A DNA stretch of 64,000 bases from a virus: the IMG/VR virus record IMGVR_UViG_3300043787_000046, positions 1 through 64,000 of that record; one strand, 5' to 3'. How positions within the stretch are numbered: the first letter of the stretch is position 1; each line of letters opens with the position of its first letter. The notes under the pieces are model-generated. The model was not told where the DNA came from, searched no databases, and saw nothing but the letters and a program-made list of their open reading frames with translations. The translations under genes were made by a program, and so were the position numbers. This document shows positions 1 through 64,000 of this stretch, piece by piece.

Positions 1-1
1 A

Positions 2-1663
2 GGCACGCACTGCTACGACCAGGGCGTCAGCGTCTGGAACTCCACGCAGATCACCGTCACGGGCTGCCTGGAGAACGCGACCGGCTGGACGGGCATCTCC
101 CTCACCGGGTCGGACAACTGCACGGTCACCGGCAATCAGGTGATGAACACCGTGTACCGGTGGGTCGCCGAGGACGCCGGGCACGGCATCACCGTCGAGG
201 GCGGCGTCGGCAACCAGGTCCACGGCAACGTGATCACCGGCGGATGGGGTTCCGGGATCCGGCTGATCATCAGCCCCGTCAAGTTCGGGCTGCCGGGCAG
301 CAGCAGCAACCCGTACCTGACGGCGTTCCTCGAAGCGGGCACCGTCGCGGGAACCTCGATCGCCGTCTCGGCCACGTCGGCGCTCATGACCGGCGGGAAG
401 TACTCGTTCGATGACGGGTACCAGTCCGAGGCGATCACGGTCGCCTCGATCATCGACGGCACGCACGTCACGATCGCCGAAGACGTCCAGTTCAGCCACA
501 ACGCGACGACCACCTACATCGGGCCGCGCATCGCGCAGGACAACTCGGTCATCGGCAACACCATCCGGAACGTGTCCTACGCCCAGCCGGGAGGTACCGG
601 GGCGCACTCGGACGGAAACGGCCTGGACATCCTCGCCGCCGTCCGCAACCTCGTCCACGGCAACAAGATCAGCCGGGTCGGTGGCTCCGGCATCTACATG
701 GGCTCCGGCACCACCGAATCCGGCGGCAGCACCGTGCAGGGTGACGGCACCGTCGTATCGCAGAACTCGGTCCGCGACATTTACGGCACCTCGTCCGGCG
801 CGGCCATCTACGCGGTCGGCAGCACCAGGATCCAGGTGCTGGACAACGACGTCAGCAACGCCGCCGAGGTCGGCGGGATCAAGCTCCTCGGCGTCCTGGA
901 CTCCCGCATCGCCGGAAACACCGTCCATGACCTGTGGAACGCCGCAGGGATCAACACGGGGCCGAACAGCGGCACGAACTGCTCCCGGCTGATCATCACC
1001 GAGAACCACCTGTACCGGATCAGCCAGCAGGGCCTCGCGCTCAACCTCGCCGACTCGTGCGTCATCACCGGCAACCGGATCTGGGGCTGCGGCACCGGCG
1101 ACGCCGGCCTGACCCTATACGGCTGCACGAACTGCATCGTAGAGGCCAACACGAGCAACTCCAACAGCATCGCCGGCATCAAGCTGGCCAACTCCAGCAG
1201 CACCGGGTGCACGAACTGCCGGGTCATCAATAACACCTGCCGCAACGACGCCTCCGGGACCGGCGCGAACGTCGCCACCAACGGCAACTACTCACAGCAG
1301 ACCGGAATCCTGGAATCCGGCAACAGCGACTACAACGTCTACGAGGCCAACGAGCTGGACGGCAACACGTCCGCACAGCTCACCCTCGCCGGGACGCATT
1401 CGGCCGCCCGCAGGAACATCATCAGCGGATCCCTGCTCCCTCCCTCGGTGTCCACGCCTTCGGTGCCGTCCAGCACCACCGCGCAGCAGAACGCCACCGG
1501 CCACGACGTATTCGCCTACATCGCCGGGGGCACCGTCACCGCCATCACGGTCGGATCCACGGCCACCGGCATCACCACGGGCATGGTGTTCGTCCCCGCC
1601 GGGCAGACCATCACCCTCACCTACTCCGCCGCGCCCACCTGGACGTGGATAGCGGCCGGATAG
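2..1663 (+). CDS. Tail spike/fibre, right-handed beta-helix, C-terminal part (5' end outside window)
   Basis: The frame is open from the first complete codon, so the N-terminus lies left of the window. The roughly 550 visible residues are short repeats rich in Asn, Gly, Val and Ile (for example GNTIRNVS, GNTVHDLW and ITENHLYRI). This is the coil pattern of parallel beta-helix (pectate-lyase/NosD-like) phage tail spikes that bind or cut surface glycans. The last 70 residues leave the repeat pattern and end in a Thr/Ala-rich segment, probably a capping or trimerisation domain. A second beta-helix protein lies at 34906-36735. Its place before the terminase suggests a circularly permuted map or a second receptor-binding protein. 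No catalytic residues can be assigned. Confidence 0.75.
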   Translation, partial: GTHCYDQGVSVWNSTQITVTGCLENATGWTGISLTGSDNCTVTGNQVMNTVYRWVAEDAGHGITVEGGVGNQVHGNVITGGWGSGIRLIISPVKFGLPGSSSNPYLTAFLEAGTVAGTSIAVSATSALMTGGKYSFDDGYQSEAITVASIIDGTHVTIAEDVQFSHNATTTYIGPRIAQDNSVIGNTIRNVSYAQPGGTGAHSDGNGLDILAAVRNLVHGNKISRVGGSGIYMGSGTTESGGSTVQGDGTVVSQNSVRDIYGTSSGAAIYAVGSTRIQVLDNDVSNAAEVGGIKLLGVLDSRIAGNTVHDLWNAAGINTGPNSGTNCSRLIITENHLYRISQQGLALNLADSCVITGNRIWGCGTGDAGLTLYGCTNCIVEANTSNSNSIAGIKLANSSSTGCTNCRVINNTCRNDASGTGANVATNGNYSQQTGILESGNSDYNVYEANELDGNTSAQLTLAGTHSAARRNIISGSLLPPSVSTPSVPSSTTAQQNATGHDVFAYIAGGTVTAITVGSTATGITTGMVFVPAGQTITLTYSAAPTWTWIAAG

Positions 1664-1801
1664 GCGCGCGGGGTACCGGTACCTCAGGCTCCTCCGGGAC
1701 AGCGGGCACCGTCCTCAACGTGACCGTCCAGTAGCGGGAGGCGACGCCCGCCGCCTGACGCCCGCCCTCATCCATGACAGCAGCGGATCGGCGGCGCATC
1801 C

Positions 1802-2422
1802 ATGGCAGACGACAGCAGCCGGTACTGCGGCGCCCGCCTCAGGAAACGCGACGGGACATGCACCCGGCCCGCCGGATGGGGCACCGGCCACCCCGGCGCG
1901 GGACGCTGCAAACTCCACGGCGGATGCGCCCCCTCCGGCCGCAAAGCCGGCATGGAAGCCCTGGCCCGCAAAGCCGTCATCACCTACGGCCTCCCCCGGG
2001 ACATCTCCCCGGCCGACGCCCTCCTCGAAGAGGTCCGCTGCACCGCCGGCCACGTCGCATGGCTGCGGGAGAAAGTCCGCGACCTCGAAGAGGACGACCT
2101 CGTGTGGGGCATCACGGAGCAGTCGGAGAAGTCCGCGACGGAGTTCCCCGGCACCGACATCACGTACGCGGCGAAACCGTCCGTGTGGCTGGACCTGTAC
2201 TACCGGGAACGCAAGCACCTGGTAGACGTGACCAAGGCGGCGATCTCTGCGGGCATCGAGGAACGCCGCGTCAAGCTCGCCGAAGCGCAGGGCGCCCTGC
2301 TGAACGACGTCATCCGCCGCATCCTGGCCAGGCTGGACCTGACCGGGGAGCAATCGGCGCTGCTGCCGGCCGTGGTGCCCGAAGAGCTGAGGCGCGCCGC
2401 GGTGATGGCGTCAGCGAACTAG
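1802..2422 (+). CDS. terS: Terminase small subunit-like protein
   Basis: A 206-residue protein just before the large terminase. The N-terminus has a Cys/His cluster (C9, C20, then TRPAGWGTGH and CKLHGG) that recurs in actinophage proteins at this position and looks zinc-binding. The middle and C-terminal parts are helical and charged, as expected of the oligomeric small terminase that recognises packaging DNA. Function is inferred from this signature and from position; no classical HTH is obvious. It ends at TAG, 63 bp before the large subunit. Confidence 0.7.
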   Translation: MADDSSRYCGARLRKRDGTCTRPAGWGTGHPGAGRCKLHGGCAPSGRKAGMEALARKAVITYGLPRDISPADALLEEVRCTAGHVAWLREKVRDLEEDDLVWGITEQSEKSATEFPGTDITYAAKPSVWLDLYYRERKHLVDVTKAAISAGIEERRVKLAEAQGALLNDVIRRILARLDLTGEQSALLPAVVPEELRRAAVMASAN

Positions 2423-2485
2423 CCGCGGTGCCGCGCTTTCGCGGGCCGCGCGAATACTGAACGGTAACGCTGGCGGAGGTCCCTC

Positions 2486-4072
2486 GTGACGGCGATGGCT
2501 TTCGAGGCCGCCGCCGCTGGATGGAACGGTCCCGTACTGCCGGAATGGCGGAACACCGCCCGGCCCGAGCAGCTCCCGCCGGACGGCCAGTGGCTTACCT
2601 GGGCTTTCATCGCCGGGCGCGGCGCAGGCAAGACCCGGAGCGCCGCCGAGTGGGTCAACGAGAAAGCGCAGTCCAGCCCCGGAGTCCGCATCGCGCTCGT
2701 CGGCCGCACCCCCGCCGACGTCCGCGACGTCATGATCGAAGGCGAGTCCGGCATCCTCGCGGTCGCCCGCGAGAACACGCCCGTCTACCAGTCGACGAAA
2801 CGCCGCCTGACGTGGCCGAACGGCTCCACGGCCTACGCCTACTCAGCCGAGGTCCCCTCCCAGCTCCGCGGCCCGCAGCACCATTACGCGTGGTGTGACG
2901 AGCCCGCGGCGTGGACCGATGCCCGCAAGGGCGACGTGCTGGACACGGCATGGAACAACCTCATGCTGGGACTCCGGCTCGGGAGCGACCCGCGGTGCGT
3001 GGCGACGACGACACCCAAACCCGTCGCCCTGATCCGCACGATCCTGGGCCGCAAGTCGACGGCGGTCACGCGCGGCTCCACGTACGACAACCTGGCGAAC
3101 CTGGCCCCGTCATTCCGCGAGGAAGTCCTCACCGCCTACGAGGGCACCCGCATCGGCCGCCAGGAACTGCTCGGCGAGCTGCTGGAAGACGTCGAAGGCG
3201 CGCTGTGGACCGTCGCCATGATCGACGGCGACCGGGTAGGCGCCCCGCCGGACATGAGCCGGATCGTCGTCGCGGTGGACCCCTCCGGCGGTGACGGGCC
3301 GCACAGCGACGAGCAGGGCATCGTCGTCGCGGGCCTGGGTGTCGACGGCGACGTGTACATCCTGGCGGACCGCTCGTGCAAGCTGTCCCCGCACGGCTGG
3401 GCGTCGCGGGCGGTCGCCGCGTTCTGCGAGTTCGCGGCGGACCGGATCATCGCCGAGGTCAACTACGGCGGCGCGATGGTCGCCTCGACGATCGGCCAGG
3501 TTGACTCCGCGGTCCCGGTGAAGGTCATCACCGCATCGCGGGGCAAGGTGCAGCGCGCCGAGCCGGTGTCAGCCGCCTACGAGAAGCACCGTATCCACCA
3601 CGTCGGCGCGCTGGCCAAGCTCGAAGACCAGATGACGACGTGGACTCCGCAGGACGGGACGAGTCCAGACCGCCTCGACGCACTGGTGTGGGCCGTGACT
3701 GAGCTGACGGGCAACTTCGGGGCAGACGCATGGCTGGCATGGGCGAAGCGCAAAGCCGGGGAAGCGCAGGGCACCCAGGCGCAGGAAACGCCCGGTACGC
3801 CGGGCATCACCGCAGCCGGCGAACCGCAGCCGGCGCAGTCCGGGGAGCCTGCCGGCCGCCCGGCCGTGACGGACGGACCGGAGCCAGGCACATGGCTGGT
3901 GCGCTCGAGCGACGGGCAGCGGGACTACACGGTGACCGCCGACGGACGGTGCGACTGCCAGGCCGGGACGCACGGGAAACGGTGCAGGCATGTCGCCGAG
4001 GCGCACGCGACCGCGGACCCGGCGCTGCTGCTGAAGCTGGCCAGGGACGCGGCGTTCAGGGCGATCCGGTAG
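2486..4072 (+). CDS. terL: Terminase large subunit with C-terminal SWIM zinc finger
   Basis: ATP-driven DNA packaging motor and headful/cos nuclease. Residues about 44-51 (GRGAGKTR) are the Walker A loop, and WCDE at about 136-139 is the Walker B with catalytic Glu. VVAVDPSGGDG near 262 starts the RNase H-like nuclease, with a later acidic motif SPDRLDALVWA. The normal protein would end near residue 415. Here a Pro/Gly/Ala/Thr-rich linker is followed by a CxC...CxH motif (CDCQAGTHGKRCRH), a SWIM-type zinc finger. SWIM domains bind DNA or protein, and the fusion to a terminase is unusual. The GTG start is preceded by GGAGG. Confidence 0.93.
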   Translation: MTAMAFEAAAAGWNGPVLPEWRNTARPEQLPPDGQWLTWAFIAGRGAGKTRSAAEWVNEKAQSSPGVRIALVGRTPADVRDVMIEGESGILAVARENTPVYQSTKRRLTWPNGSTAYAYSAEVPSQLRGPQHHYAWCDEPAAWTDARKGDVLDTAWNNLMLGLRLGSDPRCVATTTPKPVALIRTILGRKSTAVTRGSTYDNLANLAPSFREEVLTAYEGTRIGRQELLGELLEDVEGALWTVAMIDGDRVGAPPDMSRIVVAVDPSGGDGPHSDEQGIVVAGLGVDGDVYILADRSCKLSPHGWASRAVAAFCEFAADRIIAEVNYGGAMVASTIGQVDSAVPVKVITASRGKVQRAEPVSAAYEKHRIHHVGALAKLEDQMTTWTPQDGTSPDRLDALVWAVTELTGNFGADAWLAWAKRKAGEAQGTQAQETPGTPGITAAGEPQPAQSGEPAGRPAVTDGPEPGTWLVRSSDGQRDYTVTADGRCDCQAGTHGKRCRHVAEAHATADPALLLKLARDAAFRAIR

Positions 4073-4198
4073 ATGGAGGAACCGTTGAACGGCGACGCCA
4101 CCGCCGCACCGGAATACATCTGCCCGTTCTGCGATCGCGGCCAGTGCTCCCGGTGCCGCGACCGGAACTGCGGCTGCTGTTACGGCAGCGAGGACTGA
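4073..4198 (+). CDS. 41-residue Cys-rich zinc-ribbon microprotein
   Basis: The ATG directly follows the TAG of terL and gives 41 residues. Eight are Cys or His-like metal ligands arranged as CPFC, CSRC and CGCC. The TerL stop lies immediately upstream and the coding is convergent with the next antisense gene (18-bp overlap at the 3' ends). It is probably a zinc-binding adaptor or DNA-binding peptide; no function can be assigned. It is too short for routine gene callers. Confidence 0.5.
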   Translation: MEEPLNGDATAAPEYICPFCDRGQCSRCRDRNCGCCYGSED

Positions 4199-4680
4199 CC
4201 GCCGTCCGCCCCGGGCCTTGACTCTTCCGCCCCCGGTAGCTGATTCAGCCCTTCTGCGGGGGGCGGGACCGACGGCGCCCACATGCCCCGCTCCAGGTAC
4301 CCGGCATGCTCGCGGCGGCACTCCGCGCACAGCACAGTCGCGATCGTCCCGTGCCAGTCGCACTCCCACGGGACCGCCTGCCCGGTCCGGGGGATCAGGT
4401 TCCACACCGGGTCATGCGGCAGCGACTGGCGCCACCGGCGGTACGCCTCCGCGTACTCCCGTGCGCTGATGATCTTCCCGGTGCCCGCAGGCTTCGGGCC
4501 GTCGCCGAAGAACACCTGGAGTGCCCCGAGCGGCTCGGCCCAGACCGTCACCCGCCGGCAGCAGTCCGGCAGGGACGCATCAGACGGGTGGCACAGGTGC
4601 GCGCCGGGCTTCCGGCCGGCAGTCCCGGCGAAGGCCTCAGCGCCGCGGCGCCCGCAGTGGCGGCACGTCTCATCGCTCAC
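4180..4680 (-). CDS. Antisense cargo protein with N-terminal zinc ribbon
   Basis: A leftward gene placed between terL and portal. From the GTG start the protein begins SDETCRHCGRRG, a CxxC knuckle, with later Cys pairs (LCHPS..DCC and CAEC) and a Trp-rich middle. Similar SDE/SDK starts with CxxC pairs recur in other antisense genes of this phage. It is not needed for the virion order, so it looks like a moron (an independently acquired gene). Function unknown. Confidence 0.6.
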   Translation of the reverse strand: MSDETCRHCGRRGAEAFAGTAGRKPGAHLCHPSDASLPDCCRRVTVWAEPLGALQVFFGDGPKPAGTGKIISAREYAEAYRRWRQSLPHDPVWNLIPRTGQAVPWECDWHGTIATVLCAECRREHAGYLERGMWAPSVPPPAEGLNQLPGAEESRPGADGGQSSLP

Positions 4681-4711
4681 CCGCCCGTTCTCGCAGCCGG
4701 GGGAGGCGCGA

Positions 4712-7201
4712 ATGGGCAAGCGCCGAGGCCGGCCGCACGGCGCGATCCGCCCCTCCGCCTACACCGGCCCGGGCGGCGTCACCTACACGGCCGAGCAGGT
4801 CGCCGGGATGCTCGCCGCCCAGCGGCAGCAGCTCGGCGCAGCAGCCCCCGTCGTCGTGCCCTCGGCAGCCGTCGCCAAGATGTCCGGCACCGGAGTCCCC
4901 CCGGGCATCGAGGCGTCCGAGGCGCTCCAGCAGATGACCCCCGGGTCGCCGTTCGCCCCGGGTACGCCCCTCCCGCCGTTCGACGGGTACTCCCGCACCC
5001 CCCGCACCCGCGACTTCCCCGCCAGCGTCAACGTGGCGACCCGCCCGCGGCTCCACGAGCGGGTCAGCTTCGAGACGCTGCGGGGCCTTATCAGGGCCTA
5101 TGACGTGGCGGGCATGTGCATCTGGCACCGCATCGACACGCTGCGGTCCGTCAAGTACCGGCTCGTCCCCGCCGACGGCTACAGCGGTGACGTGACCGGC
5201 GCTGTCGAGCTGGCCAAGCAGGTACTCCGCAAGCCCGACGGGCGCCACCACTTCAAAAACTGGCTGGCGCGCTGGCTGTACGACGTCCTCGCCTACGACG
5301 CCGGGGCGCTCTTCCGCCTCCGGAACAGGGCCGGCCGCTGCACCGGCCTGAAAACAATTGACGGCACGACTCTCGCGCCGCTCCTCGATTACTGGGGCGA
5401 CGAGCCCGGGGCCCCGGCGCCAAGCCACGTCCAGATCGTCAACGGGCTGATCTGGAACTGGCTGACACCCGACGACCTCATTTACGAGCCGATGCGCCCG
5501 GTCAATGACTCGATTTACGGGCAGCCGCCGATCGAGCTTGTCATCCTGAATGCCAACACGGACATCCGGACGCAGATCCACTTCCTTCAGAGATACACGG
5601 AAGGAAATATCCCGGAGGCTTTCGCAAGCTCGCCGGAATCGTGGACACCGGATCAGATTGAGCTTTTCCAGGGCTACTGGGACAGTTTCATGTACGGAGA
5701 CGCGGCGAGGAAACACCAGATCAGGTGGATGCCCGGCGGGAGTTCCATTTCGTGGACTAACGAGCGGGATTTCACTGACGCGTTCTCGCTGTTCATGATG
5801 CGCAAGACCTGCGCCGGCTACCACGTCGTCCCGACAGACCTGGGATTCACGGACTCCTCGAATTACTCCACCGGGGAAAGCCAGGCAGACGTCGCCCACA
5901 AGGCCGGCGAGCTGCCGCTGATGGAATATACCGAGGAAATCCTCAGCCAGTTCCTTTATGACGACATCCGGGTGCCGGTTAAATTCGAGTGGGACCGCGG
6001 CGAAGACCAGGATGACCGTCTCGTGCAGGCGCAGTCGGACCAGATCTACATTCAGTCCGCCGTCGTGGACGCGGACGAGATCAGGGAAATGCGGTTCGGC
6101 CTCCCCGTCGACGAGCAGCGCAGGGTGGGCAGGATCTTCTTTACCGAACGCGGCGGCCCGATCCCGCTCAACTCGTTCCTCGCCCTGGCCGGCAAGATCG
6201 ACCCGGAGACCGCCGCCCCCGCCGCCGATGCGGTGCTGCCGGACACGGCGTTCAGCGACGTTGAGGGGGTCATCTCCAACCCGCCTGTCCTCGGGACGCC
6301 GCTTGCGGTGGAAGAGTACGGGCCGGGCGCACTGCCCCCGATGCCCCCGTCCCAGCCGATGCCGGCGGACGAGCCGGCAGGCGCGGACGACGGCGACGGC
6401 AGTAAGCCGGTGGCCAAGGAAGGCGACGGCGCGGCCCCGGCAACGGGGATCACGGCGGAGACCGGCCTGTACGGCTACGACCTTGACCGGGGCGATGAGG
6501 GCGAGGAAGACGGCGACCGCGAGCGGGTCGCCAAGTCCGAGCTCGCCGTGTTCTGCGCCTACCGGCAGGCGCGCCGCCGCGAGCGCGAGTGGCGCGACTT
6601 CCCGTTCACCGCCGTCGGCAAGACCGCCGCTCATAACCTCAACGATTCCGGCCGGCTGGCCGTCCGCAAGGACGCCGGTGAAGTCGCGGTCGCCGGCCTG
6701 GCGGTCCTCGCCGCGGACACCGGCCGCGTGCTGATGCTCCAGCGGGCACTCTGTGCCGACGACCCGGCGGCGGGGACCTGGGAATTCCCGGGCGGCCACA
6801 TCGAAGGCGATGAGTCGCCGCTGGCCGCCGCGTGGCGGGAGTGGCAGGAGGAAACGGGGACGGCGTGCGCCCCCGGAGTGCAGACCGGCTCGTGGACGTC
6901 CGGTATCTACCAGGGCATCGTGTGGACGATCGAGCGCGAGGCAATGGTGCCCGTCCGCTCGGGCACCATGATCCCGGACCCGGATGACCCCGATGGCGAC
7001 CAGGCCGAATCCATTGCATGGTGGGATCCGGCGACAATCCCCGGCAACCCGGCGGTACGGCCCGAGCTGCTCGCCGGCATCGGCGCCGTGACGGCCGCTC
7101 TCGGCTGCGCTTCACCTGATGACAGTGTTGCGGCGCAGACCGGTAAGGTTGCCAAGGCGGCTGATGCGGCCCCAAAAGCGAGTGGCCCGGATGGGCTCTA
7201 G
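4712..7201 (+). CDS. Portal protein with C-terminal Nudix hydrolase domain
   Basis: 829 residues from the ATG, preceded by GGGAGG. The ORF extends further upstream but that part is antisense to the previous gene. Residues about 90-520 match actinophage portals: an N-terminal wing, then YDVLAYDAGALFR, NERDFTDAF and SQADVAHKAGELPL. The portal ring is the DNA channel of the capsid. After an acidic/Pro linker, residues about 655-790 form a Nudix domain with a full box: G-x5-E-x7-REWQEETG, preceded by WEFPGGH. Catalytic Glu residues are intact, so hydrolysis of a nucleoside diphosphate derivative is plausible. The 3' end carries a slippery heptamer leading into the MuF frame. Confidence 0.9.
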   Translation: MGKRRGRPHGAIRPSAYTGPGGVTYTAEQVAGMLAAQRQQLGAAAPVVVPSAAVAKMSGTGVPPGIEASEALQQMTPGSPFAPGTPLPPFDGYSRTPRTRDFPASVNVATRPRLHERVSFETLRGLIRAYDVAGMCIWHRIDTLRSVKYRLVPADGYSGDVTGAVELAKQVLRKPDGRHHFKNWLARWLYDVLAYDAGALFRLRNRAGRCTGLKTIDGTTLAPLLDYWGDEPGAPAPSHVQIVNGLIWNWLTPDDLIYEPMRPVNDSIYGQPPIELVILNANTDIRTQIHFLQRYTEGNIPEAFASSPESWTPDQIELFQGYWDSFMYGDAARKHQIRWMPGGSSISWTNERDFTDAFSLFMMRKTCAGYHVVPTDLGFTDSSNYSTGESQADVAHKAGELPLMEYTEEILSQFLYDDIRVPVKFEWDRGEDQDDRLVQAQSDQIYIQSAVVDADEIREMRFGLPVDEQRRVGRIFFTERGGPIPLNSFLALAGKIDPETAAPAADAVLPDTAFSDVEGVISNPPVLGTPLAVEEYGPGALPPMPPSQPMPADEPAGADDGDGSKPVAKEGDGAAPATGITAETGLYGYDLDRGDEGEEDGDRERVAKSELAVFCAYRQARRREREWRDFPFTAVGKTAAHNLNDSGRLAVRKDAGEVAVAGLAVLAADTGRVLMLQRALCADDPAAGTWEFPGGHIEGDESPLAAAWREWQEETGTACAPGVQTGSWTSGIYQGIVWTIEREAMVPVRSGTMIPDPDDPDGDQAESIAWWDPATIPGNPAVRPELLAGIGAVTAALGCASPDDSVAAQTGKVAKAADAAPKASGPDGL
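7171..7196 (+). promoter_or_regulatory. Probable -1 ribosomal frameshift site (portal to MuF)
   Basis: In the portal frame the codons are GCC CCA AAA, which gives the canonical X XXY YYZ heptamer C CCA AAA at 7171-7177. It is followed after 7 nt by a small hairpin, GCCC(GGAT)GGGC at 7185-7196. The -1 frame is open from 7165 and runs straight into the MuF domain, whose frame has no good start codon for a long way. Confidence 0.6.
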
Positions 7202-7956
7202 ACCTCCCCGCCGCTGACTACTGGGGCGGCCAGATCACGCAAGCCCTGTCGGCGTCGCTCACCGAAGCGCAGGCGACCCGCCTCGCGGACGCCTACGCCG
7301 CGGCGAACCCGCCGCAGCAGGGCCAGAAGAAACGCGACGCGACCGCCGCCGCAGCCTTGTGGCTCGGCAACAGCGGCCCGGATCTCGCCGCGGCGCTGGC
7401 CCCGCTGATGCCCGGCATCATCACGGACGGCTGGCTGATCGGCGCGGTCTCCGGCCAGGTGATGACGGACGGCGGCAAGCCGGCGGCCGGGAAGTGGAAG
7501 CCCGGCGCGTCGGCCGAGGCGACGGCGGCGGTCGGGAACCTCGGCATCGGCCCGCAGCTCGCCGCGGCGCTCGCCGGCGCAGGGCAGGCAGCGCAGCAGA
7601 TGGCGCACGGCATCGCGGTCACGCTCGGGCGGCTGCTCGCCGAGGGCGCGGCGGCCGGGCTGTCCGCGGCGGCGGCCGGCAAGACGCTGATTACCGCACT
7701 GGCCGACACCGTGAAAGCGGCAGCCGGGGCGCTCGGGCAGATCGTGACCGCGATCGGCGCGGCGGCGCTGGCGTGGTACCGGCACCGGCAGGTTGAGCGC
7801 CATGCCTGGATCACGGAGGGGGACGCCGGAGTGTGTCCCGTTTGCGACGCGAACGCCGCAGCCGGGCCTGTCCGGGTGGGCGACCCGTTCCCGTCGGGTG
7901 ACCTTACGGAACCTGCTCACGATGGCTGCCGGTGCGCAACGGTGCCGGCGTCATGA
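7177..7956 (+). CDS. MuF/SPP1 gp7-like minor head protein, likely portal frameshift extension
   Basis: Coordinates give the region read in the -1 frame after slippage (259 codons). The C-terminus has the MuF signature: WITEGDAGVCPVC, a spacer, then HDGCRC, as in head morphogenesis proteins that sit inside the capsid or are ejected with DNA. The upstream part is Ala-rich and helical. The first in-frame start is a TTG at 7357 that would drop 60 well-formed residues, and no ATG/GTG precedes it. Together with the slippery heptamer this favours a portal-Nudix-MuF fusion made by a fraction of ribosomes. An alternative is an independent TTG-started protein of 199 residues. Confidence 0.75.
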   Translation, partial: SEWPGWALDLPAADYWGGQITQALSASLTEAQATRLADAYAAANPPQQGQKKRDATAAAALWLGNSGPDLAAALAPLMPGIITDGWLIGAVSGQVMTDGGKPAAGKWKPGASAEATAAVGNLGIGPQLAAALAGAGQAAQQMAHGIAVTLGRLLAEGAAAGLSAAAAGKTLITALADTVKAAAGALGQIVTAIGAAALAWYRHRQVERHAWITEGDAGVCPVCDANAAAGPVRVGDPFPSGDLTEPAHDGCRCATVPAS

Positions 7957-7972
7957 CCCGTCGCCATCCGGG

Positions 7973-8203
7973 CTAGCGGAACCACGTCCCTCGCCCGTCC
8001 CGGTGCCACGTCCCCTCGGGATGCGGCTCCAGAGCGCAGGCCAGCGGAGACGGTCCGTGCACGGGACCGCAGTAGCAGAGATCGTGCGAGGCGACCGGGA
8101 TCTCATAGGCGGCCAGGCGCATGACCGGGATGCCCGGCTCGAACAGGCGGGTGCCGCACAGCCCCTTCTGGCTGTACTCGGTGACCGGCTCGTCGTCGCT
8201 CAT
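7973..8203 (-). CDS. Small antisense cargo protein, last gene of a four-gene leftward cassette
   Basis: A 76-residue protein starting SDDEPVTEYSQKG. It contains CYCGPVHG and other Cys/His residues and ends in a Trp/Arg/Gly-rich tail. Its ATG overlaps the stop of the preceding gene (ATGA type). The four genes at 7973-9106 are transcribed against the head genes. Function unknown; the composition suggests a metal-binding host-interaction protein. Confidence 0.55.
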   Translation of the reverse strand: MSDDEPVTEYSQKGLCGTRLFEPGIPVMRLAAYEIPVASHDLCYCGPVHGPSPLACALEPHPEGTWHRDGRGTWFR

Positions 8204-8310
8204 GACTCCCACCATCGCATGACGGCAGCCAGGAGCCACCACAGCGCTATGCATCCGATCGCGGCGGCACCCATACCCGCATAGGCCTTGAGGACCCACA
8301 GGAGGCTCAC
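8200..8310 (-). CDS. 36-residue single-pass membrane peptide
   Basis: From the GTG that overlaps the stop of the DUF6221-like gene, the peptide has one hydrophobic segment (about residues 8-31) with a central Gly/Ala stretch and ends in RWWES. It sits between two small soluble cargo genes in the same cassette. Short phage membrane peptides of this type can affect lysis or superinfection, but nothing here decides it. Confidence 0.45.
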   Translation of the reverse strand: MSLLWVLKAYAGMGAAAIGCIALWWLLAAVMRWWES

Positions 8311-8750
8311 GGTTTCCACTCCTCCCGCCACCCCGGACGGTGCCGGTAGCCGTAGCCGGGGTAGCGGACTGTACGGCACGGGAACGCCTCGACGGCACAG
8401 TGGACGCACTCGGGGTAACGCTCGTAATCGTTGCTGGCGTGCAGGTCCAGGATCGCAAGCTCTGCCTCGCACCGGGCGATCGTGTCACGCGGGTCGTTCG
8501 CCGCGATGAGCCGCGTCAGGCGCGAATCGCCCATCGCCCACGTCCCGTACCAGGCATCATCCTCGCGGCCCTCACTGGTCACGAGGACGCCGCTGGACTG
8601 CTCGCGCCACGCCGACGAGGCGGCGGGAGGCCCGGCGGGAACGGTGACCGCCCCGGCATGCACATCCGCCTCGACCGTGACCGCGTTCAAGGCGAGTGCG
8701 CGCCGGCCCTCGATCTCGCGGCGCAGCCAGGTCACTAGCTCGTCGCTCAT
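8307..8750 (-). CDS. DUF6221-like cargo protein
   Basis: A 147-residue protein whose ends match the actinobacterial family I know as DUF6221: an N-terminal charged helix (TWLRREIEGR), a middle NDPRDTIARCEAELAIL helix, a Cys pair (CVHC), and a C-terminus ending RPGWREEWKP. Two paralogues occur in other antisense cassettes (31073-31564 and 34473-34877). The family is common in Streptomyces phages and elements and has no known function. The family name is from memory and should be checked by HMM search. Confidence 0.65.
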   Translation of the reverse strand: MSDELVTWLRREIEGRRALALNAVTVEADVHAGAVTVPAGPPAASSAWREQSSGVLVTSEGREDDAWYGTWAMGDSRLTRLIAANDPRDTIARCEAELAILDLHASNDYERYPECVHCAVEAFPCRTVRYPGYGYRHRPGWREEWKP

Positions 8751-9106
8751 CGCACCTCCGTGCATGAGTCGTGATGCGCCAGGATGCCGCCCACGAGCCC
8801 GCTCCCGCAGCTTGAGCACGTCCACAGCGGCGGGTCGGCAGAAAAGTTCCAGGTCAGGCGCTGGCGCTTGCCAGGGCCACCAGGCCCCCGCTTTACGATG
8901 ATGCCGTCGAACACCTGTCCGGACATAACCATCCGCCCGACCGAGTCCGTTTCACCCACCACCTCGAACGGCCCCAGGCAGGCGACGCCGTGCTTGTCGC
9001 GGATCACGTACGCGTTGCCGTCGCGGCGCATGGCTTCGGTCTGCTCGATGCGCTCCGCCGGCACCAGCAGCAGCTTGTAACCCTCCGGCGCGTCTTCTTC
9101 GCTCAT
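8747..9106 (-). CDS. Antisense cargo protein with C-terminal zinc ribbon
   Basis: A 119-residue protein starting SEEDAPEGYK. It holds a beta-rich middle and a CSSCG...HHDSC ending that looks like a zinc site. It is the first gene of the leftward cassette; a promoter should lie around 9107-9134, where the cassette diverges from the protease gene. No function recognised. Confidence 0.55.
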   Translation of the reverse strand: MSEEDAPEGYKLLLVPAERIEQTEAMRRDGNAYVIRDKHGVACLGPFEVVGETDSVGRMVMSGQVFDGIIVKRGPGGPGKRQRLTWNFSADPPLWTCSSCGSGLVGGILAHHDSCTEVR

Positions 9107-9134
9107 GCGCCCGATTCTGCCAGGGGGTGACCGC

Positions 9135-9713
9135 ATGGACGGCATCCCCGGCTGCGAGGGCTCCATCGGCCCGTTCCCGAACGAGTACGCCGAGCCTCAC
9201 GTCTACGCCCGGAGCGTCCAGTCGGGCACCGGGAACTGCGTGTGCGGGTGCGCTCTCGGCGAGGACATCCACACCGAGGCGGCACCCGGCGTGCCCGTCC
9301 CCGACTCGGCACGGATGGTCTGCAAGGCCGCTGAACCGCAGCGGTACGTCCTCGGGATCGCCTACCAGGCCGGCCGGGATGCTCGCATCGCCAAGGGGCA
9401 GGACGGCGCCCGGGACTTCTTCACCGCCGCCGAGCTCGAAAAAGCCGCATGGGAATTCCTGGCCAACGGCCCGCGCGTCGGGGCGTTCCATCTCGACGGC
9501 ACCGACGAGGACGGCCTCGCGACCGTGGTCGAGTCCTACATCTACCGCGGCCCGGACTGGGATCTCGGTGACGGGATCGTCGCCAAGCCCGGCGACTGGC
9601 TCCTGGGTGCCATCCTCAGCCCGAAGGCGTGGGACATGCACCAGCGCGGGCTCGTAACAGGCTGGTCACCGCAGGGCGTGGCGCGGCGGCGCAAGTTCAG
9701 GACGGCGGCGTGA
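9135..9713 (+). CDS. XkdF-type prohead protease (S78-like)
   Basis: 192 residues from an ATG after GGGGGTGA. The body (YVLGIAYQAGRDARI, then GAFHLDG and DWLLGAILSP, ending WSPQGVARRRK) matches the XkdF/peptidase S78_2 family. That family processes scaffold and capsid proteins in phages such as PBSX. The N-terminal 60 residues are Cys-containing (CVCGCALG) and atypical. Its position between portal and scaffold fits. GAFHLDG probably holds the catalytic His. Confidence 0.7.
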   Translation: MDGIPGCEGSIGPFPNEYAEPHVYARSVQSGTGNCVCGCALGEDIHTEAAPGVPVPDSARMVCKAAEPQRYVLGIAYQAGRDARIAKGQDGARDFFTAAELEKAAWEFLANGPRVGAFHLDGTDEDGLATVVESYIYRGPDWDLGDGIVAKPGDWLLGAILSPKAWDMHQRGLVTGWSPQGVARRRKFRTAA

Positions 9714-10207
9714 CCGCCGGCTGCGCTCGCTGCGCCTCTTGCTGCGACCCGGTGCCGTTCACTGCCGCCGAGCACGAGACAGTCTCGGCATGGTCCGGCG
9801 CGGCAATGAAAGCCGCCGGCATCCCCGACCCGCGCACGGACGACGGCTGGGCATGGTGGCTGGACCACGGCTGGGACGCGGCCGAGCGGGACAAAGCGAT
9901 CGGGCGCACCGACCCTTCCGGCCCATGGCGGCAGGACGCCGACTTCATCGCCGCGCACTGGACCCCGGACGGCGACAGCGGATGCAAGTGTGACGCCTTC
10001 GACCCGGCGACCGGATTGTGCGGCGCGCACGACTCCCGGCCGCCCGTCTGCCGTAACTACCCGTGGTATAGCGGCGCCCCATGCGCAGAACGGGCAGCCA
10101 GCCTGCCCTCGCACTGCTCCTATCTCGCCGATGTCCCCCGCGCGGAGCGCCCCGAGGGAAGCCGCCCGCTCATCCCGCTCACCGTGATCACGAGGGAGGC
10201 GGCGTGA
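9710..10207 (+). CDS. YkgJ-like cysteine-cluster protein
   Basis: 165 residues, with a GTG start overlapping the protease stop. CARCASCC at the N-terminus and the CDAFD...LCGAH...VCRNYPW motif match the YkgJ/UPF0153 Fe-S or zinc cluster family. Such proteins appear in actinophage head clusters without a known role. It is translationally coupled to both neighbours (GTGA overlaps). Confidence 0.7.
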   Translation: MTAGCARCASCCDPVPFTAAEHETVSAWSGAAMKAAGIPDPRTDDGWAWWLDHGWDAAERDKAIGRTDPSGPWRQDADFIAAHWTPDGDSGCKCDAFDPATGLCGAHDSRPPVCRNYPWYSGAPCAERAASLPSHCSYLADVPRAERPEGSRPLIPLTVITREAA

Positions 10208-12489
10208 CGATCGCGCCTGACGAGGACGACTTCACCGAGCTTGTCGACTTCCACCCCGACCGCGTGGACCTCGTCGGGAAAGCAGCGAACGGCATGAGAT
10301 TCCTCATCGCCAAGCAGGACGCTTCCGTCGGCCTGCTGGAGCCGGAGTTCGTGCGCAGCCTCATCGGCAAGTCCGGACCTCAAGACACCACCACGGGAGG
10401 CTACGTGCCTGACTCGACTGCCACCAGGGAGCGGGAGCGGTTCGTCACCCCGAACGGCCTCACCCTGACCGGCTCCCCGGGAGACATCGCCTCGTTCATC
10501 CACAAGGCCGCGATCGCTGCGAGGGACCGGGAGGGCGCCGGCGGCGCAGACGGCTTCCGGCTCGCAACCGCCTACGTGAAGGCCGTCCCGGACACCGGCG
10601 AGCTCGCGGAGCAGCACCGCGCCGACGTGGCCAAGGCGGTCGCCGAGTACGAGCAGATCGTGAAGGCCAAGTACTCCGCCGGCGACAAGCGGAAGATGGC
10701 GGCCTCCGGCGAGGCCATGGATGACGGCTCCTACCCGGTCAAGGATGAAGCCGACCTTGATCACGCTATCAAGGCGGTCGGTCGCGGCGGTGCCGACCAC
10801 GACGCCATCAGGCGGCATGTCATCAAGCGCGCGAAGGCCCTCGGCAAGTCCTCCGAGATCCCGGGTAACTGGAACGCCGACGGCAGCCTCAAGCAGCCCG
10901 TGAGCAAGGAAGAGGAGCCGCCCGTGACTGCCGTCGCGAAGGACCTGATGGACGCCGCAGGCGACGCCGCCCCGCTAGATGACGGCATCGACGGCCTGGA
11001 CCCGACGGTGCCGCTCGCCGCGCCGGATGACCCGGACGTTCCCGGCGACCCCACCGACCCCGGCTCCCCCGCATGGGAGGCCATCGACGCCGCAACCGCC
11101 TGCAAGTGGACCGCGATCCTGGCCAGGGCCGGGTACGCGATCGGGCTCCTCGCCGAGCGGGAAATGCTCGAGGCGGCCAGCGCGGACCCCGACGACCAGG
11201 AGAACGCCTGGGACCTGCAGGACGTGGGCTGCGCCCTCGACTACGCCATCAGCGTCCTGGCCCCGTACGCCGTCGGCGAGCAGTCCGAGGCTGACTGCGG
11301 GGCGATGGAGATGGAGGGCATCGCCAAGGCCGCCGGGTTCGTGCGGCCCGCCGACCTGAAGGTCATCGAGACGTTCGCCGCAGTCAAGAAGGCCGGCCGT
11401 GTCCTGTCCGCGCCGAACGAGGCCGCGATCCGCGGTGCCGTCGACTCCCTGCAGAAAGTTCTCGCCTCACTGCCTGATGCCCCAGTTGCCAAGTCCCAGA
11501 AGGAGGCGGGGATGCCCGCAGCCAAGACCGCAGGAGAGGCCCCGGCGGCGCCGGTGGCGAAGGAAGGCGCCGCAGCCGCGGCGCCGGAAGAGCAGGCCCG
11601 TAACACCGGCCCCGTCAATGCGGGCGGGACGACCGGGACGGGGCAGCCGCGAGCCACGGGCCCTGACGCGGCACTCCCCGGCGACGGCCCGCAGGCCGCG
11701 CTCCCCGGTGACGCCGCGGGCCGGACGGTCGTCAAGTCGGCGCTCCAGGTCGTGGTCTACGACCGGGCCGGCCGCCAGTGCATCACCAGCCAGGACGTTA
11801 TCCGCACCAGCATCGCCAAGGCTGACGGCGGCAGCTCCGGCGACACGCTGACCGCCGTGTTCGATCAGGACGGCGACCTCATCGGCGTGGTGCCCGCGAG
11901 CGCCATCCAGCCGGTCGCCGGGGCCGGCGCACCGGACCCCGGGGACACGCAGGACGCCCCCGATCCCGCAGCCCAGGCCGCGGACCCCGACGACATGGAG
12001 CCGCAGCCGTCCGCCGACGCGGGAACCCCCGCCAGTGCCGTCGGCAAGTCGGCACGCAGCCCTGAGGAGGCAACGATGGAGAACATCCTGAAGGGCATCG
12101 CCGACGCGCAGGCCGCGTTCGCCGCCCAGCAGGCGCAGTACCTGGAGGCCGTCACCAAGGCGGTCACCGCAGGCAGCGACGCACAGGCCAGGGAAATAGA
12201 AGTCCTCAAGGCCCGCGTCGCCAACGTGGAAGAGCAGCCCGCGGTCCCCGGCGTGTTCAGCAACGGCGCGACACCGCCCCGGGATGCAGCGCCGCCGCCC
12301 GCGCCTCAGTTCCGCGGCCAGGACCACGGCGGCGCCTCGCAGGTCGACGTGGCCAAGGCCCTGGCCCGCAAGCGGGAACTGTACGAGGCCCCCGACGCGC
12401 GCCGGCAGGACCAGATCGCCAAGAGCATGCAGGGCGATGCGGCCGCGGCGCTCGCCGCGGTCCACGCCGCAGGCCCCCGCAAGCTCTAG
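10204..12489 (+). CDS. Long capsid scaffold-like protein with DUF6582-type segment
   Basis: A 761-residue acidic, low-complexity protein directly before the major capsid protein. Residues about 160-235 (GSYPVKDEADLDHAI, then HVIKRAKALG and IPGNWNADG) match a segment often named DUF6582 in phage head proteins. The remainder is Ala/Pro/Asp-rich linkers broken by KSA/VAKE-type sites and a final coiled coil (AQQAQYLEAVTKAV). The architecture suggests a scaffold cut by the protease encoded two genes upstream. It is much longer than most scaffolds, and the assignment rests mainly on position. Confidence 0.65.
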   Translation: MTIAPDEDDFTELVDFHPDRVDLVGKAANGMRFLIAKQDASVGLLEPEFVRSLIGKSGPQDTTTGGYVPDSTATRERERFVTPNGLTLTGSPGDIASFIHKAAIAARDREGAGGADGFRLATAYVKAVPDTGELAEQHRADVAKAVAEYEQIVKAKYSAGDKRKMAASGEAMDDGSYPVKDEADLDHAIKAVGRGGADHDAIRRHVIKRAKALGKSSEIPGNWNADGSLKQPVSKEEEPPVTAVAKDLMDAAGDAAPLDDGIDGLDPTVPLAAPDDPDVPGDPTDPGSPAWEAIDAATACKWTAILARAGYAIGLLAEREMLEAASADPDDQENAWDLQDVGCALDYAISVLAPYAVGEQSEADCGAMEMEGIAKAAGFVRPADLKVIETFAAVKKAGRVLSAPNEAAIRGAVDSLQKVLASLPDAPVAKSQKEAGMPAAKTAGEAPAAPVAKEGAAAAAPEEQARNTGPVNAGGTTGTGQPRATGPDAALPGDGPQAALPGDAAGRTVVKSALQVVVYDRAGRQCITSQDVIRTSIAKADGGSSGDTLTAVFDQDGDLIGVVPASAIQPVAGAGAPDPGDTQDAPDPAAQAADPDDMEPQPSADAGTPASAVGKSARSPEEATMENILKGIADAQAAFAAQQAQYLEAVTKAVTAGSDAQAREIEVLKARVANVEEQPAVPGVFSNGATPPRDAAPPPAPQFRGQDHGGASQVDVAKALARKRELYEAPDARRQDQIAKSMQGDAAAALAAVHAAGPRKL

Positions 12490-12594
12490 CAGCCCGGGCC
12501 GCCGACGGCCCGGCACCCCCCCGAACAGCATCAGCCGAGCCCTCACGGCCAGCGCGCCGCGGGGGCTTTCGCATGCCCCCGGAAGGAGGCACCG

Positions 12595-14088
12595 ATGACC
12601 GCAGGAATGCAGGAAATCACCCAGGAAACCCTGGAGGGCGCCGACAGGATCGCCAAGGCCGCCGCGGCGGCCGGGATCTACGCGTCGTCCGGCTTCTACG
12701 GCTACGACCTGTCGTCGCTGGTCTCGCTCGTCCCCGTCGTCACCCCGTTCCGCGACCTGGTCGCCCGGGAGACACCGGAAGACGGCAACCCGTTCGCGGT
12801 CTGGCGTAGCTTGATGAACGTCAACTCCAGCCAGCTCGACCCCGCCATGGGCGTCGACTACGCGGCGAACGAGGCGACGTTCCAAGAGCAGGACTTCCAG
12901 GCGAAGTACATGCCGACCGGCTACTCCGGGAACGTCACGCAGGACTCCGTGGACTTCGCCCGCGGGTACACCGACCCCTACGCGCTGGCGACTTTCCAGA
13001 CCCTGAACCAGTGCCTCATCGGGGACGACCGCAAGCAGCTCGGCGCGCAGTCCTTCCCTCTCGCCGCCGCCGCGGCACCGTCGATCACCCAGGTCGGCTC
13101 CGGCGGCTCCATCGGCGCCGTCCAGGTGTACGTCGGCGTCGCGGCCAGGACCGGCAGCGGCTACTACTACGGCTCCGGCAACAGCCAGGGCAACAGCAAC
13201 AGCACCACGTTCGGGTCCGGGGCGGCCAACTCCCTCACCGCCTCCGCCGCCGCTATCCGCGGCGCCGTCCTGTACGACTGGTTCCAGTCCAGCAACGGCA
13301 CGACCTGGTACTACTACACGTCGACGACCACCAACACGGTCACCATGACCAAGGTCATCACCCAGGCACAGGCGCTCCCGGGCCTCGCCGACCTGTCCAC
13401 GATGTGGCAGGGCGCCGCCGGGACCCCGACCTACAATGCGGCAGCCGACAACGGCTCCGGCAACCCGAAGGACTACGACGGGTTCCTCGCCAGCCTCAGC
13501 GGCGACTACACGGCCACCGGCCAGTGGGCGCAGCCCGGCACCGCCACCCCCAACCCGTCGGTGTGGACCTCGCTCAACGGCGCCGCGCTCACCCTCACCG
13601 GCGGCAGTGTCAACGAGATCGCCGAGTACATCTTCCTGACCTTGTGGAACAGCGTGAAGTGCTCCCCGACGGCACTGATGATGAACGCCGCGCAGGCACA
13701 GGAAATCGCCAACCTGATCGTCGGCTCAGGGTCGGCGACCACCTTCTTGAACACTGACGCCGCAGGCCGTATCTCGGTCACCGCCGGCGGCAGGGTCGGG
13801 GAGATCATCAACACCTCCGCCAACGTCACCGTCCCGATCGAGGTCCACGTCAGCCTGCCGCCGGGCACCATCATCGGCCGCACCGACCGGGTGCCGTTCC
13901 CGCAGGCCGAAATCGAGAACGTCATCGCCCAGCGCTGCCTCCGCGACACCGCCCAGTTCGACTACGGGATCTCGAGGGTCGCGGGCGTCAAGGGCGGCGG
14001 CCCGCGCCGCGAGTTCGAAATTCGCAGTGTCAGCGCGTTCTGCAATCGCGCCCCTGTTGCCATGGCAACGCTCAGCTGCGTTGCCTAA
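12595..14088 (+). CDS. Major capsid protein, HK97 fold with a large insertion
   Basis: 497 residues, with GGAGG ahead of the ATG. The start (DRIAKAAAAAG...LVPVVTPFRDLVAR) and the end (PIEVHVSLPPGTIIG, then FDYGISRVAG) match actinophage major capsids. Residues about 165-320 are a Gly/Ser/Thr/Tyr-rich insertion (SGYYYGSGNSQGNS) that is probably an externally displayed loop domain. Location after protease and scaffold supports the call. Confidence 0.88.
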   Translation: MTAGMQEITQETLEGADRIAKAAAAAGIYASSGFYGYDLSSLVSLVPVVTPFRDLVARETPEDGNPFAVWRSLMNVNSSQLDPAMGVDYAANEATFQEQDFQAKYMPTGYSGNVTQDSVDFARGYTDPYALATFQTLNQCLIGDDRKQLGAQSFPLAAAAAPSITQVGSGGSIGAVQVYVGVAARTGSGYYYGSGNSQGNSNSTTFGSGAANSLTASAAAIRGAVLYDWFQSSNGTTWYYYTSTTTNTVTMTKVITQAQALPGLADLSTMWQGAAGTPTYNAAADNGSGNPKDYDGFLASLSGDYTATGQWAQPGTATPNPSVWTSLNGAALTLTGGSVNEIAEYIFLTLWNSVKCSPTALMMNAAQAQEIANLIVGSGSATTFLNTDAAGRISVTAGGRVGEIINTSANVTVPIEVHVSLPPGTIIGRTDRVPFPQAEIENVIAQRCLRDTAQFDYGISRVAGVKGGGPRREFEIRSVSAFCNRAPVAMATLSCVA

Positions 14089-14224
14089 CTGGGAAAACGT
14101 GAATCGCCACATGCCATGCCACTCACTACGGTGGGATCTCGGTAGGAATGGGAGCGGCCCGGCCAGTGTGTCACCGCTGACCGGGCGTAGCCCGAAACCC
14201 CCGACCTAACCGGGAGAGACAGGC

Positions 14225-14374
14225 GTGGACCACGCTACAGAAGGAACCCTGGCCCGTAAGGGCGACCCGTGCCCGATGATCGAGGACGGCATGCCATGCC
14301 GCAAGCCGGTCTTCGCGCGCGGCTGGTGCGAGAACCTGAGGCTGCGGAAGTACCGCCGCGATCCTGCGGCATAA
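14225..14374 (+). CDS. 49-residue Cys-containing microprotein
   Basis: The GTG start gives a peptide with CPMIEDGMPCRKP and ARGWCENLRLRKYRRDP. This resembles the zinc-finger N-terminus of small actinophage HNH-like proteins, but the usual His after the third Cys is absent (WCEN). It is therefore likely a truncated or repurposed version. It is followed at once by a strong hairpin terminator. Confidence 0.45.
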   Translation: MDHATEGTLARKGDPCPMIEDGMPCRKPVFARGWCENLRLRKYRRDPAA

Positions 14375-14393
14375 GACCAAGACCCGCCATCAA

Positions 14394-14420
14394 GGCCCGG
14401 GAGGCTGATTCTCCCGGGCC
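14394..14420 (+). terminator. Hairpin terminator after the capsid gene
   Basis: A 10-bp perfect stem (GGCCCGGGAG with CTCCCGGGCC) around a 7-nt loop. No T-run follows, as is usual in high-GC genomes. It separates the abundant capsid transcript from the downstream minor genes. Confidence 0.6.
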
Positions 14421-14448
14421 TCCGCCATGCCCGAAGGAGCCATTGCCC

Positions 14449-14892
14449 ATGCGCCTGTACTCACTGATCGGCGCGATCGCCCACGAGGATCCCGGGTACG
14501 GCCACTTCGAGGCCGACCCGGACGACGGCTCGTTCGCCTTCCCTGACGACGTGTCGGACGTGCTGGCCACCACCGGCGTCAAGGGACGCAAGCTGTGGGA
14601 GACCGAGGAGGAGCGGGCCGGCCGGCTGCACGGCATGGAGATGGCCCGCCGCCGTGACCCGGCGTCGATGCTGGAGGTCATGGAGACCAACGCGGCCCTG
14701 ACCCGGCAGCTCACTGAGGTCATGACGCAGCTCGCCGCCATGCAGCTCGCCCAGGGCGGCTCGCCTGCCGCCAGCGTCCCCGCAGCCCCGGAGCAGCCGG
14801 CGGAGGCCCCGGAGGGCGGCCCCTCAGATGACGCCGGGGACACCGGGAGGTCCGCCGCGAAGCGCAAGACCCCGGCCCCCAAGGCCGGCTAG
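14449..14892 (+). CDS. Head-associated hypothetical protein
   Basis: 147 residues, with AAGGAG ahead of the ATG. The acidic N-terminal domain (EADPDDGSFAFPDD) is followed by a helix (TNAALTRQLTEVMTQL) and a disordered Pro/Ala/Lys tail ending KRKTPAPKAG. Short proteins with this plan (acidic start, basic tail) often follow actinophage capsid genes. Function unknown. Confidence 0.6.
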   Translation: MRLYSLIGAIAHEDPGYGHFEADPDDGSFAFPDDVSDVLATTGVKGRKLWETEEERAGRLHGMEMARRRDPASMLEVMETNAALTRQLTEVMTQLAAMQLAQGGSPAASVPAAPEQPAEAPEGGPSDDAGDTGRSAAKRKTPAPKAG

Positions 14893-14949
14893 CCCCCGTT
14901 TCCCCTCTCCGCGCGGGCTTGCCCGCGCTGACCTCATGGAGGTTCAATC

Positions 14950-15339
14950 ATGCCCACGGCAATCGTAGGCGGCGGCAACAACGGCCCCCTTCAGGCGGAG
15001 TCCTCCGGCAACCCCGAGACGCTGAACGGCGTGCAGTCCCTCAACGCGGGCACCAGCACCGCCGGGTCCGCGCCGGTCCTTGCTCCCGCCTTCGCGGCCG
15101 GCACCGCAGCGCAGCTCAGCGATACGACCCGGGATTACATGGTTTACCTGGCCGTCACCACCTCGGGGACGGCGACTACGGTCGCGATCGGTCCCACGTC
15201 GACGCCGGCGAACACGATCCTGCCCAGCTCGTCCGTGACCGCAGGGCAGCTGATCAGCTTCCGCCTCCCGGCCGGCTGGTACGTGAAGTGGGCCGGGACG
15301 ACCACGGCGATCGCCACGCAGACGGCTATCGGCTGCTAG
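14950..15339 (+). CDS. Possible head decoration protein
   Basis: 129 residues of beta-strand-like Thr/Ser/Ala/Gly sequence (DYMVYLAVTTSGTATT, FRLPAGWYVKWAG) with a GGAGG site before the ATG. This is consistent with a small beta-sandwich decoration or fibre-like protein placed just after the capsid. No family recognised. Confidence 0.55.
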   Translation: MPTAIVGGGNNGPLQAESSGNPETLNGVQSLNAGTSTAGSAPVLAPAFAAGTAAQLSDTTRDYMVYLAVTTSGTATTVAIGPTSTPANTILPSSSVTAGQLISFRLPAGWYVKWAGTTTAIATQTAIGC

Positions 15340-15367
15340 CGGACGCCCCCGTTTTCAAGGAGGACCG

Positions 15368-15802
15368 ATGCCCCCTGCCCGCGCCGGTGTTCCCGAGCCG
15401 GGTTTCACCGCCACGCAGGAACTGTTCCGTGCCTGCGAGCTGACTCTTGCCGCCAGCTCCGACACGGTGACAGCGGACATCACGAACCAGGTCAGCCAGG
15501 CCGGCGGCGGCGTGATCGACGTGTCGTCGGTGTCCAACGGGCTGCTGGTCGTCGGCGTCGCCGCCGTGTCGGGCACGACGCCGGAGCTGGCGGTGTTCTT
15601 CGATGTCGAGGATGCGTACGGGAACTGGTGCCTGGTCAGCAACGCGACCGCGATCTCGGGTGCGACGCTGGGTTTCCCCGGCACCGTGTACGGCAACATC
15701 TCCGACGGCTACAGCCTGACTTACAACGGGCGGATCCGGTGGGTGCTGACGGGGACGTCCCCGGTGTTCAGCGGCGTGTCGTTCAGCCTGTTCGGGCGGT
15801 GA
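15368..15802 (+). CDS. Possible minor head/decoration protein
   Basis: 144 residues, beta-rich (GGVIDVSSVSNGLLVVGVAA, then YNGRIRWVLTG). The ending GRIRWVLTGTSPVFSGVSF looks like the terminal strands of a small jelly-roll. It lies 28 bp after the preceding gene with its own GGAGG. No functional motif is visible. Confidence 0.55.
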   Translation: MPPARAGVPEPGFTATQELFRACELTLAASSDTVTADITNQVSQAGGGVIDVSSVSNGLLVVGVAAVSGTTPELAVFFDVEDAYGNWCLVSNATAISGATLGFPGTVYGNISDGYSLTYNGRIRWVLTGTSPVFSGVSFSLFGR

Positions 15803-15842
15803 CGGGTGGGCGCGCGGTTCCTCGTCGTCCAGGTTGAGCGGG

Positions 15843-16025
15843 ATGACGGGGAGCCCCGGCGGGGAGACCTACGGCCCGTGGGCTGCCGCCGCCGACGACT
15901 CGCACCTGGCCGCGATCGGCGAGTTCATCAGGAGCTGGCCGGAACGCTCCGGGGTGATGCCGGAAAAGGTGACGCTGGTTCTGTGCACCGACCCGGGCGC
16001 GTGGCTGGCAGGCGACAGCGGCTAG
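15843..16025 (+). CDS. 60-residue hypothetical protein
   Basis: A short ORF (MTGSPGGETYGPW...WLAGDSG) between the head genes and an antisense cassette, whose stop it overlaps by 4 bp. A TTG nine bases upstream is an alternative start. Codon use is similar to neighbours; no motif recognised. Confidence 0.4.
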   Translation: MTGSPGGETYGPWAAAADDSHLAAIGEFIRSWPERSGVMPEKVTLVLCTDPGAWLAGDSG

Positions 16026-16408
16026 ACCGGCGGCAGCCCTGGCGACGGCACCGGGAGGGGATTGCGGGACCGGTCCTCGGTGAGCGCCTCGATCTCCTCC
16101 TGCATCGCGTAGTAAGCATCGCTGGCAGCCTGCCACCGGTCGCGCTGCTCCTGCGGGATGTCGAACACGCGGCAGGGGCTCTCGGATGACCCGGCATGGT
16201 AGTCGGTGAAGCCGGGGCCCGTGTAGTAGTCCTCGTTCAGCACGACCCGCGCCATGCCTGCGGGCAGCGGGCCGGGCACGTAGCGCGGCCGCGGCGATGC
16301 GGTGCCGGGCTTGCTCAGCGGCGTGAAGCGCGCGATGAGGGGGTATCCCGTCTCGCCGGGCCTCAGCGGCGGCTCAAGGTCGCAGGCATGGATGCCGGTC
16401 TCGCTCAC
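16022..16408 (-). CDS. Antisense cargo protein
   Basis: 128 residues from a GTG overlapping the stop of the upstream leftward gene. It begins VSETGIHACDLEPPL and is otherwise Pro/Tyr-rich with a helical C-terminal half (QEQRDRWQAASDAYYAM). Second gene of a two-gene leftward cassette. Function unknown. Confidence 0.5.
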   Translation of the reverse strand: MSETGIHACDLEPPLRPGETGYPLIARFTPLSKPGTASPRPRYVPGPLPAGMARVVLNEDYYTGPGFTDYHAGSSESPCRVFDIPQEQRDRWQAASDAYYAMQEEIEALTEDRSRNPLPVPSPGLPPV

Positions 16409-17091
16409 CGCGGGCACCGGCAGGCGCTCGTGACGTGAACAGGGAGGCCGCCGCTGGTCCGGTAGCACGCGCCGGGCACCAGCGCGGCACCGGGCGCGAG
16501 CATCTCCGGGGCTTCGATCTGCATGCGTCCCATGATCCCCAGCCAGCAGGGATCGCATATGACGGCGAGTGCGCCCGGGTCGCTGAGCTGATCGGCCGGC
16601 AGCAGTGACCTGGCCTCGGCCATCGCCTCCTCATCGCTCCGGCCCTTGGTGAACGCGCCTCCGCAGCTGGCGCAGGTGTATGACTCAGCGGTCTCGCACA
16701 TGCGCTCCATCATCCCTGGGCCGGGGAGTCCCAGCGCGAACCGGATCCGCAGCATCGACGTGTCGCTGCCGACGTCGAAATGCCGTGCGTAACCGTAGAC
16801 AGCCGCGAGGTCGTCCCGGCTGACGGTTACGGCTCCTGCTGCGTGCTCGCGAAGGCGCATCACCTCTTGCACCCATTCCAGCAGCGAGTGGGTTTCCAGG
16901 TGAGCCTGAACGATCTCTTCAAGGGCGGCGAAGTGCTCCGTCAGGATGCTCGTGACCGCCTCGTCGACGCTCGCCCCGGACCCTTCCGGCAGCGGGCCGT
17001 CCTCGTGCTGCCACGAGCATGCCGACAGCGGGCAGTACGAGAGGATCCGGACTCCGTACGGATACTGGCGTTGCGCGAGTGGTTCGCTCAT
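16405..17091 (-). CDS. Antisense cargo protein with zinc knuckle
   Basis: 228 residues. N-terminal CPLSACSWQHEDG and a His/Glu-rich helix (LTEHFAALEEIVQAHLETHS) precede a CASCGGAF...CDPCWLG metal site and a C-terminal CRCP. The N-terminal C-x4-C-x-W-H arrangement is often seen in small actinobacterial zinc proteins. First gene of the cassette at 16022-17091. Confidence 0.55.
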   Translation of the reverse strand: MSEPLAQRQYPYGVRILSYCPLSACSWQHEDGPLPEGSGASVDEAVTSILTEHFAALEEIVQAHLETHSLLEWVQEVMRLREHAAGAVTVSRDDLAAVYGYARHFDVGSDTSMLRIRFALGLPGPGMMERMCETAESYTCASCGGAFTKGRSDEEAMAEARSLLPADQLSDPGALAVICDPCWLGIMGRMQIEAPEMLAPGAALVPGACYRTSGGLPVHVTSACRCPR

Positions 17092-17107
17092 GGGGCCAAT
17101 GCTAGGC

Positions 17108-17219
17108 GCGGGAGGCCGCGCGGGACTCGAACCCGCAAACTCCGATCTCCGGGCGCCCGGCGACCTAGGCGCCTACCGGCCCGCACGGTGCCTGATTCCT
17201 GTACGGCCCCCGGCCTCCC
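17108..17219 (-). tRNA. tRNA-like gene with long variable region, anticodon unclear
   Basis: Read leftward, a perfect T arm (GCGGG-TTCGAGT-CCCGC) lies near the end. The outer parts form a 10-bp helix (CGGGAGGCCG with CGGCCTCCCG). A D-arm-like GCC...GG...GGC and a GGCG(CCTAGGT)CGCC stem-loop lie between. One extra base separates the T stem from the outer helix, and no standard U33 loop is found. It is tRNA-derived or a type II tRNA relic. Confidence 0.35.
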
Positions 17220-17250
17220 GCGATCACGAGCATAGGCGGCGGGGGGCAGC

Positions 17251-18174
17251 ATGGCAACGAGTTACATAACGCCGCAGATCCTCCTTAATCACCCCGCCGG
17301 ACTGGCCTGGGATGTGGTCCCGGCCCTGACCGCCGACGCGGTAACGCGGCACGCGCAGCTCGCCATCACCTGCCAGACAGCCACGTCCCTGGTCGACGGC
17401 TACCTCGGGCAGCCCCTGCGTGCAGTAGCGGTCACCGAGCAGAACCCCGGGCCGGGAATGCCCCGCGTCGCAGTCGACCGGAACACGGGGATCGCCACGC
17501 TGATCACCCGCCAGTGGCCGGTGATCGCGGTCAACGCGGTCCAGGTGTCGCAGGCAAGAGCATTCCCGCCGCAGTGGACGCCGGTCCCCGCGAACCAGTG
17601 CCGGATCCGCACGCCGGTCCTCCAGCCAGCCTCAGGCAACCCGGTGTACGGGCCGTCCGGCGGCAGCGCGGTCGACATCGCGCCCCGCTACATCAACCGG
17701 GACTACGGCAGGGGCGGCCTGCTCGTCTCCCTGTCGGCCACCTCGGGCTACCCGCATGCCGGCGTCACAGGGCAGGTCGACGCGGGCGCGGAGTCCGTGC
17801 CGGTCGACGACGTGACCGGGTGGGACGGATGGGCCGGGTTCATTCTCGACGGCCCGGCGACCGAATGCGCGTCGGTCACCGCAGCGGCGGCGACCGCTCC
17901 GGTGCAGCTTCCCGGTGCCGGCGGCACGGTGCAGGCGGGACCGGGGACGCTCACCCTCGCGTCGCCGCTGGAGTACGCCCACGGCCCCGGCGCGGTGTTC
18001 ACGGCGATCCCGCTCGCCGCCCTCCACGCCGCGGCCCTGACGGCGGCGGTGATGGCACTGGAGGCGATCACGGCGATCGCCGCCCAGTCCTCATCCGGGA
18101 TGCTCCCCGGCGGCCTCGGGTCGCTGGCGACCGAGAGCGAGATGGCACTCGATCCGTTCAAACGGATTATGTGA
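17251..18174 (+). CDS. Head-tail connector protein
   Basis: 307 residues. The N-terminal helices (AITCQTATSLVDGYLGQPL) resemble gp6/gp15-like connector adaptors that bind under the portal. An unusually large beta-rich middle (residues about 60-240, Thr/Val/Pro/Gly) is inserted before the final helices. Position after the head genes and a 1-bp overlap with the next gene (stop-ATG) support a connector role. Confidence 0.6.
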   Translation: MATSYITPQILLNHPAGLAWDVVPALTADAVTRHAQLAITCQTATSLVDGYLGQPLRAVAVTEQNPGPGMPRVAVDRNTGIATLITRQWPVIAVNAVQVSQARAFPPQWTPVPANQCRIRTPVLQPASGNPVYGPSGGSAVDIAPRYINRDYGRGGLLVSLSATSGYPHAGVTGQVDAGAESVPVDDVTGWDGWAGFILDGPATECASVTAAAATAPVQLPGAGGTVQAGPGTLTLASPLEYAHGPGAVFTAIPLAALHAAALTAAVMALEAITAIAAQSSSGMLPGGLGSLATESEMALDPFKRIM

Positions 18175-18596
18175 TGGCCAGGGCGCGGCCGCCGTCACCC
18201 GGCGGCGGAAGCCCCGGTTCCGGCGCCGGGTCGTCCTCGGTGCTGCGGTTCATGAACCGCAGGGTGACCGTTCTCCGCGGCACCACGGCGAACGCCTACG
18301 GCGACGAGTCTGACGTGGGCACGCCGTACCTGACGGGGGTCCCGGCGGCCATCGCCGAGACGTCGCAGACCGCGTTCGACGCGGCCACCCAGCGGCTGTC
18401 CGTCATCCGGGCGATCAAGTGCATCATGCCCGGATGGGCCGGCGTCGAGGAGACGGACACGATCGTTGATCCCGCCACGGGATGGGCCTACATGATCGAG
18501 GACCTGCAGCAGGAGCCGGGTCTCGGGTACTACCCGCCGCGCACCATCCTCACGCTGCGGCTCAGGTCCGGCGTCGCTGTCGCCGGGGACACGTAA
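18174..18596 (+). CDS. Head closure (stopper) protein
   Basis: 140 residues. After a disordered Pro/Gly/Ser start, NRRVTVLRGTTANAYGD through ILTLRLRS has the size and beta-barrel pattern of head-tail joining/stopper proteins that plug the filled head. The ATG overlaps the stop of the connector gene. Confidence 0.6.
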   Translation: MARARPPSPGGGSPGSGAGSSSVLRFMNRRVTVLRGTTANAYGDESDVGTPYLTGVPAAIAETSQTAFDAATQRLSVIRAIKCIMPGWAGVEETDTIVDPATGWAYMIEDLQQEPGLGYYPPRTILTLRLRSGVAVAGDT

Positions 18597-18643
18597 CCGC
18601 CCGGCGTCACCAGCGCGGATGAGCCCGTAGAGATCGGAGACTT

Positions 18644-19060
18644 ATGCCCCGCGAGGTCTTCAAGAGCCGTGACGAGGACGGCGCGGACTTCGAGGTCGCC
18701 TGGTCCGATGGCTGCTGCCAGGCTGGCGCGGGCCAGCCGGAGTTCTCGGCGCACGAACTGGACCGGCTGATCCTGTCGCTCCAGCGGGCACGCCGCGAGG
18801 CGTTCGGCGCTAAGCCCCCGCTCGCGGTGACCATGGAGATCATCGAGCGCGGGCGGACCACCAGCGATGACAGCATGGCGTCGACGATCATCGTCCCGGA
18901 CGACGTGCGGATCAACGGCGTCTCGGTGCTCACCCAGGGCGGCATCAAGCTGCACGAGCTGGACTTTCATCCGCAGAGGGAAATGGTGACGGTCACCGTC
19001 ACGCTGCCCGTGCGCATGCTGGCCGTCGGTGCCGAAGGTGACCTCCCGGCAGTCTCCTAG
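18644..19060 (+). CDS. Hypothetical protein in the connector region
   Basis: 138 residues with a GGAG site. Features are a CC pair (DGCCQAG), a helix with LDRLILSLQRARRE and a beta-rich C-terminal half ending in VTVTVTLPVRML. It may be a tail or connector accessory protein; no family recognised. It meets the next antisense cassette at a shared CTAG. Confidence 0.5.
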   Translation: MPREVFKSRDEDGADFEVAWSDGCCQAGAGQPEFSAHELDRLILSLQRARREAFGAKPPLAVTMEIIERGRTTSDDSMASTIIVPDDVRINGVSVLTQGGIKLHELDFHPQREMVTVTVTLPVRMLAVGAEGDLPAVS

Positions 19061-19223
19061 GCCCGTCGCGCGGACTCGATCGCCGCAAGCCGTTCGGCCC
19101 GCAACTCCGCCTGGAGTTCACGTACATGATGATGGCGACGATGATCGCCACCCCGGCCCACATGGCCACCAGGACCAGCCTGCTTCTCAGCATCCCGCTC
19201 CATTTCACCGCCGGGTCAGTCAT
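18999..19223 (-). CDS. Small membrane protein, possibly frameshifted
   Basis: The N-terminus (MTDPAVKWSG) leads into one strong membrane segment (LVLVAMWAGVAIIVAIIMYV). The open frame then runs as basic low-quality sequence into the opposite gene. The neighbouring frame instead reads RELQAELRAERLAAIESARRA and stops at 19057-19059. A one-base indel near 19125 would join both into a natural membrane-anchored helix protein. Confidence 0.4.
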   Translation of the reverse strand: MTDPAVKWSGMLRSRLVLVAMWAGVAIIVAIIMYVNSRRSCGPNGLRRSSPRDGPRRLPGGHLRHRRPACARAA

Positions 19224-19623
19224 TCCCGGTGACCTGGCATGACGTGGCGGGCCCGGTGACCTGCTCCGTGAACGTCATCTTCTGCTGGGGCTGCACTTCG
19301 TTGTCGCCGATGTCGTAGTCGCCGTCATCGAGCGTGCCGATCTGCTGGCCGCCGTCGAACATCGGCACGACGAGATGCCAGGCTTGCTCCTGGACCGCCG
19401 AGATGTTCCATACCGTGACCGACAGGATGCCGCCAGACAGCGCGCAGCGGAACGCCAGCGCGTTCGCGTCCGGGGTGCTGACTGTCGTCCACCCGGCGGG
19501 CACATCGGAGGCACCCGCCGCCGAGGGGACCGGGGTAGCGGCATGAGCGGACGCGCACCCGGCCACGCTCATGGCCGCGGCGGCCAGCCCCAGCCCCATG
19601 GCCGCCCGTGCTTTGCTGATCAC
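19216..19623 (-). CDS. Secreted lipoprotein, antisense cargo
   Basis: 135 residues from a GTG. The signal peptide (LGLAAAAMSVAGC) ends in a lipobox (SVAGC), so the mature protein should be membrane-anchored outside the cell. The mature domain is beta-rich (SGGILSVTVWNIS, TFTEQVTGP) and resembles small Ig-like DUF4352-type lipoproteins. A phage-encoded lipoprotein suggests a role in the lysogen, for example receptor masking; this is inference. Confidence 0.65.
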   Translation of the reverse strand: MISKARAAMGLGLAAAAMSVAGCASAHAATPVPSAAGASDVPAGWTTVSTPDANALAFRCALSGGILSVTVWNISAVQEQAWHLVVPMFDGGQQIGTLDDGDYDIGDNEVQPQQKMTFTEQVTGPATSCQVTGND

Positions 19624-19799
19624 TGCTGTTTCTCCTTGGTGACGTAATCGAGCCGGATAGCAAGCTCGCCGAGCGTATGGCGGACGATCACCCGCTGCGC
19701 GGTCCCCATGGTCAGGATCGCCTCGTACACCTTGCACATCCCGACTCGCCGCTCTTGCGCGAGACGGTCTGCTTCCTCAACGGTCAGGTTTATCTTCAC
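19620..19799 (-). CDS. 59-residue helical protein, antisense cargo
   Basis: A GTG start gives KINLTVEEADRLAQERR followed by a short helical body (TLGELAIRLDYV). The GTG overlaps the stop of the upstream gene and its own stop overlaps the lipoprotein GTG. The KINLTVEEA start resembles ribbon-helix-helix or antitoxin-like peptides, but this is weak. Confidence 0.45.
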   Translation of the reverse strand: MKINLTVEEADRLAQERRVGMCKVYEAILTMGTAQRVIVRHTLGELAIRLDYVTKEKQQ

Positions 19800-19972
19800 T
19801 GGCCGCCGGTTACCTGCCCGGGCGTGCTCTCGGCGGCCAGCAGCCCTGCGCCGCGCAGCACCCATTCGCAGCACATGTCGTGCCGGTGCCGGAACCGCCC
19901 GGGGCAGGTGCAGCCTTCGGTGATCGCCTGGTGATCCTCCGGCGGGTACCCGGTCGCGCGGTTCAGGTCCAT
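19796..19972 (-). CDS. 58-residue Cys-rich protein, antisense cargo
   Basis: Starts MDLNRATGYP and contains CTCPGRFRHRHDMCCEW, a compact Cys/His cluster that probably binds zinc. First gene of the leftward cassette at 18999-19972. No function recognised. Confidence 0.45.
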   Translation of the reverse strand: MDLNRATGYPPEDHQAITEGCTCPGRFRHRHDMCCEWVLRGAGLLAAESTPGQVTGGQ

Positions 19973-20002
19973 GCTCTGACCGTACTGCGCGGGAGGTGCC
20001 CT

Positions 20003-20470
20003 ATGGCGCGTGTCGAGATCGACCCCGGATGGCGCGAGCAGGTCATGGTCGCGTGGGAGACGTTCGGCGACGAGCGCCTCGGCCCGGACATCGCCGACGA
20101 TGCGCGCCGCTACTGCCCGGTGCGTACCGGCGCTCTCAAGGCCTCCATCGAGCATCACATGGAGGACGAGGACATCATCGTGTCGGCGTCCGGCGGCGGC
20201 GAGGACAGCGACGGGAACCTGTACGTCTCCCGCAGGCCGGGACGGCTCAGTGAGCGGACGGCATCGCTCACGCACCCGGACCCGGGACGGAACGCCGGGT
20301 CGCTGACGACGCGGGCCGTGCACCACGTCGAGGACGAAGGCCGCACGTATGCCCTTTTTGTAGAAATGGGACATAGGGTGTTTCACCCGTCAACTCGTGT
20401 CACAGGCCCCGAATCGGTCCCCCCGCACAGTTTCCTGCGCCCTGCGCTCTATCAAGAGCGCGGCGACTAG
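20003..20470 (+). CDS. HK97 gp10-like tail completion/minor capsid protein
   Basis: 155 residues with GGGAGG before the ATG. The sequence DDARRYCPVRTGALKASIEH has the arrangement of HK97 gp10/minor capsid proteins (Ala-Pro-x-x-TG-x-L-x-x-S-I), and the end PPHSFLRPAL is also typical. These proteins help to join head and tail. Confidence 0.75.
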   Translation: MARVEIDPGWREQVMVAWETFGDERLGPDIADDARRYCPVRTGALKASIEHHMEDEDIIVSASGGGEDSDGNLYVSRRPGRLSERTASLTHPDPGRNAGSLTTRAVHHVEDEGRTYALFVEMGHRVFHPSTRVTGPESVPPHSFLRPALYQERGD

Positions 20471-20954
20471 AGCGCGCTGCCGCGACCGCATCTGCCGCCA
20501 GTACCGCACACAGGACCTTGACGCAGGCGGCAGTCTTGTACGACGCGCCGGCGAGCCTGACCGGCTCCCAGCCGTGCAGGGATTCTTCGCGGGCCTCGAT
20601 GCCGGGCGAGATGTCCCATGCGTGACTGCAGTGAAACCCCAGCCACCAGACCCGGTCAGGCTCGCCGGGCGCGGGGACATGGCAGATCGTCTCCGCCTCC
20701 GGGCCTTCCTGGCAGAGATCCGCGTAGTCGACCTCGAAGGCAGTGCGGGTCTCCAGGTCGCCGGGGTCCTTCCCGAACCAGGGGTGACCCTCGCCGACGC
20801 CCACGTAACCGCACAGGGCGCCAGCTGAGTTCCGCACGATCAGGCACGGCAGGCCGGTGGCCTCGTCGGTGAACTGCTCCTTGTCGGGCTCATCCCGCCA
20901 CGGCCCCGGACCCCACGCCGCCTTGTCCGTCACTGTCCATGTTCTGCGTTCCAC
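20400..20954 (-). CDS. Antisense hypothetical protein, conserved-looking
   Basis: 184 residues from the GTG at 20954. The core motifs GLPCLIVRNSAGALCGYVG, GEGHPWFGKD and APGEPDRVWWLGFHCSH look like a folded enzyme-like domain that I recall from actinophages without a known function. Its last 70 bp are antisense to the end of the tail completion gene, so the C-terminus may be an acquired extension. Confidence 0.55.
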   Translation of the reverse strand: MERRTWTVTDKAAWGPGPWRDEPDKEQFTDEATGLPCLIVRNSAGALCGYVGVGEGHPWFGKDPGDLETRTAFEVDYADLCQEGPEAETICHVPAPGEPDRVWWLGFHCSHAWDISPGIEAREESLHGWEPVRLAGASYKTAACVKVLCAVLAADAVAAARSSRRALDRAQGAGNCAGGPIRGL

Positions 20955-20998
20955 CGGGCCATCGTAGACCGCGCTCACCTTAGCCAGGGAGGCGATCC

Positions 20999-21499
20999 AT
21001 GACCGCCCCCGCGCTCCCCCTCCTGGCGACCTCAGAACTGGTCGTGGCCGCGTGGATCGCCTCAATTGACGGTCTCTCGCCGCAGATGGTCGCCACGACC
21101 CTCCCCCCCGACGTGACACCTGCCGGCAAGCCTGCCCCGTGGATCCAGACCGGGTTCGTGACGATCTCCGTCGTCGGCGGCAGCCCTGACCCGTACCTGC
21201 CGGTGAAGAAACCCGTCCTCCAGGTCGACGCGTGGGCGGCCGTGCCCGGCAGTAACAAGCCCCCGTGGGGCATGGCGAACGTGCTGATCGAGACGATCCG
21301 CTACGCCACCCTGCAGCGCACCGGCTTCAACCGGCTGCTCACCCTGACCGCGAACGGCGTCGCCTACCCGTCCGCCGTCGTGGACAGCGCGTACTTCCTG
21401 ACCGAGCCGCGCCGCGACTACGCCGACGCCGCCGACTACGCCCATTACCTGTGCGACATGCAGGTCGTGTGGCGGACCCCCGGCGACGTCCTGCCCTGA
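20999..21499 (+). CDS. Tail terminator-like protein
   Basis: 166 residues. FVTISVVGGSPDPYLPVKKPVLQVDAW followed by an RYATLQRTGFNRL region and a terminal LCDMQVVWRT strand matches the layout of tail-terminator proteins. These cap the tube and join it to the head. Position between gp10-like and tail tube genes agrees. Confidence 0.6.
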   Translation: MTAPALPLLATSELVVAAWIASIDGLSPQMVATTLPPDVTPAGKPAPWIQTGFVTISVVGGSPDPYLPVKKPVLQVDAWAAVPGSNKPPWGMANVLIETIRYATLQRTGFNRLLTLTANGVAYPSAVVDSAYFLTEPRRDYADAADYAHYLCDMQVVWRTPGDVLP

Positions 21500-21510
21500 A
21501 CGGAGCATCC

Positions 21511-21681
21511 ATGGCCAAGCAGAAGGTCCGGGTCACCATGTTCGCCGACCCGATCGAGGTGGAGGACCACGAGCTGCCGGGCCTGCGCAGCCAGGGACTC
21601 CTCATCGAGGACGAGAACCCCGCCGCGCCCCCGAAGACCGCCGCGGCGAAGCCGTCCGGCAAGACCACCGAAGGAGCCTGA
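21511..21681 (+). CDS. 56-residue hypothetical protein
   Basis: A short basic/acidic protein (MAKQKVRVTMFADPIEVED) with a disordered Pro/Ala/Lys tail. GGAG precedes the ATG. Similar small proteins often sit before tail tube genes; function unknown. Confidence 0.55.
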   Translation: MAKQKVRVTMFADPIEVEDHELPGLRSQGLLIEDENPAAPPKTAAAKPSGKTTEGA

Positions 21682-21684
21682 CCG

Positions 21685-22053
21685 ATGGCACTGCTGTCCC
21701 TCACCGCGACACAGCTCCCGAAGACGGGGGCGAGCGCGCCGCTGAACCTCACCAGCCTGCTGGCTGCCGGGGTGCTCACCGGCTACACGGGCGTCTCGTT
21801 CGTGAACACCGGCAAGGAAGTGCTGTACGCGAACGTCACGTCGGGCGCCTCGACGTGCTCCATCGCGATCGGGACCACGGTCGAGGGCGAGCCGGTGACG
21901 TCCCTCACCCCGGCGCTGGTCTCGTCTGCGATCAACGTGATCGGGCCGTTCCCCGGTGACGAGGACGTGCAGCCCGGGAACCTCATCGAGGTGACGTTCG
22001 GGACCGTCTCGGCGGTGACTGTCGCCCTGCTGCAGAACGTCGGCGTCTACTGA
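21685..22053 (+). CDS. Small beta-rich virion protein
   Basis: 122 residues, Thr/Val/Ser-rich with alternating beta strands (TGYTGVSFVNTGKEVLYANV, VTFGTVSAVTVALLQNV). It looks like a decoration or tube-associated protein. Its transcript ends at a hairpin terminator. Confidence 0.55.
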   Translation: MALLSLTATQLPKTGASAPLNLTSLLAAGVLTGYTGVSFVNTGKEVLYANVTSGASTCSIAIGTTVEGEPVTSLTPALVSSAINVIGPFPGDEDVQPGNLIEVTFGTVSAVTVALLQNVGVY

Positions 22054-22079
22054 CCCGCTTACCGCACTCCCGTCTTCCG

Positions 22080-22103
22080 GCCCGCCAGCGTGCGGGCTTT
22101 TTT
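22080..22103 (+). terminator. Rho-independent terminator
   Basis: GCCCGC-CAGCGT-GCGGGC stem-loop followed by six T residues. It stands just before the major tail protein gene. Confidence 0.75.
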
Positions 22104-22134
22104 CATGCGCCGGTAAACGGCCCGCCCAAAGGGG

Positions 22135-22737
22135 ATGATCCCAATCGGAGTCAATGCGGTAAACCTGATTATGGGTCCGACGTCCGGATTCTTCGTCGCC
22201 CCGTTCGGCACCACCGAGCCGACCGATGCGGTCGTCTCCCCGCAGGGCTACACGACGCCTCCCGCGTCGCCGTGGGCAGACATCGGCGCGACTGACGGCG
22301 GCGTGACCTTCGAGGCGGATCTCACCTACACCGACTTCTCGGTCGACCAGCTCACCATGTCCCCGGGCGCGCGGCTGACCGAGACGAAGATCACGGTCGC
22401 CACGAAGATGTCGGAGATGACGCTGGCGAACCTGAACACGGCGATGAACGGCATCGGGATCACCGGCTCCGGCAGCGGCTACAACACGTTCGACATCCCG
22501 GTGGGCGCGACGTCCACGCAGCCGTCGTATGTGGCGCTGTGCATCTACGGGTGGGCACCCACCTTGTCGACGGGACTCCCTGCGCTCCGCCGCATCATCG
22601 TCCGCAAGGTGCTGTCGCAGGTCAAGGCGACGCTGGCGTATGACAAAAAGACGCAAGAGTCACTTGATGTGACGTTCACGGCGTATTTCGTGAGTACCTC
22701 AATCAACCCGGTGCACATCACCGATGAGGACAGTTAG
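22135..22737 (+). CDS. Major tail tube protein
   Basis: 200 residues, AAAGGGG before ATG. The sequence has a tube-protein pattern: GVTFEADLTYTDFSVDQ, then MTLANLNTAMNG and QESLDVTFTAYF. Position between a terminator and the frameshifted chaperone pair is the standard place for the tail tube in siphoviruses. Confidence 0.8.
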   Translation: MIPIGVNAVNLIMGPTSGFFVAPFGTTEPTDAVVSPQGYTTPPASPWADIGATDGGVTFEADLTYTDFSVDQLTMSPGARLTETKITVATKMSEMTLANLNTAMNGIGITGSGSGYNTFDIPVGATSTQPSYVALCIYGWAPTLSTGLPALRRIIVRKVLSQVKATLAYDKKTQESLDVTFTAYFVSTSINPVHITDEDS

Positions 22738-22837
22738 GGCTAACGCACCCGTATCGTCCATCGCGGCCCGGTACCGGGAGCAGATCCCGCGCCGGGCTTC
22801 CGCATGTCCCAGTCCGCCGCGACCCGTAAAGGGAGCA

Positions 22838-23254
22838 ATGGCAGCAACAGTCAAGGCCGGGGCGAGATCGCGCCCGGCCCGCGCGCCCCGGGCAGCGATC
22901 CCCGCGGCACCCCCGCAGCCCCCGGCCGCCGGCGCGCCGCGCTTCACCATCCCCGCGGAGCCTCCCGAGGAGGAACGGGAGCCGCTGTTCTACGTCGACG
23001 ACGTGGCGTGGACGATCCCCGCCGACCCGGGTCCCGGTATCGCCATCGAGGCGATGCACATCGGGGCGGTACGCGGCGAGGCGTACGCCGAGGACTACTT
23101 CATGGGCGCGATGCTCGGCGATGACGGGTGGGCGGTGCTGCGGCGGCTGATGCGGGAGAAAGCCGTGTCGTGGAAGGACTACCTGCGGCTCGTCGAGGTG
23201 TGCCGGGACAAGACGATGGGCGCGCTGGAGGATGAGGAGTCCCCAAACCGCTGA
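22838..23254 (+). CDS. Tail assembly chaperone G
   Basis: 138 residues from an ATG with AAAGGGAG. A longer ORF from 22724 overlaps the tail gene and lacks a ribosome site. After a basic Pro/Ala-rich start comes the acidic chaperone domain (WTIPADPGPGIAIEAMH, YFMGAMLGDDGWAVL). The end carries codons TCC CCA AAC CGC TGA with a slippery heptamer, as in lambda G/GT. Confidence 0.82.
   Translation: MAATVKAGARSRPARAPRAAIPAAPPQPPAAGAPRFTIPAEPPEEEREPLFYVDDVAWTIPADPGPGIAIEAMHIGAVRGEAYAEDYFMGAMLGDDGWAVLRRLMREKAVSWKDYLRLVEVCRDKTMGALEDEESPNR
23242..23248 (+). promoter_or_regulatory. -1 ribosomal frameshift heptamer C CCA AAC
   Basis: The heptamer is in the correct register (TCC CCA AAC) two codons before the stop of G. 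The -1 frame continues CCG CTG ACG CGC CGG ATG into the T ORF. This is the conserved way of making G and GT in a fixed ratio in long-tailed phages. Confidence 0.85.
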
Positions 23255-23556
23255 CGCGCCGGATGGCGCAGCTGCAGTGGGTCCGTGATCATCTCGCCGA
23301 CATCGAGTCGGATATGTCGGCGATCCACCGGGTGGATGACATCTGGTCGATGCCGGGTGCCCGGTTCTTCCGGCTGGCGTGGCGGCTGCCCGCGTACGAG
23401 GGCGTGATGCGGGCGCGGGTGATGCAAGCACACGAGACACCCCGGGGAGCGCCGCCGGCCGCGCGCCGTGCCGCGCCGTCGCGGCAGGTCAATCCGGGGA
23501 CGCGGGCGACGATCCAGGCCGACCCGGCGTTCCGCGGCATATTTTCCTTCGGCTGA
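23248..23556 (+). CDS. Tail assembly chaperone T (frameshift extension of G)
   Basis: The region read after -1 slippage (102 codons); an internal ATG lies at 23263 but has no strong site. AQLQWVRDHLADIESDM and VDDIWSMPGARFFRLAWRLPAYEGVM are typical of the C-terminal half of actinophage GT proteins, which bind the tape measure during tail assembly. Confidence 0.85.
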   Translation, partial: PLTRRMAQLQWVRDHLADIESDMSAIHRVDDIWSMPGARFFRLAWRLPAYEGVMRARVMQAHETPRGAPPAARRAAPSRQVNPGTRATIQADPAFRGIFSFG

Positions 23557-23617
23557 GGCGGCTGACCCCCGCTGGAGGGAGGTGATGTCAGGATGCCGGA
23601 AGGCTTCCGATTAAGGC

Positions 23618-26600
23618 ATTGCCAGTGCCTACGTCACGGTATCGCCCGATCTGGACGGTTTCGCCGAGGAACTCGAAGCCAAGGTCCAGGAAGCGACCGA
23701 GGGCGTCGAGGGCAAGGTCAAGATCACCGTCACCGCCGACACCGAGGAAGCGAAAGACGGCCTCGATGAGGTCAGGGAGAAAAAAGACGACCTCGACGGC
23801 AGCAAGGCCGAGATCAAGGTCACCGCCGACGCCGATGAGGCCAAGGCCGACCTTGATGACGTCAAGGCCAGCCGGAACGAGCTAGACGGCAGCGACGCCA
23901 GTCTCAAGGTCGCCGCCGACGCCGATGAGGCCAAGGCCGACCTTGATGACGTCAAGGCCAGCCGCGATGACCTTGACGGCTCCCATGCCGAGGTAGAGAT
24001 CGGCGCGGACGACGCCTCCGCCAAGGGGGCGATCGATGACCTGAAGATGCAGCTTGCGATCCTGCGGCTGCAGAAGCAGGGCATCACCATCGACGCGGAC
24101 GCCACCCCGGCCGAGATGAAGATCGCCGCCCTGCAGGCGCAGATCAAGGCACTGCAGGACGAGGAAGACGAAAGCGGCGGCGGCTTCTCCGTGCCGGACT
24201 TTCCCGGCGGGATGATCGGCGGCATCGCGACCGGCCTCGCCGCCCTGTCGCCGGGGTTCGCGGGCGCGGCGACCGGGCTGGGACTGCTCGGCGGCACCGG
24301 GTACCTGGCGTTCTCCGGGATCGCGAAAGCTCTCGAGGCCAGCCATGAGGCGTCGCAGAACGTCGGGATGACGAGCCAGCAACTCGCCGCCCAGCAGTTC
24401 TCCGACTCCGTCCAGGTGCAGCAGGCGCAGCAGGGCGTCGCCCAGGCATCCGAGCAGTCCGCGCAGGACCAGATCACGTCCGCGCAGTCCATCGAGCAGG
24501 CGCAGATGAACCTGGCCAGCACCGAGCGGAACGCCGCCGCGGCGCAGGTCCAGGCGATCCAGGCTGTCGGGCAGGCGCAGCAGCAGGTCCAGCAGTCCAC
24601 GTACAACCTCGGCGAGGCGCAGTACACCCTCGGGCAGGCGTACGTGTCGGCCCGCGAGGCGATCGTCCAGGAAAACGACGCCCTGGCCGACGCGAAACTG
24701 AACGTGAAGTCCGCGAGCCTGGCGGTGCAGCAGGCGGAATACAACGAGCTGCTCGTCAATCAGAACGCCTACTCGACCGATCTTGACCGCGAGCAGGCGG
24801 CCCTGGCCGTGGCACAGGCCAAGCAGCAGGTCACCGACGCGACCGCCAGCGAGTCGGACGCGCAGACCTCGGCGAACCTGGCCAACAGCCAGGGCGTCGA
24901 CGGGTCGCAGGTGGTGATCCAGGCCAAGCAGGCGCTCCTGGCCGCGCAGGACTCCCTCACCGACTCACTGCAGTCCTACAAGGACGCCCAGGTCAACGTC
25001 ACCAACGTTGAGCTCAACAACGCCGAGCAGGTCAAGCAGGCGCAGATGCAGGTGGCGTCGGCACAGGAGCAGGCGGCGTACCAGCAGAAGATGGACGCCC
25101 AGTCCGTCGCGATCGCCCAGCAGAACGTGACGAACACGATCAAGGAGCAGCAGCTCCAGTGGGCGTCGATGATGTCCACGGCCAACTCCAGCGCGAACCA
25201 GTTCGCCCTGGACATGAGCAAGCTCACCCCCGCCGGCCGGGCGTTCGTCAACGTCTTCCTCGGCCTCGAGCCCGCGTTCCGGACCCTGGAGAGCATCGCG
25301 CAGAACACGGTGCTGCCCGGCATGACGATCTGGCTGCAGGGCATCAAGTCGCTGCTGCCCTCGATCGAGTCCGGGGTAGGCCGGATGGGCGCCGCCATCT
25401 CGGGCGCGTTCGGGGCGTTCGGGAAGCAGATGCAGACGCCCGCGTTCGCGAAGGTCCTCGACGGGCTGATCAGCAACGGCATCCGGTTCACTGACATCGT
25501 GCTCCCGGCGTTCGCCGGGTTCATCCGGGAACTCGCCGTCGTCGGCAGCAAGAAGGGCGCGGTCGACGGGCTGGCGAACCTGCTGGCCGGCCTGGCGGAC
25601 GGCCTCACCGGGCTGGAGAAGGGCCTCGCCCCGTTCACCTCGTCGCTGTCGTCCGTGTTTTCTACCCTCGGGTCGGCCCTGGCCGCCATCGGCGGCCCGC
25701 TAGGGCAGGTGATCGGGGCACTGGCGTCCGCGCTGGCACCGGCCCTCTCGGCGCTCCTGCCCGGGTTCCGGGCGCTGACCGGGGCACTCGGCCAGGGCCT
25801 CGCCGCGGCACTTGTCGGGGTGGGCCCGCTGCTGGGTGTTCTCGGGCAGGCGGTGAGCAAGATCGCTGTCGCGCTCGCCCCGGTGCTGCCGCAGCTCGGG
25901 CAGATGATCGCGCAGCTCGCGACCGCGCTGGTGCCCGTGCTCCAGTCGCTGATGCCGCTGATCACCGGGTTCGCTGACATCCTCGCAGCGGGCCTGCGGG
26001 CGAACCTGCGGCTGACCTCCGCCGAGCTCGGGTTCATCCTGCCGCCGCTGGCACGGCTCGTCACCGGGACCGGCAAGGTGATCGACGTGATCGGCCGCGC
26101 GGTCGCGGCACTCCTCGGGCTCAGCACCGGCGGCCTCGCACCCGTCGCGAAGGCCTTCGGCGAGTTCACGTCCGGGGCGCTGGACGAGCTGAGCACGGAC
26201 TTCGGGACCGGGTTCCGCCAGATCGGCGACGTGGCGGACTGGCTGTGGCATGACGTGCTCGACCCGGTATGGCAGGGGATCTCGGCGGGGGCGCAGCGGC
26301 TGTACTCCAGCGGCATCGCGCCGGTCATCCAGGACATCAAGACCGATATCGCCGGGCTGGAGAACGCGGCCCTGTGGATGTGGCACAACGTTTTCGACCC
26401 GGTATGGCAGGGCATCGAGTCGGGGGCGCGCACGTTCGTCTCCGGGTTCGGCACGGTGTGGGGCAAACTCGAATCTGTCTTCAAGACGCCGGTGAACTTC
26501 CTGATCAGCACCGTGTACGACGACGGCATCGCGAAGCTGTGGGATTCGGTCGTCAAGGCGATCGGCCTCGGGTCGCTGAAGCTCCCGGTCATCCCCGCGC

Positions 26601-27811
26601 TGGCGCACGGCGGCGTCGTGCCCGGCTGGTCGCCGGGGAGGGACAATCACCTGGCGGCGGTGAGCGGCGGTGAGGGGATCCTGACCCCGCAGGCGACCCG
26701 GGCGGTCGGCGGGAAGCCCACGATCGACGCGCTCAACAAGGCGTACCCGCCGTCATCGGCGGCACCGGGCGGTCACGACGCGGTGGCGAAGATGGCGGTG
26801 AAGCTGCCGCTGAAAGAACTGCGCAAGCACACCGTCGAGCGTCCTGCCGAGCACGTGGCGACGGCGGGGATGTTCGCCGGTGGCGGCCTTGTCCCGGGCT
26901 GGCTGTCGCACGCTGCCAGCGACGCCGGGCATGCGGTCTCCGGCGCAATCGGCGGGGCGCTCGACATCGCGAAGATGGTCGCGGCCATCGCGACGGGCAA
27001 CACGGCGGCGTTCACGAACGCGGCTGCGAAGATGATCGGCACCGGCGCCGCCGGTGATCTGGGCAAGATCATGACCGGCATCCCGAAGGCGCTGATCACC
27101 GATCTGGCGCGGAAGCTGTCCGGGTCGGTGTCCGGCGGAGGCGGGAGCCTGCCGGGCGGCAGCAGCGGGGCGACCGGGAGCCTGCCGGCCAACTGGAAGC
27201 CGATCGCGTCGTTCCTCGCCTCCCACGGTGCGACAAAGTACGCAGCGGCGGGCATAACAGGAAATATCGACGCCGAGTCGGGTGGCGACCCGGAGATCCT
27301 GGAGACCGGAGGCGGCGGCGGAGGCGGCCTGATCCAGTGGACGCCCTACCCGCCCGGCTACATCACCGGCAATGCGCAGGCGGACCTGATGACGCAGCTC
27401 AACGCGATCCTGTCGTGGGGCGGCGGCCTCGGGATCGTCAACCGGGCCACGTCGCCGAGCAACGCGGCGCTGCTGTACCAGGACTACTACGAGAAGCCCG
27501 CGAACCTGTCCGCGTCACTGCCGCAGCGGATGTCCTCGGCCAACGCCGTCTACCACGCGATGGGCTGGGGCTCGTTCGACAGCGGAGGGTGGATGACGGG
27601 ACCGCCGAACCTCACCGGGCAACCGGAAGCGGTCCTGACCCCGGACCAGTCGGTCGCGTTCCTCAGGCTCGTGCAGCAGATGACCTCGGGGCAGTCCGGC
27701 GGCGGGACCCGGCCGCCAGTGACGGTGAACTTCGTGGGCACGCAGCTGCCGAACGCGGAGCAGATGGCGGAGATCGAGCGGCGCCTGGCCATGGCAGTCG
27801 GCGGGGCGTAA
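23618..27811 (+). CDS. Tape measure protein with tail lysozyme domain
   Basis: About 1,397 residues from the first sense codon after an in-frame TAA. The only strong ribosome site (GGAGGGAGGTG) precedes an ATG at 23585 in this same frame, but TAA at 23612 interrupts after nine codons. An ATT at 23618 or recoding must be considered. Residues about 20-140 contain acidic tandem repeats, about 245-500 a long coiled coil, and about 510-790 hydrophobic helices. Residues about 1190-1330 (ITGNIDAESGG, GLIQWTP) form a phage tail lysozyme-like domain for local wall digestion. Length sets the tail length. Confidence 0.9.
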   Translation: MASAYVTVSPDLDGFAEELEAKVQEATEGVEGKVKITVTADTEEAKDGLDEVREKKDDLDGSKAEIKVTADADEAKADLDDVKASRNELDGSDASLKVAADADEAKADLDDVKASRDDLDGSHAEVEIGADDASAKGAIDDLKMQLAILRLQKQGITIDADATPAEMKIAALQAQIKALQDEEDESGGGFSVPDFPGGMIGGIATGLAALSPGFAGAATGLGLLGGTGYLAFSGIAKALEASHEASQNVGMTSQQLAAQQFSDSVQVQQAQQGVAQASEQSAQDQITSAQSIEQAQMNLASTERNAAAAQVQAIQAVGQAQQQVQQSTYNLGEAQYTLGQAYVSAREAIVQENDALADAKLNVKSASLAVQQAEYNELLVNQNAYSTDLDREQAALAVAQAKQQVTDATASESDAQTSANLANSQGVDGSQVVIQAKQALLAAQDSLTDSLQSYKDAQVNVTNVELNNAEQVKQAQMQVASAQEQAAYQQKMDAQSVAIAQQNVTNTIKEQQLQWASMMSTANSSANQFALDMSKLTPAGRAFVNVFLGLEPAFRTLESIAQNTVLPGMTIWLQGIKSLLPSIESGVGRMGAAISGAFGAFGKQMQTPAFAKVLDGLISNGIRFTDIVLPAFAGFIRELAVVGSKKGAVDGLANLLAGLADGLTGLEKGLAPFTSSLSSVFSTLGSALAAIGGPLGQVIGALASALAPALSALLPGFRALTGALGQGLAAALVGVGPLLGVLGQAVSKIAVALAPVLPQLGQMIAQLATALVPVLQSLMPLITGFADILAAGLRANLRLTSAELGFILPPLARLVTGTGKVIDVIGRAVAALLGLSTGGLAPVAKAFGEFTSGALDELSTDFGTGFRQIGDVADWLWHDVLDPVWQGISAGAQRLYSSGIAPVIQDIKTDIAGLENAALWMWHNVFDPVWQGIESGARTFVSGFGTVWGKLESVFKTPVNFLISTVYDDGIAKLWDSVVKAIGLGSLKLPVIPALAHGGVVPGWSPGRDNHLAAVSGGEGILTPQATRAVGGKPTIDALNKAYPPSSAAPGGHDAVAKMAVKLPLKELRKHTVERPAEHVATAGMFAGGGLVPGWLSHAASDAGHAVSGAIGGALDIAKMVAAIATGNTAAFTNAAAKMIGTGAAGDLGKIMTGIPKALITDLARKLSGSVSGGGGSLPGGSSGATGSLPANWKPIASFLASHGATKYAAAGITGNIDAESGGDPEILETGGGGGGGLIQWTPYPPGYITGNAQADLMTQLNAILSWGGGLGIVNRATSPSNAALLYQDYYEKPANLSASLPQRMSSANAVYHAMGWGSFDSGGWMTGPPNLTGQPEAVLTPDQSVAFLRLVQQMTSGQSGGGTRPPVTVNFVGTQLPNAEQMAEIERRLAMAVGGA
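23824..23964 (+). repeat. 90-bp tandem repeat inside the tape measure gene
   Basis: A 51-bp stretch beginning CGCCGACGCCGATGAGGCC is identical at 23824-23874 and 23914-23964. It encodes ADADEAKADLDDVKAS twice with a 30-residue period. A third diverged copy lies just upstream. Such repeats can change tail length by unequal recombination. Confidence 0.8.
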
Positions 27812-27850
27812 AGAGCACGGTCTTGACTTCAACCCGAAGAAGGGCGCGAT

Positions 27851-28045
27851 ATGGCAGAGGCGCAGGCACCGGGAATCCCCGTCTACATGCGGGTCGGAGA
27901 CGGCCCGGAGGTCCACGTCGGGACGATCACCCCGGAACTGTCACGCGACGACGAGGGGACGGCGACGCTGCTCGCGACCGTCCCGTCACTGGCCACGGTT
28001 CTGCGCGCAACTGCCGACGCGATGGATGAGGCGGAGGGCAGTTAG
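27851..28045 (+). CDS. 64-residue tail-region protein
   Basis: A small protein (PVYMRVGDGPEVHVGTIT...) with a GGGCG site before the ATG, between tape measure and tail tip genes. Beta then helical pattern, acidic. Unknown function. Confidence 0.55.
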   Translation: MAEAQAPGIPVYMRVGDGPEVHVGTITPELSRDDEGTATLLATVPSLATVLRATADAMDEAEGS

Positions 28046-28174
28046 GCGGCGGCGCCCCGGCATGCCAAGCCGGCCGGCTGCTCTGCAACCTCTGTTGCGG
28101 GCGCGGTTTCCCCTCGCGGTTCCGTTCTCCGCCGCCTGCGCCGCCGCGATCCTGAGCGTACAGGGGGGTGAGCC

Positions 28175-29380
28175 GTGAACGCGACCATCCCGCCCGACAC
28201 GCGCCAGACGGGGCAGGGCAATCCCGCCGCTGACATGGATGACGTGGCGGATGTCCTGGCCCGCGTCACGAACTCACCACCCGGAAGCGCGCTGCCGCCC
28301 GGCTACTTCATGCGGCGGGACGCCGGGGACGGTGCCCAGCGGATCGTCGTCCCCCTCTACGAGTACCCGACGTACTACCTGGCCTCCGGCGACTACCAGA
28401 CGATCCAGGCCGCCGGCCCGGTCGCGTCCATTGTCATCCTCAACGCCGACAGCGGGCCCGGCACCTACACCGATGACTGGACCGCGCAGATCAGCGAGCT
28501 GCACGCGGCCGGGATCTATGCGCTGGGCTACGTGCCCACCGGCTACGGGGACGACGTCCTCGCGACCGTCGAGAGCATGGTCGACACGTGGTACTCGTAC
28601 TACCCGGCGCTCGACGGCATCTTCTACGACGAGGGCGCCTACCTGATCGCGAGCCAGCCGTACTACCTGTCGCTTTACAACTACGTGAAGGCCAAGAACA
28701 CCGGCGAATGCATCGTCCTCCTCAACTGCGGAGACATCCCGGACCAGTCATACATGAGCACGTGCGACATCCTGTGCACCTGCGAGGAGACGTACACGTA
28801 CTACACGACGGAGTACGCCGCGTCGCAGCCGGACTGGCTGCCCTATTACGCGGCGTCGCGGTACTTCCATATTATCGAGGAAGTCGCGACGCTGGCGCAG
28901 CTCGGCGAGGTCCTGGCGCTCAGCAGGACGTTCCGGGCCGGCTACGTGTACGTGATCGACAGCCTGGGCGGCTACACGACGCTGGCGGGCAACGCCACGT
29001 CCAACCCGCTGTTCTGGTCCCATCAGGTCGCCTGGTGCCGGAGCGGGTTCGCTCCCGGTCCCGCCGCGACGGCGACGCTCACGACGGGCGCCGCGATCAC
29101 CTGGAACTACCAGTACGACTCGTACCCGCTGACCGCCGCGGGGGCCGTGACCGGGCTGATCCTGTCCGCCCCGTCGCTGACGGCCGCGCCGCCCGCGCTG
29201 ACCGCCCCGGTGGCGGCGTCCATCCGGGTCACCCTGATCAACACGAGCGCGTACAGCATGACGTTCGCCGCCGCGGGGACCAGCAACGTGGCGGACGGGA
29301 CGAGCGACGTGATCGCGGCCGGGACCGCGGTCACCTACATCTGGGAGCCTGCCGCGAGCCTGTGGTACCGGGTGGCGTGA
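28175..29380 (+). CDS. Tail protein with spherulin-4-like glycoside hydrolase domain
   Basis: 401 residues, GTG start after GGGGGTGAG. Residues about 60-290 have the pattern of the spherulation-specific family 4 (TIM-barrel, GH135-like): VPLYEYP, SIVILNADSGPG, GIYALGYVPTGYG, then DGIFYDEG with a likely catalytic Asp/Glu pair, and later CEETYTYY. The last 100 residues are a beta-sandwich. Located among tail tip genes, it may cut an exopolysaccharide such as a galactosaminoglycan; the substrate is inference. Upstream, 28046-28174 shows no convincing gene. Confidence 0.68.
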   Translation: MNATIPPDTRQTGQGNPAADMDDVADVLARVTNSPPGSALPPGYFMRRDAGDGAQRIVVPLYEYPTYYLASGDYQTIQAAGPVASIVILNADSGPGTYTDDWTAQISELHAAGIYALGYVPTGYGDDVLATVESMVDTWYSYYPALDGIFYDEGAYLIASQPYYLSLYNYVKAKNTGECIVLLNCGDIPDQSYMSTCDILCTCEETYTYYTTEYAASQPDWLPYYAASRYFHIIEEVATLAQLGEVLALSRTFRAGYVYVIDSLGGYTTLAGNATSNPLFWSHQVAWCRSGFAPGPAATATLTTGAAITWNYQYDSYPLTAAGAVTGLILSAPSLTAAPPALTAPVAASIRVTLINTSAYSMTFAAAGTSNVADGTSDVIAAGTAVTYIWEPAASLWYRVA

Positions 29381-29383
29381 CGC

Positions 29384-30892
29384 GTGGGCGTCTACACCCC
29401 GGAATACGGGCCGACTTATGGCGAGACGGAGACGACCGGGGTTGCCGGGCAGCCGGTCACCCTCACCGTGGACTTCTGGATCGGCGGCGTCCTCGCCGAC
29501 CCCTCCTCGGTGCAGCTGGACATCACGTACGGGTCGGAGCTGGGCTTCGCCCCCGACGTCGCGGGCCCGTTCACCTACCAGGGCGCATCGTCCGAGACCG
29601 CCGGCCAGGTGTGGCGGGTCAGCACGGGCGTCTACTCGTGCACCTGGCAGATCCCCGCCAGCGTCCCCGAGGGCAGCTACGTCGCGAACTGGAGCATCGG
29701 CTACGGCGACGGCTCATACCCGGGCAGCGAGAACTTCTGGGTCAGCGGCGGCTACGCGCCGCCGGTGCCCGCAGGGGACCTCGGGTACTGGACCGGCGGA
29801 CTGATCTATCCCGCCGCCGGGCTTGATATCGAGTTCGGGACCGTCGACAGCAACGGCATCGCGTGGCTGTGGCAGAAGATCACCGGATGGGACGGCCCTC
29901 CCGTGCAGGGCGCCGGAGTGATCCCCCGCTCCGGCGACCACGGCGCGTGGGCGTCCCCGCAGTACTATGCCGCGCGGACGCTGACGCTGACGGTCACCGC
30001 GTCGGCCCCGACGCAGGCCCTGCGGGATGTGGCACGGGCGCTGCTCCAGCAGGCCGTCCCGGTGTCGGACCTGGCGACACTCCGGTATGACGAGCCGGTC
30101 AGCAAGGTCGCCCGCGTGCGCCGGTCCGGGCAGCTCACCGAGGCGTACCCGACCTTGTGCGACGTGACGTTCACCATCGGGCTCGTCGCGCCTGACATGC
30201 GCAAGTACGCGACGGCAGGCAAGACGCTGACGATCACCCCGGTGCCGTCCGGCGGCGGCGGCGGGATGACGGTGCCGTTCACGGTCCCGTTCACCCTGGA
30301 CTCAAGCGCGCCGCCGGGGTCGGCGGTCGCGGTCAATCTCGGGAACTTCGGCTCGCCGCCGGTCGCGGTGATCACCGGCCCGGTCACCGGGCCGGCCCTG
30401 GCGAACCTCACGACCGGCGAGACCGTGTCGTGGTCGACGCTGACGCTCCCCTCGGGCAGCATCGCCGTCGTCGACTTCCTCAACCGCGAGACCTGGGTGA
30501 ATCCGTCCGCCGTGTCGACGGTGCCGGGCATGCCGTCCGGTACCGGCACCTACTGGCCGGCGGACATCAGCAGCGCATGGTGGGACCTGGAGCCGGGAAG
30601 CAACGCGATCGAGCTGGGCGGCAGCACCGGGAGCGGGTGCAGCGCCACGCTGTATTTCGCGGATGCGTGGTCCTTAGGGCACTCACGGCTTCCGGATACT
30701 GCGGATGCGCACCGCCTCAGCCGGCGGAAAGCCTCGCACCTGCTCGCGCCATTCCGCGCAGCACCGGGCGCACAGGCCGTACTCGCCTCCGTGCGACCCG
30801 GTCCAGATGTATTCCGGCGCGGCGGTGCACGTACCTGCCCGGCCAGAGCAGTGACCGCGCGACTCGTTCACGGCTTCCGTTCCTGCCGGTAG
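29384..30892 (+). CDS. Distal tail (Dit)-like protein with antisense-derived C-terminal extension
   Basis: 502 residues. After an Ig-like N-terminal domain (residues about 1-125), the region from DIEFGTVDSNGIAWLW to about residue 425 has the layout of siphovirus distal-tail hub proteins: VQGAGVIPRSGDHGAW, TLTLTVTASAPTQALRDVAR, then a galectin-like beta half. The natural end is near FADAWS at about 30671. The frame then runs 75 residues through DNA antisense to a cargo gene, giving basic low-quality sequence. Confidence 0.7.
   Translation: MGVYTPEYGPTYGETETTGVAGQPVTLTVDFWIGGVLADPSSVQLDITYGSELGFAPDVAGPFTYQGASSETAGQVWRVSTGVYSCTWQIPASVPEGSYVANWSIGYGDGSYPGSENFWVSGGYAPPVPAGDLGYWTGGLIYPAAGLDIEFGTVDSNGIAWLWQKITGWDGPPVQGAGVIPRSGDHGAWASPQYYAARTLTLTVTASAPTQALRDVARALLQQAVPVSDLATLRYDEPVSKVARVRRSGQLTEAYPTLCDVTFTIGLVAPDMRKYATAGKTLTITPVPSGGGGGMTVPFTVPFTLDSSAPPGSAVAVNLGNFGSPPVAVITGPVTGPALANLTTGETVSWSTLTLPSGSIAVVDFLNRETWVNPSAVSTVPGMPSGTGTYWPADISSAWWDLEPGSNAIELGGSTGSGCSATLYFADAWSLGHSRLPDTADAHRLSRRKASHLLAPFRAAPGAQAVLASVRPGPDVFRRGGARTCPARAVTARLVHGFRSCR
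30683..30871 (-). CDS. 62-residue Cys-rich cargo protein
   Basis: From the GTG overlapping the upstream stop (GTGA). Contains CSGRAGTC and CARCCAEW, two Cys pairs that suggest one zinc site, and a basic end (RIRSIRKP). Last gene of a three-gene leftward cassette at 30683-31564. Longer in-frame starts upstream would overlap the neighbour and read shadow sequence. Confidence 0.5.
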   Translation of the reverse strand: MNESRGHCSGRAGTCTAAPEYIWTGSHGGEYGLCARCCAEWREQVRGFPPAEAVRIRSIRKP

Positions 30893-31080
30893 TCCGGGTG
30901 GGTCGCGCCGGGATCGCCGTACCGGCTCGACAGGTAACCGGGACCGATGACCGGCTCGTGAAGCGCCCCGCACGGCACGCATTGCGCCCGGCGCGTCCAG
31001 CCGCCATCCAGTGAGACTGAGACCCAGCGCGGAGACTGGCAGCGGGGACACTTCGGCTCTCTCGCGATCAGCTCATCCAG
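30868..31080 (-). CDS. 70-residue zinc-ribbon cargo protein with probable CTG start
   Basis: This frame is open from a CTG seven bases after GGAGG and overlaps the end of the DUF6221-like gene. It encodes DELIAREPKCPRCQSPRW, then CVPCGALH, a clear C-x2-C...C-x2-C ribbon, and ends HPDYRQERKP. That ending is like the DUF6221-like tails (HPDYPQELKP). No ATG or GTG fits, so a CTG start is the best choice. Confidence 0.5.
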   Translation of the reverse strand: MDELIAREPKCPRCQSPRWVSVSLDGGWTRRAQCVPCGALHEPVIGPGYLSSRYGDPGATHPDYRQERKP

Positions 31081-31564
31081 GGCTGTCCTCCGGTGCCCAG
31101 CCGGGGCGGTAATCGGGGTGGTCGCTGAACTCGGTCCCGAGCTGGCGTGCAGTGACGCACGGCCGGCCGGCCGGCCGGACCTCTCCGCAATCGCGGTCCC
31201 AGTCGCACACCCGGCATCCGGTGGCCCCTTCTTCGTCTTCTTCGTCGCTGTCCGCCCTGACTTGCGCGTGCTCGGCGAGGATGGCGCGCTTGAGCGCGAT
31301 GTCCCGCAGCCGGTGCGCCGGGTCGCACGCGGCGATGAAGTCGGGATCCGGGATGCCTGTCGAGGGCATCCACCCGATCCCGGCGTCTCCGATCATCACG
31401 CCGTACGGGCTGCTCCTGCCGCACATGACCCACTCCCGGTGCCCCTCGTCGCGGCGGAACACCTGGTACTTCCACGGGCCGGCCGTCGCCGCCTGCGCCA
31501 GCGCCCCGGCCTCGTCGTAGCGGGCATCCAGGAACGCCGCGAAGTCTCCGTCCACGTCCACCAC
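31073..31564 (-). CDS. DUF6221-like cargo protein
   Basis: 163 residues: FAAFLDARYDEAGALAQAA at the N-terminus, GPWKYQVF, FIAACDPAHRLRDIALKRAIL, a Cys pair (CRVCDWDRDCG) and the terminal DHPDYRPGW. This is the family pattern (N-terminal helix, GPW, HDPARxLRxxxAKRxIL, DHPDYRPEW). Head of the cassette between the tail hub gene and the next tail gene. Confidence 0.72.
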   Translation of the reverse strand: MVDVDGDFAAFLDARYDEAGALAQAATAGPWKYQVFRRDEGHREWVMCGRSSPYGVMIGDAGIGWMPSTGIPDPDFIAACDPAHRLRDIALKRAILAEHAQVRADSDEEDEEGATGCRVCDWDRDCGEVRPAGRPCVTARQLGTEFSDHPDYRPGWAPEDSPG

Positions 31565-31585
31565 TCTGCCTGAAACGGGGGTCCG

Positions 31586-32638
31586 GTGGCGACTTCAGTT
31601 GTGACCAGCGAGCCGCAATGGCTCGAAGGCTGCACGTACGACGGCAACGGCGGCAACGACCTGCGCCTCAGCGGCCCCGCGGCCTACTTCTACGACGAGG
31701 GCATCGTCACCGGGTCCGTCACCGGCGTGCTCAGCGGCGTGATCGGCGGCGCGGGCCTTCAGGTGTCCGCAGGCGGCGCGATGACCGTCGCCGTGCAGCC
31801 AGGCGGGTACGTCGTCCAGAACACCGGCACCCCGGCGGCGGGCGGCTACGTGTCGAAACTCGCCCAGCAGGCGACCCTCACCGTGCAGACCGCCGACCCC
31901 GCCAACCCGCGCATCGACATCGTGGTCGCCTACGTCTCCGACGTCGGCACGTCCTCATCGTCCGGCGCGGTGGAGATCATCACCGGCACTGCCGCCGCGT
32001 CACCGTCCGCGCCGTCCGCGCCGGCGAACAGCATCACCCTCGCGCAGCTCACCATCCCGGCGGCCACCACGACGGTCACCAGCGGGATGATTACTGACGA
32101 ACGGCCGTTCACTACCGCGGCGGGCGGCGTCCTGGTGGCCCCGAAGGGCAGCGTCACCGGGTACGTCGGGCAGCTCGGCTACGACAAGCCATCAGGCAGC
32201 TTTTATCACAACACGAACACGGGCGGCAGCAAGCAGGCGCGCGTCCTGCCGTGGGCTCCGGTCCATGAGATCCTCACCACCAGCTTCGAGCTCCACACCG
32301 GTGAGTTGACGGTCCTGAGTGCGACCGTCACCACAGACGGCCTGACCGACCTGAAGATCAGCTGGCGCATCCCGCAGATCAACTGCACCAGCGCGACCAC
32401 CGTCGCGGTTCACACCGCGATCGACGGCACCGACATCGAGGTGGCGCAGCAGGGCGACCCGGCTACCCAGTGGACGTCCATGGGCGCGACCGTCTACACG
32501 TCCTCGGCCGCGGGCACCACGCCGTCCAGCGGCACCCATACGGTCACTCTCGGGGTCTCCGGGTCGACGGGAACCATCAACCAGGACGGGATCGACGTTG
32601 CCGCCTGCTACCTGCGGGTCGAACCGGTCGTGCTCTAG
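31586..32638 (+). CDS. Minor tail/upper baseplate protein
   Basis: 350 residues, GTG start after GGGGG. YFYDEGIVTGSVTGVL, VQPGGYVVQN and NPRIDIVVAYVSDVG match the structural proteins that follow Dit in actinophages, with a C-terminal jelly-roll (CYLRVEPVVL). It probably forms part of the tail tip or receptor-binding hub. Its TAG overlaps the next GTG (TAGTG). Confidence 0.62.
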   Translation: MATSVVTSEPQWLEGCTYDGNGGNDLRLSGPAAYFYDEGIVTGSVTGVLSGVIGGAGLQVSAGGAMTVAVQPGGYVVQNTGTPAAGGYVSKLAQQATLTVQTADPANPRIDIVVAYVSDVGTSSSSGAVEIITGTAAASPSAPSAPANSITLAQLTIPAATTTVTSGMITDERPFTTAAGGVLVAPKGSVTGYVGQLGYDKPSGSFYHNTNTGGSKQARVLPWAPVHEILTTSFELHTGELTVLSATVTTDGLTDLKISWRIPQINCTSATTVAVHTAIDGTDIEVAQQGDPATQWTSMGATVYTSSAAGTTPSSGTHTVTLGVSGSTGTINQDGIDVAACYLRVEPVVL

Positions 32639-33837
32639 TGGCCGACTGGAAATACGCGGCGACGGACCTGCTCTCGGGGCAGCTGCTGTGCGACGACCTG
32701 CCGCTGGACGTGCAGTCGCTGAGCGCGAACCTCAACGGCACGGGCACGCTCAACGGCAGCCTGAACCTGAACGAGCTGCCCGCGGTGAACACCCCGTACA
32801 TCACCGCGCTCACCCCCAGGCGCGCCGTCTTGTGGGCGCTCGCGGACGGGTGGCCGGTGTGGGCCGGGATCGTCTGGGACTGGCCGCAGATGTCCATGGC
32901 GCAGGGCACGCTCAGCATCAGCGCCCAGACAATGGACTCCCTCTGGTCGCACCGGCTGATCACTGACACCCTGGAATACCCGGAAACCGACCTGTTCACC
33001 ACCTTCCTGGACCTGGTCAGCTACGGGACGAGCAAGGACAGCTCCTATATCGAGACGGGCGTCTCACCCGCCCAGACCCGCGATCCTGCCTACCTGGCGA
33101 TGTTCGCCACCCAGGGGAAGGTTGCCCGGCTGGCACTGCCGTCCGGCCTCACGTCCGGGGTCCCGTGGACCGCCAGCTACACGTACTCAGACCTGACGCA
33201 GGTCTCCAGCGCGTGGAGCGACATGACGGCGAGCGGGAACCTCGAGTACGTCTTCGCCGCCGGCCTCGACACCGCCGGGGAACTGACCGTGTTCCTGCAG
33301 CTCGGGTACACCGCGCTCGGCCGCCCCCTCGCCGACTCCGGGATCGTCTTCTCCTATCCGGGCAACTGCACCGACTACGGGTGGCCTGTCACCGGGTCGC
33401 AGTCGGCCAACATGATCTTCGCCACGGCACCCCCGAACGGCAGCGAGCTGACCTGGGAAAGCACCTACCCGCACGGGGCCGACACCTCCGACCTCGCGTC
33501 ATTCCCGGTGCTCGAGTCGACGGTGAGCTGGGACGGGTCGTACGTCACGAGCCAGTCGCAGGTCAACTCGTTCGCTGACGGTCAGGTCGCCCTGATGACC
33601 GCGGGGATGACCACGCCGACCGTGAACGTCGGAGGGGCCGGGTACCCGAGGCTGCAGAACGTACAGCTCGGGGACGGCTGCCTGCTGGCGATCACGTCCC
33701 CGCTGCATCCGCCGCAGGCGGACGGGTCGCCGGGTGTCCAGCAGGAGATGCGCGTCACCGGGTGGACCGCCTACCCTCCGGGGCCGCAGCAGGCAGAGTA
33801 CGTCCAGTACAGCCTCAGCGGCGTGGTGGCGTCGTGA
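32638..33837 (+). CDS. Minor tail protein (Gp37-like/tail tip)
   Basis: 399 residues from a GTG overlapping the previous stop. LPLDVQSLSANLNGTGTL, then ALTPRRAVLWAL and WPVWAGIVWDW are characteristic of the ReqiPepy6 Gp37-like minor tail family. The middle contains the 33-bp protospacer (33036-33068) identical to the spacer inserted at 43484-43516. Ends GTGA into the next gene. Confidence 0.68.
   Translation: MADWKYAATDLLSGQLLCDDLPLDVQSLSANLNGTGTLNGSLNLNELPAVNTPYITALTPRRAVLWALADGWPVWAGIVWDWPQMSMAQGTLSISAQTMDSLWSHRLITDTLEYPETDLFTTFLDLVSYGTSKDSSYIETGVSPAQTRDPAYLAMFATQGKVARLALPSGLTSGVPWTASYTYSDLTQVSSAWSDMTASGNLEYVFAAGLDTAGELTVFLQLGYTALGRPLADSGIVFSYPGNCTDYGWPVTGSQSANMIFATAPPNGSELTWESTYPHGADTSDLASFPVLESTVSWDGSYVTSQSQVNSFADGQVALMTAGMTTPTVNVGGAGYPRLQNVQLGDGCLLAITSPLHPPQADGSPGVQQEMRVTGWTAYPPGPQQAEYVQYSLSGVVAS
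33036..33068 (+). other. Protospacer matching the inserted spacer, AAG PAM
   Basis: 33 bases identical to the reverse complement of 43484-43516. The preceding bases are A34 A35 and the first protospacer base is G36. This gives 5'-AAG, where the G becomes the first base of the spacer. That is the known rule for type I-E spacer acquisition. Confidence 0.9.
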
Positions 33838-34139
33838 CGAACTACCCGCGGCCTTTGCTGCAGCGGTTCCAGGCCACCCTGACCGCGATCCAGGCGGACG
33901 TCAGGAAGCTGAAGACGCGCACAGCGGGGATCGACAGCGGGATGCCGCTGATGATGCTCCCCGGCGTGGTCTCCGGCACGTACACGTCGGGGAACCCGCA
34001 GGTCTACGTGAACGGGTCGTCGGCCCTGAGCGGGCCGTTCCAGTACCTCGCGAGCTACACGCCGGCGGCGAATGACGCGGTGATCCTCGCACCGGTCGGG
34101 GCGCTGCAGTCGTACGTAATCATGGGCAAACTGGCCTGA
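33834..34139 (+). CDS. Short tail-tip protein with N-terminal helix
   Basis: 101 residues from a GTG overlapping the stop of the previous gene. Helix RFQATLTAIQADVRKLKTRT is followed by a small beta domain (GTYTSGNPQVYVNGS, SYVIMGKLA). This plan is common for tail fibre adaptor or collar proteins after the tail tip. Followed by an antisense pair. Confidence 0.58.
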   Translation: MTNYPRPLLQRFQATLTAIQADVRKLKTRTAGIDSGMPLMMLPGVVSGTYTSGNPQVYVNGSSALSGPFQYLASYTPAANDAVILAPVGALQSYVIMGKLA

Positions 34140-34170
34140 GACGGGGCTGCGGCCGGCGTCGCGGAAGCGG

Positions 34171-34476
34171 TCACGTCCGCTTCGGGCTGGGCGCGTCGTG
34201 CGGCACGTAAGGGAACTCGCACCCGAGGGCGTGCCGCGCGCCCTCGACGGCGCCCCGGAGCTTGGCTGCCTCGGTCAGGGCCCGGTCCCGCTCGGCCAGG
34301 GCGGTCTCAAGCTGCTCTTTCAGCTGCTCGTCGGCCTTCTTGCGGCGCACGGAGCCTATCTCCAGGATGGCGTCGGCTGACAGCCCGCAGAAGGGGCACG
34401 GGAGGTCGTCGTTGACGGCCATGAGTATGCTGCTGCTTTCGGCGTGGCAGCCGGGGCAGGTCATCTTGTCGCTCAC
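34171..34476 (-). CDS. Zinc-ribbon plus coiled-coil cargo protein
   Basis: 101 residues. CPGC and CPFC at residues about 7-31 form a zinc ribbon. A coiled coil follows (KADEQLKEQLETALAERDRA) with a short tail. The GTG overlaps the stop of the DUF6221-like gene. Such ribbon-coil proteins may bind RNA polymerase or DNA; unproven. Confidence 0.58.
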   Translation of the reverse strand: MSDKMTCPGCHAESSSILMAVNDDLPCPFCGLSADAILEIGSVRRKKADEQLKEQLETALAERDRALTEAAKLRGAVEGARHALGCEFPYVPHDAPSPKRT

Positions 34477-34877
34477 GGCTTCAGCTCCTGCGGGTAGTCC
34501 GGGTGGTCGCTCCAGGCGGATAGTGCGTCGGCCAGCTCGGCGCACCCGCCGTCGTCCCGGTCGTGGCCGCCGTCAGCGCAATAGCCGAAGCCGTCTCCGC
34601 ATCCGCGATGCCGCTCCAGGATGCGCCGCTTAGCCTCGATCTCGCGGAGGGTGCGCGCCGGGTCGTGTCGGGCGATGTGGGCGGCGGCGTAGCTGCCCCT
34701 GATCACGCCGACCGACTCATCGCGGGAGTCGTAGAGGGTCACCGCTGACAGCAGCGGCGAGTTCGTGTTCTCTGCCTGTTCCCACGGGCCGGGGAAGCGA
34801 AGCTGTGCTGCCTTCGCTGGCGCCTCGTCCTCGGCTAGCCGGGCCTCGGCGAACGCGATCACCGCTGCCATGTCCAT
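34473..34877 (-). CDS. DUF6221-like cargo protein
   Basis: 134 residues and the clearest member: MAAVIAFAEARLAEDEA, FPGPWEQ, AAHIARHDPARTLREIEAKRR, ILERH, then Cys/His-rich CGDGFGYC and terminal DHPDYPQELKP. Third paralogue in this genome. It lies divergent from the long tail fibre gene, so 34878-34905 may hold both start signals. Confidence 0.75.
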   Translation of the reverse strand: MDMAAVIAFAEARLAEDEAPAKAAQLRFPGPWEQAENTNSPLLSAVTLYDSRDESVGVIRGSYAAAHIARHDPARTLREIEAKRRILERHRGCGDGFGYCADGGHDRDDGGCAELADALSAWSDHPDYPQELKP

Positions 34878-34905
34878 CCCGTCAGCTTAGAGGGGGGATG
34901 GGGCC

Positions 34906-36735
34906 GTGGTCGCGAACGTGTACGGTTTCGGCGGCGCGGAGATGGGCGTCTCCCCGGTAGCCGTCCAGTCCTCGGCGTACTCCGCGGTGCCCGGCAACCT
35001 GGTGCCGTGCAACATCTCCGGCGGCGGCTTCACGGTCACGCTCCCCGAGTCCCCGGCTGACGGGTCACGCGTCGCGGTGAAGATCATCGCGACCAACGCG
35101 GCCGGGACCAATGTCCTGACTGTGGCGACCCTGGGCACCGACCGGTTCAACGAGTCCGGGGGCGCCGCCGCCGTGGCCCTCACATTGGCGAACCAGGGCC
35201 AGGTCTACCAGTACAGCGCCACGTACGGCCTGTGGTACATCATGGACGACTCGCTGCCGCTCGGCGGCCTCAAGTCCCTGTTCCGCTACGTCTTCCCGTC
35301 CGGCGACTCGACCGGGGCGACGGACACGGCAGCGATCAACGCAGGGCTTGCGAGCGGCGGTGCGGTGCAGCTCGTCGCCGCGCCATTGAGCGCCCCGTAT
35401 TACATCAACGCGCCGATCACGCCGGTGACGCAGTCGCGGCTCTGGGGTGCCCAGTGGTGGTCGGCGTCGGAGAACGACAACTACTCGGCCGGCGTCGGTG
35501 CCAGCGGCGGCACCACGATCGTGATGGTGGCCGGGTTCACCGGGTCCGCCGCGATCGACATGACCAACACGACCGGCACCCAGTATTACGGGGTGGACCT
35601 CGCCGGGTTCACGATCGAGGGCTACGAGCTCAGCAGCGGCACCGTCTACGGCATCCTCGTGGACGGGGCATGGGGCGCGGGGTTCATCCGGGGCGTGTGC
35701 GTCCACCGGCCGCCCGCCGACTGCATCAGGTTCGTGACCGACACGACGAGCGGCAAGATCCCCGACGACTGGCAGGTCACGAACTGCAAGTTCAGCGCCT
35801 CCCGCAACGGCTACGGGGTGTACGCGGCCGAGCTGGCCGACTCCTGGTTCACCGACTGCGAGTCGAGCGAGAACGATCTTGACGGCTGGCTGGTCAACTA
35901 CGGCGTGAACACGAGGTTCTCCGGCTGCAAAGGCGAGAACAACTCGGCTAACGGCTGGCATTTCACCGGGGTGGGCGCGCACCAGGTGCAATGGCTGACC
36001 GGGTGCTCGTCGCACATCAACCAGCACAACGGGTTCCTGTTCGACAACACCGGCCCCGCCGGCGGCGGCTCGGGCGGCGTCTACCTGCTGACGGGGTGCG
36101 TGGCGCAGCAGGACGGGCAGGCCAGCACCAGCGGCGGCTACGCGGGGTTCGCCGCCTCGGGCTGCGCCGCCCTCGTGATCGGCACCGGGTGCGTGGCCCA
36201 GGAAGACTCCACCACCGACTACCCGCAGTACGGGGCAAGCCAGGTCAGCAGCTCGGCCGGGATGTGCTTCACCGGGAGCTACCTCAAGACCTCGGCGGGC
36301 GTCACGCACGACGATGCCAGCAACACGATTGCCCTGGTCAGCCAGGGCGTGCCGTTCAGCGGCCCCTGGCTGCCGGAGGCCGGCGGCACGCTGACGGGCG
36401 CGCTCGCTCCCGCCGTGGCGCCCCTCACGTACGGCACGTCGGTGGCGGTCAACGCCGCCCTGGGCAACGTCTTCACGCTGACCCTCACCGCGTCGACGGC
36501 GACGATCGCCGCGCCGGGCAACCCGGTAAGCGGTCAGGTGATCGAGTTCGACCTGACTCAGGGCACCGGAGGCAGCTTCACCGTGGCGTGGGCGTCCGGC
36601 TCCGGGGGCTTCGACTTCGGGACGGCCGGCGCGCCGACGCTGTCCACGACGGCGGGCGACGTCGACGCCGTGAGCTTCCGCTACTCGGCGTCCAAGGGCA
36701 AGTGGCTGTGCCTCGGCTACGCCCTGGGATTCTGA
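34906..36735 (+). CDS. Long tail fibre/spike with parallel beta-helix
   Basis: 609 residues, GTG start after GGGGGGATG. The N-terminal 110 residues are a baseplate-binding beta domain. Residues about 120-440 contain solenoid repeats (FTIEGYELSSGTVYGILVDG, NCKFSASRNGYGVY, FSGCKGENNSANGWHF), as in pectate-lyase-like spikes. From about 485 a C-terminal domain (ASTATIAAPGNPVSGQ) resembles fibre ends with a knob. Likely the receptor-binding or glycan-digesting fibre. Confidence 0.72.
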   Translation: MVANVYGFGGAEMGVSPVAVQSSAYSAVPGNLVPCNISGGGFTVTLPESPADGSRVAVKIIATNAAGTNVLTVATLGTDRFNESGGAAAVALTLANQGQVYQYSATYGLWYIMDDSLPLGGLKSLFRYVFPSGDSTGATDTAAINAGLASGGAVQLVAAPLSAPYYINAPITPVTQSRLWGAQWWSASENDNYSAGVGASGGTTIVMVAGFTGSAAIDMTNTTGTQYYGVDLAGFTIEGYELSSGTVYGILVDGAWGAGFIRGVCVHRPPADCIRFVTDTTSGKIPDDWQVTNCKFSASRNGYGVYAAELADSWFTDCESSENDLDGWLVNYGVNTRFSGCKGENNSANGWHFTGVGAHQVQWLTGCSSHINQHNGFLFDNTGPAGGGSGGVYLLTGCVAQQDGQASTSGGYAGFAASGCAALVIGTGCVAQEDSTTDYPQYGASQVSSSAGMCFTGSYLKTSAGVTHDDASNTIALVSQGVPFSGPWLPEAGGTLTGALAPAVAPLTYGTSVAVNAALGNVFTLTLTASTATIAAPGNPVSGQVIEFDLTQGTGGSFTVAWASGSGGFDFGTAGAPTLSTTAGDVDAVSFRYSASKGKWLCLGYALGF

Positions 36736-36736
36736 C

Positions 36737-37414
36737 ATGTCCCGCACCGTCACCGCCACGGCGTCCGGGTCGGGCTCCGAGAACGGCATCCTGCTAGTCG
36801 TCAAGGTCCTCGACAACGCCGCCGTCACGCAGAACGGGGCGACCGGGAACAGCGACGCCTTCACGGTGCCCGAGCAGTCGATCACCCCCGATGACACCGG
36901 ATCGTGGATCTACGGTGCCGTGATCCAGGGCGACAACGACACGACGTTCACTGCCGCGTCCACCACGACGTTCTCTGCCAACGTCGCGGACTCGGTTCAC
37001 GGCGCCGCGTACGGAGCATTCCGCAGCACCAGCACCACCACGTCCGGCACGCCCGTGACCGCAGGCGCGAGCGGCCCGACGATTCCGAGCGGCGAAGGAA
37101 ACATAGCCCTCGCCGAGATCCTCGCCGCGGGGACGCTGGCCGAGGACGCCTCGTCACCTACGGGAGTGTCCACCACGTCGGCCAAGACGATCACCACCGC
37201 GTCGTTCACGCCGCCGGCCGGGACCTTGCTGGTCGCGATGGTCTCGGCGGACTACAGCGGCTCCGGGTCCGTCACCGTGGCCGTCAGCGACACCGGAGAC
37301 CTCACCTGGGACAAGCTCGCCGCGGACCCGGTCGGGCTGGCAAGCGTGTGGATCGCGCAGGTCCCGTCCGCCGCCGGCCGCGCCTCCGGGGCGATGACCG
37401 GGGGCTTCCCCTGA
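36737..37414 (+). CDS. Fibre-associated protein
   Basis: 225 residues of Thr/Ser/Ala-rich beta sequence. The part from TTASFTPPAGTLLVAMVSADY to AVSDTGDLTW is a lectin-like or concanavalin-type motif often found in actinophage tail appendage proteins. The last line (GRASGAMTGGFP) may be truncated. It starts one base after the fibre stop. Confidence 0.55.
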   Translation: MSRTVTATASGSGSENGILLVVKVLDNAAVTQNGATGNSDAFTVPEQSITPDDTGSWIYGAVIQGDNDTTFTAASTTTFSANVADSVHGAAYGAFRSTSTTTSGTPVTAGASGPTIPSGEGNIALAEILAAGTLAEDASSPTGVSTTSAKTITTASFTPPAGTLLVAMVSADYSGSGSVTVAVSDTGDLTWDKLAADPVGLASVWIAQVPSAAGRASGAMTGGFP

Positions 37415-37474
37415 CGGGCCGTGATCACGTGCAGCCCGGCTATCGCCTGCGTCACCACGCCTGAGCGGGGGCAC

Positions 37475-37795
37475 ATGGCAGTCGACTCCGGCATCCTCAC
37501 CGGCATCCTGTCCTCAGCCGGCGCGGGCACCGCCATCATCGTGATCCTGCTGCTGACCGGCATCCTCGTCACCAAGCCGTACGCCGAACGAGTCGATCGC
37601 GATGCCGCGGACTGGAAAGCGGCCTACGAGGCGGAAAAGAACGCGCGCGAGACGGAGAGGCGCGCTAACGACGAGCTGCGGGCCGCCGCCCTGGTGCAGA
37701 GCCAGCGGGCCGACGCGGCGGTGGAGACCGCGAAACTCGCCCAGGCGCTGCTGGAGGACCTCCGGAAGAGGACAGCCGATGCGCCTCACCCGTAG
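37475..37795 (+). CDS. Membrane protein with coiled coil (holin candidate)
   Basis: 106 residues. One membrane segment (residues about 17-33, GTAIIVILLLTGILV) is followed by a charged helix (DAADWKAAYEAEKNARETE). An ATG after GGGG is preferred over the upstream start. This small membrane-plus-coil type sits before lysis genes in many actinophages. The holin role is inferred from place. Confidence 0.6.
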   Translation: MAVDSGILTGILSSAGAGTAIIVILLLTGILVTKPYAERVDRDAADWKAAYEAEKNARETERRANDELRAAALVQSQRADAAVETAKLAQALLEDLRKRTADAPHP

Positions 37796-38021
37796 AAAGC
37801 GCGCATCGCAGCCGGGTGACGCGAAGGCCGCCGTCAGCAGCGCCATCACGGCCGGGGCGGAAGCTAGCGAGCGGCTCGCCAGCGCCAGCGAGACGCACGC
37901 CGCGGCGGCAGAGACGGCTGCCCATGAGCAGCGCACCGTCATCTCCGAGCTCCGGGCGATGCGCCGGGAAAACCACCTGGCCGAGATGATCCTTGCCAGC
38001 GTCAGGCGGGAGCGGCCGTGA
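37779..38021 (+). CDS. 80-residue helical protein
   Basis: Ala/Glu/Arg-rich helix (ASERLASASETHAAAAET) overlapping the preceding gene by 17 bp and the next by 4. No motif. Part of a four-gene overlapping membrane cluster. Confidence 0.5.
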   Translation: MRLTRRKRASQPGDAKAAVSSAITAGAEASERLASASETHAAAAETAAHEQRTVISELRAMRRENHLAEMILASVRRERP

Positions 38022-38350
38022 CACAGGCACAGCTCGTGACGGATCTCGGCAACGACGCGGTGTTCGCCGCGTGCGCCGGGAGCGTGGCGTTCCTGGCCGC
38101 GTACATCCTGCTGGCGCGCGGGTACCGGACGGAGATCGGCCGGGCGCTCATCGTCATGGACGCCGGGCTGACGCTGGCGCTGGGGCCGTCCGTCGTGCAC
38201 CGGCTCACCGGCCTGTCCCTGGCGAGCATCGGTTACGCCTGGTATTTCGTCGCCTCTATCGCCGTGGTCGGTCTCGCCACCTGGTGGCGGGTGTGGTTCG
38301 TGCTCAAGGTCCAGTGGCGCGGGCGGCCGAAACCTCCGGAAGACCCGTGA
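38018..38350 (+). CDS. Three-pass membrane protein A (holin-like)
   Basis: 110 residues with three hydrophobic segments (about residues 13-33, 43-59 and 66-88) and a basic end (QWRGRPKPP). The next gene encodes a protein of the same plan, so the two look like a duplicated pair. Possible holin and antiholin or a superinfection membrane protein. Confidence 0.58.
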   Translation: MTQAQLVTDLGNDAVFAACAGSVAFLAAYILLARGYRTEIGRALIVMDAGLTLALGPSVVHRLTGLSLASIGYAWYFVASIAVVGLATWWRVWFVLKVQWRGRPKPPEDP

Positions 38351-38709
38351 TGCCGCCCGGCATCCTCACCAGCGCCGTGTTCGTGGCGGCGTTCGCCGCC
38401 CTGAGCGTTTTCGGGTCGGCTTACATGCTCCTGGCCCCCTGGTTCAGGAACCCGGCCGGGCGCGCCCTGATGGTCATGTCGACCGGGTTCTGGCTCGTGT
38501 CGCTGGCGGAGCTTCTCCGGCACCCGTTCGGGCTGTCCACCGCCGACAGCGCCCCGTTCGCCTGGTTCCAGGTCGCGGCGGTATCCGTGGCCGTCGTAGG
38601 GATCGGCTGGATCACGAAGGTGCTCATCAAGGCGCAGTGGCACGGAAGACGGCGCGGGCGCCGGTACTTCGAGGACAGCGGCGAGAGGCGGCATGATGGC
38701 CATCCCTGA
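38350..38709 (+). CDS. Three-pass membrane protein B (holin-like)
   Basis: 119 residues with the same topology as protein A: first helix AVFVAAFAALSVFGSAYML, a GRALMVM motif shared with A (GRALIVM), and a basic C-terminus (QWHGRRRGRRYF). The ATG overlaps the stop of A by one base. Likely paralogues. Confidence 0.58.
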   Translation: MPPGILTSAVFVAAFAALSVFGSAYMLLAPWFRNPAGRALMVMSTGFWLVSLAELLRHPFGLSTADSAPFAWFQVAAVSVAVVGIGWITKVLIKAQWHGRRRGRRYFEDSGERRHDGHP

Positions 38710-38911
38710 ACCGGTAGCCGCAGCCGAGCAGGCAGAGTCGAATCACACGGAGCGCGAGGATGAGCCCTGGTCGATCGAGATCCCTGACCATCCGGGCCGC
38801 ACGGAGTCACCAGGCTTCCGCCGGGCAAAGGAAGCGATGCACAGGATCCTCGCCGCGATAGCCGGGCAGGCTCCGGGCGGCTTCAGCCTGATAGGGGCGA
38901 TCTCCGAATGA
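38693..38911 (+). CDS. DUF6424-like protein, N-terminal part
   Basis: 72 residues: PWSIEIPDHPGRTESPGFRR and AKEAMHRILAAI match the start of a Streptomyces family I know as DUF6424. The next ORF continues with the middle of the same family. Stop and start overlap as ATGA. Either two coupled chains or a split gene. Confidence 0.5.
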   Translation: MMAIPEPVAAAEQAESNHTEREDEPWSIEIPDHPGRTESPGFRRAKEAMHRILAAIAGQAPGGFSLIGAISE

Positions 38912-39537
38912 CGGCACCCGTCCAGGCCCATCATGCCGGGAGCCTGTGGGTTTTCGACGGCGAATGGTTCCTGCTCCTGAACATCGCCGGGGTGGAGTGG
39001 TCCGCCCAGTGGTCCGCCGACCCGGCGAAGGTCGATGCCCTCCGGCAGAACGCGCAGCGGCTCTACGCGCGGTTCCCGGAGACGCTCGACGAGATGGAAC
39101 GCCTCGGCTACGCCGAGTGCCGCAAGATCCTTGCCGCGCCGATCACGGACCATCCCGGCGTCGCGCGGTGGACCGACAGCCTGTTCAACGCCTGCGTCCC
39201 GCTCTCACCGGGGATGCACCAGGGCGTCGTGTCCGATCATCAGGCGGTCGGCGGCTGGCATCACTACCCCAAGAGCATCTGGGATATCCAGCTCACCAGG
39301 CGCGACGATTTCCGGCTCTGGGTGACCGACGAGGAGGGGCATCCCGCGGCCGTCGCTCCCGCCGGCCCTCGCGGATCCGGGGACGGCCGGGTGCATGTCC
39401 TGTGGGCCACGCCCGGCTCGGCGCTCCACGGTGAGCACGCCGCCGCCGAGGCGGCGGCCGTACCGCACATCCTCGACGCCTGTCACCCGCTGGCCGTGCA
39501 GGCGTTCGCGGCGCAGGCAGCGGCGCCGTCGAAGTGA
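38908..39537 (+). CDS. DUF6424-like protein, main part
   Basis: 209 residues beginning TAPVQAHHAGSLWVFDGEWF and continuing AGVEWSAQWSADPAKVDALR, FPETLDEMERLGY and DHPGVARWTDSLFNA. In the family these follow directly after the region encoded by the preceding ORF. The function of the family is not known to me; it is frequent in actinophage cargo regions. Confidence 0.55.
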   Translation: MTAPVQAHHAGSLWVFDGEWFLLLNIAGVEWSAQWSADPAKVDALRQNAQRLYARFPETLDEMERLGYAECRKILAAPITDHPGVARWTDSLFNACVPLSPGMHQGVVSDHQAVGGWHHYPKSIWDIQLTRRDDFRLWVTDEEGHPAAVAPAGPRGSGDGRVHVLWATPGSALHGEHAAAEAAAVPHILDACHPLAVQAFAAQAAAPSK

Positions 39538-39632
39538 GCGGCTGGACCTGCTACCGGTGCGGGCGCTGGTTCGTCCATGCCCGGTTTCTCGCCACGCACC
39601 TGATCGAGATGCACGGGGAGGCGTCGAGGTGA
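39534..39632 (+). CDS. 32-residue C2H2 zinc finger protein
   Basis: The entire peptide is one finger: C-x2-C-x12-H-x4-H (CYRCGRWFVHA...THLIEMH). Both its GTG start and its stop overlap neighbours (GTGA on each side), so translation is coupled and the gene is probably real. Eukaryote-like C2H2 fingers are uncommon in bacteria (Ros/MucR type) and this is a minimal one. Confidence 0.6.
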   Translation: MSGWTCYRCGRWFVHARFLATHLIEMHGEASR

Positions 39633-39880
39633 AGCACCATCCCGGCCCGGCGCCCGACCACCGCCCCGGTGAGACCTGCACGCGCACGGTCACCTGCCAG
39701 GCAACAGGCCCCGAGGAATCTGACTACTGGGAGCTGGACGAGAGGGCGCTGCCCCGGCGCCGGTACACGCTGGCCGACGTAGAGGCGTGGTGCGAGGAGC
39801 TGCGGAGACTCGGGGTGCCCGGTGACCTCGTGCTACCGGAAGCGGGCGGGCTGGTCGTGACGCTGGACGTGCAGGCATGA
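39629..39880 (+). CDS. 83-residue hypothetical protein
   Basis: GTG overlapping the finger gene stop. Contains CTRTVTCQATGPEESDYW and a helix with WCEELRRLGVPGD. Looks like a small folded domain; no family named. Overlaps the next gene by 4 bp. Confidence 0.5.
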   Translation: MKHHPGPAPDHRPGETCTRTVTCQATGPEESDYWELDERALPRRRYTLADVEAWCEELRRLGVPGDLVLPEAGGLVVTLDVQA

Positions 39881-40440
39881 CGACCGGCATCCCGCTCCGC
39901 ATCGCCGAGCCCACCGGACGCTACCGGCGCTCGCTGCGGCGGTACGTGCTCTCCGCCGACCGCGACTGTGCCGCTGGCGGCTACCACAATGCGAGCGCCG
40001 ACATAGGCGACGTCGACGAGTCCGAACGCGCAGAAGCATCCGGCGACAACTGGCCGCACGATGATCCCCGCTGGCCGTCCGCGTGCGGATGCGGTTACGT
40101 GTTCGCCGCCGAGGATCGCTGGCAGCGGAACGACAGCGGGATCTACCGGCTGCCTGATGGTGCCGAGTTCACCTTCCGCGGCTCGTTCGGGAGCACCGCG
40201 CCGCCAGGCGCGATGATCCGGGCGTCCTGGTGCGACGAGTACGCCGGGCAGCCCGGCGAGTCGTGGATCATCGCGCTCCCCGGCGGCGGTGAGTGGATCA
40301 CCACCCAGAAAGCCAGGGGCGGCGGCTTCTGGGCAGTCACCGGAACGCCGCCGGGTATCACCGTCAGCCCGTCGATCTGGCACAACGCGCCGACGGGCTG
40401 GCATGGCTGGATTCGCGACGGAAAGCTGGTGGACGTGTGA
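39877..40440 (+). CDS. Hypothetical protein with Cys/His start
   Basis: 187 residues: CGCGYVFAAEDRWQR resembles a zinc or ribbon motif, followed by GAMIRASWCDEYAGQPGES and WHNAPTGWHGWIRDGKLVDV. This ending recurs in actinophage proteins of unknown role. Coupled on both sides by overlapping start and stop codons. Confidence 0.55.
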   Translation: MTTGIPLRIAEPTGRYRRSLRRYVLSADRDCAAGGYHNASADIGDVDESERAEASGDNWPHDDPRWPSACGCGYVFAAEDRWQRNDSGIYRLPDGAEFTFRGSFGSTAPPGAMIRASWCDEYAGQPGESWIIALPGGGEWITTQKARGGGFWAVTGTPPGITVSPSIWHNAPTGWHGWIRDGKLVDV

Positions 40441-40877
40441 GGCAGGAAGCCCCCGACCCGGAGCCGCTGAAATACCTGGTCGACCGGCTGAGGTACCGGC
40501 CCGGCTGGACATTCGAACTGGCCGACATCGACCGCGGGCAGGGCAGTGCGGGCCTGACCCTGATCATCACCACCCGCGGCTACGACAGCTATCATCCGGG
40601 GCGCGGCGAGAACTACCGCGTCAACCACTACATGCCCGTCCCCCCTGCCGCCTTCGATGCCAGGTCGTGGCAGCGGTGGCTGTTCGATCAGTTCCTGCTC
40701 GTGGAGCGGCACGAGGCGATGGAGTTCTTCGCGATTCGCGACTCGCCGGGCAGCGAGCACGCCGTCAGGCCGTACGCGCCGAGTCACGGCCCCGGCAACG
40801 ACCCGTACCTCGTCCGCGAGTTCGGCACCGGTGTGGACCGGCGCACATCGTTCCGCGGCGACATCAACCCCGAGTGA
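40437..40877 (+). CDS. Hypothetical protein (actinophage conserved type)
   Basis: 146 residues: LVDRLRYRPGWTFELADID, GLTLIITTRGYDSYHPG, FDARSWQRWLFDQFLLVERHEAMEFF, then PYAPSHGPGNDPY. Such proteins are frequent in actinophages and mycobacteriophages; I cannot name the function. Confidence 0.6.
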   Translation: MRQEAPDPEPLKYLVDRLRYRPGWTFELADIDRGQGSAGLTLIITTRGYDSYHPGRGENYRVNHYMPVPPAAFDARSWQRWLFDQFLLVERHEAMEFFAIRDSPGSEHAVRPYAPSHGPGNDPYLVREFGTGVDRRTSFRGDINPE

Positions 40878-41314
40878 AGGCTTCCCTCACCCGCCCGGCC
40901 GTGCTCGGGAGCTTCGACGGCTGCGCGAGCCTGCTCGGCGTCATCATCTACCTGCTGATCACTCATCCGGCGCTGATCTTCCCCACGGCAGTCTCCGGAG
41001 CCCTCAGCAGCGCGGTGAGCATGGGAGGCGGGGAGTTCCTCTCCGACTCCGACAGTGGCCTGCCAGCGTCCGGCGTGATGGCGCTGGCGACCTTCGCCGG
41101 GGCGGCGCTGCCCGCTGTCCCGTTCGCGTTCGGCACCGGCCCGGCGGAGATCGCCGCGTCGGCCCTGTTCATCGCCGCGATCGGTATCGCGGTCGCCGGG
41201 ATGCGGCCTAACCGCGGCCTCGGCCTCGCGCTGCTGGAGACGTTCGCCCTGCTCGCCGCTGTCGCCCTGGTCGTGGTGGCGTGCAGCTTGCTACTGCCCG
41301 GAGGTGCCGCATGA
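40874..41314 (+). CDS. VIT1/CCC1-like membrane protein
   Basis: 146 residues with four to five membrane segments. SFDGCASLLGVIIYLL and SSAVSMGGGEFLSD match the first helices of the VIT1/CCC1 family of iron/manganese transporters (DG...S.LGV and AVSMxxGEYLS). It is shorter than typical members and lacks the cytosolic metal-binding domain. A possible metal exporter or permease next to another iron-permease-like gene. Confidence 0.5.
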   Translation: MKASLTRPAVLGSFDGCASLLGVIIYLLITHPALIFPTAVSGALSSAVSMGGGEFLSDSDSGLPASGVMALATFAGAALPAVPFAFGTGPAEIAASALFIAAIGIAVAGMRPNRGLGLALLETFALLAAVALVVVACSLLLPGGAA

Positions 41315-41787
41315 CGGATCCCGCGAAGCAAGACGCCCCCGAGCGGGAGTCGGCGTTCCTGAAGGTCGCGGACTATGTTTCCGCGGCGATGGGACGCCCC
41401 GCCAACATCATGATCTGGCTGCTGGCGGTGATCGCGTGGACGGGGATCTTCGCGTTCGGCGGGTCCCGCATCGCGGCCGGCACGTGGCTGCCCGCGTGGT
41501 TCACCAGCCAGGGATTCAACTTCCCCTTGAATCTCATAACTACCGTAGCTGAGCTCTTCATCGGGTTTCTGGTGGCCGCCGCGTCGAACCGCAGCGAGCG
41601 GAACCTTGAGGCGACTCTCGCAGGGATCCAGGCAGCCGAGGACCGGGACGCCGAGCTTGAGTCGGGCCTGACGGCGGCGATCGCGGCGAACACGGAGCTG
41701 ACGCAGAAGGTCCATGATCTCACCGCCGCGGTCCACCAGCTTCTCAGCGCGCAGGCCGCGGGGAGTCCGGGCGCTGCGCCGGCATGA
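41311..41787 (+). CDS. Low-affinity iron permease-like membrane protein
   Basis: 158 residues. Two membrane segments (IMIWLLAVIAWTGIFAFGG and LITTVAELFIGFLVAAASN) followed by a charged helix starting NRSERNLEATLAGIQ. This is the plan of the PF04120-type family: GRP, two helices, then NRxxxAxxxKLxEL. A coiled coil ends the protein. Overlaps the previous gene by 4 bp, implying joint expression. Confidence 0.5.
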   Translation: MTDPAKQDAPERESAFLKVADYVSAAMGRPANIMIWLLAVIAWTGIFAFGGSRIAAGTWLPAWFTSQGFNFPLNLITTVAELFIGFLVAAASNRSERNLEATLAGIQAAEDRDAELESGLTAAIAANTELTQKVHDLTAAVHQLLSAQAAGSPGAAPA

Positions 41788-41858
41788 CCGTCGCGCTCTG
41801 GATCGCTATCGCGGTCGTCATCGTCATCACCATGTGGCCCCGGCCACCCCGTACATGA
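41784..41858 (+). CDS. 24-residue membrane peptide
   Basis: The ATG overlaps the preceding stop. TVALWIAIAVVIVITMWP is almost all membrane helix, ending RPPRT. Could be a tiny lysis or regulatory peptide just before the endolysin. Confidence 0.4.
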   Translation: MTVALWIAIAVVIVITMWPRPPRT

Positions 41859-41870
41859 GAGGCCCGTCAC

Positions 41871-42722
41871 ATGACTGCTAGCGCGCAGGGGATCGATGTC
41901 TCGGCCTATCAGCCTCCGCTGACCCCGGCCGCCCTGGAAGGGCTCGACTTCGCGTTCTGCAAGGCCACGAACGGCGACCAGCTCGCGGACGCGAACTTCG
42001 CCCGGAACTGGGCGGCGGTGAAGGCGGCGGGCATCCGCAGAGGTGCCTACCACGAGCTGGTGTCCCCGGCTGCGGCGTCCGGGCTGGTCCAGGCCCGGTA
42101 CTTCCTGGCGACCGTGATCGCGGAGGGCCTGGAGGCTGGCGACATGCTGGCGGTCGTTGTCTCGGACTACCAGGGCGTGACGGACAGCGAAGTCAAAGCG
42201 TTCTGCGATTCTGTCCATGCTGCCGCCCCGGCTTCCCCGGTGCTGGTCTACTCGGACCTGACCGTGGCGAAGGCGCTGACCTCGTGCACCGGCTATGACC
42301 TGTGGGTGGCGTGGCCGTCAGCTACCGCCCCGGCGCTGGTCGCACCGTGGGGCACCTGGCGTTTCTGGCAGTGGGGTTCACCGGGGAACCTCGACCACGA
42401 CGCGTTCAACGGGACGAGGGCGGAGCTTGACGCGTGGATCGCGGGGCGTGCGGGGAAGCCCGCGCCGGCCGGCCCGCGTCCCGTACCTGACTGGCAGGAG
42501 GCCATGATGCAGCAGCTACCCGAGGTCACAGCCGGAAGTGCCGACGCCGCCGCTGTGCGGACCGTACAGGGGCTCTGCGTCTCGCGAGGGCACCTGATCG
42601 CCGTCGACGGGGATTTCGGGCCTGTGACCCAGATGGCGGTCAGGAACGTTCAGTCGGGCGCCGGGATCGTCGCCGACGGGGTGGTCGGGCCGGCGACCTG
42701 GCCTGTGCTGCTCGGGGTGTGA
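41871..42722 (+). CDS. Endolysin: GH25 muramidase with peptidoglycan-binding domain
   Basis: 283 residues. Residues 6-200 form a GH25 (Chalaropsis-type) barrel: QGIDVSAYQ with the catalytic Asp, DFAFCKATNG, GAYHELVSP and the WQWGSPGNLDHDAF end. Residues about 220-283 are a PG_binding_1 domain (AAVRTVQGL, VDGDFGPVTQMAVRNVQ, VVGPATW). It cuts the glycan backbone at lysis; no signal peptide, so it needs a holin. Confidence 0.9.
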   Translation: MTASAQGIDVSAYQPPLTPAALEGLDFAFCKATNGDQLADANFARNWAAVKAAGIRRGAYHELVSPAAASGLVQARYFLATVIAEGLEAGDMLAVVVSDYQGVTDSEVKAFCDSVHAAAPASPVLVYSDLTVAKALTSCTGYDLWVAWPSATAPALVAPWGTWRFWQWGSPGNLDHDAFNGTRAELDAWIAGRAGKPAPAGPRPVPDWQEAMMQQLPEVTAGSADAAAVRTVQGLCVSRGHLIAVDGDFGPVTQMAVRNVQSGAGIVADGVVGPATWPVLLGV

Positions 42723-43069
42723 GCCGCGCCGTTCGCGTGCGGCGGCGCGTCCTGGTCCCCCGGCTTCCGCTCGGCTCGCGGCCTGCCGGTGATCGCCCAG
42801 TACCGGTTCCGTGCGCCCGTCGCCGACATGCCGGTGAGGGCAGCTATCGCGGCGAACGACAGGCCCTCCCGCTCGCGCAGCTCGACGATCTTGCTGTCGG
42901 GCACATCGGGGCGCTTGCGCGGACCGCGCGGGCGCGTCGCGTCGCCGAGCCACCGCTGCACTGTACGCGGGTCGACGCCGAGCCGGGCGGCGATGGCCCG
43001 CGTGGTCAGCGTCGTCGCGTAGAGCTGCCGGGCTTGCGCCCGCTTGCCTTCGTCCGTCTTGCGGGTCAC
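42650..43069 (-). CDS. HTH DNA-binding protein
   Basis: 139 residues: KRAQARQLYATTLTTRAIAARLG followed by VDPRTVQRWLGD is a homeodomain-like helix-turn-helix (resolvase/Mor type). A second HTH-like segment is LSFAAIAALTGMSATGARNRY. The C-terminal tail overlaps the lysin 3' end by 73 bp. Second-step gene of a leftward cluster at 42650-44190; a likely regulator. Confidence 0.62.
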   Translation of the reverse strand: MTRKTDEGKRAQARQLYATTLTTRAIAARLGVDPRTVQRWLGDATRPRGPRKRPDVPDSKIVELREREGLSFAAIAALTGMSATGARNRYWAITGRPRAERKPGDQDAPPHANGAAHTPSSTGQVAGPTTPSATIPAPD

Positions 43070-43368
43070 GGCACCAGGACCGCGCCGGTCACGACGGCGG
43101 TAACGGTCTGGCCGTAGGGGGTGACGGTCAGCTCGGCGGTGTCGGCGGGGCTGCCGGTGACCCGGAGTTGCCATGTCTCGCGGAGTTCCTCGGACCTGCC
43201 GCTGGCGCGCCGGACGTGGAGTTTGCCCTCGGCCGTGATGATGTCGCCCGGCACGGCGTCGATCTCGCGGGCGGTGGTGCTGGCATAGGTCGCGCCGATC
43301 CGGATCCAGCACGGGCCGGCCATCTTGCTGCGGCTCGGGATGCCTGTCTGGGTGATGGTGACGGTCAT
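43066..43368 (-). CDS. Hypothetical beta-rich protein
   Basis: 100 residues: TITQTGIPSRSKMAGPCWIRIG, VPGDIITAEGKLHVRRASGRSEEL and a repeated-strand end (TVTPYGQTVTAVVTGAVLV). Overlaps the HTH gene by 4 bp. No function. Confidence 0.5.
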   Translation of the reverse strand: MTVTITQTGIPSRSKMAGPCWIRIGATYASTTAREIDAVPGDIITAEGKLHVRRASGRSEELRETWQLRVTGSPADTAELTVTPYGQTVTAVVTGAVLVP

Positions 43369-43369
43369 G

Positions 43370-43655
43370 TCATGCCCGCCCGTCGCGACGGTAGAAGGTC
43401 ACGGAGCGGTCAGAGCGGTCGGTGACGCGCATCCACGGGTCGCCGTCGCCGGCTTCCATATCCCGCGCGCGCCCGGCGGGGATGGTGAGACGCCCGTCTC
43501 GATATAGGAGCTGTCCCCATATCCCGCGCGCGCCCGGCGGGGATGCCTCGCGAGTAGCTGACTTCGACTATCTGCCCCGTGTTGCGTGCGGGGGTGGTAA
43601 ATACGATGCTGTCCGGGACTTCGGAGGCCGGGACAGCGCGGTACGTCCAGCTCAT
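43370..43655 (-). pseudogene. Small gene disrupted by a CRISPR-type 61-bp insertion
   Basis: The start MSWTYRAVPASEVPDSIVF runs into frame-shifted sequence at the duplicated region. Removing exactly 61 bp restores one frame: GIPAGRARDMEAGDGDPW through TFYRRDGRA and a stop at 43370, just before the next ATG. The repaired gene is 225 bp, 74 residues, without internal stops. The insertion is therefore recent. Confidence 0.85.
43456..43544 (-). CRISPR. Off-target spacer insertion: 28-bp duplication around a 33-bp spacer
   Basis: Positions 43456-43483 and 43517-43544 are identical 28-bp copies (a 29th flanking base also matches). On the - strand the copy begins ATCCCCGCCGGGCGC and ends GCGGGATATGG. 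The 33 bases between them equal phage sequence 33036-33068 in reverse complement. The unit length of 61 bp equals that of the array at 47977. Stem-like TCCC(C)GC...GC(G)GGGA and the shared CGGGCGC core resemble a type I-E repeat. Confidence 0.88.
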
Positions 43656-43746
43656 CTGGTGCTCCTCGGGTTGCTCTTTGCTGACATCACCAATAATGCC
43701 GCAATGGAGCGCGCATGTCAACCGAAGTAGCGAAGCCACCGGGGAG

Positions 43747-44190
43747 TTAGCTGCCCCCGAGCACCTTCCAGATCTTCCGGGTCTCCGACGCCCTGGCGGC
43801 GGCTGCGCACGACCGCAGGGCACGCTCCTGCCGCTGCGCGAACTCCGGTGTGGCTTCGATCGCCGCGGCCCTCTGGACGCGCCACAGCCTCATCGGGGCG
43901 GCGCTGGAGACGTGCGGGTTCTTCACGTGCAGATCCGGGGCGCCGAGCAGGTCCCGGATCATCGCCTCTGTCCAGCCGCGTTTCTTCAGCCCGGCCGCGC
44001 CGGTGCACTCGGTCGCCGCCTTGATCTCGGGCCACCGTTCACGGATGTCTTCTGCTGCCTCAGCCGACCAGCGTCCGCGCGGCCGGTCGGGTGCCGGGAG
44101 CAGCCCGAAGTCCCGCGCCCGGTCGACCTGGCTGTGCCAGGTGCCGAGATGGTCCGCTAGCTGGTGCGGCCCGTAATCACGCGACGGCAT
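43747..44190 (-). CDS. HTH-like regulator
   Basis: 147 residues from MPSRDYGPHQLADHLGTWHSQ. DYGPHQLADHL...SQVDRARDFGLLP looks like a MerR/excisionase-type winged HTH that reads a short site. A second helical part (EIKAATECTGAAGLKKRGW) follows, with a basic helix at the end. First gene of the leftward cluster, divergent from 44243. Confidence 0.55.
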   Translation of the reverse strand: MPSRDYGPHQLADHLGTWHSQVDRARDFGLLPAPDRPRGRWSAEAAEDIRERWPEIKAATECTGAAGLKKRGWTEAMIRDLLGAPDLHVKNPHVSSAAPMRLWRVQRAAAIEATPEFAQRQERALRSCAAAARASETRKIWKVLGGS

Positions 44191-44242
44191 AGAAGCCACG
44201 ATAACGCCCCTCACTGACATTCCACCGACGAAAGGAACCCCC

Positions 44243-44527
44243 ATGACCGACACTGCCGGATCAGCCGCAGAGACACCGGGGCCGCTAGCGCACATCCGCT
44301 CCTGGTTCGAACGGGACATCGCCCCGGAACTGGCCGCCCTCCGCGCCGACGTGGCCAAGCTCCGCGAGGCCGCCCCGTCCCTGGCGACCGTCGCGACCAC
44401 CCTCGAAACGGTCGTGAAGACGATCGACCCGGCCGCGTCCCCGGAAGTGGCAGCGGCAAGCGCCGCGCTCGGCGACGCCGTGAAGGTGATCACGCGGATC
44501 GCCGGGGAGCTTGCCCCTGGCATGTAG
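44243..44527 (+). CDS. 94-residue helical protein
   Basis: AAAGGA before ATG. SWFERDIAPELAALRADVAKL through TLETVVKTIDPAAS is a heptad-like helix. Such short proteins are common as actinophage scaffold or membrane-associated factors. Followed by a strong terminator. Confidence 0.55.
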   Translation: MTDTAGSAAETPGPLAHIRSWFERDIAPELAALRADVAKLREAAPSLATVATTLETVVKTIDPAASPEVAAASAALGDAVKVITRIAGELAPGM

Positions 44528-44559
44528 GCACCGGACGCGGCCAGCAGCCCTCACGCATG

Positions 44560-44606
44560 CCGCCCCCCGCCGCCGGTCCTCGCGGACTGGCGGCGGGGGC
44601 GGTTTT
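44560..44606 (+). terminator. Rho-independent terminator
   Basis: A 14-bp GC stem (CCGCC...GCCGCC with GGCGGC...GGCGG, one bulge) with an inner GGTCC/GGACT hairpin, followed by TTTT. Confidence 0.75.
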
Positions 44607-44650
44607 CTGCGTTCCGGGATAAGGGCGATGCGGGACTACGATCTGTACCC

Positions 44651-45385
44651 ATGACGAGACTCAGCCAGATCATCGCCGTCGAGAAGGGCGTCAAGTCCGA
44701 CGCCTCCCGGCGCATCACCGACCTGCACCGGGACGTGCAGAAACCCCAGCTACTGTCCGGCATCTCGCGCACCTACCAGCCGCGCGCCGACGACGGCGAC
44801 CAGCTCCCCGCAGAATCCACGAGGGTCCAGGCCACCGCGCCGGACGTGCTGGCGGAAGCCGCGGCGGCGATGACGCGGCTGTTCGACATCACGTTGACGA
44901 AGGACCACGCCAACACGGCGGCCCGCGCCGACGTCACCGTCGAAGGGGAGACGATCCTGCGCGACGTGCCGGTCACCTACCTGCTGTTCCTGGAGAAGCA
45001 GCTCACCGACCTGCACACCTTCGTCGCCAAGCTCCCCGTGCTCGACCCCTCGGAAGAGTGGGCGTTCGACTCGGCGCGGGGCTGCTACGCGACGCCTCCC
45101 GTCAAGACGGTGCGCGGCAAGAAGATCCCCCGCAACCACACTCTCGCCGAGGCGACCAAGGAACACCCGGCGCAGGTGCAGGTGTACATGGAGGACGTGC
45201 CCGAGGGTGACTGGACGACAGTTAAGTTCTCCGGCGCCCTCCCCGCGTCGCGGGTCCGGACGCTGCTGGGCCGCGTCACGGCGCTCCAGCATGCGGTGAA
45301 GTTCGCCCGCGAGGAGGCCAACGGCGTCGAGGTCGCCGATCAGAAGGCCGGCGAGGCTGTCTTCTCCTGGCTGTTCGCCGCGTAG
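44651..45385 (+). CDS. Conserved actinophage protein of unknown function
   Basis: 244 residues: SQIIAVEKGVKSDASRRITDLH, then LLSGISRTYQP, DVTVEGETILRDVPVTYLLFLEKQL and WAFDSARGCY, then ATKEHPAQVQVY. The family is widespread in actinophages (I recall the name DUF7873). It is preceded by a terminator and so has its own promoter. Function unknown. Confidence 0.68.
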   Translation: MTRLSQIIAVEKGVKSDASRRITDLHRDVQKPQLLSGISRTYQPRADDGDQLPAESTRVQATAPDVLAEAAAAMTRLFDITLTKDHANTAARADVTVEGETILRDVPVTYLLFLEKQLTDLHTFVAKLPVLDPSEEWAFDSARGCYATPPVKTVRGKKIPRNHTLAEATKEHPAQVQVYMEDVPEGDWTTVKFSGALPASRVRTLLGRVTALQHAVKFAREEANGVEVADQKAGEAVFSWLFAA

Positions 45386-45421
45386 ACTTCTCCGCGAGCG
45401 CAAGCTGAAACTGAAGATCAC

Positions 45422-45434
45422 ACCTGAATCAGGT
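45422..45434 (+). repeat. 13-bp palindrome ACCTGA-A-TCAGGT
   Basis: A perfect inverted repeat just ahead of permuted tRNA-like gene 1. It could be an operator or part of the leader structure of the precursor RNA. Confidence 0.5.
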
Positions 45435-45438
45435 ACGC

Positions 45439-45511
45439 CCGGACCAAGCGGAGGTTCGACTCCTCCCCGGCCAACTCGATGGCCGGTAGCCCACCCGGTA
45501 GAGGCATCCGG
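45439..45511 (+). tRNA. Permuted tRNA-like gene 1 (3' half before 5' half)
   Basis: Order: anticodon-stem 3' strand CCGGA (45439-45443), variable bases, T arm GGAGG-TTCGACT-CCTCC, acceptor 3' strand CCGGCCA (45467-45473), 6-nt linker, acceptor 5' strand TGGCCGG (45480-45486), TA, D arm with GG, A, and anticodon-stem 5' strand TCCGG (45507-45511). Acceptor (7/7) and anticodon stem (5/5) pair perfectly across the permutation. The anticodon loop cannot be placed, so identity is unknown. Confidence 0.45.
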
Positions 45512-45588
45512 CAACCGCCAGGCTCAGATTCTCGCTCCAGGCTCAGCATTGCCGCTTAACGCCAGATCGACCGACCGCAGGCAACGCT

Positions 45589-45660
45589 TCCGGAGGTTGA
45601 GGGTTCGAGCCCTTCCGGCGCCTCCACGTGGCGCTGTAGCTCAATAGGCAGAGCACCGGG
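45589..45660 (+). tRNA. Permuted tRNA-like gene 2 (3' half before 5' half)
   Basis: Order: TCCGG (45589-45593), variable AGGTT, T arm GAGGG-TTCGAGC-CCTTC, acceptor 3' strand CGGCGCC then TCCA (45616-45626), 3-nt linker, acceptor 5' strand GGCGCTG (45630-45636), TA, D arm GCTC-AATAGGCA-GAGC, A, CCGGG (45656-45660). Acceptor pairs 7/7 with one G-U and the anticodon stem 5/5 with one G-U. Flanks 45573-45581 and 45673-45681 form a further 9-bp perfect helix. CCA is encoded. Anticodon not determined. Confidence 0.5.
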
Positions 45661-45718
45661 CCTGAGAGATGACCTGCGGTCTTAAACGCCGCTGGCGTGC
45701 GCAGATGGGCGGATACAA

Positions 45719-45750
45719 GAGCCCCCGGCATCGGGTAATGCCGGGGGCTC
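45719..45750 (+). terminator. Hairpin terminator after the tRNA-like genes
   Basis: A 13-bp perfect stem (GAGCCCCCGGCAT with ATGCCGGGGGCTC) and a 6-nt loop. It can work in both directions. Confidence 0.65.
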
Positions 45751-45766
45751 ACTCCATTCCTCGTGG

Positions 45767-45802
45767 CCCCGTACGGCACGAGGGGGGGTGTGCCGTACGG
45801 GG
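45767..45802. repeat. 13-bp inverted repeat with G7 loop
   Basis: CCCCGTACGGCAC and GTGCCGTACGGGG around a 10-nt loop with seven G in a row. It lies 16 bp after the previous hairpin and 56 bp before the end of the next leftward gene. Double terminator or protein-binding structure. Confidence 0.6.
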
Positions 45803-45858
45803 CCGGCACCGGGGCGCTCATCAGACGCGCCGGGCCGCGTGCAGGTTGCCTTACCGGA

Positions 45859-46427
45859 TCAGCCCGGATCAGGCCGTGCCGGAATCCCGACGCCGAGCAG
45901 CGCGGTCACGATCGCATCGAGCGCAGACGGGACAGTACCGGAGACGCCGGGTTTCCCCGGCCCCGGGTACGTGACCGATGTCCGCACGTCGTCCTGGCCG
46001 CGCACCTGCGCCGCGCTGTAGGTGATCCCGGCGCGGTCCACTGCGAGCATGGTCCGCGCTTCGATCCGGTCGGGGCGCATGTGCAGCCGGTGCGCCCTGG
46101 CGTCCGCCCTGATGCCGTCGGTCTCCGGCGTTCCCGGCGCACCCTCGGCAACCATCCATGACTCGCAGCGGAACGCCGCGCCGTGCAGCCCTTCCGGCGC
46201 ATGCGCCTGGAGCAGCGGGCCGAAGTCGCCGAGACTGGCGGCCATGTACGCCAGGACCAGAGGGGGCCGGTCCTGCGCCCAGAACGCGGGAGGTACCGGG
46301 ATTTCCCGGATCCGGGGCTCCCCCCCCGCAGGTACAGGAAGTACAGCCCGGGGGCCTCGTCCCACCCGGTGCGGCTCTTGATCTCCGCAGCGAGCGCGCC
46401 GGCGATGATGTCCGGGATGCGTGCCAT
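45859..46427 (-). pseudogene. Phage protein gene frameshifted at a C8/G8 tract
   Basis: The protein starts MARIPDIIAGALAAEI and continues to LYFLYLRGG. It is then lost at a run of eight G (46320-46327, C on the + strand). The neighbouring frame continues smoothly (EPRIREIPVPPAFWAQD) to a stop at 45859. Nine G would give one 189-residue protein. A homopolymer slip, phase variation or an assembly error are possible. It lies just downstream of cas2 in the same direction. No function recognised. Confidence 0.65.
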
Positions 46428-46479
46428 GGGTCCCTTCCTCCTTTCGTTGCTGTCTTCCGGACGCCCCCGCGCGGGGGGC

Positions 46480-46773
46480 TCACCGTGTTCCCGGACGCGG
46501 CCTGACCATCAGCGTCAGCCCCTCGAAGTCCGCCGCCGTCCACCGTCCCGCCCCGGCCGTCAGGATCTCGCAGCCTTGCTCCCTGCCCCGGTCAGTGACC
46601 ACCATGACCGCCGACCCTCCTTGCAGGACGCCGAACCGGACCCGGCGCCACAGGTGCTCCCGGACACGCCGCGATACTTTCCCGGTGAACACGCCCGGGG
46701 CGATCTCCAGGAGCCACCGGGACAGGTCGCCGCGCAGCCCCGGCGGCACCGAAGTGAGGACAAGGACGATCAC
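46480..46773 (-). CDS. cas2: CRISPR-associated protein Cas2, type I-E
   Basis: 97 residues with the I-E Cas2 pattern: VLVLTSVPPGLRGDLSRWLLEI, GVFTGKVSRRVREHLWRRV and a C-terminal strand. It forms the Cas1-Cas2 complex that measures and inserts spacers. Its start overlaps the stop of cas1 by 4 bp, so the two are co-translated. No cas3, cse1, cse2, cas7, cas5 or cas6 is near. Confidence 0.9.
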   Translation of the reverse strand: MIVLVLTSVPPGLRGDLSRWLLEIAPGVFTGKVSRRVREHLWRRVRFGVLQGGSAVMVVTDRGREQGCEILTAGAGRWTAADFEGLTLMVRPRPGTR

Positions 46774-47705
46774 GGCCCGTCCTCCCCGTAGCTGACGCCG
46801 CCCGGCACAGTGCCGTGGTCGTCGATCAGGTCCGGCACCGCGATCCCCGCGACTGTCTCGCCGTCATCTCCGGGGGCGCCGAGCAGTCCCCGGATGTCAT
46901 CGGCGATGCGGGGCAGCAGCCGCGCTGAGACGATCGCGTCCCGCACCGCGCGCCTGGTCTTAGCCCCGAGATCCCGGCCGCCTTCCGCGGCGATCCCGAA
47001 CGCCGCCGGGATCGTGACCTCCGCCTTGTACAGGTCCGCGATGTCGTACACGAAGGACAGCTGGTGCCCGGTGTGGACGAATCCGAGCCCTGGACTGCAC
47101 CCGAGGTGCAGGATCGCGGCGTGGGTGATGCCGTAGAGGGCGGAGTTCGCGGCCGACAGGCACCTGTTCACCGGGTCACCCGCGCTCCAGTCCTTCGGGT
47201 CGTATCTCCGGCCGCGCCATGCGGTGCCGGTTTTCTCTGCGTGCAGCCGGTAGCAGGCGCGGACCCGGGCGCCTTCCCGGCCGCGCAGTTGCTGCATGCT
47301 CAGCCGGGAGACATCCTCGCCGGGGAACCGCATCGCGTACATCTGCCGGGCGACGGCGATGCGGGTTTTCTGCCCGGTGACGAGCGCGGCCTGCCGTTGC
47401 AGCAGCACCGACGATGCCGCTGCTGCCGTGGTGCCGGCGTAGAGGCGGACGCCTTCCTCGCCCACCCACGCGACGGTGCACCCGCTGCCGGCCAGGAGCG
47501 AGATGGCGGCGTGGGTGATCGTCACGCCGGGGCCGAGGAGAAGCGCCGCGAGCACAGCAGCGGGGATGCTCGCGACCCCTTCGGCTTGCCAGATGGTGAC
47601 TGCGTTCAGGTCGCGGTCGATCCTTGCATGCTCAACGTGCAGGAAGCTGAGCCGGTCGCTGATGCGGCTGAGTTCCGTCGCTTTGGCCGGTAATGCGCCT
47701 TTCAT
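46770..47705 (-). CDS. cas1: CRISPR-associated endonuclease Cas1, type I-E
   Basis: 311 residues from the ATG that aligns with family starts; an upstream ATG at 47774 would add 23. Diagnostic I-E segments are present: LLGPGVTITHAAISLLA, VAWVGEEGVRLYA, QLRGREGARVRACY, GRRYDPKDWSAGDPVN, LGFVHTG and LSFVYDIADL. The metal-binding residues of E. coli Cas1 (Glu, His, Asp) correspond to E in REGARVR, H in FVHTG and D in VYDIAD. All are intact, so spacer integration activity is expected. Confidence 0.92.
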   Translation of the reverse strand: MKGALPAKATELSRISDRLSFLHVEHARIDRDLNAVTIWQAEGVASIPAAVLAALLLGPGVTITHAAISLLAGSGCTVAWVGEEGVRLYAGTTAAAASSVLLQRQAALVTGQKTRIAVARQMYAMRFPGEDVSRLSMQQLRGREGARVRACYRLHAEKTGTAWRGRRYDPKDWSAGDPVNRCLSAANSALYGITHAAILHLGCSPGLGFVHTGHQLSFVYDIADLYKAEVTIPAAFGIAAEGGRDLGAKTRRAVRDAIVSARLLPRIADDIRGLLGAPGDDGETVAGIAVPDLIDDHGTVPGGVSYGEDGP

Positions 47706-47859
47706 TTGTCGCGCTCCCCTCTGCCAGTCAAGGAACCCGCCGCCCCCTGGACCCTCCTGCAACTCGGCCGTCATCCCGCGCGCCAGATTCCGGGTCGGCC
47801 AGACCCGGATCTGCGGGCCGCGCCTGCTAATGCCGGACAGGCGCCCCTTGCTGACCAGA

Positions 47860-47943
47860 CCGTCGCCCCTGCGGGCCGCACGCGTGGCTCCTTGCCTCGA
47901 TTACCCACCTTGTACCGCCGTCCCCGCGCCCGCAGGCCGGCAC
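47860..47943 (-). repeat. Two degenerate CRISPR repeats at the trailer end
   Basis: 47860-47881 (CCGTCGCCCC, then TGCGGGCCGCAC) is the array repeat with a 6-bp internal deletion. 47915-47943 (CCGCCGTCCCCGCGCCC, then GCAGGCCGGCAC) is a mutated copy. Both fall near the 61-bp phase of the array, at its cas1-proximal side. They mark the old (trailer) end, so the leader is at the 48615 side. Confidence 0.65.
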
Positions 47944-47976
47944 GACGAAGGCACTAACACCCAGCAAAATATCAAA

Positions 47977-48614
47977 CCGTCGCCCCAGCGCCCGTGGGCC
48001 GCACATCGCGCTGCTGGCCGTGCCCGGCAGCGTCATCCCGTCGCCCCAGCGCCTGTGGGCCGCACTCCGGCGTGCGTTTCACCCCGGTGCCCGGTGGCCC
48101 GTCGCCCCAGCGCCCGTGGGCCGCACCTGGCGTCACGGACGATGTAGCGGGCCGACCTCCCGTCGCCCCAGCGCCCGTGGGCCGCACACAGCACGCTGTT
48201 GCCAGTCCCGAGTTCTCAGACCGTCGCCCCAGCGCCCGTGGGCCGCACACGAAGCCTCGATCGCGAACGCGGCACGCCGGTCCGTCGCCCCAGCGCCCGT
48301 GGGCCGCACACCAACCGCTCATGGTGGGGGCTGCGCCTTGGCCCGTCGCCCCAGCGCCCGTGGGCCGCACCTTCGGCCTCCATCACCATCTGAGTCAGGT
48401 TCACCGTCGCCCCAGCGCCCGTGGGCCGCACCTCCCGTCCCTAGCCAACCGACGGGCCGACATACCGTCGCCCCAGCGCCCGTGGGCCGCACCACATTCT
48501 GAGCAAAGAGTAGCAATGTTCATTCCCGTCGCCCCAGCGCCCGTGGGCCGCACGCCATCTCGATGGCGCAGGATATGAGCGGTGTCCCGTCGCCCCAGCG
48601 CCCGTGGGCCGCAC
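47977..48614 (-). CRISPR. CRISPR array, 11 repeats and 10 spacers, type I-E-like
   Basis: 28-bp repeats at 47977 and every 61 bp to 48587. On the - strand each starts GTGCGGCCCACGGGC and ends GCTGGGGCGACGG. Ten repeats are identical; the one at 48038 has one change. All ten spacers are 33 bp and different. I saw no match between them and this window by eye. Orientation from the degenerate repeats and from cas1 is leftward. One spacer (48493-48525) is only about 40% GC, unlike actinobacterial DNA. Confidence 0.97.
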
Positions 48615-48676
48615 CCTGTCCTCATCAGGTGTTCTCTCGCCGGCTGTTACGTCAGCCGGGACGCATCATTCGCGGA

Positions 48677-48913
48677 TCACCAGGCCAGCGTCCAGTAGCC
48701 GCAGAACATGGCACCGAGGAGGACGCCGGGCCAGTTGCCGCCGGCCACGGAGGCCAGGGTCAGGACGGCGCCCGCCAGGTAGGCCAGCACGGCGAAGGCC
48801 CCCGCCAGCACGGGGTCATGACCGTTGAGTGCCGCATGGATGATGCAGCAGCCCAGGGCGGCGACGGCCATCATGAGCGGGACCTCCGCTGTCGCCACCA
48901 GTCCAGCGGCCAT
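48677..48913 (-). CDS. Small membrane protein
   Basis: 78 residues with two to three membrane segments (VPLMMAVAALGCCIIHAAL, AGAFAVLAYLAGAVLTLA). Last of three leftward membrane genes; the CRISPR array begins 62 bp after its stop, so that gap or the gene end may act as leader. Confidence 0.55.
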   Translation of the reverse strand: MAAGLVATAEVPLMMAVAALGCCIIHAALNGHDPVLAGAFAVLAYLAGAVLTLASVAGGNWPGVLLGAMFCGYWTLAW

Positions 48914-49125
48914 ATCACCGACAGCACGGCGTTCTCGGCAGCGGCAACCCAGTCCCCCGACAGCAGGCAGGCGGGGACCAGGATCCAGCTCGTCACGGCC
49001 AGGATGCCCGAGGACCAGTACTCAAGGTCGCTGAGGCCGCGCACCCACGCGACGATATTCACCGCCAGCGCACCCAGGCCGCCGGCAATGCAAAAGGCGG
49101 CGCCGCCGACGAGCAGCCCGTTCAC
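48871..49125 (-). CDS. Small membrane protein
   Basis: 84 residues, two membrane segments (GGAAFCIAGGLGALAVNIV and LAVTSWILVPACLLSG) and a basic end. Overlaps both neighbours. Unknown function. Confidence 0.55.
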   Translation of the reverse strand: MNGLLVGGAAFCIAGGLGALAVNIVAWVRGLSDLEYWSSGILAVTSWILVPACLLSGDWVAAAENAVLSVIWPLDWWRQRRSRS

Positions 49126-49397
49126 TGCCCGCTCCCGGTGATATCAGGGGCGTAGTACTCGGTCAGCGGGACCGGACCCGTATAGCGGACGCAAGCGCAC
49201 TCGCCATCCCCAACCGCTACCTGACACTCGCCCGTCTTCGGGTCGTGCATCGAGTAATGGTGGGTGCAGCCGCATACAGGCCGGGGCTGCTCCAGCGCGG
49301 GAAGCTGCCGGGTCCGTTGCCCCAGGACCCAGCCGACGATGACGCCGAGCGCGACCTGTATTCCGCTCACGAGGATGATCGCCAGCACGCTGACCAT
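49122..49397 (-). CDS. Membrane-anchored Cys-rich protein
   Basis: 91 residues: an N-terminal membrane helix (VLAIILVSGIQVALGVIVGW) followed by CGCTHHYSMHD...CQVAV...CACV, a possible metal site on the inner or outer face. First gene of the trio. Confidence 0.58.
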   Translation of the reverse strand: MVSVLAIILVSGIQVALGVIVGWVLGQRTRQLPALEQPRPVCGCTHHYSMHDPKTGECQVAVGDGECACVRYTGPVPLTEYYAPDITGSGQ

Positions 49398-49439
49398 CGC
49401 TTCCCCCCTCTCTGCACATCTCCGTGCGCTTGCAATAGG

Positions 49440-49477
49440 GCGGCTGCGGGCACCGGGAAGGCGGTACCCGCAGCCGC
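49440..49477 (-). terminator. Terminator of the surface-cargo operon
   Basis: A perfect 11-bp inverted repeat (GCGGCTGCGGG and CCCGCAGCCGC) right after the stop of the peptidase gene at 49487, read leftward. Confidence 0.65.
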
Positions 49478-49486
49478 GTTCAGGGG

Positions 49487-50359
49487 TTAATACGGGGCTT
49501 CCCAGTCGGAGTCGAACGCCTGGCCGCCTTCGAGGCCGGTCGGGACGTCCATGATGTGGTCGTACTCCATGACCACATCGTCGGCGGTCCAGTCCGCCGA
49601 CGACGCGAGCGTCCCGGAGATCCCGGAGCCTGCGACGGTCGCGGCGGTGAAGCCGGTCTGGCCGAAGTCGGCGAGGTTGTAGCCGCCGCCGGGACCGCCG
49701 CCGGGGGCCTCGTCGACCACCTCAGCCGACGAGTCATGGCACACCGACCCGGACGGGCAGCCCTCGTACACCGAGATCTCGCCATCGATCGTCACGTCCT
49801 TCAGCACCAGGTGATACAGCCTGGTGGACGTGCTGTAGGTCACCGACACGTCGATGGCGTCGCCGGGGCGCACCCCGGAGTAGGCGACCGGGTTCAGCGG
49901 GTACATCTCGTACCAGGCGTAGAGGCCGGTGCCGCCGCCTGCGTAGCAGTAGTCCGCGGTGCCTGTCTGCTCGACGGTCCCGTCACTGAACCCGTCGAGG
50001 CCTACCCAGTCGGAGTTGTATGCGTAGCCGGACGTGCCCGGCGTGCACTTCCCGCTGTCGAGCGACGGGATGGTGTAGTTCACGCTGGCCGACGTGATCG
50101 TCTTGCCTGAGCGGGCGGCGGCCACCCAGCCTGACCAGTTCGAGCTGTAGTAGGTGCTGGACCGCTGGGGCTTCACTGCGGGCAGGTGGGTGCGGGGCAG
50201 TTCCGCTGCCGGGGCGGCCCTCAGCGGGCCGCTGACCGTCACCCGGGGGCTGGCTGACGGCACCGCTGCCGGGCTTGCTGATGCCGCTGCGGGCGCGAGC
50301 GCCAGTCCGGCCGTGAGGGCGACGGCTGATGCTGCCGCCAGGATCCTTGCTGTTCTCAA
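49487..50359 (-). CDS. Secreted G1 (eqolisin-type) glutamic peptidase
   Basis: 290 residues from a TTG that follows AAAGGA; an ATG-equivalent start further up would overlap the Nudix gene. A Sec signal (ILAAASAVALTAGLALA with an ASA cut site) is followed by the G1 domain: YSSNWSGWVA, WVGLDGFSDGTVEQTG with the catalytic Gln, WYEMYP, and AEVVDEAPGGG with the catalytic Glu. Acid proteases of this family occur in fungi and actinobacteria. Secreted by the lysogen; target unknown. Confidence 0.82.
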   Translation of the reverse strand: MRTARILAAASAVALTAGLALAPAAASASPAAVPSASPRVTVSGPLRAAPAAELPRTHLPAVKPQRSSTYYSSNWSGWVAAARSGKTITSASVNYTIPSLDSGKCTPGTSGYAYNSDWVGLDGFSDGTVEQTGTADYCYAGGGTGLYAWYEMYPLNPVAYSGVRPGDAIDVSVTYSTSTRLYHLVLKDVTIDGEISVYEGCPSGSVCHDSSAEVVDEAPGGGPGGGYNLADFGQTGFTAATVAGSGISGTLASSADWTADDVVMEYDHIMDVPTGLEGGQAFDSDWEAPY

Positions 50360-50388
50360 GGGGCTAGTTCCTTTGTGTCGTGGTCGTG

Positions 50389-50850
50389 CTAGGTCGCCCG
50401 GCCGGGGGTCCCGGCCGGGTCGTCTTGTGTGTGCCATCCGAGGAACCGGGCCTGCTCGTCATGCATCCCGTCCGGCGCGGCCGTGAACCATCCCGCGTCC
50501 AGCGCCCCGGCCACCGGCACCGGATCCCCGTCCCAGTCCGCCTCGAACGCCGCCCCCACCGGGGTATCGGTGCCCTCCAGGTAGTGGGACGGGTACTCGA
50601 TGAACCCTGCGTGGCGGGAGGCTGTGACGGTCACGCCGAGTTTGTCCCGCGCGACGCGTTCCACGGCCTGGTGCAGCGGTTCGGCGAAGCGGACGGTGCC
50701 GCCGGGGATGTGCCAGCGGCCGGCGCACGGCCCTGAATCGCGGCGGGTGAGGAACACGCCGCGGTGGTCGCGGAGGATGACCTCCACGGTCAGGCGCGGG
50801 ACGCGGGCGTAGATCGCGTCGAATTCCTCCGTGGTGAGGGGATGGGTCAC
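50389..50850 (-). CDS. Nudix-fold protein with altered box
   Basis: 153 residues. VILRDHRGVFLTRRDSGP and RWHIPGGTV begin a Nudix fold. The box reads G-TVRFA-E-PLHQAVE-RVARDKLG, so the usual REUxEE Glu residues are V, D and K. GDP-mannose mannosyl hydrolases also deviate, which would fit the sugar-related neighbours; loss of catalysis is the alternative. It overlaps the GH26 gene by 4 bp. Confidence 0.75.
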   Translation of the reverse strand: MTHPLTTEEFDAIYARVPRLTVEVILRDHRGVFLTRRDSGPCAGRWHIPGGTVRFAEPLHQAVERVARDKLGVTVTASRHAGFIEYPSHYLEGTDTPVGAAFEADWDGDPVPVAGALDAGWFTAAPDGMHDEQARFLGWHTQDDPAGTPGRAT

Positions 50851-51761
50851 CGTGCCGCCTTGACCGCAGCCCGGTACGCGGCGAGCGCAGGCGGGTCATT
50901 TTCCAGCCGCCAGTCCTGGTGATAGACGCCCTTGTCCTGCTTCTCGTCGAACCACACCAGGCCGAGCAGCTTGTCTGCCTTCACCCCGGCGAACAGGCCT
51001 GTGATCTGCGCGTCACGGTCAGCCGTCGTCCCCACCGCGGTCTCCGCGATCAGGACCGGGGCGGTGGTGAACTTCCGTACCTGCGCGACGGTCGCGCCGA
51101 ACACCGACGCGAAGGTGTCGGTGGAGTAGTAGTAATAGCCGTCGATCCCGACCCAGCCGACGTAGGCGGATCCTGGCCACCACTGGCGCAGGGAATCCGT
51201 GGCCACGTTGGTTGAGTTGACAGTCCACATCCACGTCACGTTTGATGCGCCGACGGCGCGGAAGACGCCCACGACGTGCCGCCATGCCGCGATGTATACG
51301 GCGGGAGCGGTGTGACCGGCACCCCAGGGGTACCAGCCTCCGTTCATCTCGTGATCGAAGCTGAGGACCACCGGATGCCCGTACGCCTTCACCGAGAGGG
51401 CGTAGGCCCGCAGGAAGGCGTCGAAGCGTCCCGCCGTGATCCCCGCCAGCGGCTCGCGGCCGGACTGGATCTGGACGAACGGGACCGCGCCGTGAGCGTG
51501 CGCCTGCGCGGCGAACCCCGCGGCGAACCGCTCGAACCACGCCGAGTAGTAGAGGGCCAGCTCCGGCGCGGCGCCAGTCGCCGCAGCGAACCGGGTGATC
51601 CCGGCATAGGAGGCGGGGGCGCCGGGCTCGTACACGCCGTTGAGGGAATCCGGGATCGCGGGGATCGTCACCGGGCGAGGGGCCGGCGGGACAGGTGCCG
51701 TCGCCGCGCAGCCTGTGAGGGCGGCGGACAGGGCGATGCCTGCGAGGGCGGCGAGTTTCAC
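50847..51761 (-). CDS. GH26-like glycoside hydrolase lipoprotein
   Basis: 304 residues. Signal and lipobox (ALTGC) at residues 12-18. The barrel has FDHEMNGGWYPWG with the acid/base Glu, TWMWTVN, then GIDGYYY and APVLIAETAVG with the nucleophile Glu. This is the GH26 (beta-mannanase/lichenase) active-site pattern. Anchored outside the cell, it could trim a mannan-like or mixed-link polymer made by the two upstream glycosyltransferases. Confidence 0.82.
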   Translation of the reverse strand: MKLAALAGIALSAALTGCAATAPVPPAPRPVTIPAIPDSLNGVYEPGAPASYAGITRFAAATGAAPELALYYSAWFERFAAGFAAQAHAHGAVPFVQIQSGREPLAGITAGRFDAFLRAYALSVKAYGHPVVLSFDHEMNGGWYPWGAGHTAPAVYIAAWRHVVGVFRAVGASNVTWMWTVNSTNVATDSLRQWWPGSAYVGWVGIDGYYYYSTDTFASVFGATVAQVRKFTTAPVLIAETAVGTTADRDAQITGLFAGVKADKLLGLVWFDEKQDKGVYHQDWRLENDPPALAAYRAAVKAAR

Positions 51762-53296
51762 GAGACGTCCTTTCCGGGGAATGCGATGCGGCCGATGATG
51801 ACCGCGTTGACGATGCCGAAGGCGGCGACGATGGCGAACCGGTCGCTGCCGGTCTGCGCGATGCGCCAGGCGGCGAGGGCGAGCCACGCGACGGCCAGCG
51901 TCCCGTTCCAGGCGACGAGGCACTTGCGGAAGCGCCGCGCGGCGTCTTTCGGGCCGCGGGTCGGCTGCCACGACATGACGTTGCCGCGGGCGAAATCCCA
52001 CAAGGCGAGGGCCTGCGCCCAGCCGACGGCGATGGCCAGCGGCCATGTCCCGAGCGGCCACTTCGTGTTGTGCCACAGCGGGTACAGCACGGTGCCGGTG
52101 ATGACGGCGGGTATGAGCAGCAGCGCGTTGCGGAGCTGGATCTCGGCGGGCAGGAACGCCAGCAGGACCACGGGGATCAGCGGGATGATGACGGTGCGCA
52201 GTGCAGTGGTGAAGTTCCACATCCACCCGGCGACGTACGGGAGCCGCGACTTCCAGGGCATCGGCACCCGCCACATGTGCTTGGTCCACACCAGGGACGT
52301 GGCTCCGCAGCACCACCGGTACTGCTGGCCCATGAACTTGTCGATGCCGGACGGGCACACCCCGGCCGCCAGCGGGACGGGCAGGTACTTCAGCGCGTAG
52401 CCGGCCCGCCTCGCGTCGAGCCCGGTGTGGGAGTCCTCCGCGTACGGGATGAGAGTACAGCCGCCCACGGCCTCGAGCGCGGCACGGCGGTAGACGGCGT
52501 TGGACCCGACGCACAGCGCCGACCCGAACCGGTCGCGGGACTGCTGCACCGACCGGTAGAAGACCTCCAGCGTCGCCGCTGCGGCCTTCTCCACCCACGT
52601 CTGCCCCTTGGCGACGCGGAAGTACTGGGGGGTCTGCACGATCCCGGTCGCAGGGTCGTCCATGTACGGCAGCGTCTCGGCGAGGAAATCGGGGCGGGGC
52701 CGGAAGTCCGCATCGAAGATCACGATGTGCTCGCCGCGGGTCCGGGCGAACGCGTGCCGGATGTTCCCCGCCTTCTTGTGGATCCGCTCGGAGCGGCGTC
52801 CGTACCCGAAGCCGACCCGGCGCGCCAGTGCGGCCACGCCGTCGTCGTGGGCGTCGTCGAGGACGTACGGGCGCACGTCGCCGGGGTAGGAATCGCGCAT
52901 CTCCGCGACGCCCTCCCACGTGTTGGCCAGCACCGCGAGCGGCTCCCCGCACACCGGCAGGAACACGTCGACGTCCGGGTAGCGCTCCGGCTGCCAGGTC
53001 ATCACCCGCAGCTCGTGCTCTTCGAGGTCGAAGCTGCCCCCGGTGAAGTTCACCGGGACGGACAGGCACTGGTAGGCGAGGTAGGCGAGCGTGTAGACGG
53101 CGAACGGCAGCGCAACCAGGTACTTGGCCTCAAGCCACGCCTGGGCGATGATGATGCACAGGGCGCTGACGGTGATCGCGCCGGTCAGCAGCGGAAGCGA
53201 GCGCCACGCGTACGACGTCTTCTCGTCGGCGTCCGGAGCAGAGGGAAGGATCAGGCTCCGGGCTGACCGGTGACGCCCGGCAGCAGCCGCGGTCAC
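51758..53296 (-). CDS. Cellulose synthase-like GT2 glycosyltransferase
   Basis: 512 residues. Two N-terminal and four C-terminal membrane segments enclose the GT-A domain: VFLPVCGEP, VLDDAHDDG (first Asp pair), FDADFRPRPDF (DxD), PYAEDSHTG (catalytic ED) and QQYRW (QxxRW). All motifs of processive synthases are intact. It should make and export a beta-linked polysaccharide. Confidence 0.88.
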   Translation of the reverse strand: MTAAAAGRHRSARSLILPSAPDADEKTSYAWRSLPLLTGAITVSALCIIIAQAWLEAKYLVALPFAVYTLAYLAYQCLSVPVNFTGGSFDLEEHELRVMTWQPERYPDVDVFLPVCGEPLAVLANTWEGVAEMRDSYPGDVRPYVLDDAHDDGVAALARRVGFGYGRRSERIHKKAGNIRHAFARTRGEHIVIFDADFRPRPDFLAETLPYMDDPATGIVQTPQYFRVAKGQTWVEKAAAATLEVFYRSVQQSRDRFGSALCVGSNAVYRRAALEAVGGCTLIPYAEDSHTGLDARRAGYALKYLPVPLAAGVCPSGIDKFMGQQYRWCCGATSLVWTKHMWRVPMPWKSRLPYVAGWMWNFTTALRTVIIPLIPVVLLAFLPAEIQLRNALLLIPAVITGTVLYPLWHNTKWPLGTWPLAIAVGWAQALALWDFARGNVMSWQPTRGPKDAARRFRKCLVAWNGTLAVAWLALAAWRIAQTGSDRFAIVAAFGIVNAVIIGRIAFPGKDVS

Positions 53297-55077
53297 TTTG
53301 AGGCCCCTTCCCGGACCCAGATCCGGAATGCGCTCTGCCATCCCGCCACCCGGTACGGGAGCACCGACACCAGCCGGTAGCCGCCGTAAGCGCGGATGTC
53401 GGCACTGATCTCTACGTCAACGGGCTGCGAGTCGGAGAACGACAGTGCGACGACGGAGAAGTACCGGTGCCGGACCGCATCCGCGAACCCGGGAGCGTCG
53501 ACAAGGTGCTTGCCCGTCTCCGGATCCCGGTAGTCGAAGAACCATGGCCCGTAGAAGACAACGCCCCCGGCCTCGCCGGGCAGGTAGTACTCGATCACGT
53601 TGCCGTTATCGGCCGCCAGCACCGGCCCCCGCTCGCCAGCCAGGACTGTCCGCAGCTTCGCCGTGAATTGCGCGCTGTCCGGCCATGACCCGAAATGAGT
53701 CGCGGCCAGCGCAGCACCCAGCAGCGCGGCCCCCGCAATCGCCCCTCCAGCAGCCCGGAGTGCGCTGTGGCGCTTCGCTGCGGGCACCGCATCGGCCAGC
53801 GACGCGAGCGCGTATCCCGCAGCGGCCGCAGCGAACCACGCCCCGAACCCCACGTGCTTGAACAAGCTGGTGAACACGTGAATCCGGGCCTGGTTCGCAG
53901 GTGCGAGGATGATGGCGCCAGCCAGCACCCACGTGGTCAGCCTCAGCGGCAGGTCGCGGCTCCGGACGGTCATGATTACCGCGCCGAGCGCGGCGAGGAC
54001 CCCCGCTACGCCAACCCAGCCGAGGCTGTCCGCGGCGATCCCGGCCGCCGACGACGACCCGTGAGCGCGGCCCAGGGTGGTGAATGTGATGCCCCGCCAG
54101 TAGGGATGCCCTGCGAGCTCCAGTGCGGCGGCGACAGCAGCGGCGAGCACCGCTGCGCACAGGGCACCTGCGGCGACGCCGGCACGGAGGCCTCGCGCCC
54201 GCCACGCGAGCAGGATCACCAGTGCGACCACCACTGGATTCCAGAGGGCTGCCGCATACTTCGCCGCGTCGGCCACCGCCAGCACTGCCCCGCAGCTACC
54301 TGCGATCCCGAAGGCCGCGACGGCGGAACCGCGTTCGGCCGCCTTTACAGCAAGCCATGCGGCGAATGCCAGCAGCGTCAGCGCCATCGAGTCATAAGTG
54401 GCGAACGCTCCGAGGAACTGCGTCGCCGCAGTTGCCGCGAACATGCCCGCCGCAAGCAGAGCCGCACGCCGGCCGAACAGGCTCCGCGTTAGCGAGTGCA
54501 GGAGACATGTCGCCGTCAGCATGAAGCACAGGGACAGGATCCGGGCGCCGGCCAGTCCGCCGAGAGAGTCGGCTAGCGCGCCGACCGGCGGATACACGAC
54601 CGGGGCTCCGGAGAAATACGTCGGGAAGGCGGGCAGCGGCGCGCCGTGCAGCCAGTGCGCCCACTCCAGGTGCCCGGCCCACAGGTACAGCGCCTCGTCG
54701 GGGAACGCCGTGTTCGACCAGATGAGCCTTAGCGACAGCGCCGCCTGAACGATCAGGATCAGTCCCAGCGCGACCGCGGACCGGCTGACCCGGTGAATCC
54801 CCGTCCGGAACACGCCCCGGTGCTGCAAGAACGGGGACGCCGAGGGCGCGCGGTCAAGCCGCTGCGTCTCACCCAGCGCCTCCAGTACCGCGAGCGAGTC
54901 AAGCTGGTCCCCGGTCACCGGTCCCGTGTACGGCACGTCCGGCACCGGCGTCATCCGTCCCCGCCGTACCAGCTCCGCCAGTTCCTCATGCGGGCCGAGG
55001 GCGATCTGCTGCCCCGTCGCCGGGAAGTCGTCGTCCCGTGCGGCCCGGAAGCCGTTCGGCAGCGTCGGGGCGCTCAC
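53293..55077 (-). CDS. GT-C (ArnT/PMT-like) membrane glycosyltransferase
   Basis: 594 residues, GTG start. After a 110-residue soluble N-terminus come about eleven membrane helices. The first outer loop has NTAFPDEALYLWAGH with the catalytic Asp-Glu of GT39/GT83 enzymes, which use polyprenyl-phosphate sugars. The final 140 residues are a periplasmic-type domain (VLAADNGNVIEYYLPG). It probably decorates the polymer or a surface protein. Confidence 0.82.
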   Translation of the reverse strand: MSAPTLPNGFRAARDDDFPATGQQIALGPHEELAELVRRGRMTPVPDVPYTGPVTGDQLDSLAVLEALGETQRLDRAPSASPFLQHRGVFRTGIHRVSRSAVALGLILIVQAALSLRLIWSNTAFPDEALYLWAGHLEWAHWLHGAPLPAFPTYFSGAPVVYPPVGALADSLGGLAGARILSLCFMLTATCLLHSLTRSLFGRRAALLAAGMFAATAATQFLGAFATYDSMALTLLAFAAWLAVKAAERGSAVAAFGIAGSCGAVLAVADAAKYAAALWNPVVVALVILLAWRARGLRAGVAAGALCAAVLAAAVAAALELAGHPYWRGITFTTLGRAHGSSSAAGIAADSLGWVGVAGVLAALGAVIMTVRSRDLPLRLTTWVLAGAIILAPANQARIHVFTSLFKHVGFGAWFAAAAAGYALASLADAVPAAKRHSALRAAGGAIAGAALLGAALAATHFGSWPDSAQFTAKLRTVLAGERGPVLAADNGNVIEYYLPGEAGGVVFYGPWFFDYRDPETGKHLVDAPGFADAVRHRYFSVVALSFSDSQPVDVEISADIRAYGGYRLVSVLPYRVAGWQSAFRIWVREGASK

Positions 55078-55667
55078 GACGCGGCCCCCTTCCGCATGTA
55101 AGCGGTCAGGTAGCAATGGATGCCCCAGTGGCTGACGTGCTGCGGAGCGACGCCGGACTCTTCCCATTCGGCGTCAAGCAGCTTGAAGAACTCGTCATCA
55201 GCGGCGCACCCGCCTTCCGGCTCTCCCGCGAAGATCAGCAGGTCACCGTCGTAGCAGGCCAGGGACTGCGCTGCCCCCGTCTCCACGACGCCCTTCCCGC
55301 CGAGGATGTCCCGCATCCACGCGATATCCCCTGGCGACGGAATCGACCAGGAGAACGTCCGGCAGAGGGAGAACCGGTCAGCGAAGACGCGGAGATCGTT
55401 CCCCGGCGTGCCCGTGAACAGGTGCGTCATAGGCTCGGGCCGCGTTTCCCGCGGGAACGGTATGTCCGACAGCGGGAGCTGGCGGATGATTTCCCAGTAC
55501 GGGTTCCGGGTCCCGACCGGGACTTCCTGATCCCATTTGCCGCCGGCGATCCTGGCGGGGATGTTGCGCGAGTAGTGGTCCGGTTCCGGATCCTGCCACC
55601 ACGCGGCGAGTTCCGCTAGCAGGGCATCCGCGTCGACGGGGTCCGCGTTCCATCCGGCCGCGCTCAC
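55074..55667 (-). CDS. Degenerate methyltransferase-like protein
   Basis: 197 residues. AELAAWWQDPEPDHYSRNIPAR, RPEPMTHLFTG, RTFSWSIPSPGDIAWMRD and GGKGVVETGAAQ resemble a family in which VVEIGAGTGYW (the SAM site) follows. Here that site is shortened to VVETGAAQSLACYDGD, so SAM binding is probably lost. It leads the glycosyltransferase operon with 4-bp overlaps. Confidence 0.5.
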   Translation of the reverse strand: MSAAGWNADPVDADALLAELAAWWQDPEPDHYSRNIPARIAGGKWDQEVPVGTRNPYWEIIRQLPLSDIPFPRETRPEPMTHLFTGTPGNDLRVFADRFSLCRTFSWSIPSPGDIAWMRDILGGKGVVETGAAQSLACYDGDLLIFAGEPEGGCAADDEFFKLLDAEWEESGVAPQHVSHWGIHCYLTAYMRKGAAS

Positions 55668-55744
55668 CGGTCACCGCCCCGCGCCGCGAGGACGATGAGC
55701 ACGATCACGACGACCCCGGCGGCAGCAGTGAAGAAGATCCGCAT
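55664..55744 (-). CDS. 26-residue membrane peptide
   Basis: RIFFTAAAGVVVIVLIVLAA is one membrane helix followed by RGGDR. Start and stop overlap both neighbours, so it is translated as part of the operon. Confidence 0.45.
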   Translation of the reverse strand: MRIFFTAAAGVVVIVLIVLAARGGDR

Positions 55745-56352
55745 CACCGCTCCAGCGCGTCAGCAACCGGGGCGACGACCGCGCTGAACTCGGCGGCCAG
55801 CACGCTGACCGCCTCACGGGCCGTCTCCTCGACCTCGCCGGGCCGGCGGTACGCGCCAGGCGCATCCGGGAGCCGCCCCAGCGGCACCGCGAACACCAGG
55901 CGCACCGACGAGAGGGCGTAGCAGTTGCCCCGGGTCACCTCGTCAGCCCACGGCTCGCGCGGGCAGTCCTCGTCGCTGGCGAACGAGTGCTCGCGCGGCC
56001 ACGGGTGCCACGACTCCCCGAGCTGGTAGCGGCGGTCCCGCAGGCCCTGCGGCCACGGGGACGCCAGCTCCACCGCGGCGATGAGCCCGGGGCCGCCGTT
56101 ATCGTCGAGGCTGAGCCGCACGTCCAGGACCGGCGCGTGCCAGTCCGCGTACGGGGGCGACATCACCGGGCCGGTCGCGCAGGACCAGGCCAGTTTCGCG
56201 AACCGCTCCCTCAGCCGGTCCTCGAACGTCCCGTCCCACAGCTCGGCGAAGCCGCCCGGGATCCGGTCGCGGACGTAATGGCCGTACCGCGAGACCCCGT
56301 CCGAGGCGGACAGGCGGTCACCTTCGCGGTCGACCGTGAACAAGGCCGTCAT
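55744..56352 (-). CDS. Hypothetical protein
   Basis: 202 residues from MTALFTVDREGDRLSASDG. A beta-rich core (PVLDVRLSLDDNGGPGLIAAVEL, SSVRLVFAVPLGRL) and a helical end. It may start the leftward surface operon. No family recognised. Confidence 0.55.
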   Translation of the reverse strand: MTALFTVDREGDRLSASDGVSRYGHYVRDRIPGGFAELWDGTFEDRLRERFAKLAWSCATGPVMSPPYADWHAPVLDVRLSLDDNGGPGLIAAVELASPWPQGLRDRRYQLGESWHPWPREHSFASDEDCPREPWADEVTRGNCYALSSVRLVFAVPLGRLPDAPGAYRRPGEVEETAREAVSVLAAEFSAVVAPVADALER

Positions 56353-56487
56353 GACTGCCTCGCAGCGGCAGTGATGGCCATTGGCCGTGATATTTCCGGC
56401 GCTCCCGGCGCAGGGGTATCCATGGACTCGCACCTTTCGGGGGTTGCGGCCGCCCGTCCGGGCGGCGCGGGACAGGGGTTCGGGGGG

Positions 56488-56736
56488 TTATGCGGCGGAG
56501 TGCTTGCGGCCTGCGTCGCCGGATGCTTCGCCGTACTGCTCGGTCTCAAGCTCGCTGACGTACCGCTCGCACTCGGCGAGCGAGATGCGCCGCACCTGCG
56601 GGGCCAGCTCGAGCTTGCGGATCTTCCCCTGGCGCATGAGCCGGTAGAGCTGCGAGATGGAAACGCCGATCTTGCGGCGCGCCTCGTCGTAGGTCAGCAG
56701 CAGCGACCCGTCCGGGGTGTCACCCGCGTCCGTCAT
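56488..56736 (-). CDS. xis: Excisionase-like HTH protein
   Basis: 82 residues: LLLTYDEARRKIGVSISQLYRLMRQGKIRKL is the MerR-type winged HTH of phage excisionases. It bends DNA at att sites to direct excision. Divergent from the repressor with a shared 129-bp control region. Confidence 0.78.
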   Translation of the reverse strand: MTDAGDTPDGSLLLTYDEARRKIGVSISQLYRLMRQGKIRKLELAPQVRRISLAECERYVSELETEQYGEASGDAGRKHSAA

Positions 56737-56764
56737 CGGCTTCTCCTGTCGTGATAGCCAGATC

Positions 56765-56780
56765 GCATCACCTGTGATGC
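56765..56780. promoter_or_regulatory. Candidate operator GCATCAC-CT-GTGATGC
   Basis: A perfect 7-bp inverted repeat with a 2-bp centre in the xis-repressor intergenic region. Likely binding site of the XRE repressor or excisionase. Confidence 0.6.
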
Positions 56781-56830
56781 CGGCGTGCGTTCACACGGTA
56801 CTGCCAACGACAGCCAATAGCAACCTGCGA

Positions 56831-56868
56831 TTGCCAGTGACTCTCAACTGCTATACGGTGACGGCGTG
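56831..56868 (+). promoter_or_regulatory. Probable repressor promoter, leaderless
   Basis: TTGCCA (56831) and TATACG (56852) with 15 bp between them resemble -35 and -10 boxes. The GTG start at 56866 would lie at or within a few bases of the RNA start, typical for lysogeny repressors made from leaderless mRNA. The spacing is shorter than ideal. Confidence 0.4.
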
Positions 56869-57441
56869 ACATCAGGGCGGGAAAGCGGTGACGAGTGGTT
56901 CGGCGCGAACCTCCGCGCCGGGAGAGACCGGCTGGGCATCGGCCAGCGCGAGCTGGCACGCCTCATGACCGAGGACGGCCATGCGTGGTTCCAGTCGACC
57001 GTCGCCCGCGCCGAGGCCGGCCGCCAGGCGGTGCGCGTCATGGAAGCCGCGTCGCTGGCCCGCATCCTCGCGACCACGGTCGACATGCTGACCAGGCCCC
57101 CGCCCGAGACCGCGGCACTCATGATGGCCGACCACGCTCTCGGGCGCCTGCACTCGGGCCGCGCGCAGGTGATCCGGTCGGTCGCGGCATACCTGCGCGC
57201 CAGGGACGGCGCCGTACGGGCGGTCAGTGCCGCGCAGGACAGCCCGTACGAGAGCGTCCGCGGCCAGGCCGCCGAGCTGGCCGCCGAGCTCGGCGAGGGC
57301 GGCCTCGACGAGGCGGTAGAGGACGGCATCTGGAAGTACGAGCACCCCGAGGGGGCCGAAGACGATGACGGAGACGGGACCGGGACCGAAGCGGACACGG
57401 AAAGCGAACCTGGAGTCGTGGGTCAGCCAGGTCCCGAATGA
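56866..57441 (+). CDS. XRE-family immunity repressor
   Basis: 191 residues. FGANLRAGRDRLGIGQRELARLM...WFQSTVARAEAGRQ is an XRE HTH (residues about 12-60). A helical middle and an acidic tail (EDDDGDGTGTEADTES) follow. Position between excisionase and integrase argues for the lysogeny repressor. Its last 77 bp overlap the integrase start. Confidence 0.78.
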   Translation: MTSGRESGDEWFGANLRAGRDRLGIGQRELARLMTEDGHAWFQSTVARAEAGRQAVRVMEAASLARILATTVDMLTRPPPETAALMMADHALGRLHSGRAQVIRSVAAYLRARDGAVRAVSAAQDSPYESVRGQAAELAAELGEGGLDEAVEDGIWKYEHPEGAEDDDGDGTGTEADTESEPGVVGQPGPE

Positions 57442-58843
57442 CCGCGGCTACTACGAGGCCAAGGTCTGGATGGGGATCAAGCCTGACGGGAAACCGGACC
57501 GCCGCCACCTCCAGCGCAAGTCCCTCCCTCAACTCAGGAAGGCGGTCCGCGTACTGGAGAACAGGCGCGACGCAGGCCAGGGCGGGAAACCCGGCAAGCT
57601 CCCCACCGTGGAGGAGATGCTCACCCGGCACCTGGCCGTCGTCCTGCCGGCCAAAGGGCGCGCCCCGCGCACGATCTCCGACTACTGGTCGAAGTGCCGC
57701 AACGACATCTTCCCCCGGTGGGGCGGCTGCCGCATCGACCGGCTGCTCCCCGAGTGGCTCGAGGACGGCTACGCCGACATGCTCGCCGCAGGCCACGCAC
57801 CCTCGCACGTCGTCAAGGTCCACGTCATCCTCAGCTCCGCCTATAAGGTCCAGGCTGAGCGCTCCCAGAAGTACGGCCTCGCCGGCGGGACGGTCATCGT
57901 GAACCCGTGCGACTATGTCGACCCCCCCGAGCTGTCGGCGACAGAGAAGAAATCACTGACCAAGAGGCAGGCGCGGGCCGTCCTCGCCCAGGCGGAGAAA
58001 AGCGGGAACTGGCTCCGGTGGGCCTATGGCATGTCGGTCGGCAACCGGCAGGGCGAGGTACTCGGGCTCCGCTGGGAGTACATGAACATCGACGTTCCCG
58101 AGGGAGAGCCCGGCGAGGCGAGGATCTCCTGGCAGCTCCAGCGGCTCACCTGGGAGCACGGCTGCGCTGACGAGACGGAGAAGGCGCTGCGGAAGAAGGG
58201 GGCGGCCAAGGCCGAGACCGATAAGGCCGCGGCGAAACGGCGCCACGAGTGCGCGGCAAAGCACTGCAAGAAGAAACCGTGCCCGGCCAGGTGCAAGAAG
58301 CACACCAGGGCGTGCCCGTCGCCGTGCCCGGATGACTGCGAAAGCCACGCCCGCGACTGCCCGGACCGCAAGCTCCCGCAGGGCTGCGTCCCGGTGTCCG
58401 GTGCCCTCGTGCTGCGCGAGATCAAGGAGAAGCGCCGCGCCAGGGTCAAGACCGTCCCCATCCCCCCCGAGCTGTGCGCGCCGTTCCGTGAGCACCGGGA
58501 GAAGCAGTTCGAGGCGAAGATGCTCGCCGGATCCGAGTGGACGGAGCACGACCTCGTCTTCACCCGGTGGAACGGGAGCCCGGTCGACCCGCGGCAGGAC
58601 TGGGAGGAGTGGAAGCGGCTGCAGGAGGCCTCGGGCGTCGCGCACCGCGGCGTCCACGGCACCCGGCACACCGCCGCGACCCTCGCCGTCGATGAAGGGG
58701 TCGCGATCACGGTCGTCAAGGAGATGCTCGGCCACTCCGACATCCGCGTCACGGAGGGTTACATCGAGACTGCGTCGCCTCAGGCGCAGCGGGCGGCGCG
58801 GACGATCGGGAAGGCTCTTTTCGGGAGGGACTCGGGGACGTGA
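57365..58843 (+). CDS. int: Tyrosine integrase with Cys-rich insertion
   Basis: 492 residues. An N-terminal arm-binding part, a SAM-like core-binding domain (residues about 80-190) and a catalytic domain with R (GNRQGEVLGLRW), H-x2-R (HGTRHTAA), H (LGHSD) and Tyr (GYIETA). Between the first Arg and the rest, about residues 290-335 are an inserted Cys/His cluster (CKKKPCPARCKKHTRACPSPC). It lies 140 bp from the att core it should recognise. Confidence 0.92.
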   Translation: MTETGPGPKRTRKANLESWVSQVPNDRGYYEAKVWMGIKPDGKPDRRHLQRKSLPQLRKAVRVLENRRDAGQGGKPGKLPTVEEMLTRHLAVVLPAKGRAPRTISDYWSKCRNDIFPRWGGCRIDRLLPEWLEDGYADMLAAGHAPSHVVKVHVILSSAYKVQAERSQKYGLAGGTVIVNPCDYVDPPELSATEKKSLTKRQARAVLAQAEKSGNWLRWAYGMSVGNRQGEVLGLRWEYMNIDVPEGEPGEARISWQLQRLTWEHGCADETEKALRKKGAAKAETDKAAAKRRHECAAKHCKKKPCPARCKKHTRACPSPCPDDCESHARDCPDRKLPQGCVPVSGALVLREIKEKRRARVKTVPIPPELCAPFREHREKQFEAKMLAGSEWTEHDLVFTRWNGSPVDPRQDWEEWKRLQEASGVAHRGVHGTRHTAATLAVDEGVAITVVKEMLGHSDIRVTEGYIETASPQAQRAARTIGKALFGRDSGT

Positions 58844-58983
58844 AAGCGCTCGCCAAGGACGGCCGGCGCCGGTCGCGTTCGAACGCGTCTAGGAGCTAGA
58901 TAGCCGGGCCGATTTTCAAAACTGGTCCCAGAACTGGTCCCATCCGCCGATCCGCGAAGATCGCAACATGGGCCTGACCTGTG

Positions 58984-59026
58984 AGCCGCCTATCGGAATC
59001 GAACCGATGACCTACGCATTACGAGT
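58984..59026 (-). other. att core: 3' half of tRNA-Thr(CGT)
   Basis: Read leftward this is the anticodon loop CTCGTAA, 3' stem TGCGT, AGGTC, T arm ATCGG-TTCGATT-CCGAT and acceptor AGGCGGC. The matching D arm and 5' acceptor (GCCGCCT) are absent upstream. Thus it is a phage-carried tRNA end that serves as crossover and restores the host gene. The rest of 58844-59246 shows no gene. Confidence 0.82.
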
Positions 59027-59246
59027 TCGCGGTAACCCGCATTCAGGGGCGTTCAACAGCATCCGGTCACGCCGTTTCACCTGCTCAGATAGCCGTTGCA
59101 ATTCGCTGGACGCGGTTGCGACTGTCCCCAGAATTGTCCCCACGGCATGCGCGGTCCCGTTCGAACGCCCCGCGCGGCTCCATCGCCCGCTCGAGCGCGG
59201 GCGGCGGCACGGGACAGTATTACCCCGCGCGCTGTACGGTCAGCAC

Positions 59247-59510
59247 ATGACGACGATCGACCTGCGCACGCTCGGTCTCGTCGCCCGGCTCGCGGACCAG
59301 AGCCTCGCGGGGAGCCTGCTCGCGTGGCGGGACAGGATGGTGGCCGCGTTCGGCGTGCCGGAGGGCGCGGTGGCGTTCATCGTCCCGGCCTGGGCGCTGA
59401 CCGGCGTGACTCATCTCGCCGGGTCCCCGGTAGTTCACAGCGGGGACGTGTCCGTGCCGGTGGTGGCTCTCGCGCCGGACGGGCCGTCCGGTGTCGCGAT
59501 GATGAGTTAA
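59247..59510 (+). CDS. Hypothetical protein
   Basis: 87 residues: TTIDLRTLGLVARLADQSLAG, helix, then VAFIVPAWALTGVTHLAG and VVALAPDGPSGVAMMS. The ATG is followed by ACGACG; site weak. Good GC3. No family recognised. Confidence 0.5.
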   Translation: MTTIDLRTLGLVARLADQSLAGSLLAWRDRMVAAFGVPEGAVAFIVPAWALTGVTHLAGSPVVHSGDVSVPVVALAPDGPSGVAMMS

Positions 59511-59716
59511 AGATGTCGCCGAGGGGGAAGCGTCGGAATCCCGGAGGTGCCGGGCGGCACCGCGCCGGGCGGGTAGGCGCTGTCCGGCAGCGGCGGGAGC
59601 GGCTCGCCCGGTCGTGCGCTGCGCATCGCGGCTTCCTGTTCTTCGCGCATCCTGCGCAGGCGCGGCGACGGGCCGAGGGTGAGGTAGCCGAAGCCGCGGG
59701 TGAGCCAGTGCCACAT
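59507..59716 (-). CDS. 69-residue conserved-looking protein
   Basis: MWHWLTRGFGYLTLGPSPRL followed by MREEQEAAMRSARPGE and a Pro-rich tail. A membrane-proximal amphipathic start and a charged helix. Convergent with the previous gene with a 4-bp overlap. Confidence 0.45.
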   Translation of the reverse strand: MWHWLTRGFGYLTLGPSPRLRRMREEQEAAMRSARPGEPLPPLPDSAYPPGAVPPGTSGIPTLPPRRHL

Positions 59717-60055
59717 GACCTAAGCGGACGGGGGCGGGGCGCGGCGTCGGGTGATCAGCCCCCCTGCGTGAAGTTATTGCCGGGCATCCGCCGGTCCCGT
59801 CCGGCGGCTGACCTTCCGCCGGGCTGTCCGCGCCATGCCTGGCGCCGGGCGTGCATACGGTCTTGGCGGGCGGGTTTAGCCCGGTGCGCTGTGCTCGGGC
59901 TAGCCTCTCCGTCCCGAGGTCCGGTGCTTGCCCTGCGGTTCCCGCGCTGTCCGTAGCCCCTCCCGGTGTCATCCGGTACTCACTGCGGCTTGCGGCTAGG
60001 ATAGCGCGGTGCCGGGCGTCGCGGCACGCCTGGGTCTAGACGTGGCGGCCGAGAT
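59717..60055. other. Region without a convincing gene
   Basis: About 340 bp. Short ORFs here lack ribosome sites and have poor codon bias. I see no RNA gene, strong hairpin or repeat. Confidence 0.5.
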
Positions 60056-60592
<537 letters not shown>

Positions 60593-60612
60593 TGCGCGGC
60601 TCCGTCCGCTCG

Positions 60613-60646
60613 ACTAGTTCACTTGTATACTAGTTCACATGTGAAC
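60613..60646. promoter_or_regulatory. Compound operator: direct repeat and 14-bp palindrome
   Basis: ACTAGTTCAC occurs at 60613-60622 and 60629-60638; GTATAC lies between them, and GTTCACATGTGAAC (60633-60646) is a perfect palindrome. TTGTATACTAGTTCA resembles GntR-family operators of Streptomyces conjugative elements. It stands directly before the leftward gene at 60592. Confidence 0.6.
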
Positions 60647-60772
60647 CTGTCTCAAGGGGGTTCTGGCAGATTCGGCAGATTCCGGCAGCTTGACGCGATG
60701 GACCTCAGCTTCTCCGGCCCGTTGATGACAAGCGGGCCGTGATCTCATCGCGGGGCCAGGTCGGTCCCGATC

Positions 60773-61216
60773 TCAATGGGCGGCTGGTGATACCTTCACA
60801 AGCCGGACCACTATCTGTCCTTCTTCCTCACCCACGGTGGCATTCCAGCCTTCGCGGGCCTCGACCCTGATCATGCTCTCCTCCGGGCCGGGCTGGCCGG
60901 AGGTCGCTGACACGGTAGCCAGGACACCGGGAGTGCTCACCGTCACCCACCGGTACAGGCCGAACGGGGCAACCAAGCCGACCCGGTTGGGTTCTCTCAC
61001 CGCATTCCGCCACGCCACGGCATCGTCAAGCATGCTCTCCAGGCACCCGCAGTCACTGGCCCCCATATGGTGGAACCCGTTCGCGCAGCGGTCATCGAGA
61101 CACCCGCAGGCGTCACCGCCCCACTCACCCCGGTAGCCCCACATGACCGCCCACTGGGCCGGGGTGAAACCAGCATCACGGAGGGCGGCCTTTGCGGCGG
61201 CATTAAGCTTGGCCAT
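60773..61216 (-). CDS. Zinc-binding hypothetical protein
   Basis: 147 residues starting AKLNAAAKAALRDAGFTPAQW. CGCLDDRC...HH...CGCLES forms a metal cluster in residues about 35-65. C-terminal beta part (SMIRVEAREGWNATVGEEEGQ). Last gene of a leftward run to 64000. Confidence 0.55.
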   Translation of the reverse strand: MAKLNAAAKAALRDAGFTPAQWAVMWGYRGEWGGDACGCLDDRCANGFHHMGASDCGCLESMLDDAVAWRNAVREPNRVGLVAPFGLYRWVTVSTPGVLATVSATSGQPGPEESMIRVEAREGWNATVGEEEGQIVVRLVKVSPAAH

Positions 61217-61601
61217 CACGAACCTCCTCTCCGAAGAGTGCCTTCGCCGCAATCGTGTAGGTATTGCACGGCCATTCCTCCGCATCCGTCGGGTCTATCA
61301 GGTTCTCCCGGCACCACCCGCAGGCGAAACCCTCAGGCTGGCATAGGCACAGGCTGTCTCCGTTGCCGCCCTCGTCGTGGCAGCCCGCGTCGAAGTCATG
61401 ACCGCAGTCGCAAGGCTTGTCGCGCGGCCCGGCAGCGTACAGCGGTACCGGCTTGTGGTCGTCGAGGAGAGCAGTGATCGTCTCCACGAGGCGAGGCACG
61501 TCGGCCCCGGATTCAGCCATCCCCTTCGGGCTTGCGTAGGCGAGCGCGGCGCGGTCGCGGATCTCGTCCAGCTCCAGGCGCACAGGATCGTCGTCAGCCA
61601 T
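61203..61601 (-). CDS. Cys-rich hypothetical protein
   Basis: 132 residues: DDPVRLELDEIRDRAALAYA, then CDCGHDFDAGCHDE, CLCQPEGFACGWCRE and WPCNTYTIAAKALFGE. The end matches a motif common in actinobacterial small proteins. Zinc-binding is likely; role unknown. Confidence 0.6.
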   Translation of the reverse strand: MADDDPVRLELDEIRDRAALAYASPKGMAESGADVPRLVETITALLDDHKPVPLYAAGPRDKPCDCGHDFDAGCHDEGGNGDSLCLCQPEGFACGWCRENLIDPTDAEEWPCNTYTIAAKALFGEEVRDGQA

Positions 61602-61968
61602 GATCGTCCTCCTTCACGGGCCTGACCTCGCACACGATGTACCGGTCACGGCGTCCCGCCTGGTCGGCCTTGTCGGTGTGGAGGTCCCGTTCCCAGCCGG
61701 CGTCCTCCGGGTTGAAGTGCAGCACCTGGGAGGCGAGCAGGTCTTCTATCTGTCCGCTGGCCGCGCCGATCACGGCGACCACGTAATAGGGGCGCTCAGG
61801 CGGCGCAGCAGGATCGGAGCGCTCGATGACGATCTCGTACTGGTCGCTGCCCGTCTCGATCTCGCGGATGCGGACGGTACCGCCTGATACTTCCGCCACA
61901 GCGGCAGCCAGGGCGGCAAGGTCCGGCTGCTCCCGGTAATCCCAGGTGAGGGTTTTAACAGTCATCAT
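61594..61968 (-). CDS. Hypothetical protein
   Basis: 124 residues with an alpha/beta pattern (LAALAAAVAEVSGGTVRIREIE, YYVVAVIGAASGQIEDLLASQ). Overlaps both neighbours. No recognised family. Confidence 0.5.
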   Translation of the reverse strand: MMTVKTLTWDYREQPDLAALAAAVAEVSGGTVRIREIETGSDQYEIVIERSDPAAPPERPYYVVAVIGAASGQIEDLLASQVLHFNPEDAGWERDLHTDKADQAGRRDRYIVCEVRPVKEDDHG

Positions 61969-62488
61969 CTACCTCGGTTCCAGGGAGGACGCGCCCCTCA
62001 TCTCCAGCATCCAGCGCGCACCGGTGACAGGTTGCCGGGTCACCGGGGATGAAATCCGGGTGACTGTGACCGGCCTCGGGGACCGGTGGTTCAAGCCCCA
62101 GGCCGGCCGCCGACGCGAACGCCTGCGCCACAGCACGTTTATGCGCACGACCGAAACCGCCCAACGCGAACTGGTCCTCCCCCAGCGCCACAGCGAAATC
62201 AAGGATGCGCAGCTCTGAGGAGGCAGCAGGCAGCGGCCGATCCTGGCCTTTGCGCCGGTAGCCGCAGTCGATGAACTCGCGGGCCTCCTCCCAGTTGATC
62301 CGGGCGATAAGGCCCGGCGCGTACTGGGTGATGCACGCACCTTTGAAGTCAGGACGCCGCAGCCACGTCGAATGCCAGATCAGCAACTCGACGGCTGCCC
62401 GCTCATGGTCTGTCCTGCCGCGCACCCAGCCCCGGAGACCCTTAGCGAGATCTTCTGGGCCGATCTCGGCCACCTTGTTGTTATCCAT
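61955..62488 (-). CDS. Hypothetical protein
   Basis: 177 residues from MDNNKVAEIGPEDLAKGLRG. HERAAVELLIWHSTWLRRPDF and INWEEAREFI are a helical core; a Cys/His end (HRCALD) follows. Similar proteins are common in actinophage early regions. Function unknown. Confidence 0.55.
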   Translation of the reverse strand: MDNNKVAEIGPEDLAKGLRGWVRGRTDHERAAVELLIWHSTWLRRPDFKGACITQYAPGLIARINWEEAREFIDCGYRRKGQDRPLPAASSELRILDFAVALGEDQFALGGFGRAHKRAVAQAFASAAGLGLEPPVPEAGHSHPDFIPGDPATCHRCALDAGDEGRVLPGTEVDDDC

Positions 62489-62507
62489 CGCTAGTCCTCT
62501 CCCGCCG

Positions 62508-62792
62508 TCAGAACGGCGATTCACAGTCGCATTCGCCGCCGTCATGAACATTGGCGCGGTGGCGTTCTGCCACGGCAGCCCACTCCGCGTCGATCTCAGC
62601 CTGAGACGGGGGCGGGCAGTCACACGCCGCACCGAAGTGGGCTTCGTCGCAGTGCTTCGCGTACCCGATCGCGTCCCAGTCGGGTTCGGGTGGTTCGCGC
62701 TGAGTACCGTCCGGGTTGATGTAACCCATCGCCACGCTGTCTTTGTATTCCTCGTAGTGGTCATCGCCGTCATCGTCGTAACCGGTGCTCAC
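62508..62792 (-). CDS. Acidic Cys-rich protein
   Basis: 94 residues, Asp/Glu/Tyr-rich start (YDDDGDDHYEEYKD), then CDEAHFGAACDCPPP and a terminal CDCESPF. Possible metal-binding protein; no known role. Confidence 0.5.
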   Translation of the reverse strand: MSTGYDDDGDDHYEEYKDSVAMGYINPDGTQREPPEPDWDAIGYAKHCDEAHFGAACDCPPPSQAEIDAEWAAVAERHRANVHDGGECDCESPF

Positions 62793-62795
62793 CGT

Positions 62796-63164
62796 TCACT
62801 CCTCTCCCTCCATGACGGTCAGCTCAGCGACCGCCTCTTCAACGGTCGCGCGGATCATGAAGACCCTCTCCAGCCCGCTGGCGGCGAACATGGCCGCCAG
62901 GTGCGAGCCCTCCCGTATCACCAGGGTGACCCCTCCGTCATGCCTGCGGGCGCGGCTGAGCGCCCCGACGATGACGCCGAGGCCGATGGAGTCCGCGTAC
63001 GGGACAGCTGACAGGTCCAGGACGAGGAAGTGCCGGCCTGCGGCTATCAGGCTGATGGTCAGGGTCCGGAGGGCCGGGGCGGTTCCGGCGTCGAGGTCCC
63101 CCCGGACGGTGATGACCTCTGCGGGGCCGGAGGGGTAGTGGGTGGGGGCGGTCACGGCGCGCAT
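62796..63164 (-). CDS. STAS-domain anti-sigma factor antagonist-like protein
   Basis: 122 residues. PAEVITVRGDLDAGTAPALRTL begins the STAS fold and LVLDLSAVPYADSIGLGVIV carries the conserved DSxG site. The Ser is normally phosphorylated by an RsbW-type kinase. GVTLVIREGSHLAAMF completes the fold. No kinase or sigma factor is next to it. It may tune host sigma-factor control. Confidence 0.82.
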   Translation of the reverse strand: MRAVTAPTHYPSGPAEVITVRGDLDAGTAPALRTLTISLIAAGRHFLVLDLSAVPYADSIGLGVIVGALSRARRHDGGVTLVIREGSHLAAMFAASGLERVFMIRATVEEAVAELTVMEGEE

Positions 63165-63283
63165 TTCTCGCCATCCTCGATGCACATGCAGCCATCGAGG
63201 TCGTCCTCGTCGTTGTGTACCCAGCCGTCCCAGGTCTGCTTGATCTCGTGCGAGCAGGTGAAGCACCACTTATCGGTCCACAT
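63152..63283 (-). CDS. 43-residue zinc-ribbon peptide
   Basis: MWTDKWCFTCSHEIKQTWDG, then CMCIEDGEKC: a CxxC...CxC metal site. Overlaps both neighbours, indicating a real operon gene missed by length filters. Confidence 0.5.
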   Translation of the reverse strand: MWTDKWCFTCSHEIKQTWDGWVHNDEDDLDGCMCIEDGEKCAP

Positions 63284-63620
63284 CGGCTCTCCCCTCGGGC
63301 CTCATGTCGCTATCCACCTGGTCGCCGCGCGCCCTGCGGGCGACCCCGCCACCTTCTCGGCCCCCCTTCGCGGCTGCCTCCTGCTCGCCGAGCGCAGCCT
63401 CAAGCGTCATGCCGTGCTCCAACTCGTTCATCCGGGCCAGCGTGTAGCGGGCGTGCTTCTCCCGCGCCTTCGCGTCGCGGTAGGCCTTCGCGCCGAGCGC
63501 GAACTCGCTCGCCGACGCGCCCGCGAGAACGAGGGCGTCCATCTCGGAGCGGATCGAGTCCCACCAGCGGCGGGGCACTGCATCGCCGGGCAGCTCCGGA
63601 GCGGGCGTCTCGGCAGTCAC
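63270..63620 (-). CDS. Hypothetical helical protein
   Basis: 116 residues from VTAETPAPELPGDAVPRRWWD. Helices SEFALGAKAYRDAKAREKHA and MTLEAALGEQEAAAKGG. GTG overlaps the previous stop. Function unknown. Confidence 0.5.
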   Translation of the reverse strand: MTAETPAPELPGDAVPRRWWDSIRSEMDALVLAGASASEFALGAKAYRDAKAREKHARYTLARMNELEHGMTLEAALGEQEAAAKGGREGGGVARRARGDQVDSDMRPEGRADVDR

Positions 63621-63793
63621 CGCGACCGCCTCCTTCCGCCACGCTTGCCAACGGGGGCCGACACGCCGAGGCGGCCGATCCCGTCCCTTGTGCCGGCACC
63701 CACCCAGGTACGGCCTTTGCCGAGGGGGACGGAGACACGGAAGCGGAACGGGCCGAAGCCGAAGGACTGGGAGATGCGGAGGCGAGGTGCCAT
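63617..63793 (-). CDS. 58-residue DUF4236-like peptide
   Basis: MAPRLRISQSFGFGPFRFRV followed by a Gly-rich basic strand segment (GKGRTWVGAGTRDG, GRLGVSAPVG). Resembles small RFRKS...GVRxNLSKSG-type (DUF4236) peptides. Too short for routine callers. Confidence 0.45.
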   Translation of the reverse strand: MAPRLRISQSFGFGPFRFRVSVPLGKGRTWVGAGTRDGIGRLGVSAPVGKRGGRRRSR

Positions 63794-63796
63794 GAG

Positions 63797-64000
63797 TCAG
63801 CCCTCCTTTGTCTCGGGCGCGAACGTGCGGACCGGCACGAAGCCGGGAGCGGCGAAGTCCTCCAGCTCGGGATTGGAGCAACTGGAGCCGTTCCAGTAGA
63901 CGCGGGGCGCGAACAGGTGCTTGCGCTCATAGGCGTCAAGGTTGTCGATGCCGTGCGTGTCCAGGCGGACAGACGCTCCGGTGACCTCATGGCGGAAGGT
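63797..64000 (-). CDS. Hypothetical protein, start beyond window
   Basis: 67 visible residues (TFRHEVTGASVRLDTHGIDN, then YERKHLFAPRVYW and FVPVRTFAPETKEG) running off the right edge. Four bases before the next gene's ATG. Unknown function. Confidence 0.5.
   Translation of the reverse strand, partial: TFRHEVTGASVRLDTHGIDNLDAYERKHLFAPRVYWNGSSCSNPELEDFAAPGFVPVRTFAPETKEG

Follow-up and report, generated by a model that had tools for sequence, protein, structure and literature searches.

Described off-target integrations and virus-borne CRISPR elements

In Escherichia coli, Cas1-Cas2 was reportedly found by Nivala, Shipman, and Church in 2018 to integrate spacers off target (at non-canonical sites) in vivo, and the same authors are said to have pointed to putative natural cases in the chromosomes of Yersinia pestis and Sulfolobus islandicus. 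PMC11788318 names Nivala et al. 2018 (also cited in PMC11687729) for in vivo off-target integration under overexpression. When E. coli Cas1-Cas2 acts alone in vitro, integration takes place at sites other than the array (PMC10011333), repeat-like sequences among them (PMC8047081). Virus-borne mini-CRISPR arrays (Medvedeva et al. 2019, PMC6858448) consist of a one-spacer repeat-spacer-repeat unit in a viral genome, with host-type repeats and, in the archaeal cases, leaders; there are no viral cas genes, and self-targeting is avoided. Phage ICP1 encodes both Cas1 and an array, as parts of a type I-F CRISPR-Cas system with a full effector (PMC6452262).

The locus described here belongs to a virus record of 68,832 bp from IMG/VR that carries terminase, portal, tail, and integrase genes and of which positions 1 to 64,000 form the window. 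At positions 43456 to 43544 of the window, 33 bp of the phage's own DNA lie between two copies of a 28-bp sequence within a small gene, very probably because a type I-E Cas1-Cas2, whether of the phage or of its host, integrated self DNA off target. The locus would share with the E. coli case (Nivala 2018) a type I-E integrase, a repeat-like target off the array, a duplication, and a neo-CRISPR locus as the outcome. However, whereas the E. coli case concerned mainly Cas1-Cas2 overexpression and a bacterial chromosome as the recipient, the recipient here is a virus with cas1e and cas2e genes of its own, the spacer comes from that virus's DNA, and it disrupts a gene. The unit resembles the mini-arrays (PMC6858448) in its layout but differs in sitting within a coding gene and in having a spacer with a perfect match in the genome that carries it. 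As in ICP1, Cas1 and an array are phage encoded, but the adaptation genes are of type I-E and no effector was detected. The kind of event is already known or proposed; what is new is that an integrase encoded by the virus, a spacer derived from its own DNA, and the disruption of one of its genes occur together, a combination of which no earlier report was found in the literature searched.

The 61-bp unit and the gene that it splits

The direct repeat (CCATATCCCGCGCGCGCCCGGCGGGGAT) occupies positions 43456 to 43483 and 43517 to 43544, with a period of 61 bp, and the 33 nt between its copies (43484 to 43516) are the exact reverse complement of positions 33036 to 33068, with identity ending there on both sides. 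Read on the minus strand, the unit begins with the first copy of the 28-bp target (43517 to 43544; ATCCCCGCCGGGCGCGCGCGGGATATGG), which is the leader-side copy in the orientation derived from the PAM, continues with the 33-bp spacer (GGACAGCTCCTATATCGAGACGGGCGTCTCACC), which opens with the G of the source's AAG, and ends with the second copy (43456 to 43483), an exact duplicate of the first that integration would have produced. Base 29 of the duplicated target (G) matches too, leaving a one-base ambiguity between 28+33 and 29+32; 28 bp was preferred over 29 bp because the repeat register of the target favours it. A 28-bp target duplication around a 33-bp insert has the form of a type I-E product. 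The original prediction had taken the 61 bp to be a 28-bp duplicated target plus 33 new bases identical to positions 33036 to 33068, and its coordinates and repeats were confirmed, the match of the 33 bases being exact and in reverse complement.

For a given 33-mer, about 2e-13 exact partners are expected in the phage genome, and the chance of a perfect 28-mer anywhere at a fixed spacing of 61 bp is about 5e-11. With the CRISPR array excluded, positions 43456 to 43544 held the sole near-perfect duplication at a spacing of 50 to 79 bp in the whole window, where 28-bp stretches at these spacings otherwise reached at most 22 of 28 matches, and the insert and its source formed the window's only inverted match of more than 20 nt between distant places. 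A single structure in the window, this one, combined a 28-bp duplication with a self-derived 33-bp insert. Elsewhere in the window, a 52-bp exact direct repeat was present at 23823 to 23874 and 23913 to 23964 (90 bp apart), directly upstream of the tail lysozyme gene. An assembly artefact or a chance duplication was considered for the insertion, since all sequence evidence for it comes from one assembled, metagenome-derived IMG/VR record and the region was not found a second time. However, the probability of a chance duplication is below 1e-10, and we know of no assembly error that would duplicate 28 bp and also add an inverted copy of 33 bp drawn from an AAG site; on these grounds this explanation was rejected as extremely improbable.

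Without the 61-bp insert, the gene that contains the unit (43370 to 43655, minus strand) would have 74 codons, from the ATG at 43655 to a TGA at 43372 to 43370. In its present state, the reading frame that opens at the ATG at 43655 is lost in the insert and ends after 81 codons, at 43410. Upon removal of 61 bp, the 74-codon frame returned and its TGA stood one base ahead of the ATG (43368) of the next gene (100 aa; 43066 to 43368, minus strand), whereas removal of 89 bp, the length of a whole foreign repeat-spacer-repeat, did not restore the frame. The codon-position GC peak also changed phase across the insert. Because 61 is not a multiple of three, the insert frameshifts the gene and uncouples its stop from the next gene, and the gene is presumably now non-functional.

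By tblastn against 2.3 Gb, one homologue was found (E = 3e-3), Orf24 of Skermania phage SPI1 (KR011061), another actinophage; this distant homologue is an uninterrupted 74-aa protein with a 225-bp coding sequence. The whole gene scored 95 against Orf24 (BLOSUM62; shuffle maximum, 56), and the parts before and after the insert each aligned to it as well (scores of 63 and 54, respectively; 0 of 5,000 shuffles each), which is direct evidence that the two halves now out of frame were once one gene. Viral contigs, GTDB genomes, and plasmids contained no further homologue. A search with the flanks of the empty site returned neither a same-species sibling nor a further copy of the region, the contigs of the closest relatives, as judged from the 497-aa head-region gene (97% and 90%), ended before 43 kb, and the loci of relatives of the neighbouring 258-aa and DUF7873 genes were not syntenic at this site. 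That the target lay outside an array and had previously been empty is thus indicated by the frame and by SPI1 Orf24, with no same-species sibling among the sequences found. The restoration, upon deletion of 61 bp, of a frame whose stop is coupled to the next gene had been predicted and was borne out, and the uninterrupted 225-bp gene proposed as a check in relatives was found at exactly that length in the distant actinophage.

Viral single-spacer mini-arrays are known (PMC8616872, PMC6858448) and the repeat at 43456 to 43544 is I-E-like, both of which are in keeping with a functional virus-borne mini-CRISPR array of one spacer and two repeats, acquired via recombination with a host array. We hold such an origin to be very unlikely. 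The return of the frame with 61 bp removed, and not with 89, implies that the 28-bp target is native coding sequence, and recombination was rejected on this frame test. In addition, the spacer is a perfect match to self, unlike those of described mini-arrays, which are directed at relatives and spare the virus itself. The repeat, which lies inside a coding gene, agreed with the repeat of the phage array at only 15 of 28 positions, and phage and plasmid records held no array with the target repeat, the repeat matches in them being noise.

Source of the spacer and likeness of the target to I-E repeats

The source of the insert lies in a minor tail protein gene (32470 to 33837, plus strand; phrog_1885, E = 9e-36). 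Also in the tail region, a Spherulin-4-like (glycosidase-like) protein is encoded at 28175 to 29380. On the plus strand, the source reads GAGCAAG followed by GACAGC, and the matched 33 bases (33036 to 33068) begin at the G of AAG, so that protospacer and PAM together span 33034 to 33068, with AAG at 33034 to 33036 and its G shared. Protospacers of E. coli type I-E measure 33 bp and start with the final G of the AAG PAM (PMC10011333); the source follows this rule, with an AAG-adjacent protospacer whose first base is the G of AAG. Identity extends no further than this G, making the PAM end unambiguous. AAG occurs at 0.8% of plus-strand positions, which gives a chance of about 0.8% of finding it at a given place, or about 1.5% with either end allowed. 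This PAM was found in the present analysis and is evidence beyond that of the original prediction. In the tail genes of the nearest relatives, at most 23 of the 33 positions matched the spacer, which points to this phage or a near-identical sibling as the donor.

Compared with the repeat of the phage array, the target (ATCCCCGCCGGGCGCGCGCGGGATATGG) was identical at 15 of 28 positions, ungapped and in register (top 1.2% of positions; 2.4% among GC-matched positions). With a score matrix built from five I-E repeats (of this phage, three Cas1e-bearing contigs, and E. coli), the target ranked 236 of 135,870 positions (top 0.2%), a percentile that is indicative, the five repeats being those at hand; when one repeat at a time was left out, it stayed within the top 0.08 to 0.75%. 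Registers shifted by one to four bases scored −2 to −25 and the reverse complement scored −1.3, so that the I-E likeness was limited to the duplicated register and to the orientation that the PAM end predicts. This end comes directly after the minus-strand target, as in the orientation of a true array. The resemblance of the target to a type I-E repeat, which had been anticipated from its sequence, was therefore upheld as specific to register and orientation. Predicted RNA hairpin strength placed the target in the top 5% only and was not counted as evidence.

The phage adaptation module and the proposed event

Subtype I-E genes for both subunits of the integrase are predicted on the minus strand of the phage itself, cas2 (97 aa; 46480 to 46773) with matches to Cas2e in PADLOC (E = 1.7e-33) and to E. 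coli and Megasphaera Cas2 in the PDB, and cas1 (334 aa; 46770 to 47774) with matches to Cas1e in PADLOC (E = 8.5e-128) and to PDB entries 8hi1 and 3nkd; the Cas1e motifs GREGARVR, FVHTGH, and YDIADLYK are all intact. Among annotated phage records, the other Cas1 matches were ICP1-type I-F proteins and a few contigs. The CRISPR array (47977 to 48614, minus strand) has 11 repeats of 28 bp and 10 spacers of 33 bp, with the minus-strand repeat GTGCGGCCCACGGGCGCTGGGGCGACGG and a period of 61 bp; as predicted, this 28+33 geometry is common to the array and the insertion site, about 4.4 kb away. Decayed repeats at around 47855 and 47916 are on the cas1 side of the array, which places the leader at the opposite (right) end, and from this decay and the sequence the probable leader was assigned to positions 48615 to 48680 (minus strand), on the side away from the decayed repeats. 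Past the array, peptidase A4, GH26-like, and mannosyltransferase-like proteins are encoded between 49487 and 55167. Six of the ten array spacers start with G, a count that does not establish a PAM preference of the system's own. The spacers had no convincing match among phage records and none within the window, and a scan of viral and genome collections with the array repeat gave no match.

Searches of the 68,832-bp record, which is possibly incomplete, revealed no Cas8e, Cas7e, or Cas3, and none of the three was among the 25 PADLOC families shown for 82 predicted proteins; a complete type I-E system, with Cascade and Cas3, was thus not found, and the phage, judged by its predicted genes, carries an adaptation module without a recognisable effector. 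In the same record and outside the window, a DrmMI/type IIG methyltransferase-like protein is encoded at 66178 to 67536 (L019:6178-7536; PADLOC E = 5.8e-19). A related, phage-like contig of 202 kb (L006/L027; IMGVR_UViG_3300042090_001530) shares with this phage a portal-NUDIX protein (55% over 827 aa) and, at L006:7384-9240, the order array-cas1e-cas2e. In the window, the portal protein (972 aa; 4283 to 7201) has a C-terminal NUDIX hydrolase-like region. The repeats of L006 and of this phage were identical at 16 of 28 positions in register, in L006 a T stood after the 28-nt repeat ahead of all seven spacers, and Cas7e was not detected in the L006/L027 contig, which would make this a second I-E adaptation module with no effector.

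The same off-target reaction could have been carried out during infection or lysogeny by a host type I-E Cas1-Cas2 that missed the host array. Host I-E systems have the same 28+33 geometry and an AAG-type PAM (PMC10011333), phage DNA is the usual spacer source for host systems, the relatives of the phage Cas1 include host-like contigs with full I-E systems, and a host type I-E integrase would leave an identical mark. However, the phage itself has a competent-looking Cas1e-Cas2e pair about 3 kb from the site, and the target was more like phage-type repeats (its own and that of L006) than like those of E. coli or host-like contigs. A host enzyme is a real possibility but not a likely one, and we favour the phage enzyme over it as the probable author; the phage Cas1e-Cas2e is the simplest candidate, given that it is encoded in the genome that bears the insertion, shares the geometry of the insertion, and has kept its motifs.

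In the event that we propose, a type I-E Cas1-Cas2, likeliest the phage's own (46480 to 47774), would have taken a 33-bp piece of phage DNA at the AAG PAM in the minor tail protein gene and inserted it into the repeat-like 28-bp site in the small phage gene instead of at the array's leader end. Once the two strands had been attacked at points 28 bp apart, gap repair would have duplicated the 28 bp and left a repeat-spacer-repeat, and the gain of 61 bp would have frameshifted the 74-codon gene and uncoupled its stop from the next gene. We conclude that the outcome was a one-spacer neo-array within a broken small phage gene, probably made in one single Cas1-Cas2 integration event, and the identity of 33/33 and 28/28 bases suggests that this was recent. 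A natural off-target insertion of self DNA by Cas1-Cas2, the core of the original prediction, was supported by every test run, with spacer and duplication length, PAM end, register and orientation of the target, the presence of cas1e and cas2e, and the 225-bp homologue all in agreement.

The natural frequency with which Cas1-Cas2 hits non-CRISPR DNA and the origin of new CRISPR loci have been studied mostly by overexpression. Here, source, PAM, target, duplication, and broken gene are all readable in one genome, with the likely enzyme adjoining, and the site supplies a natural target sequence for testing. The locus also bears on the cost of an adaptation module in a virus, for which its own DNA is a main source of prespacers. 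A self-matching spacer, if transcribed and processed, could harm the phage, and survival is thus informative on the absence of interference. Carrying an I-E adaptation module without an effector may be typical of this phage group. More speculatively, and with considerable doubt, there may be an actinophage lineage in which an effector-less I-E integrase recurrently inserts DNA of self or competitors off the array, giving rise to neo-CRISPR loci and gene knock-outs.
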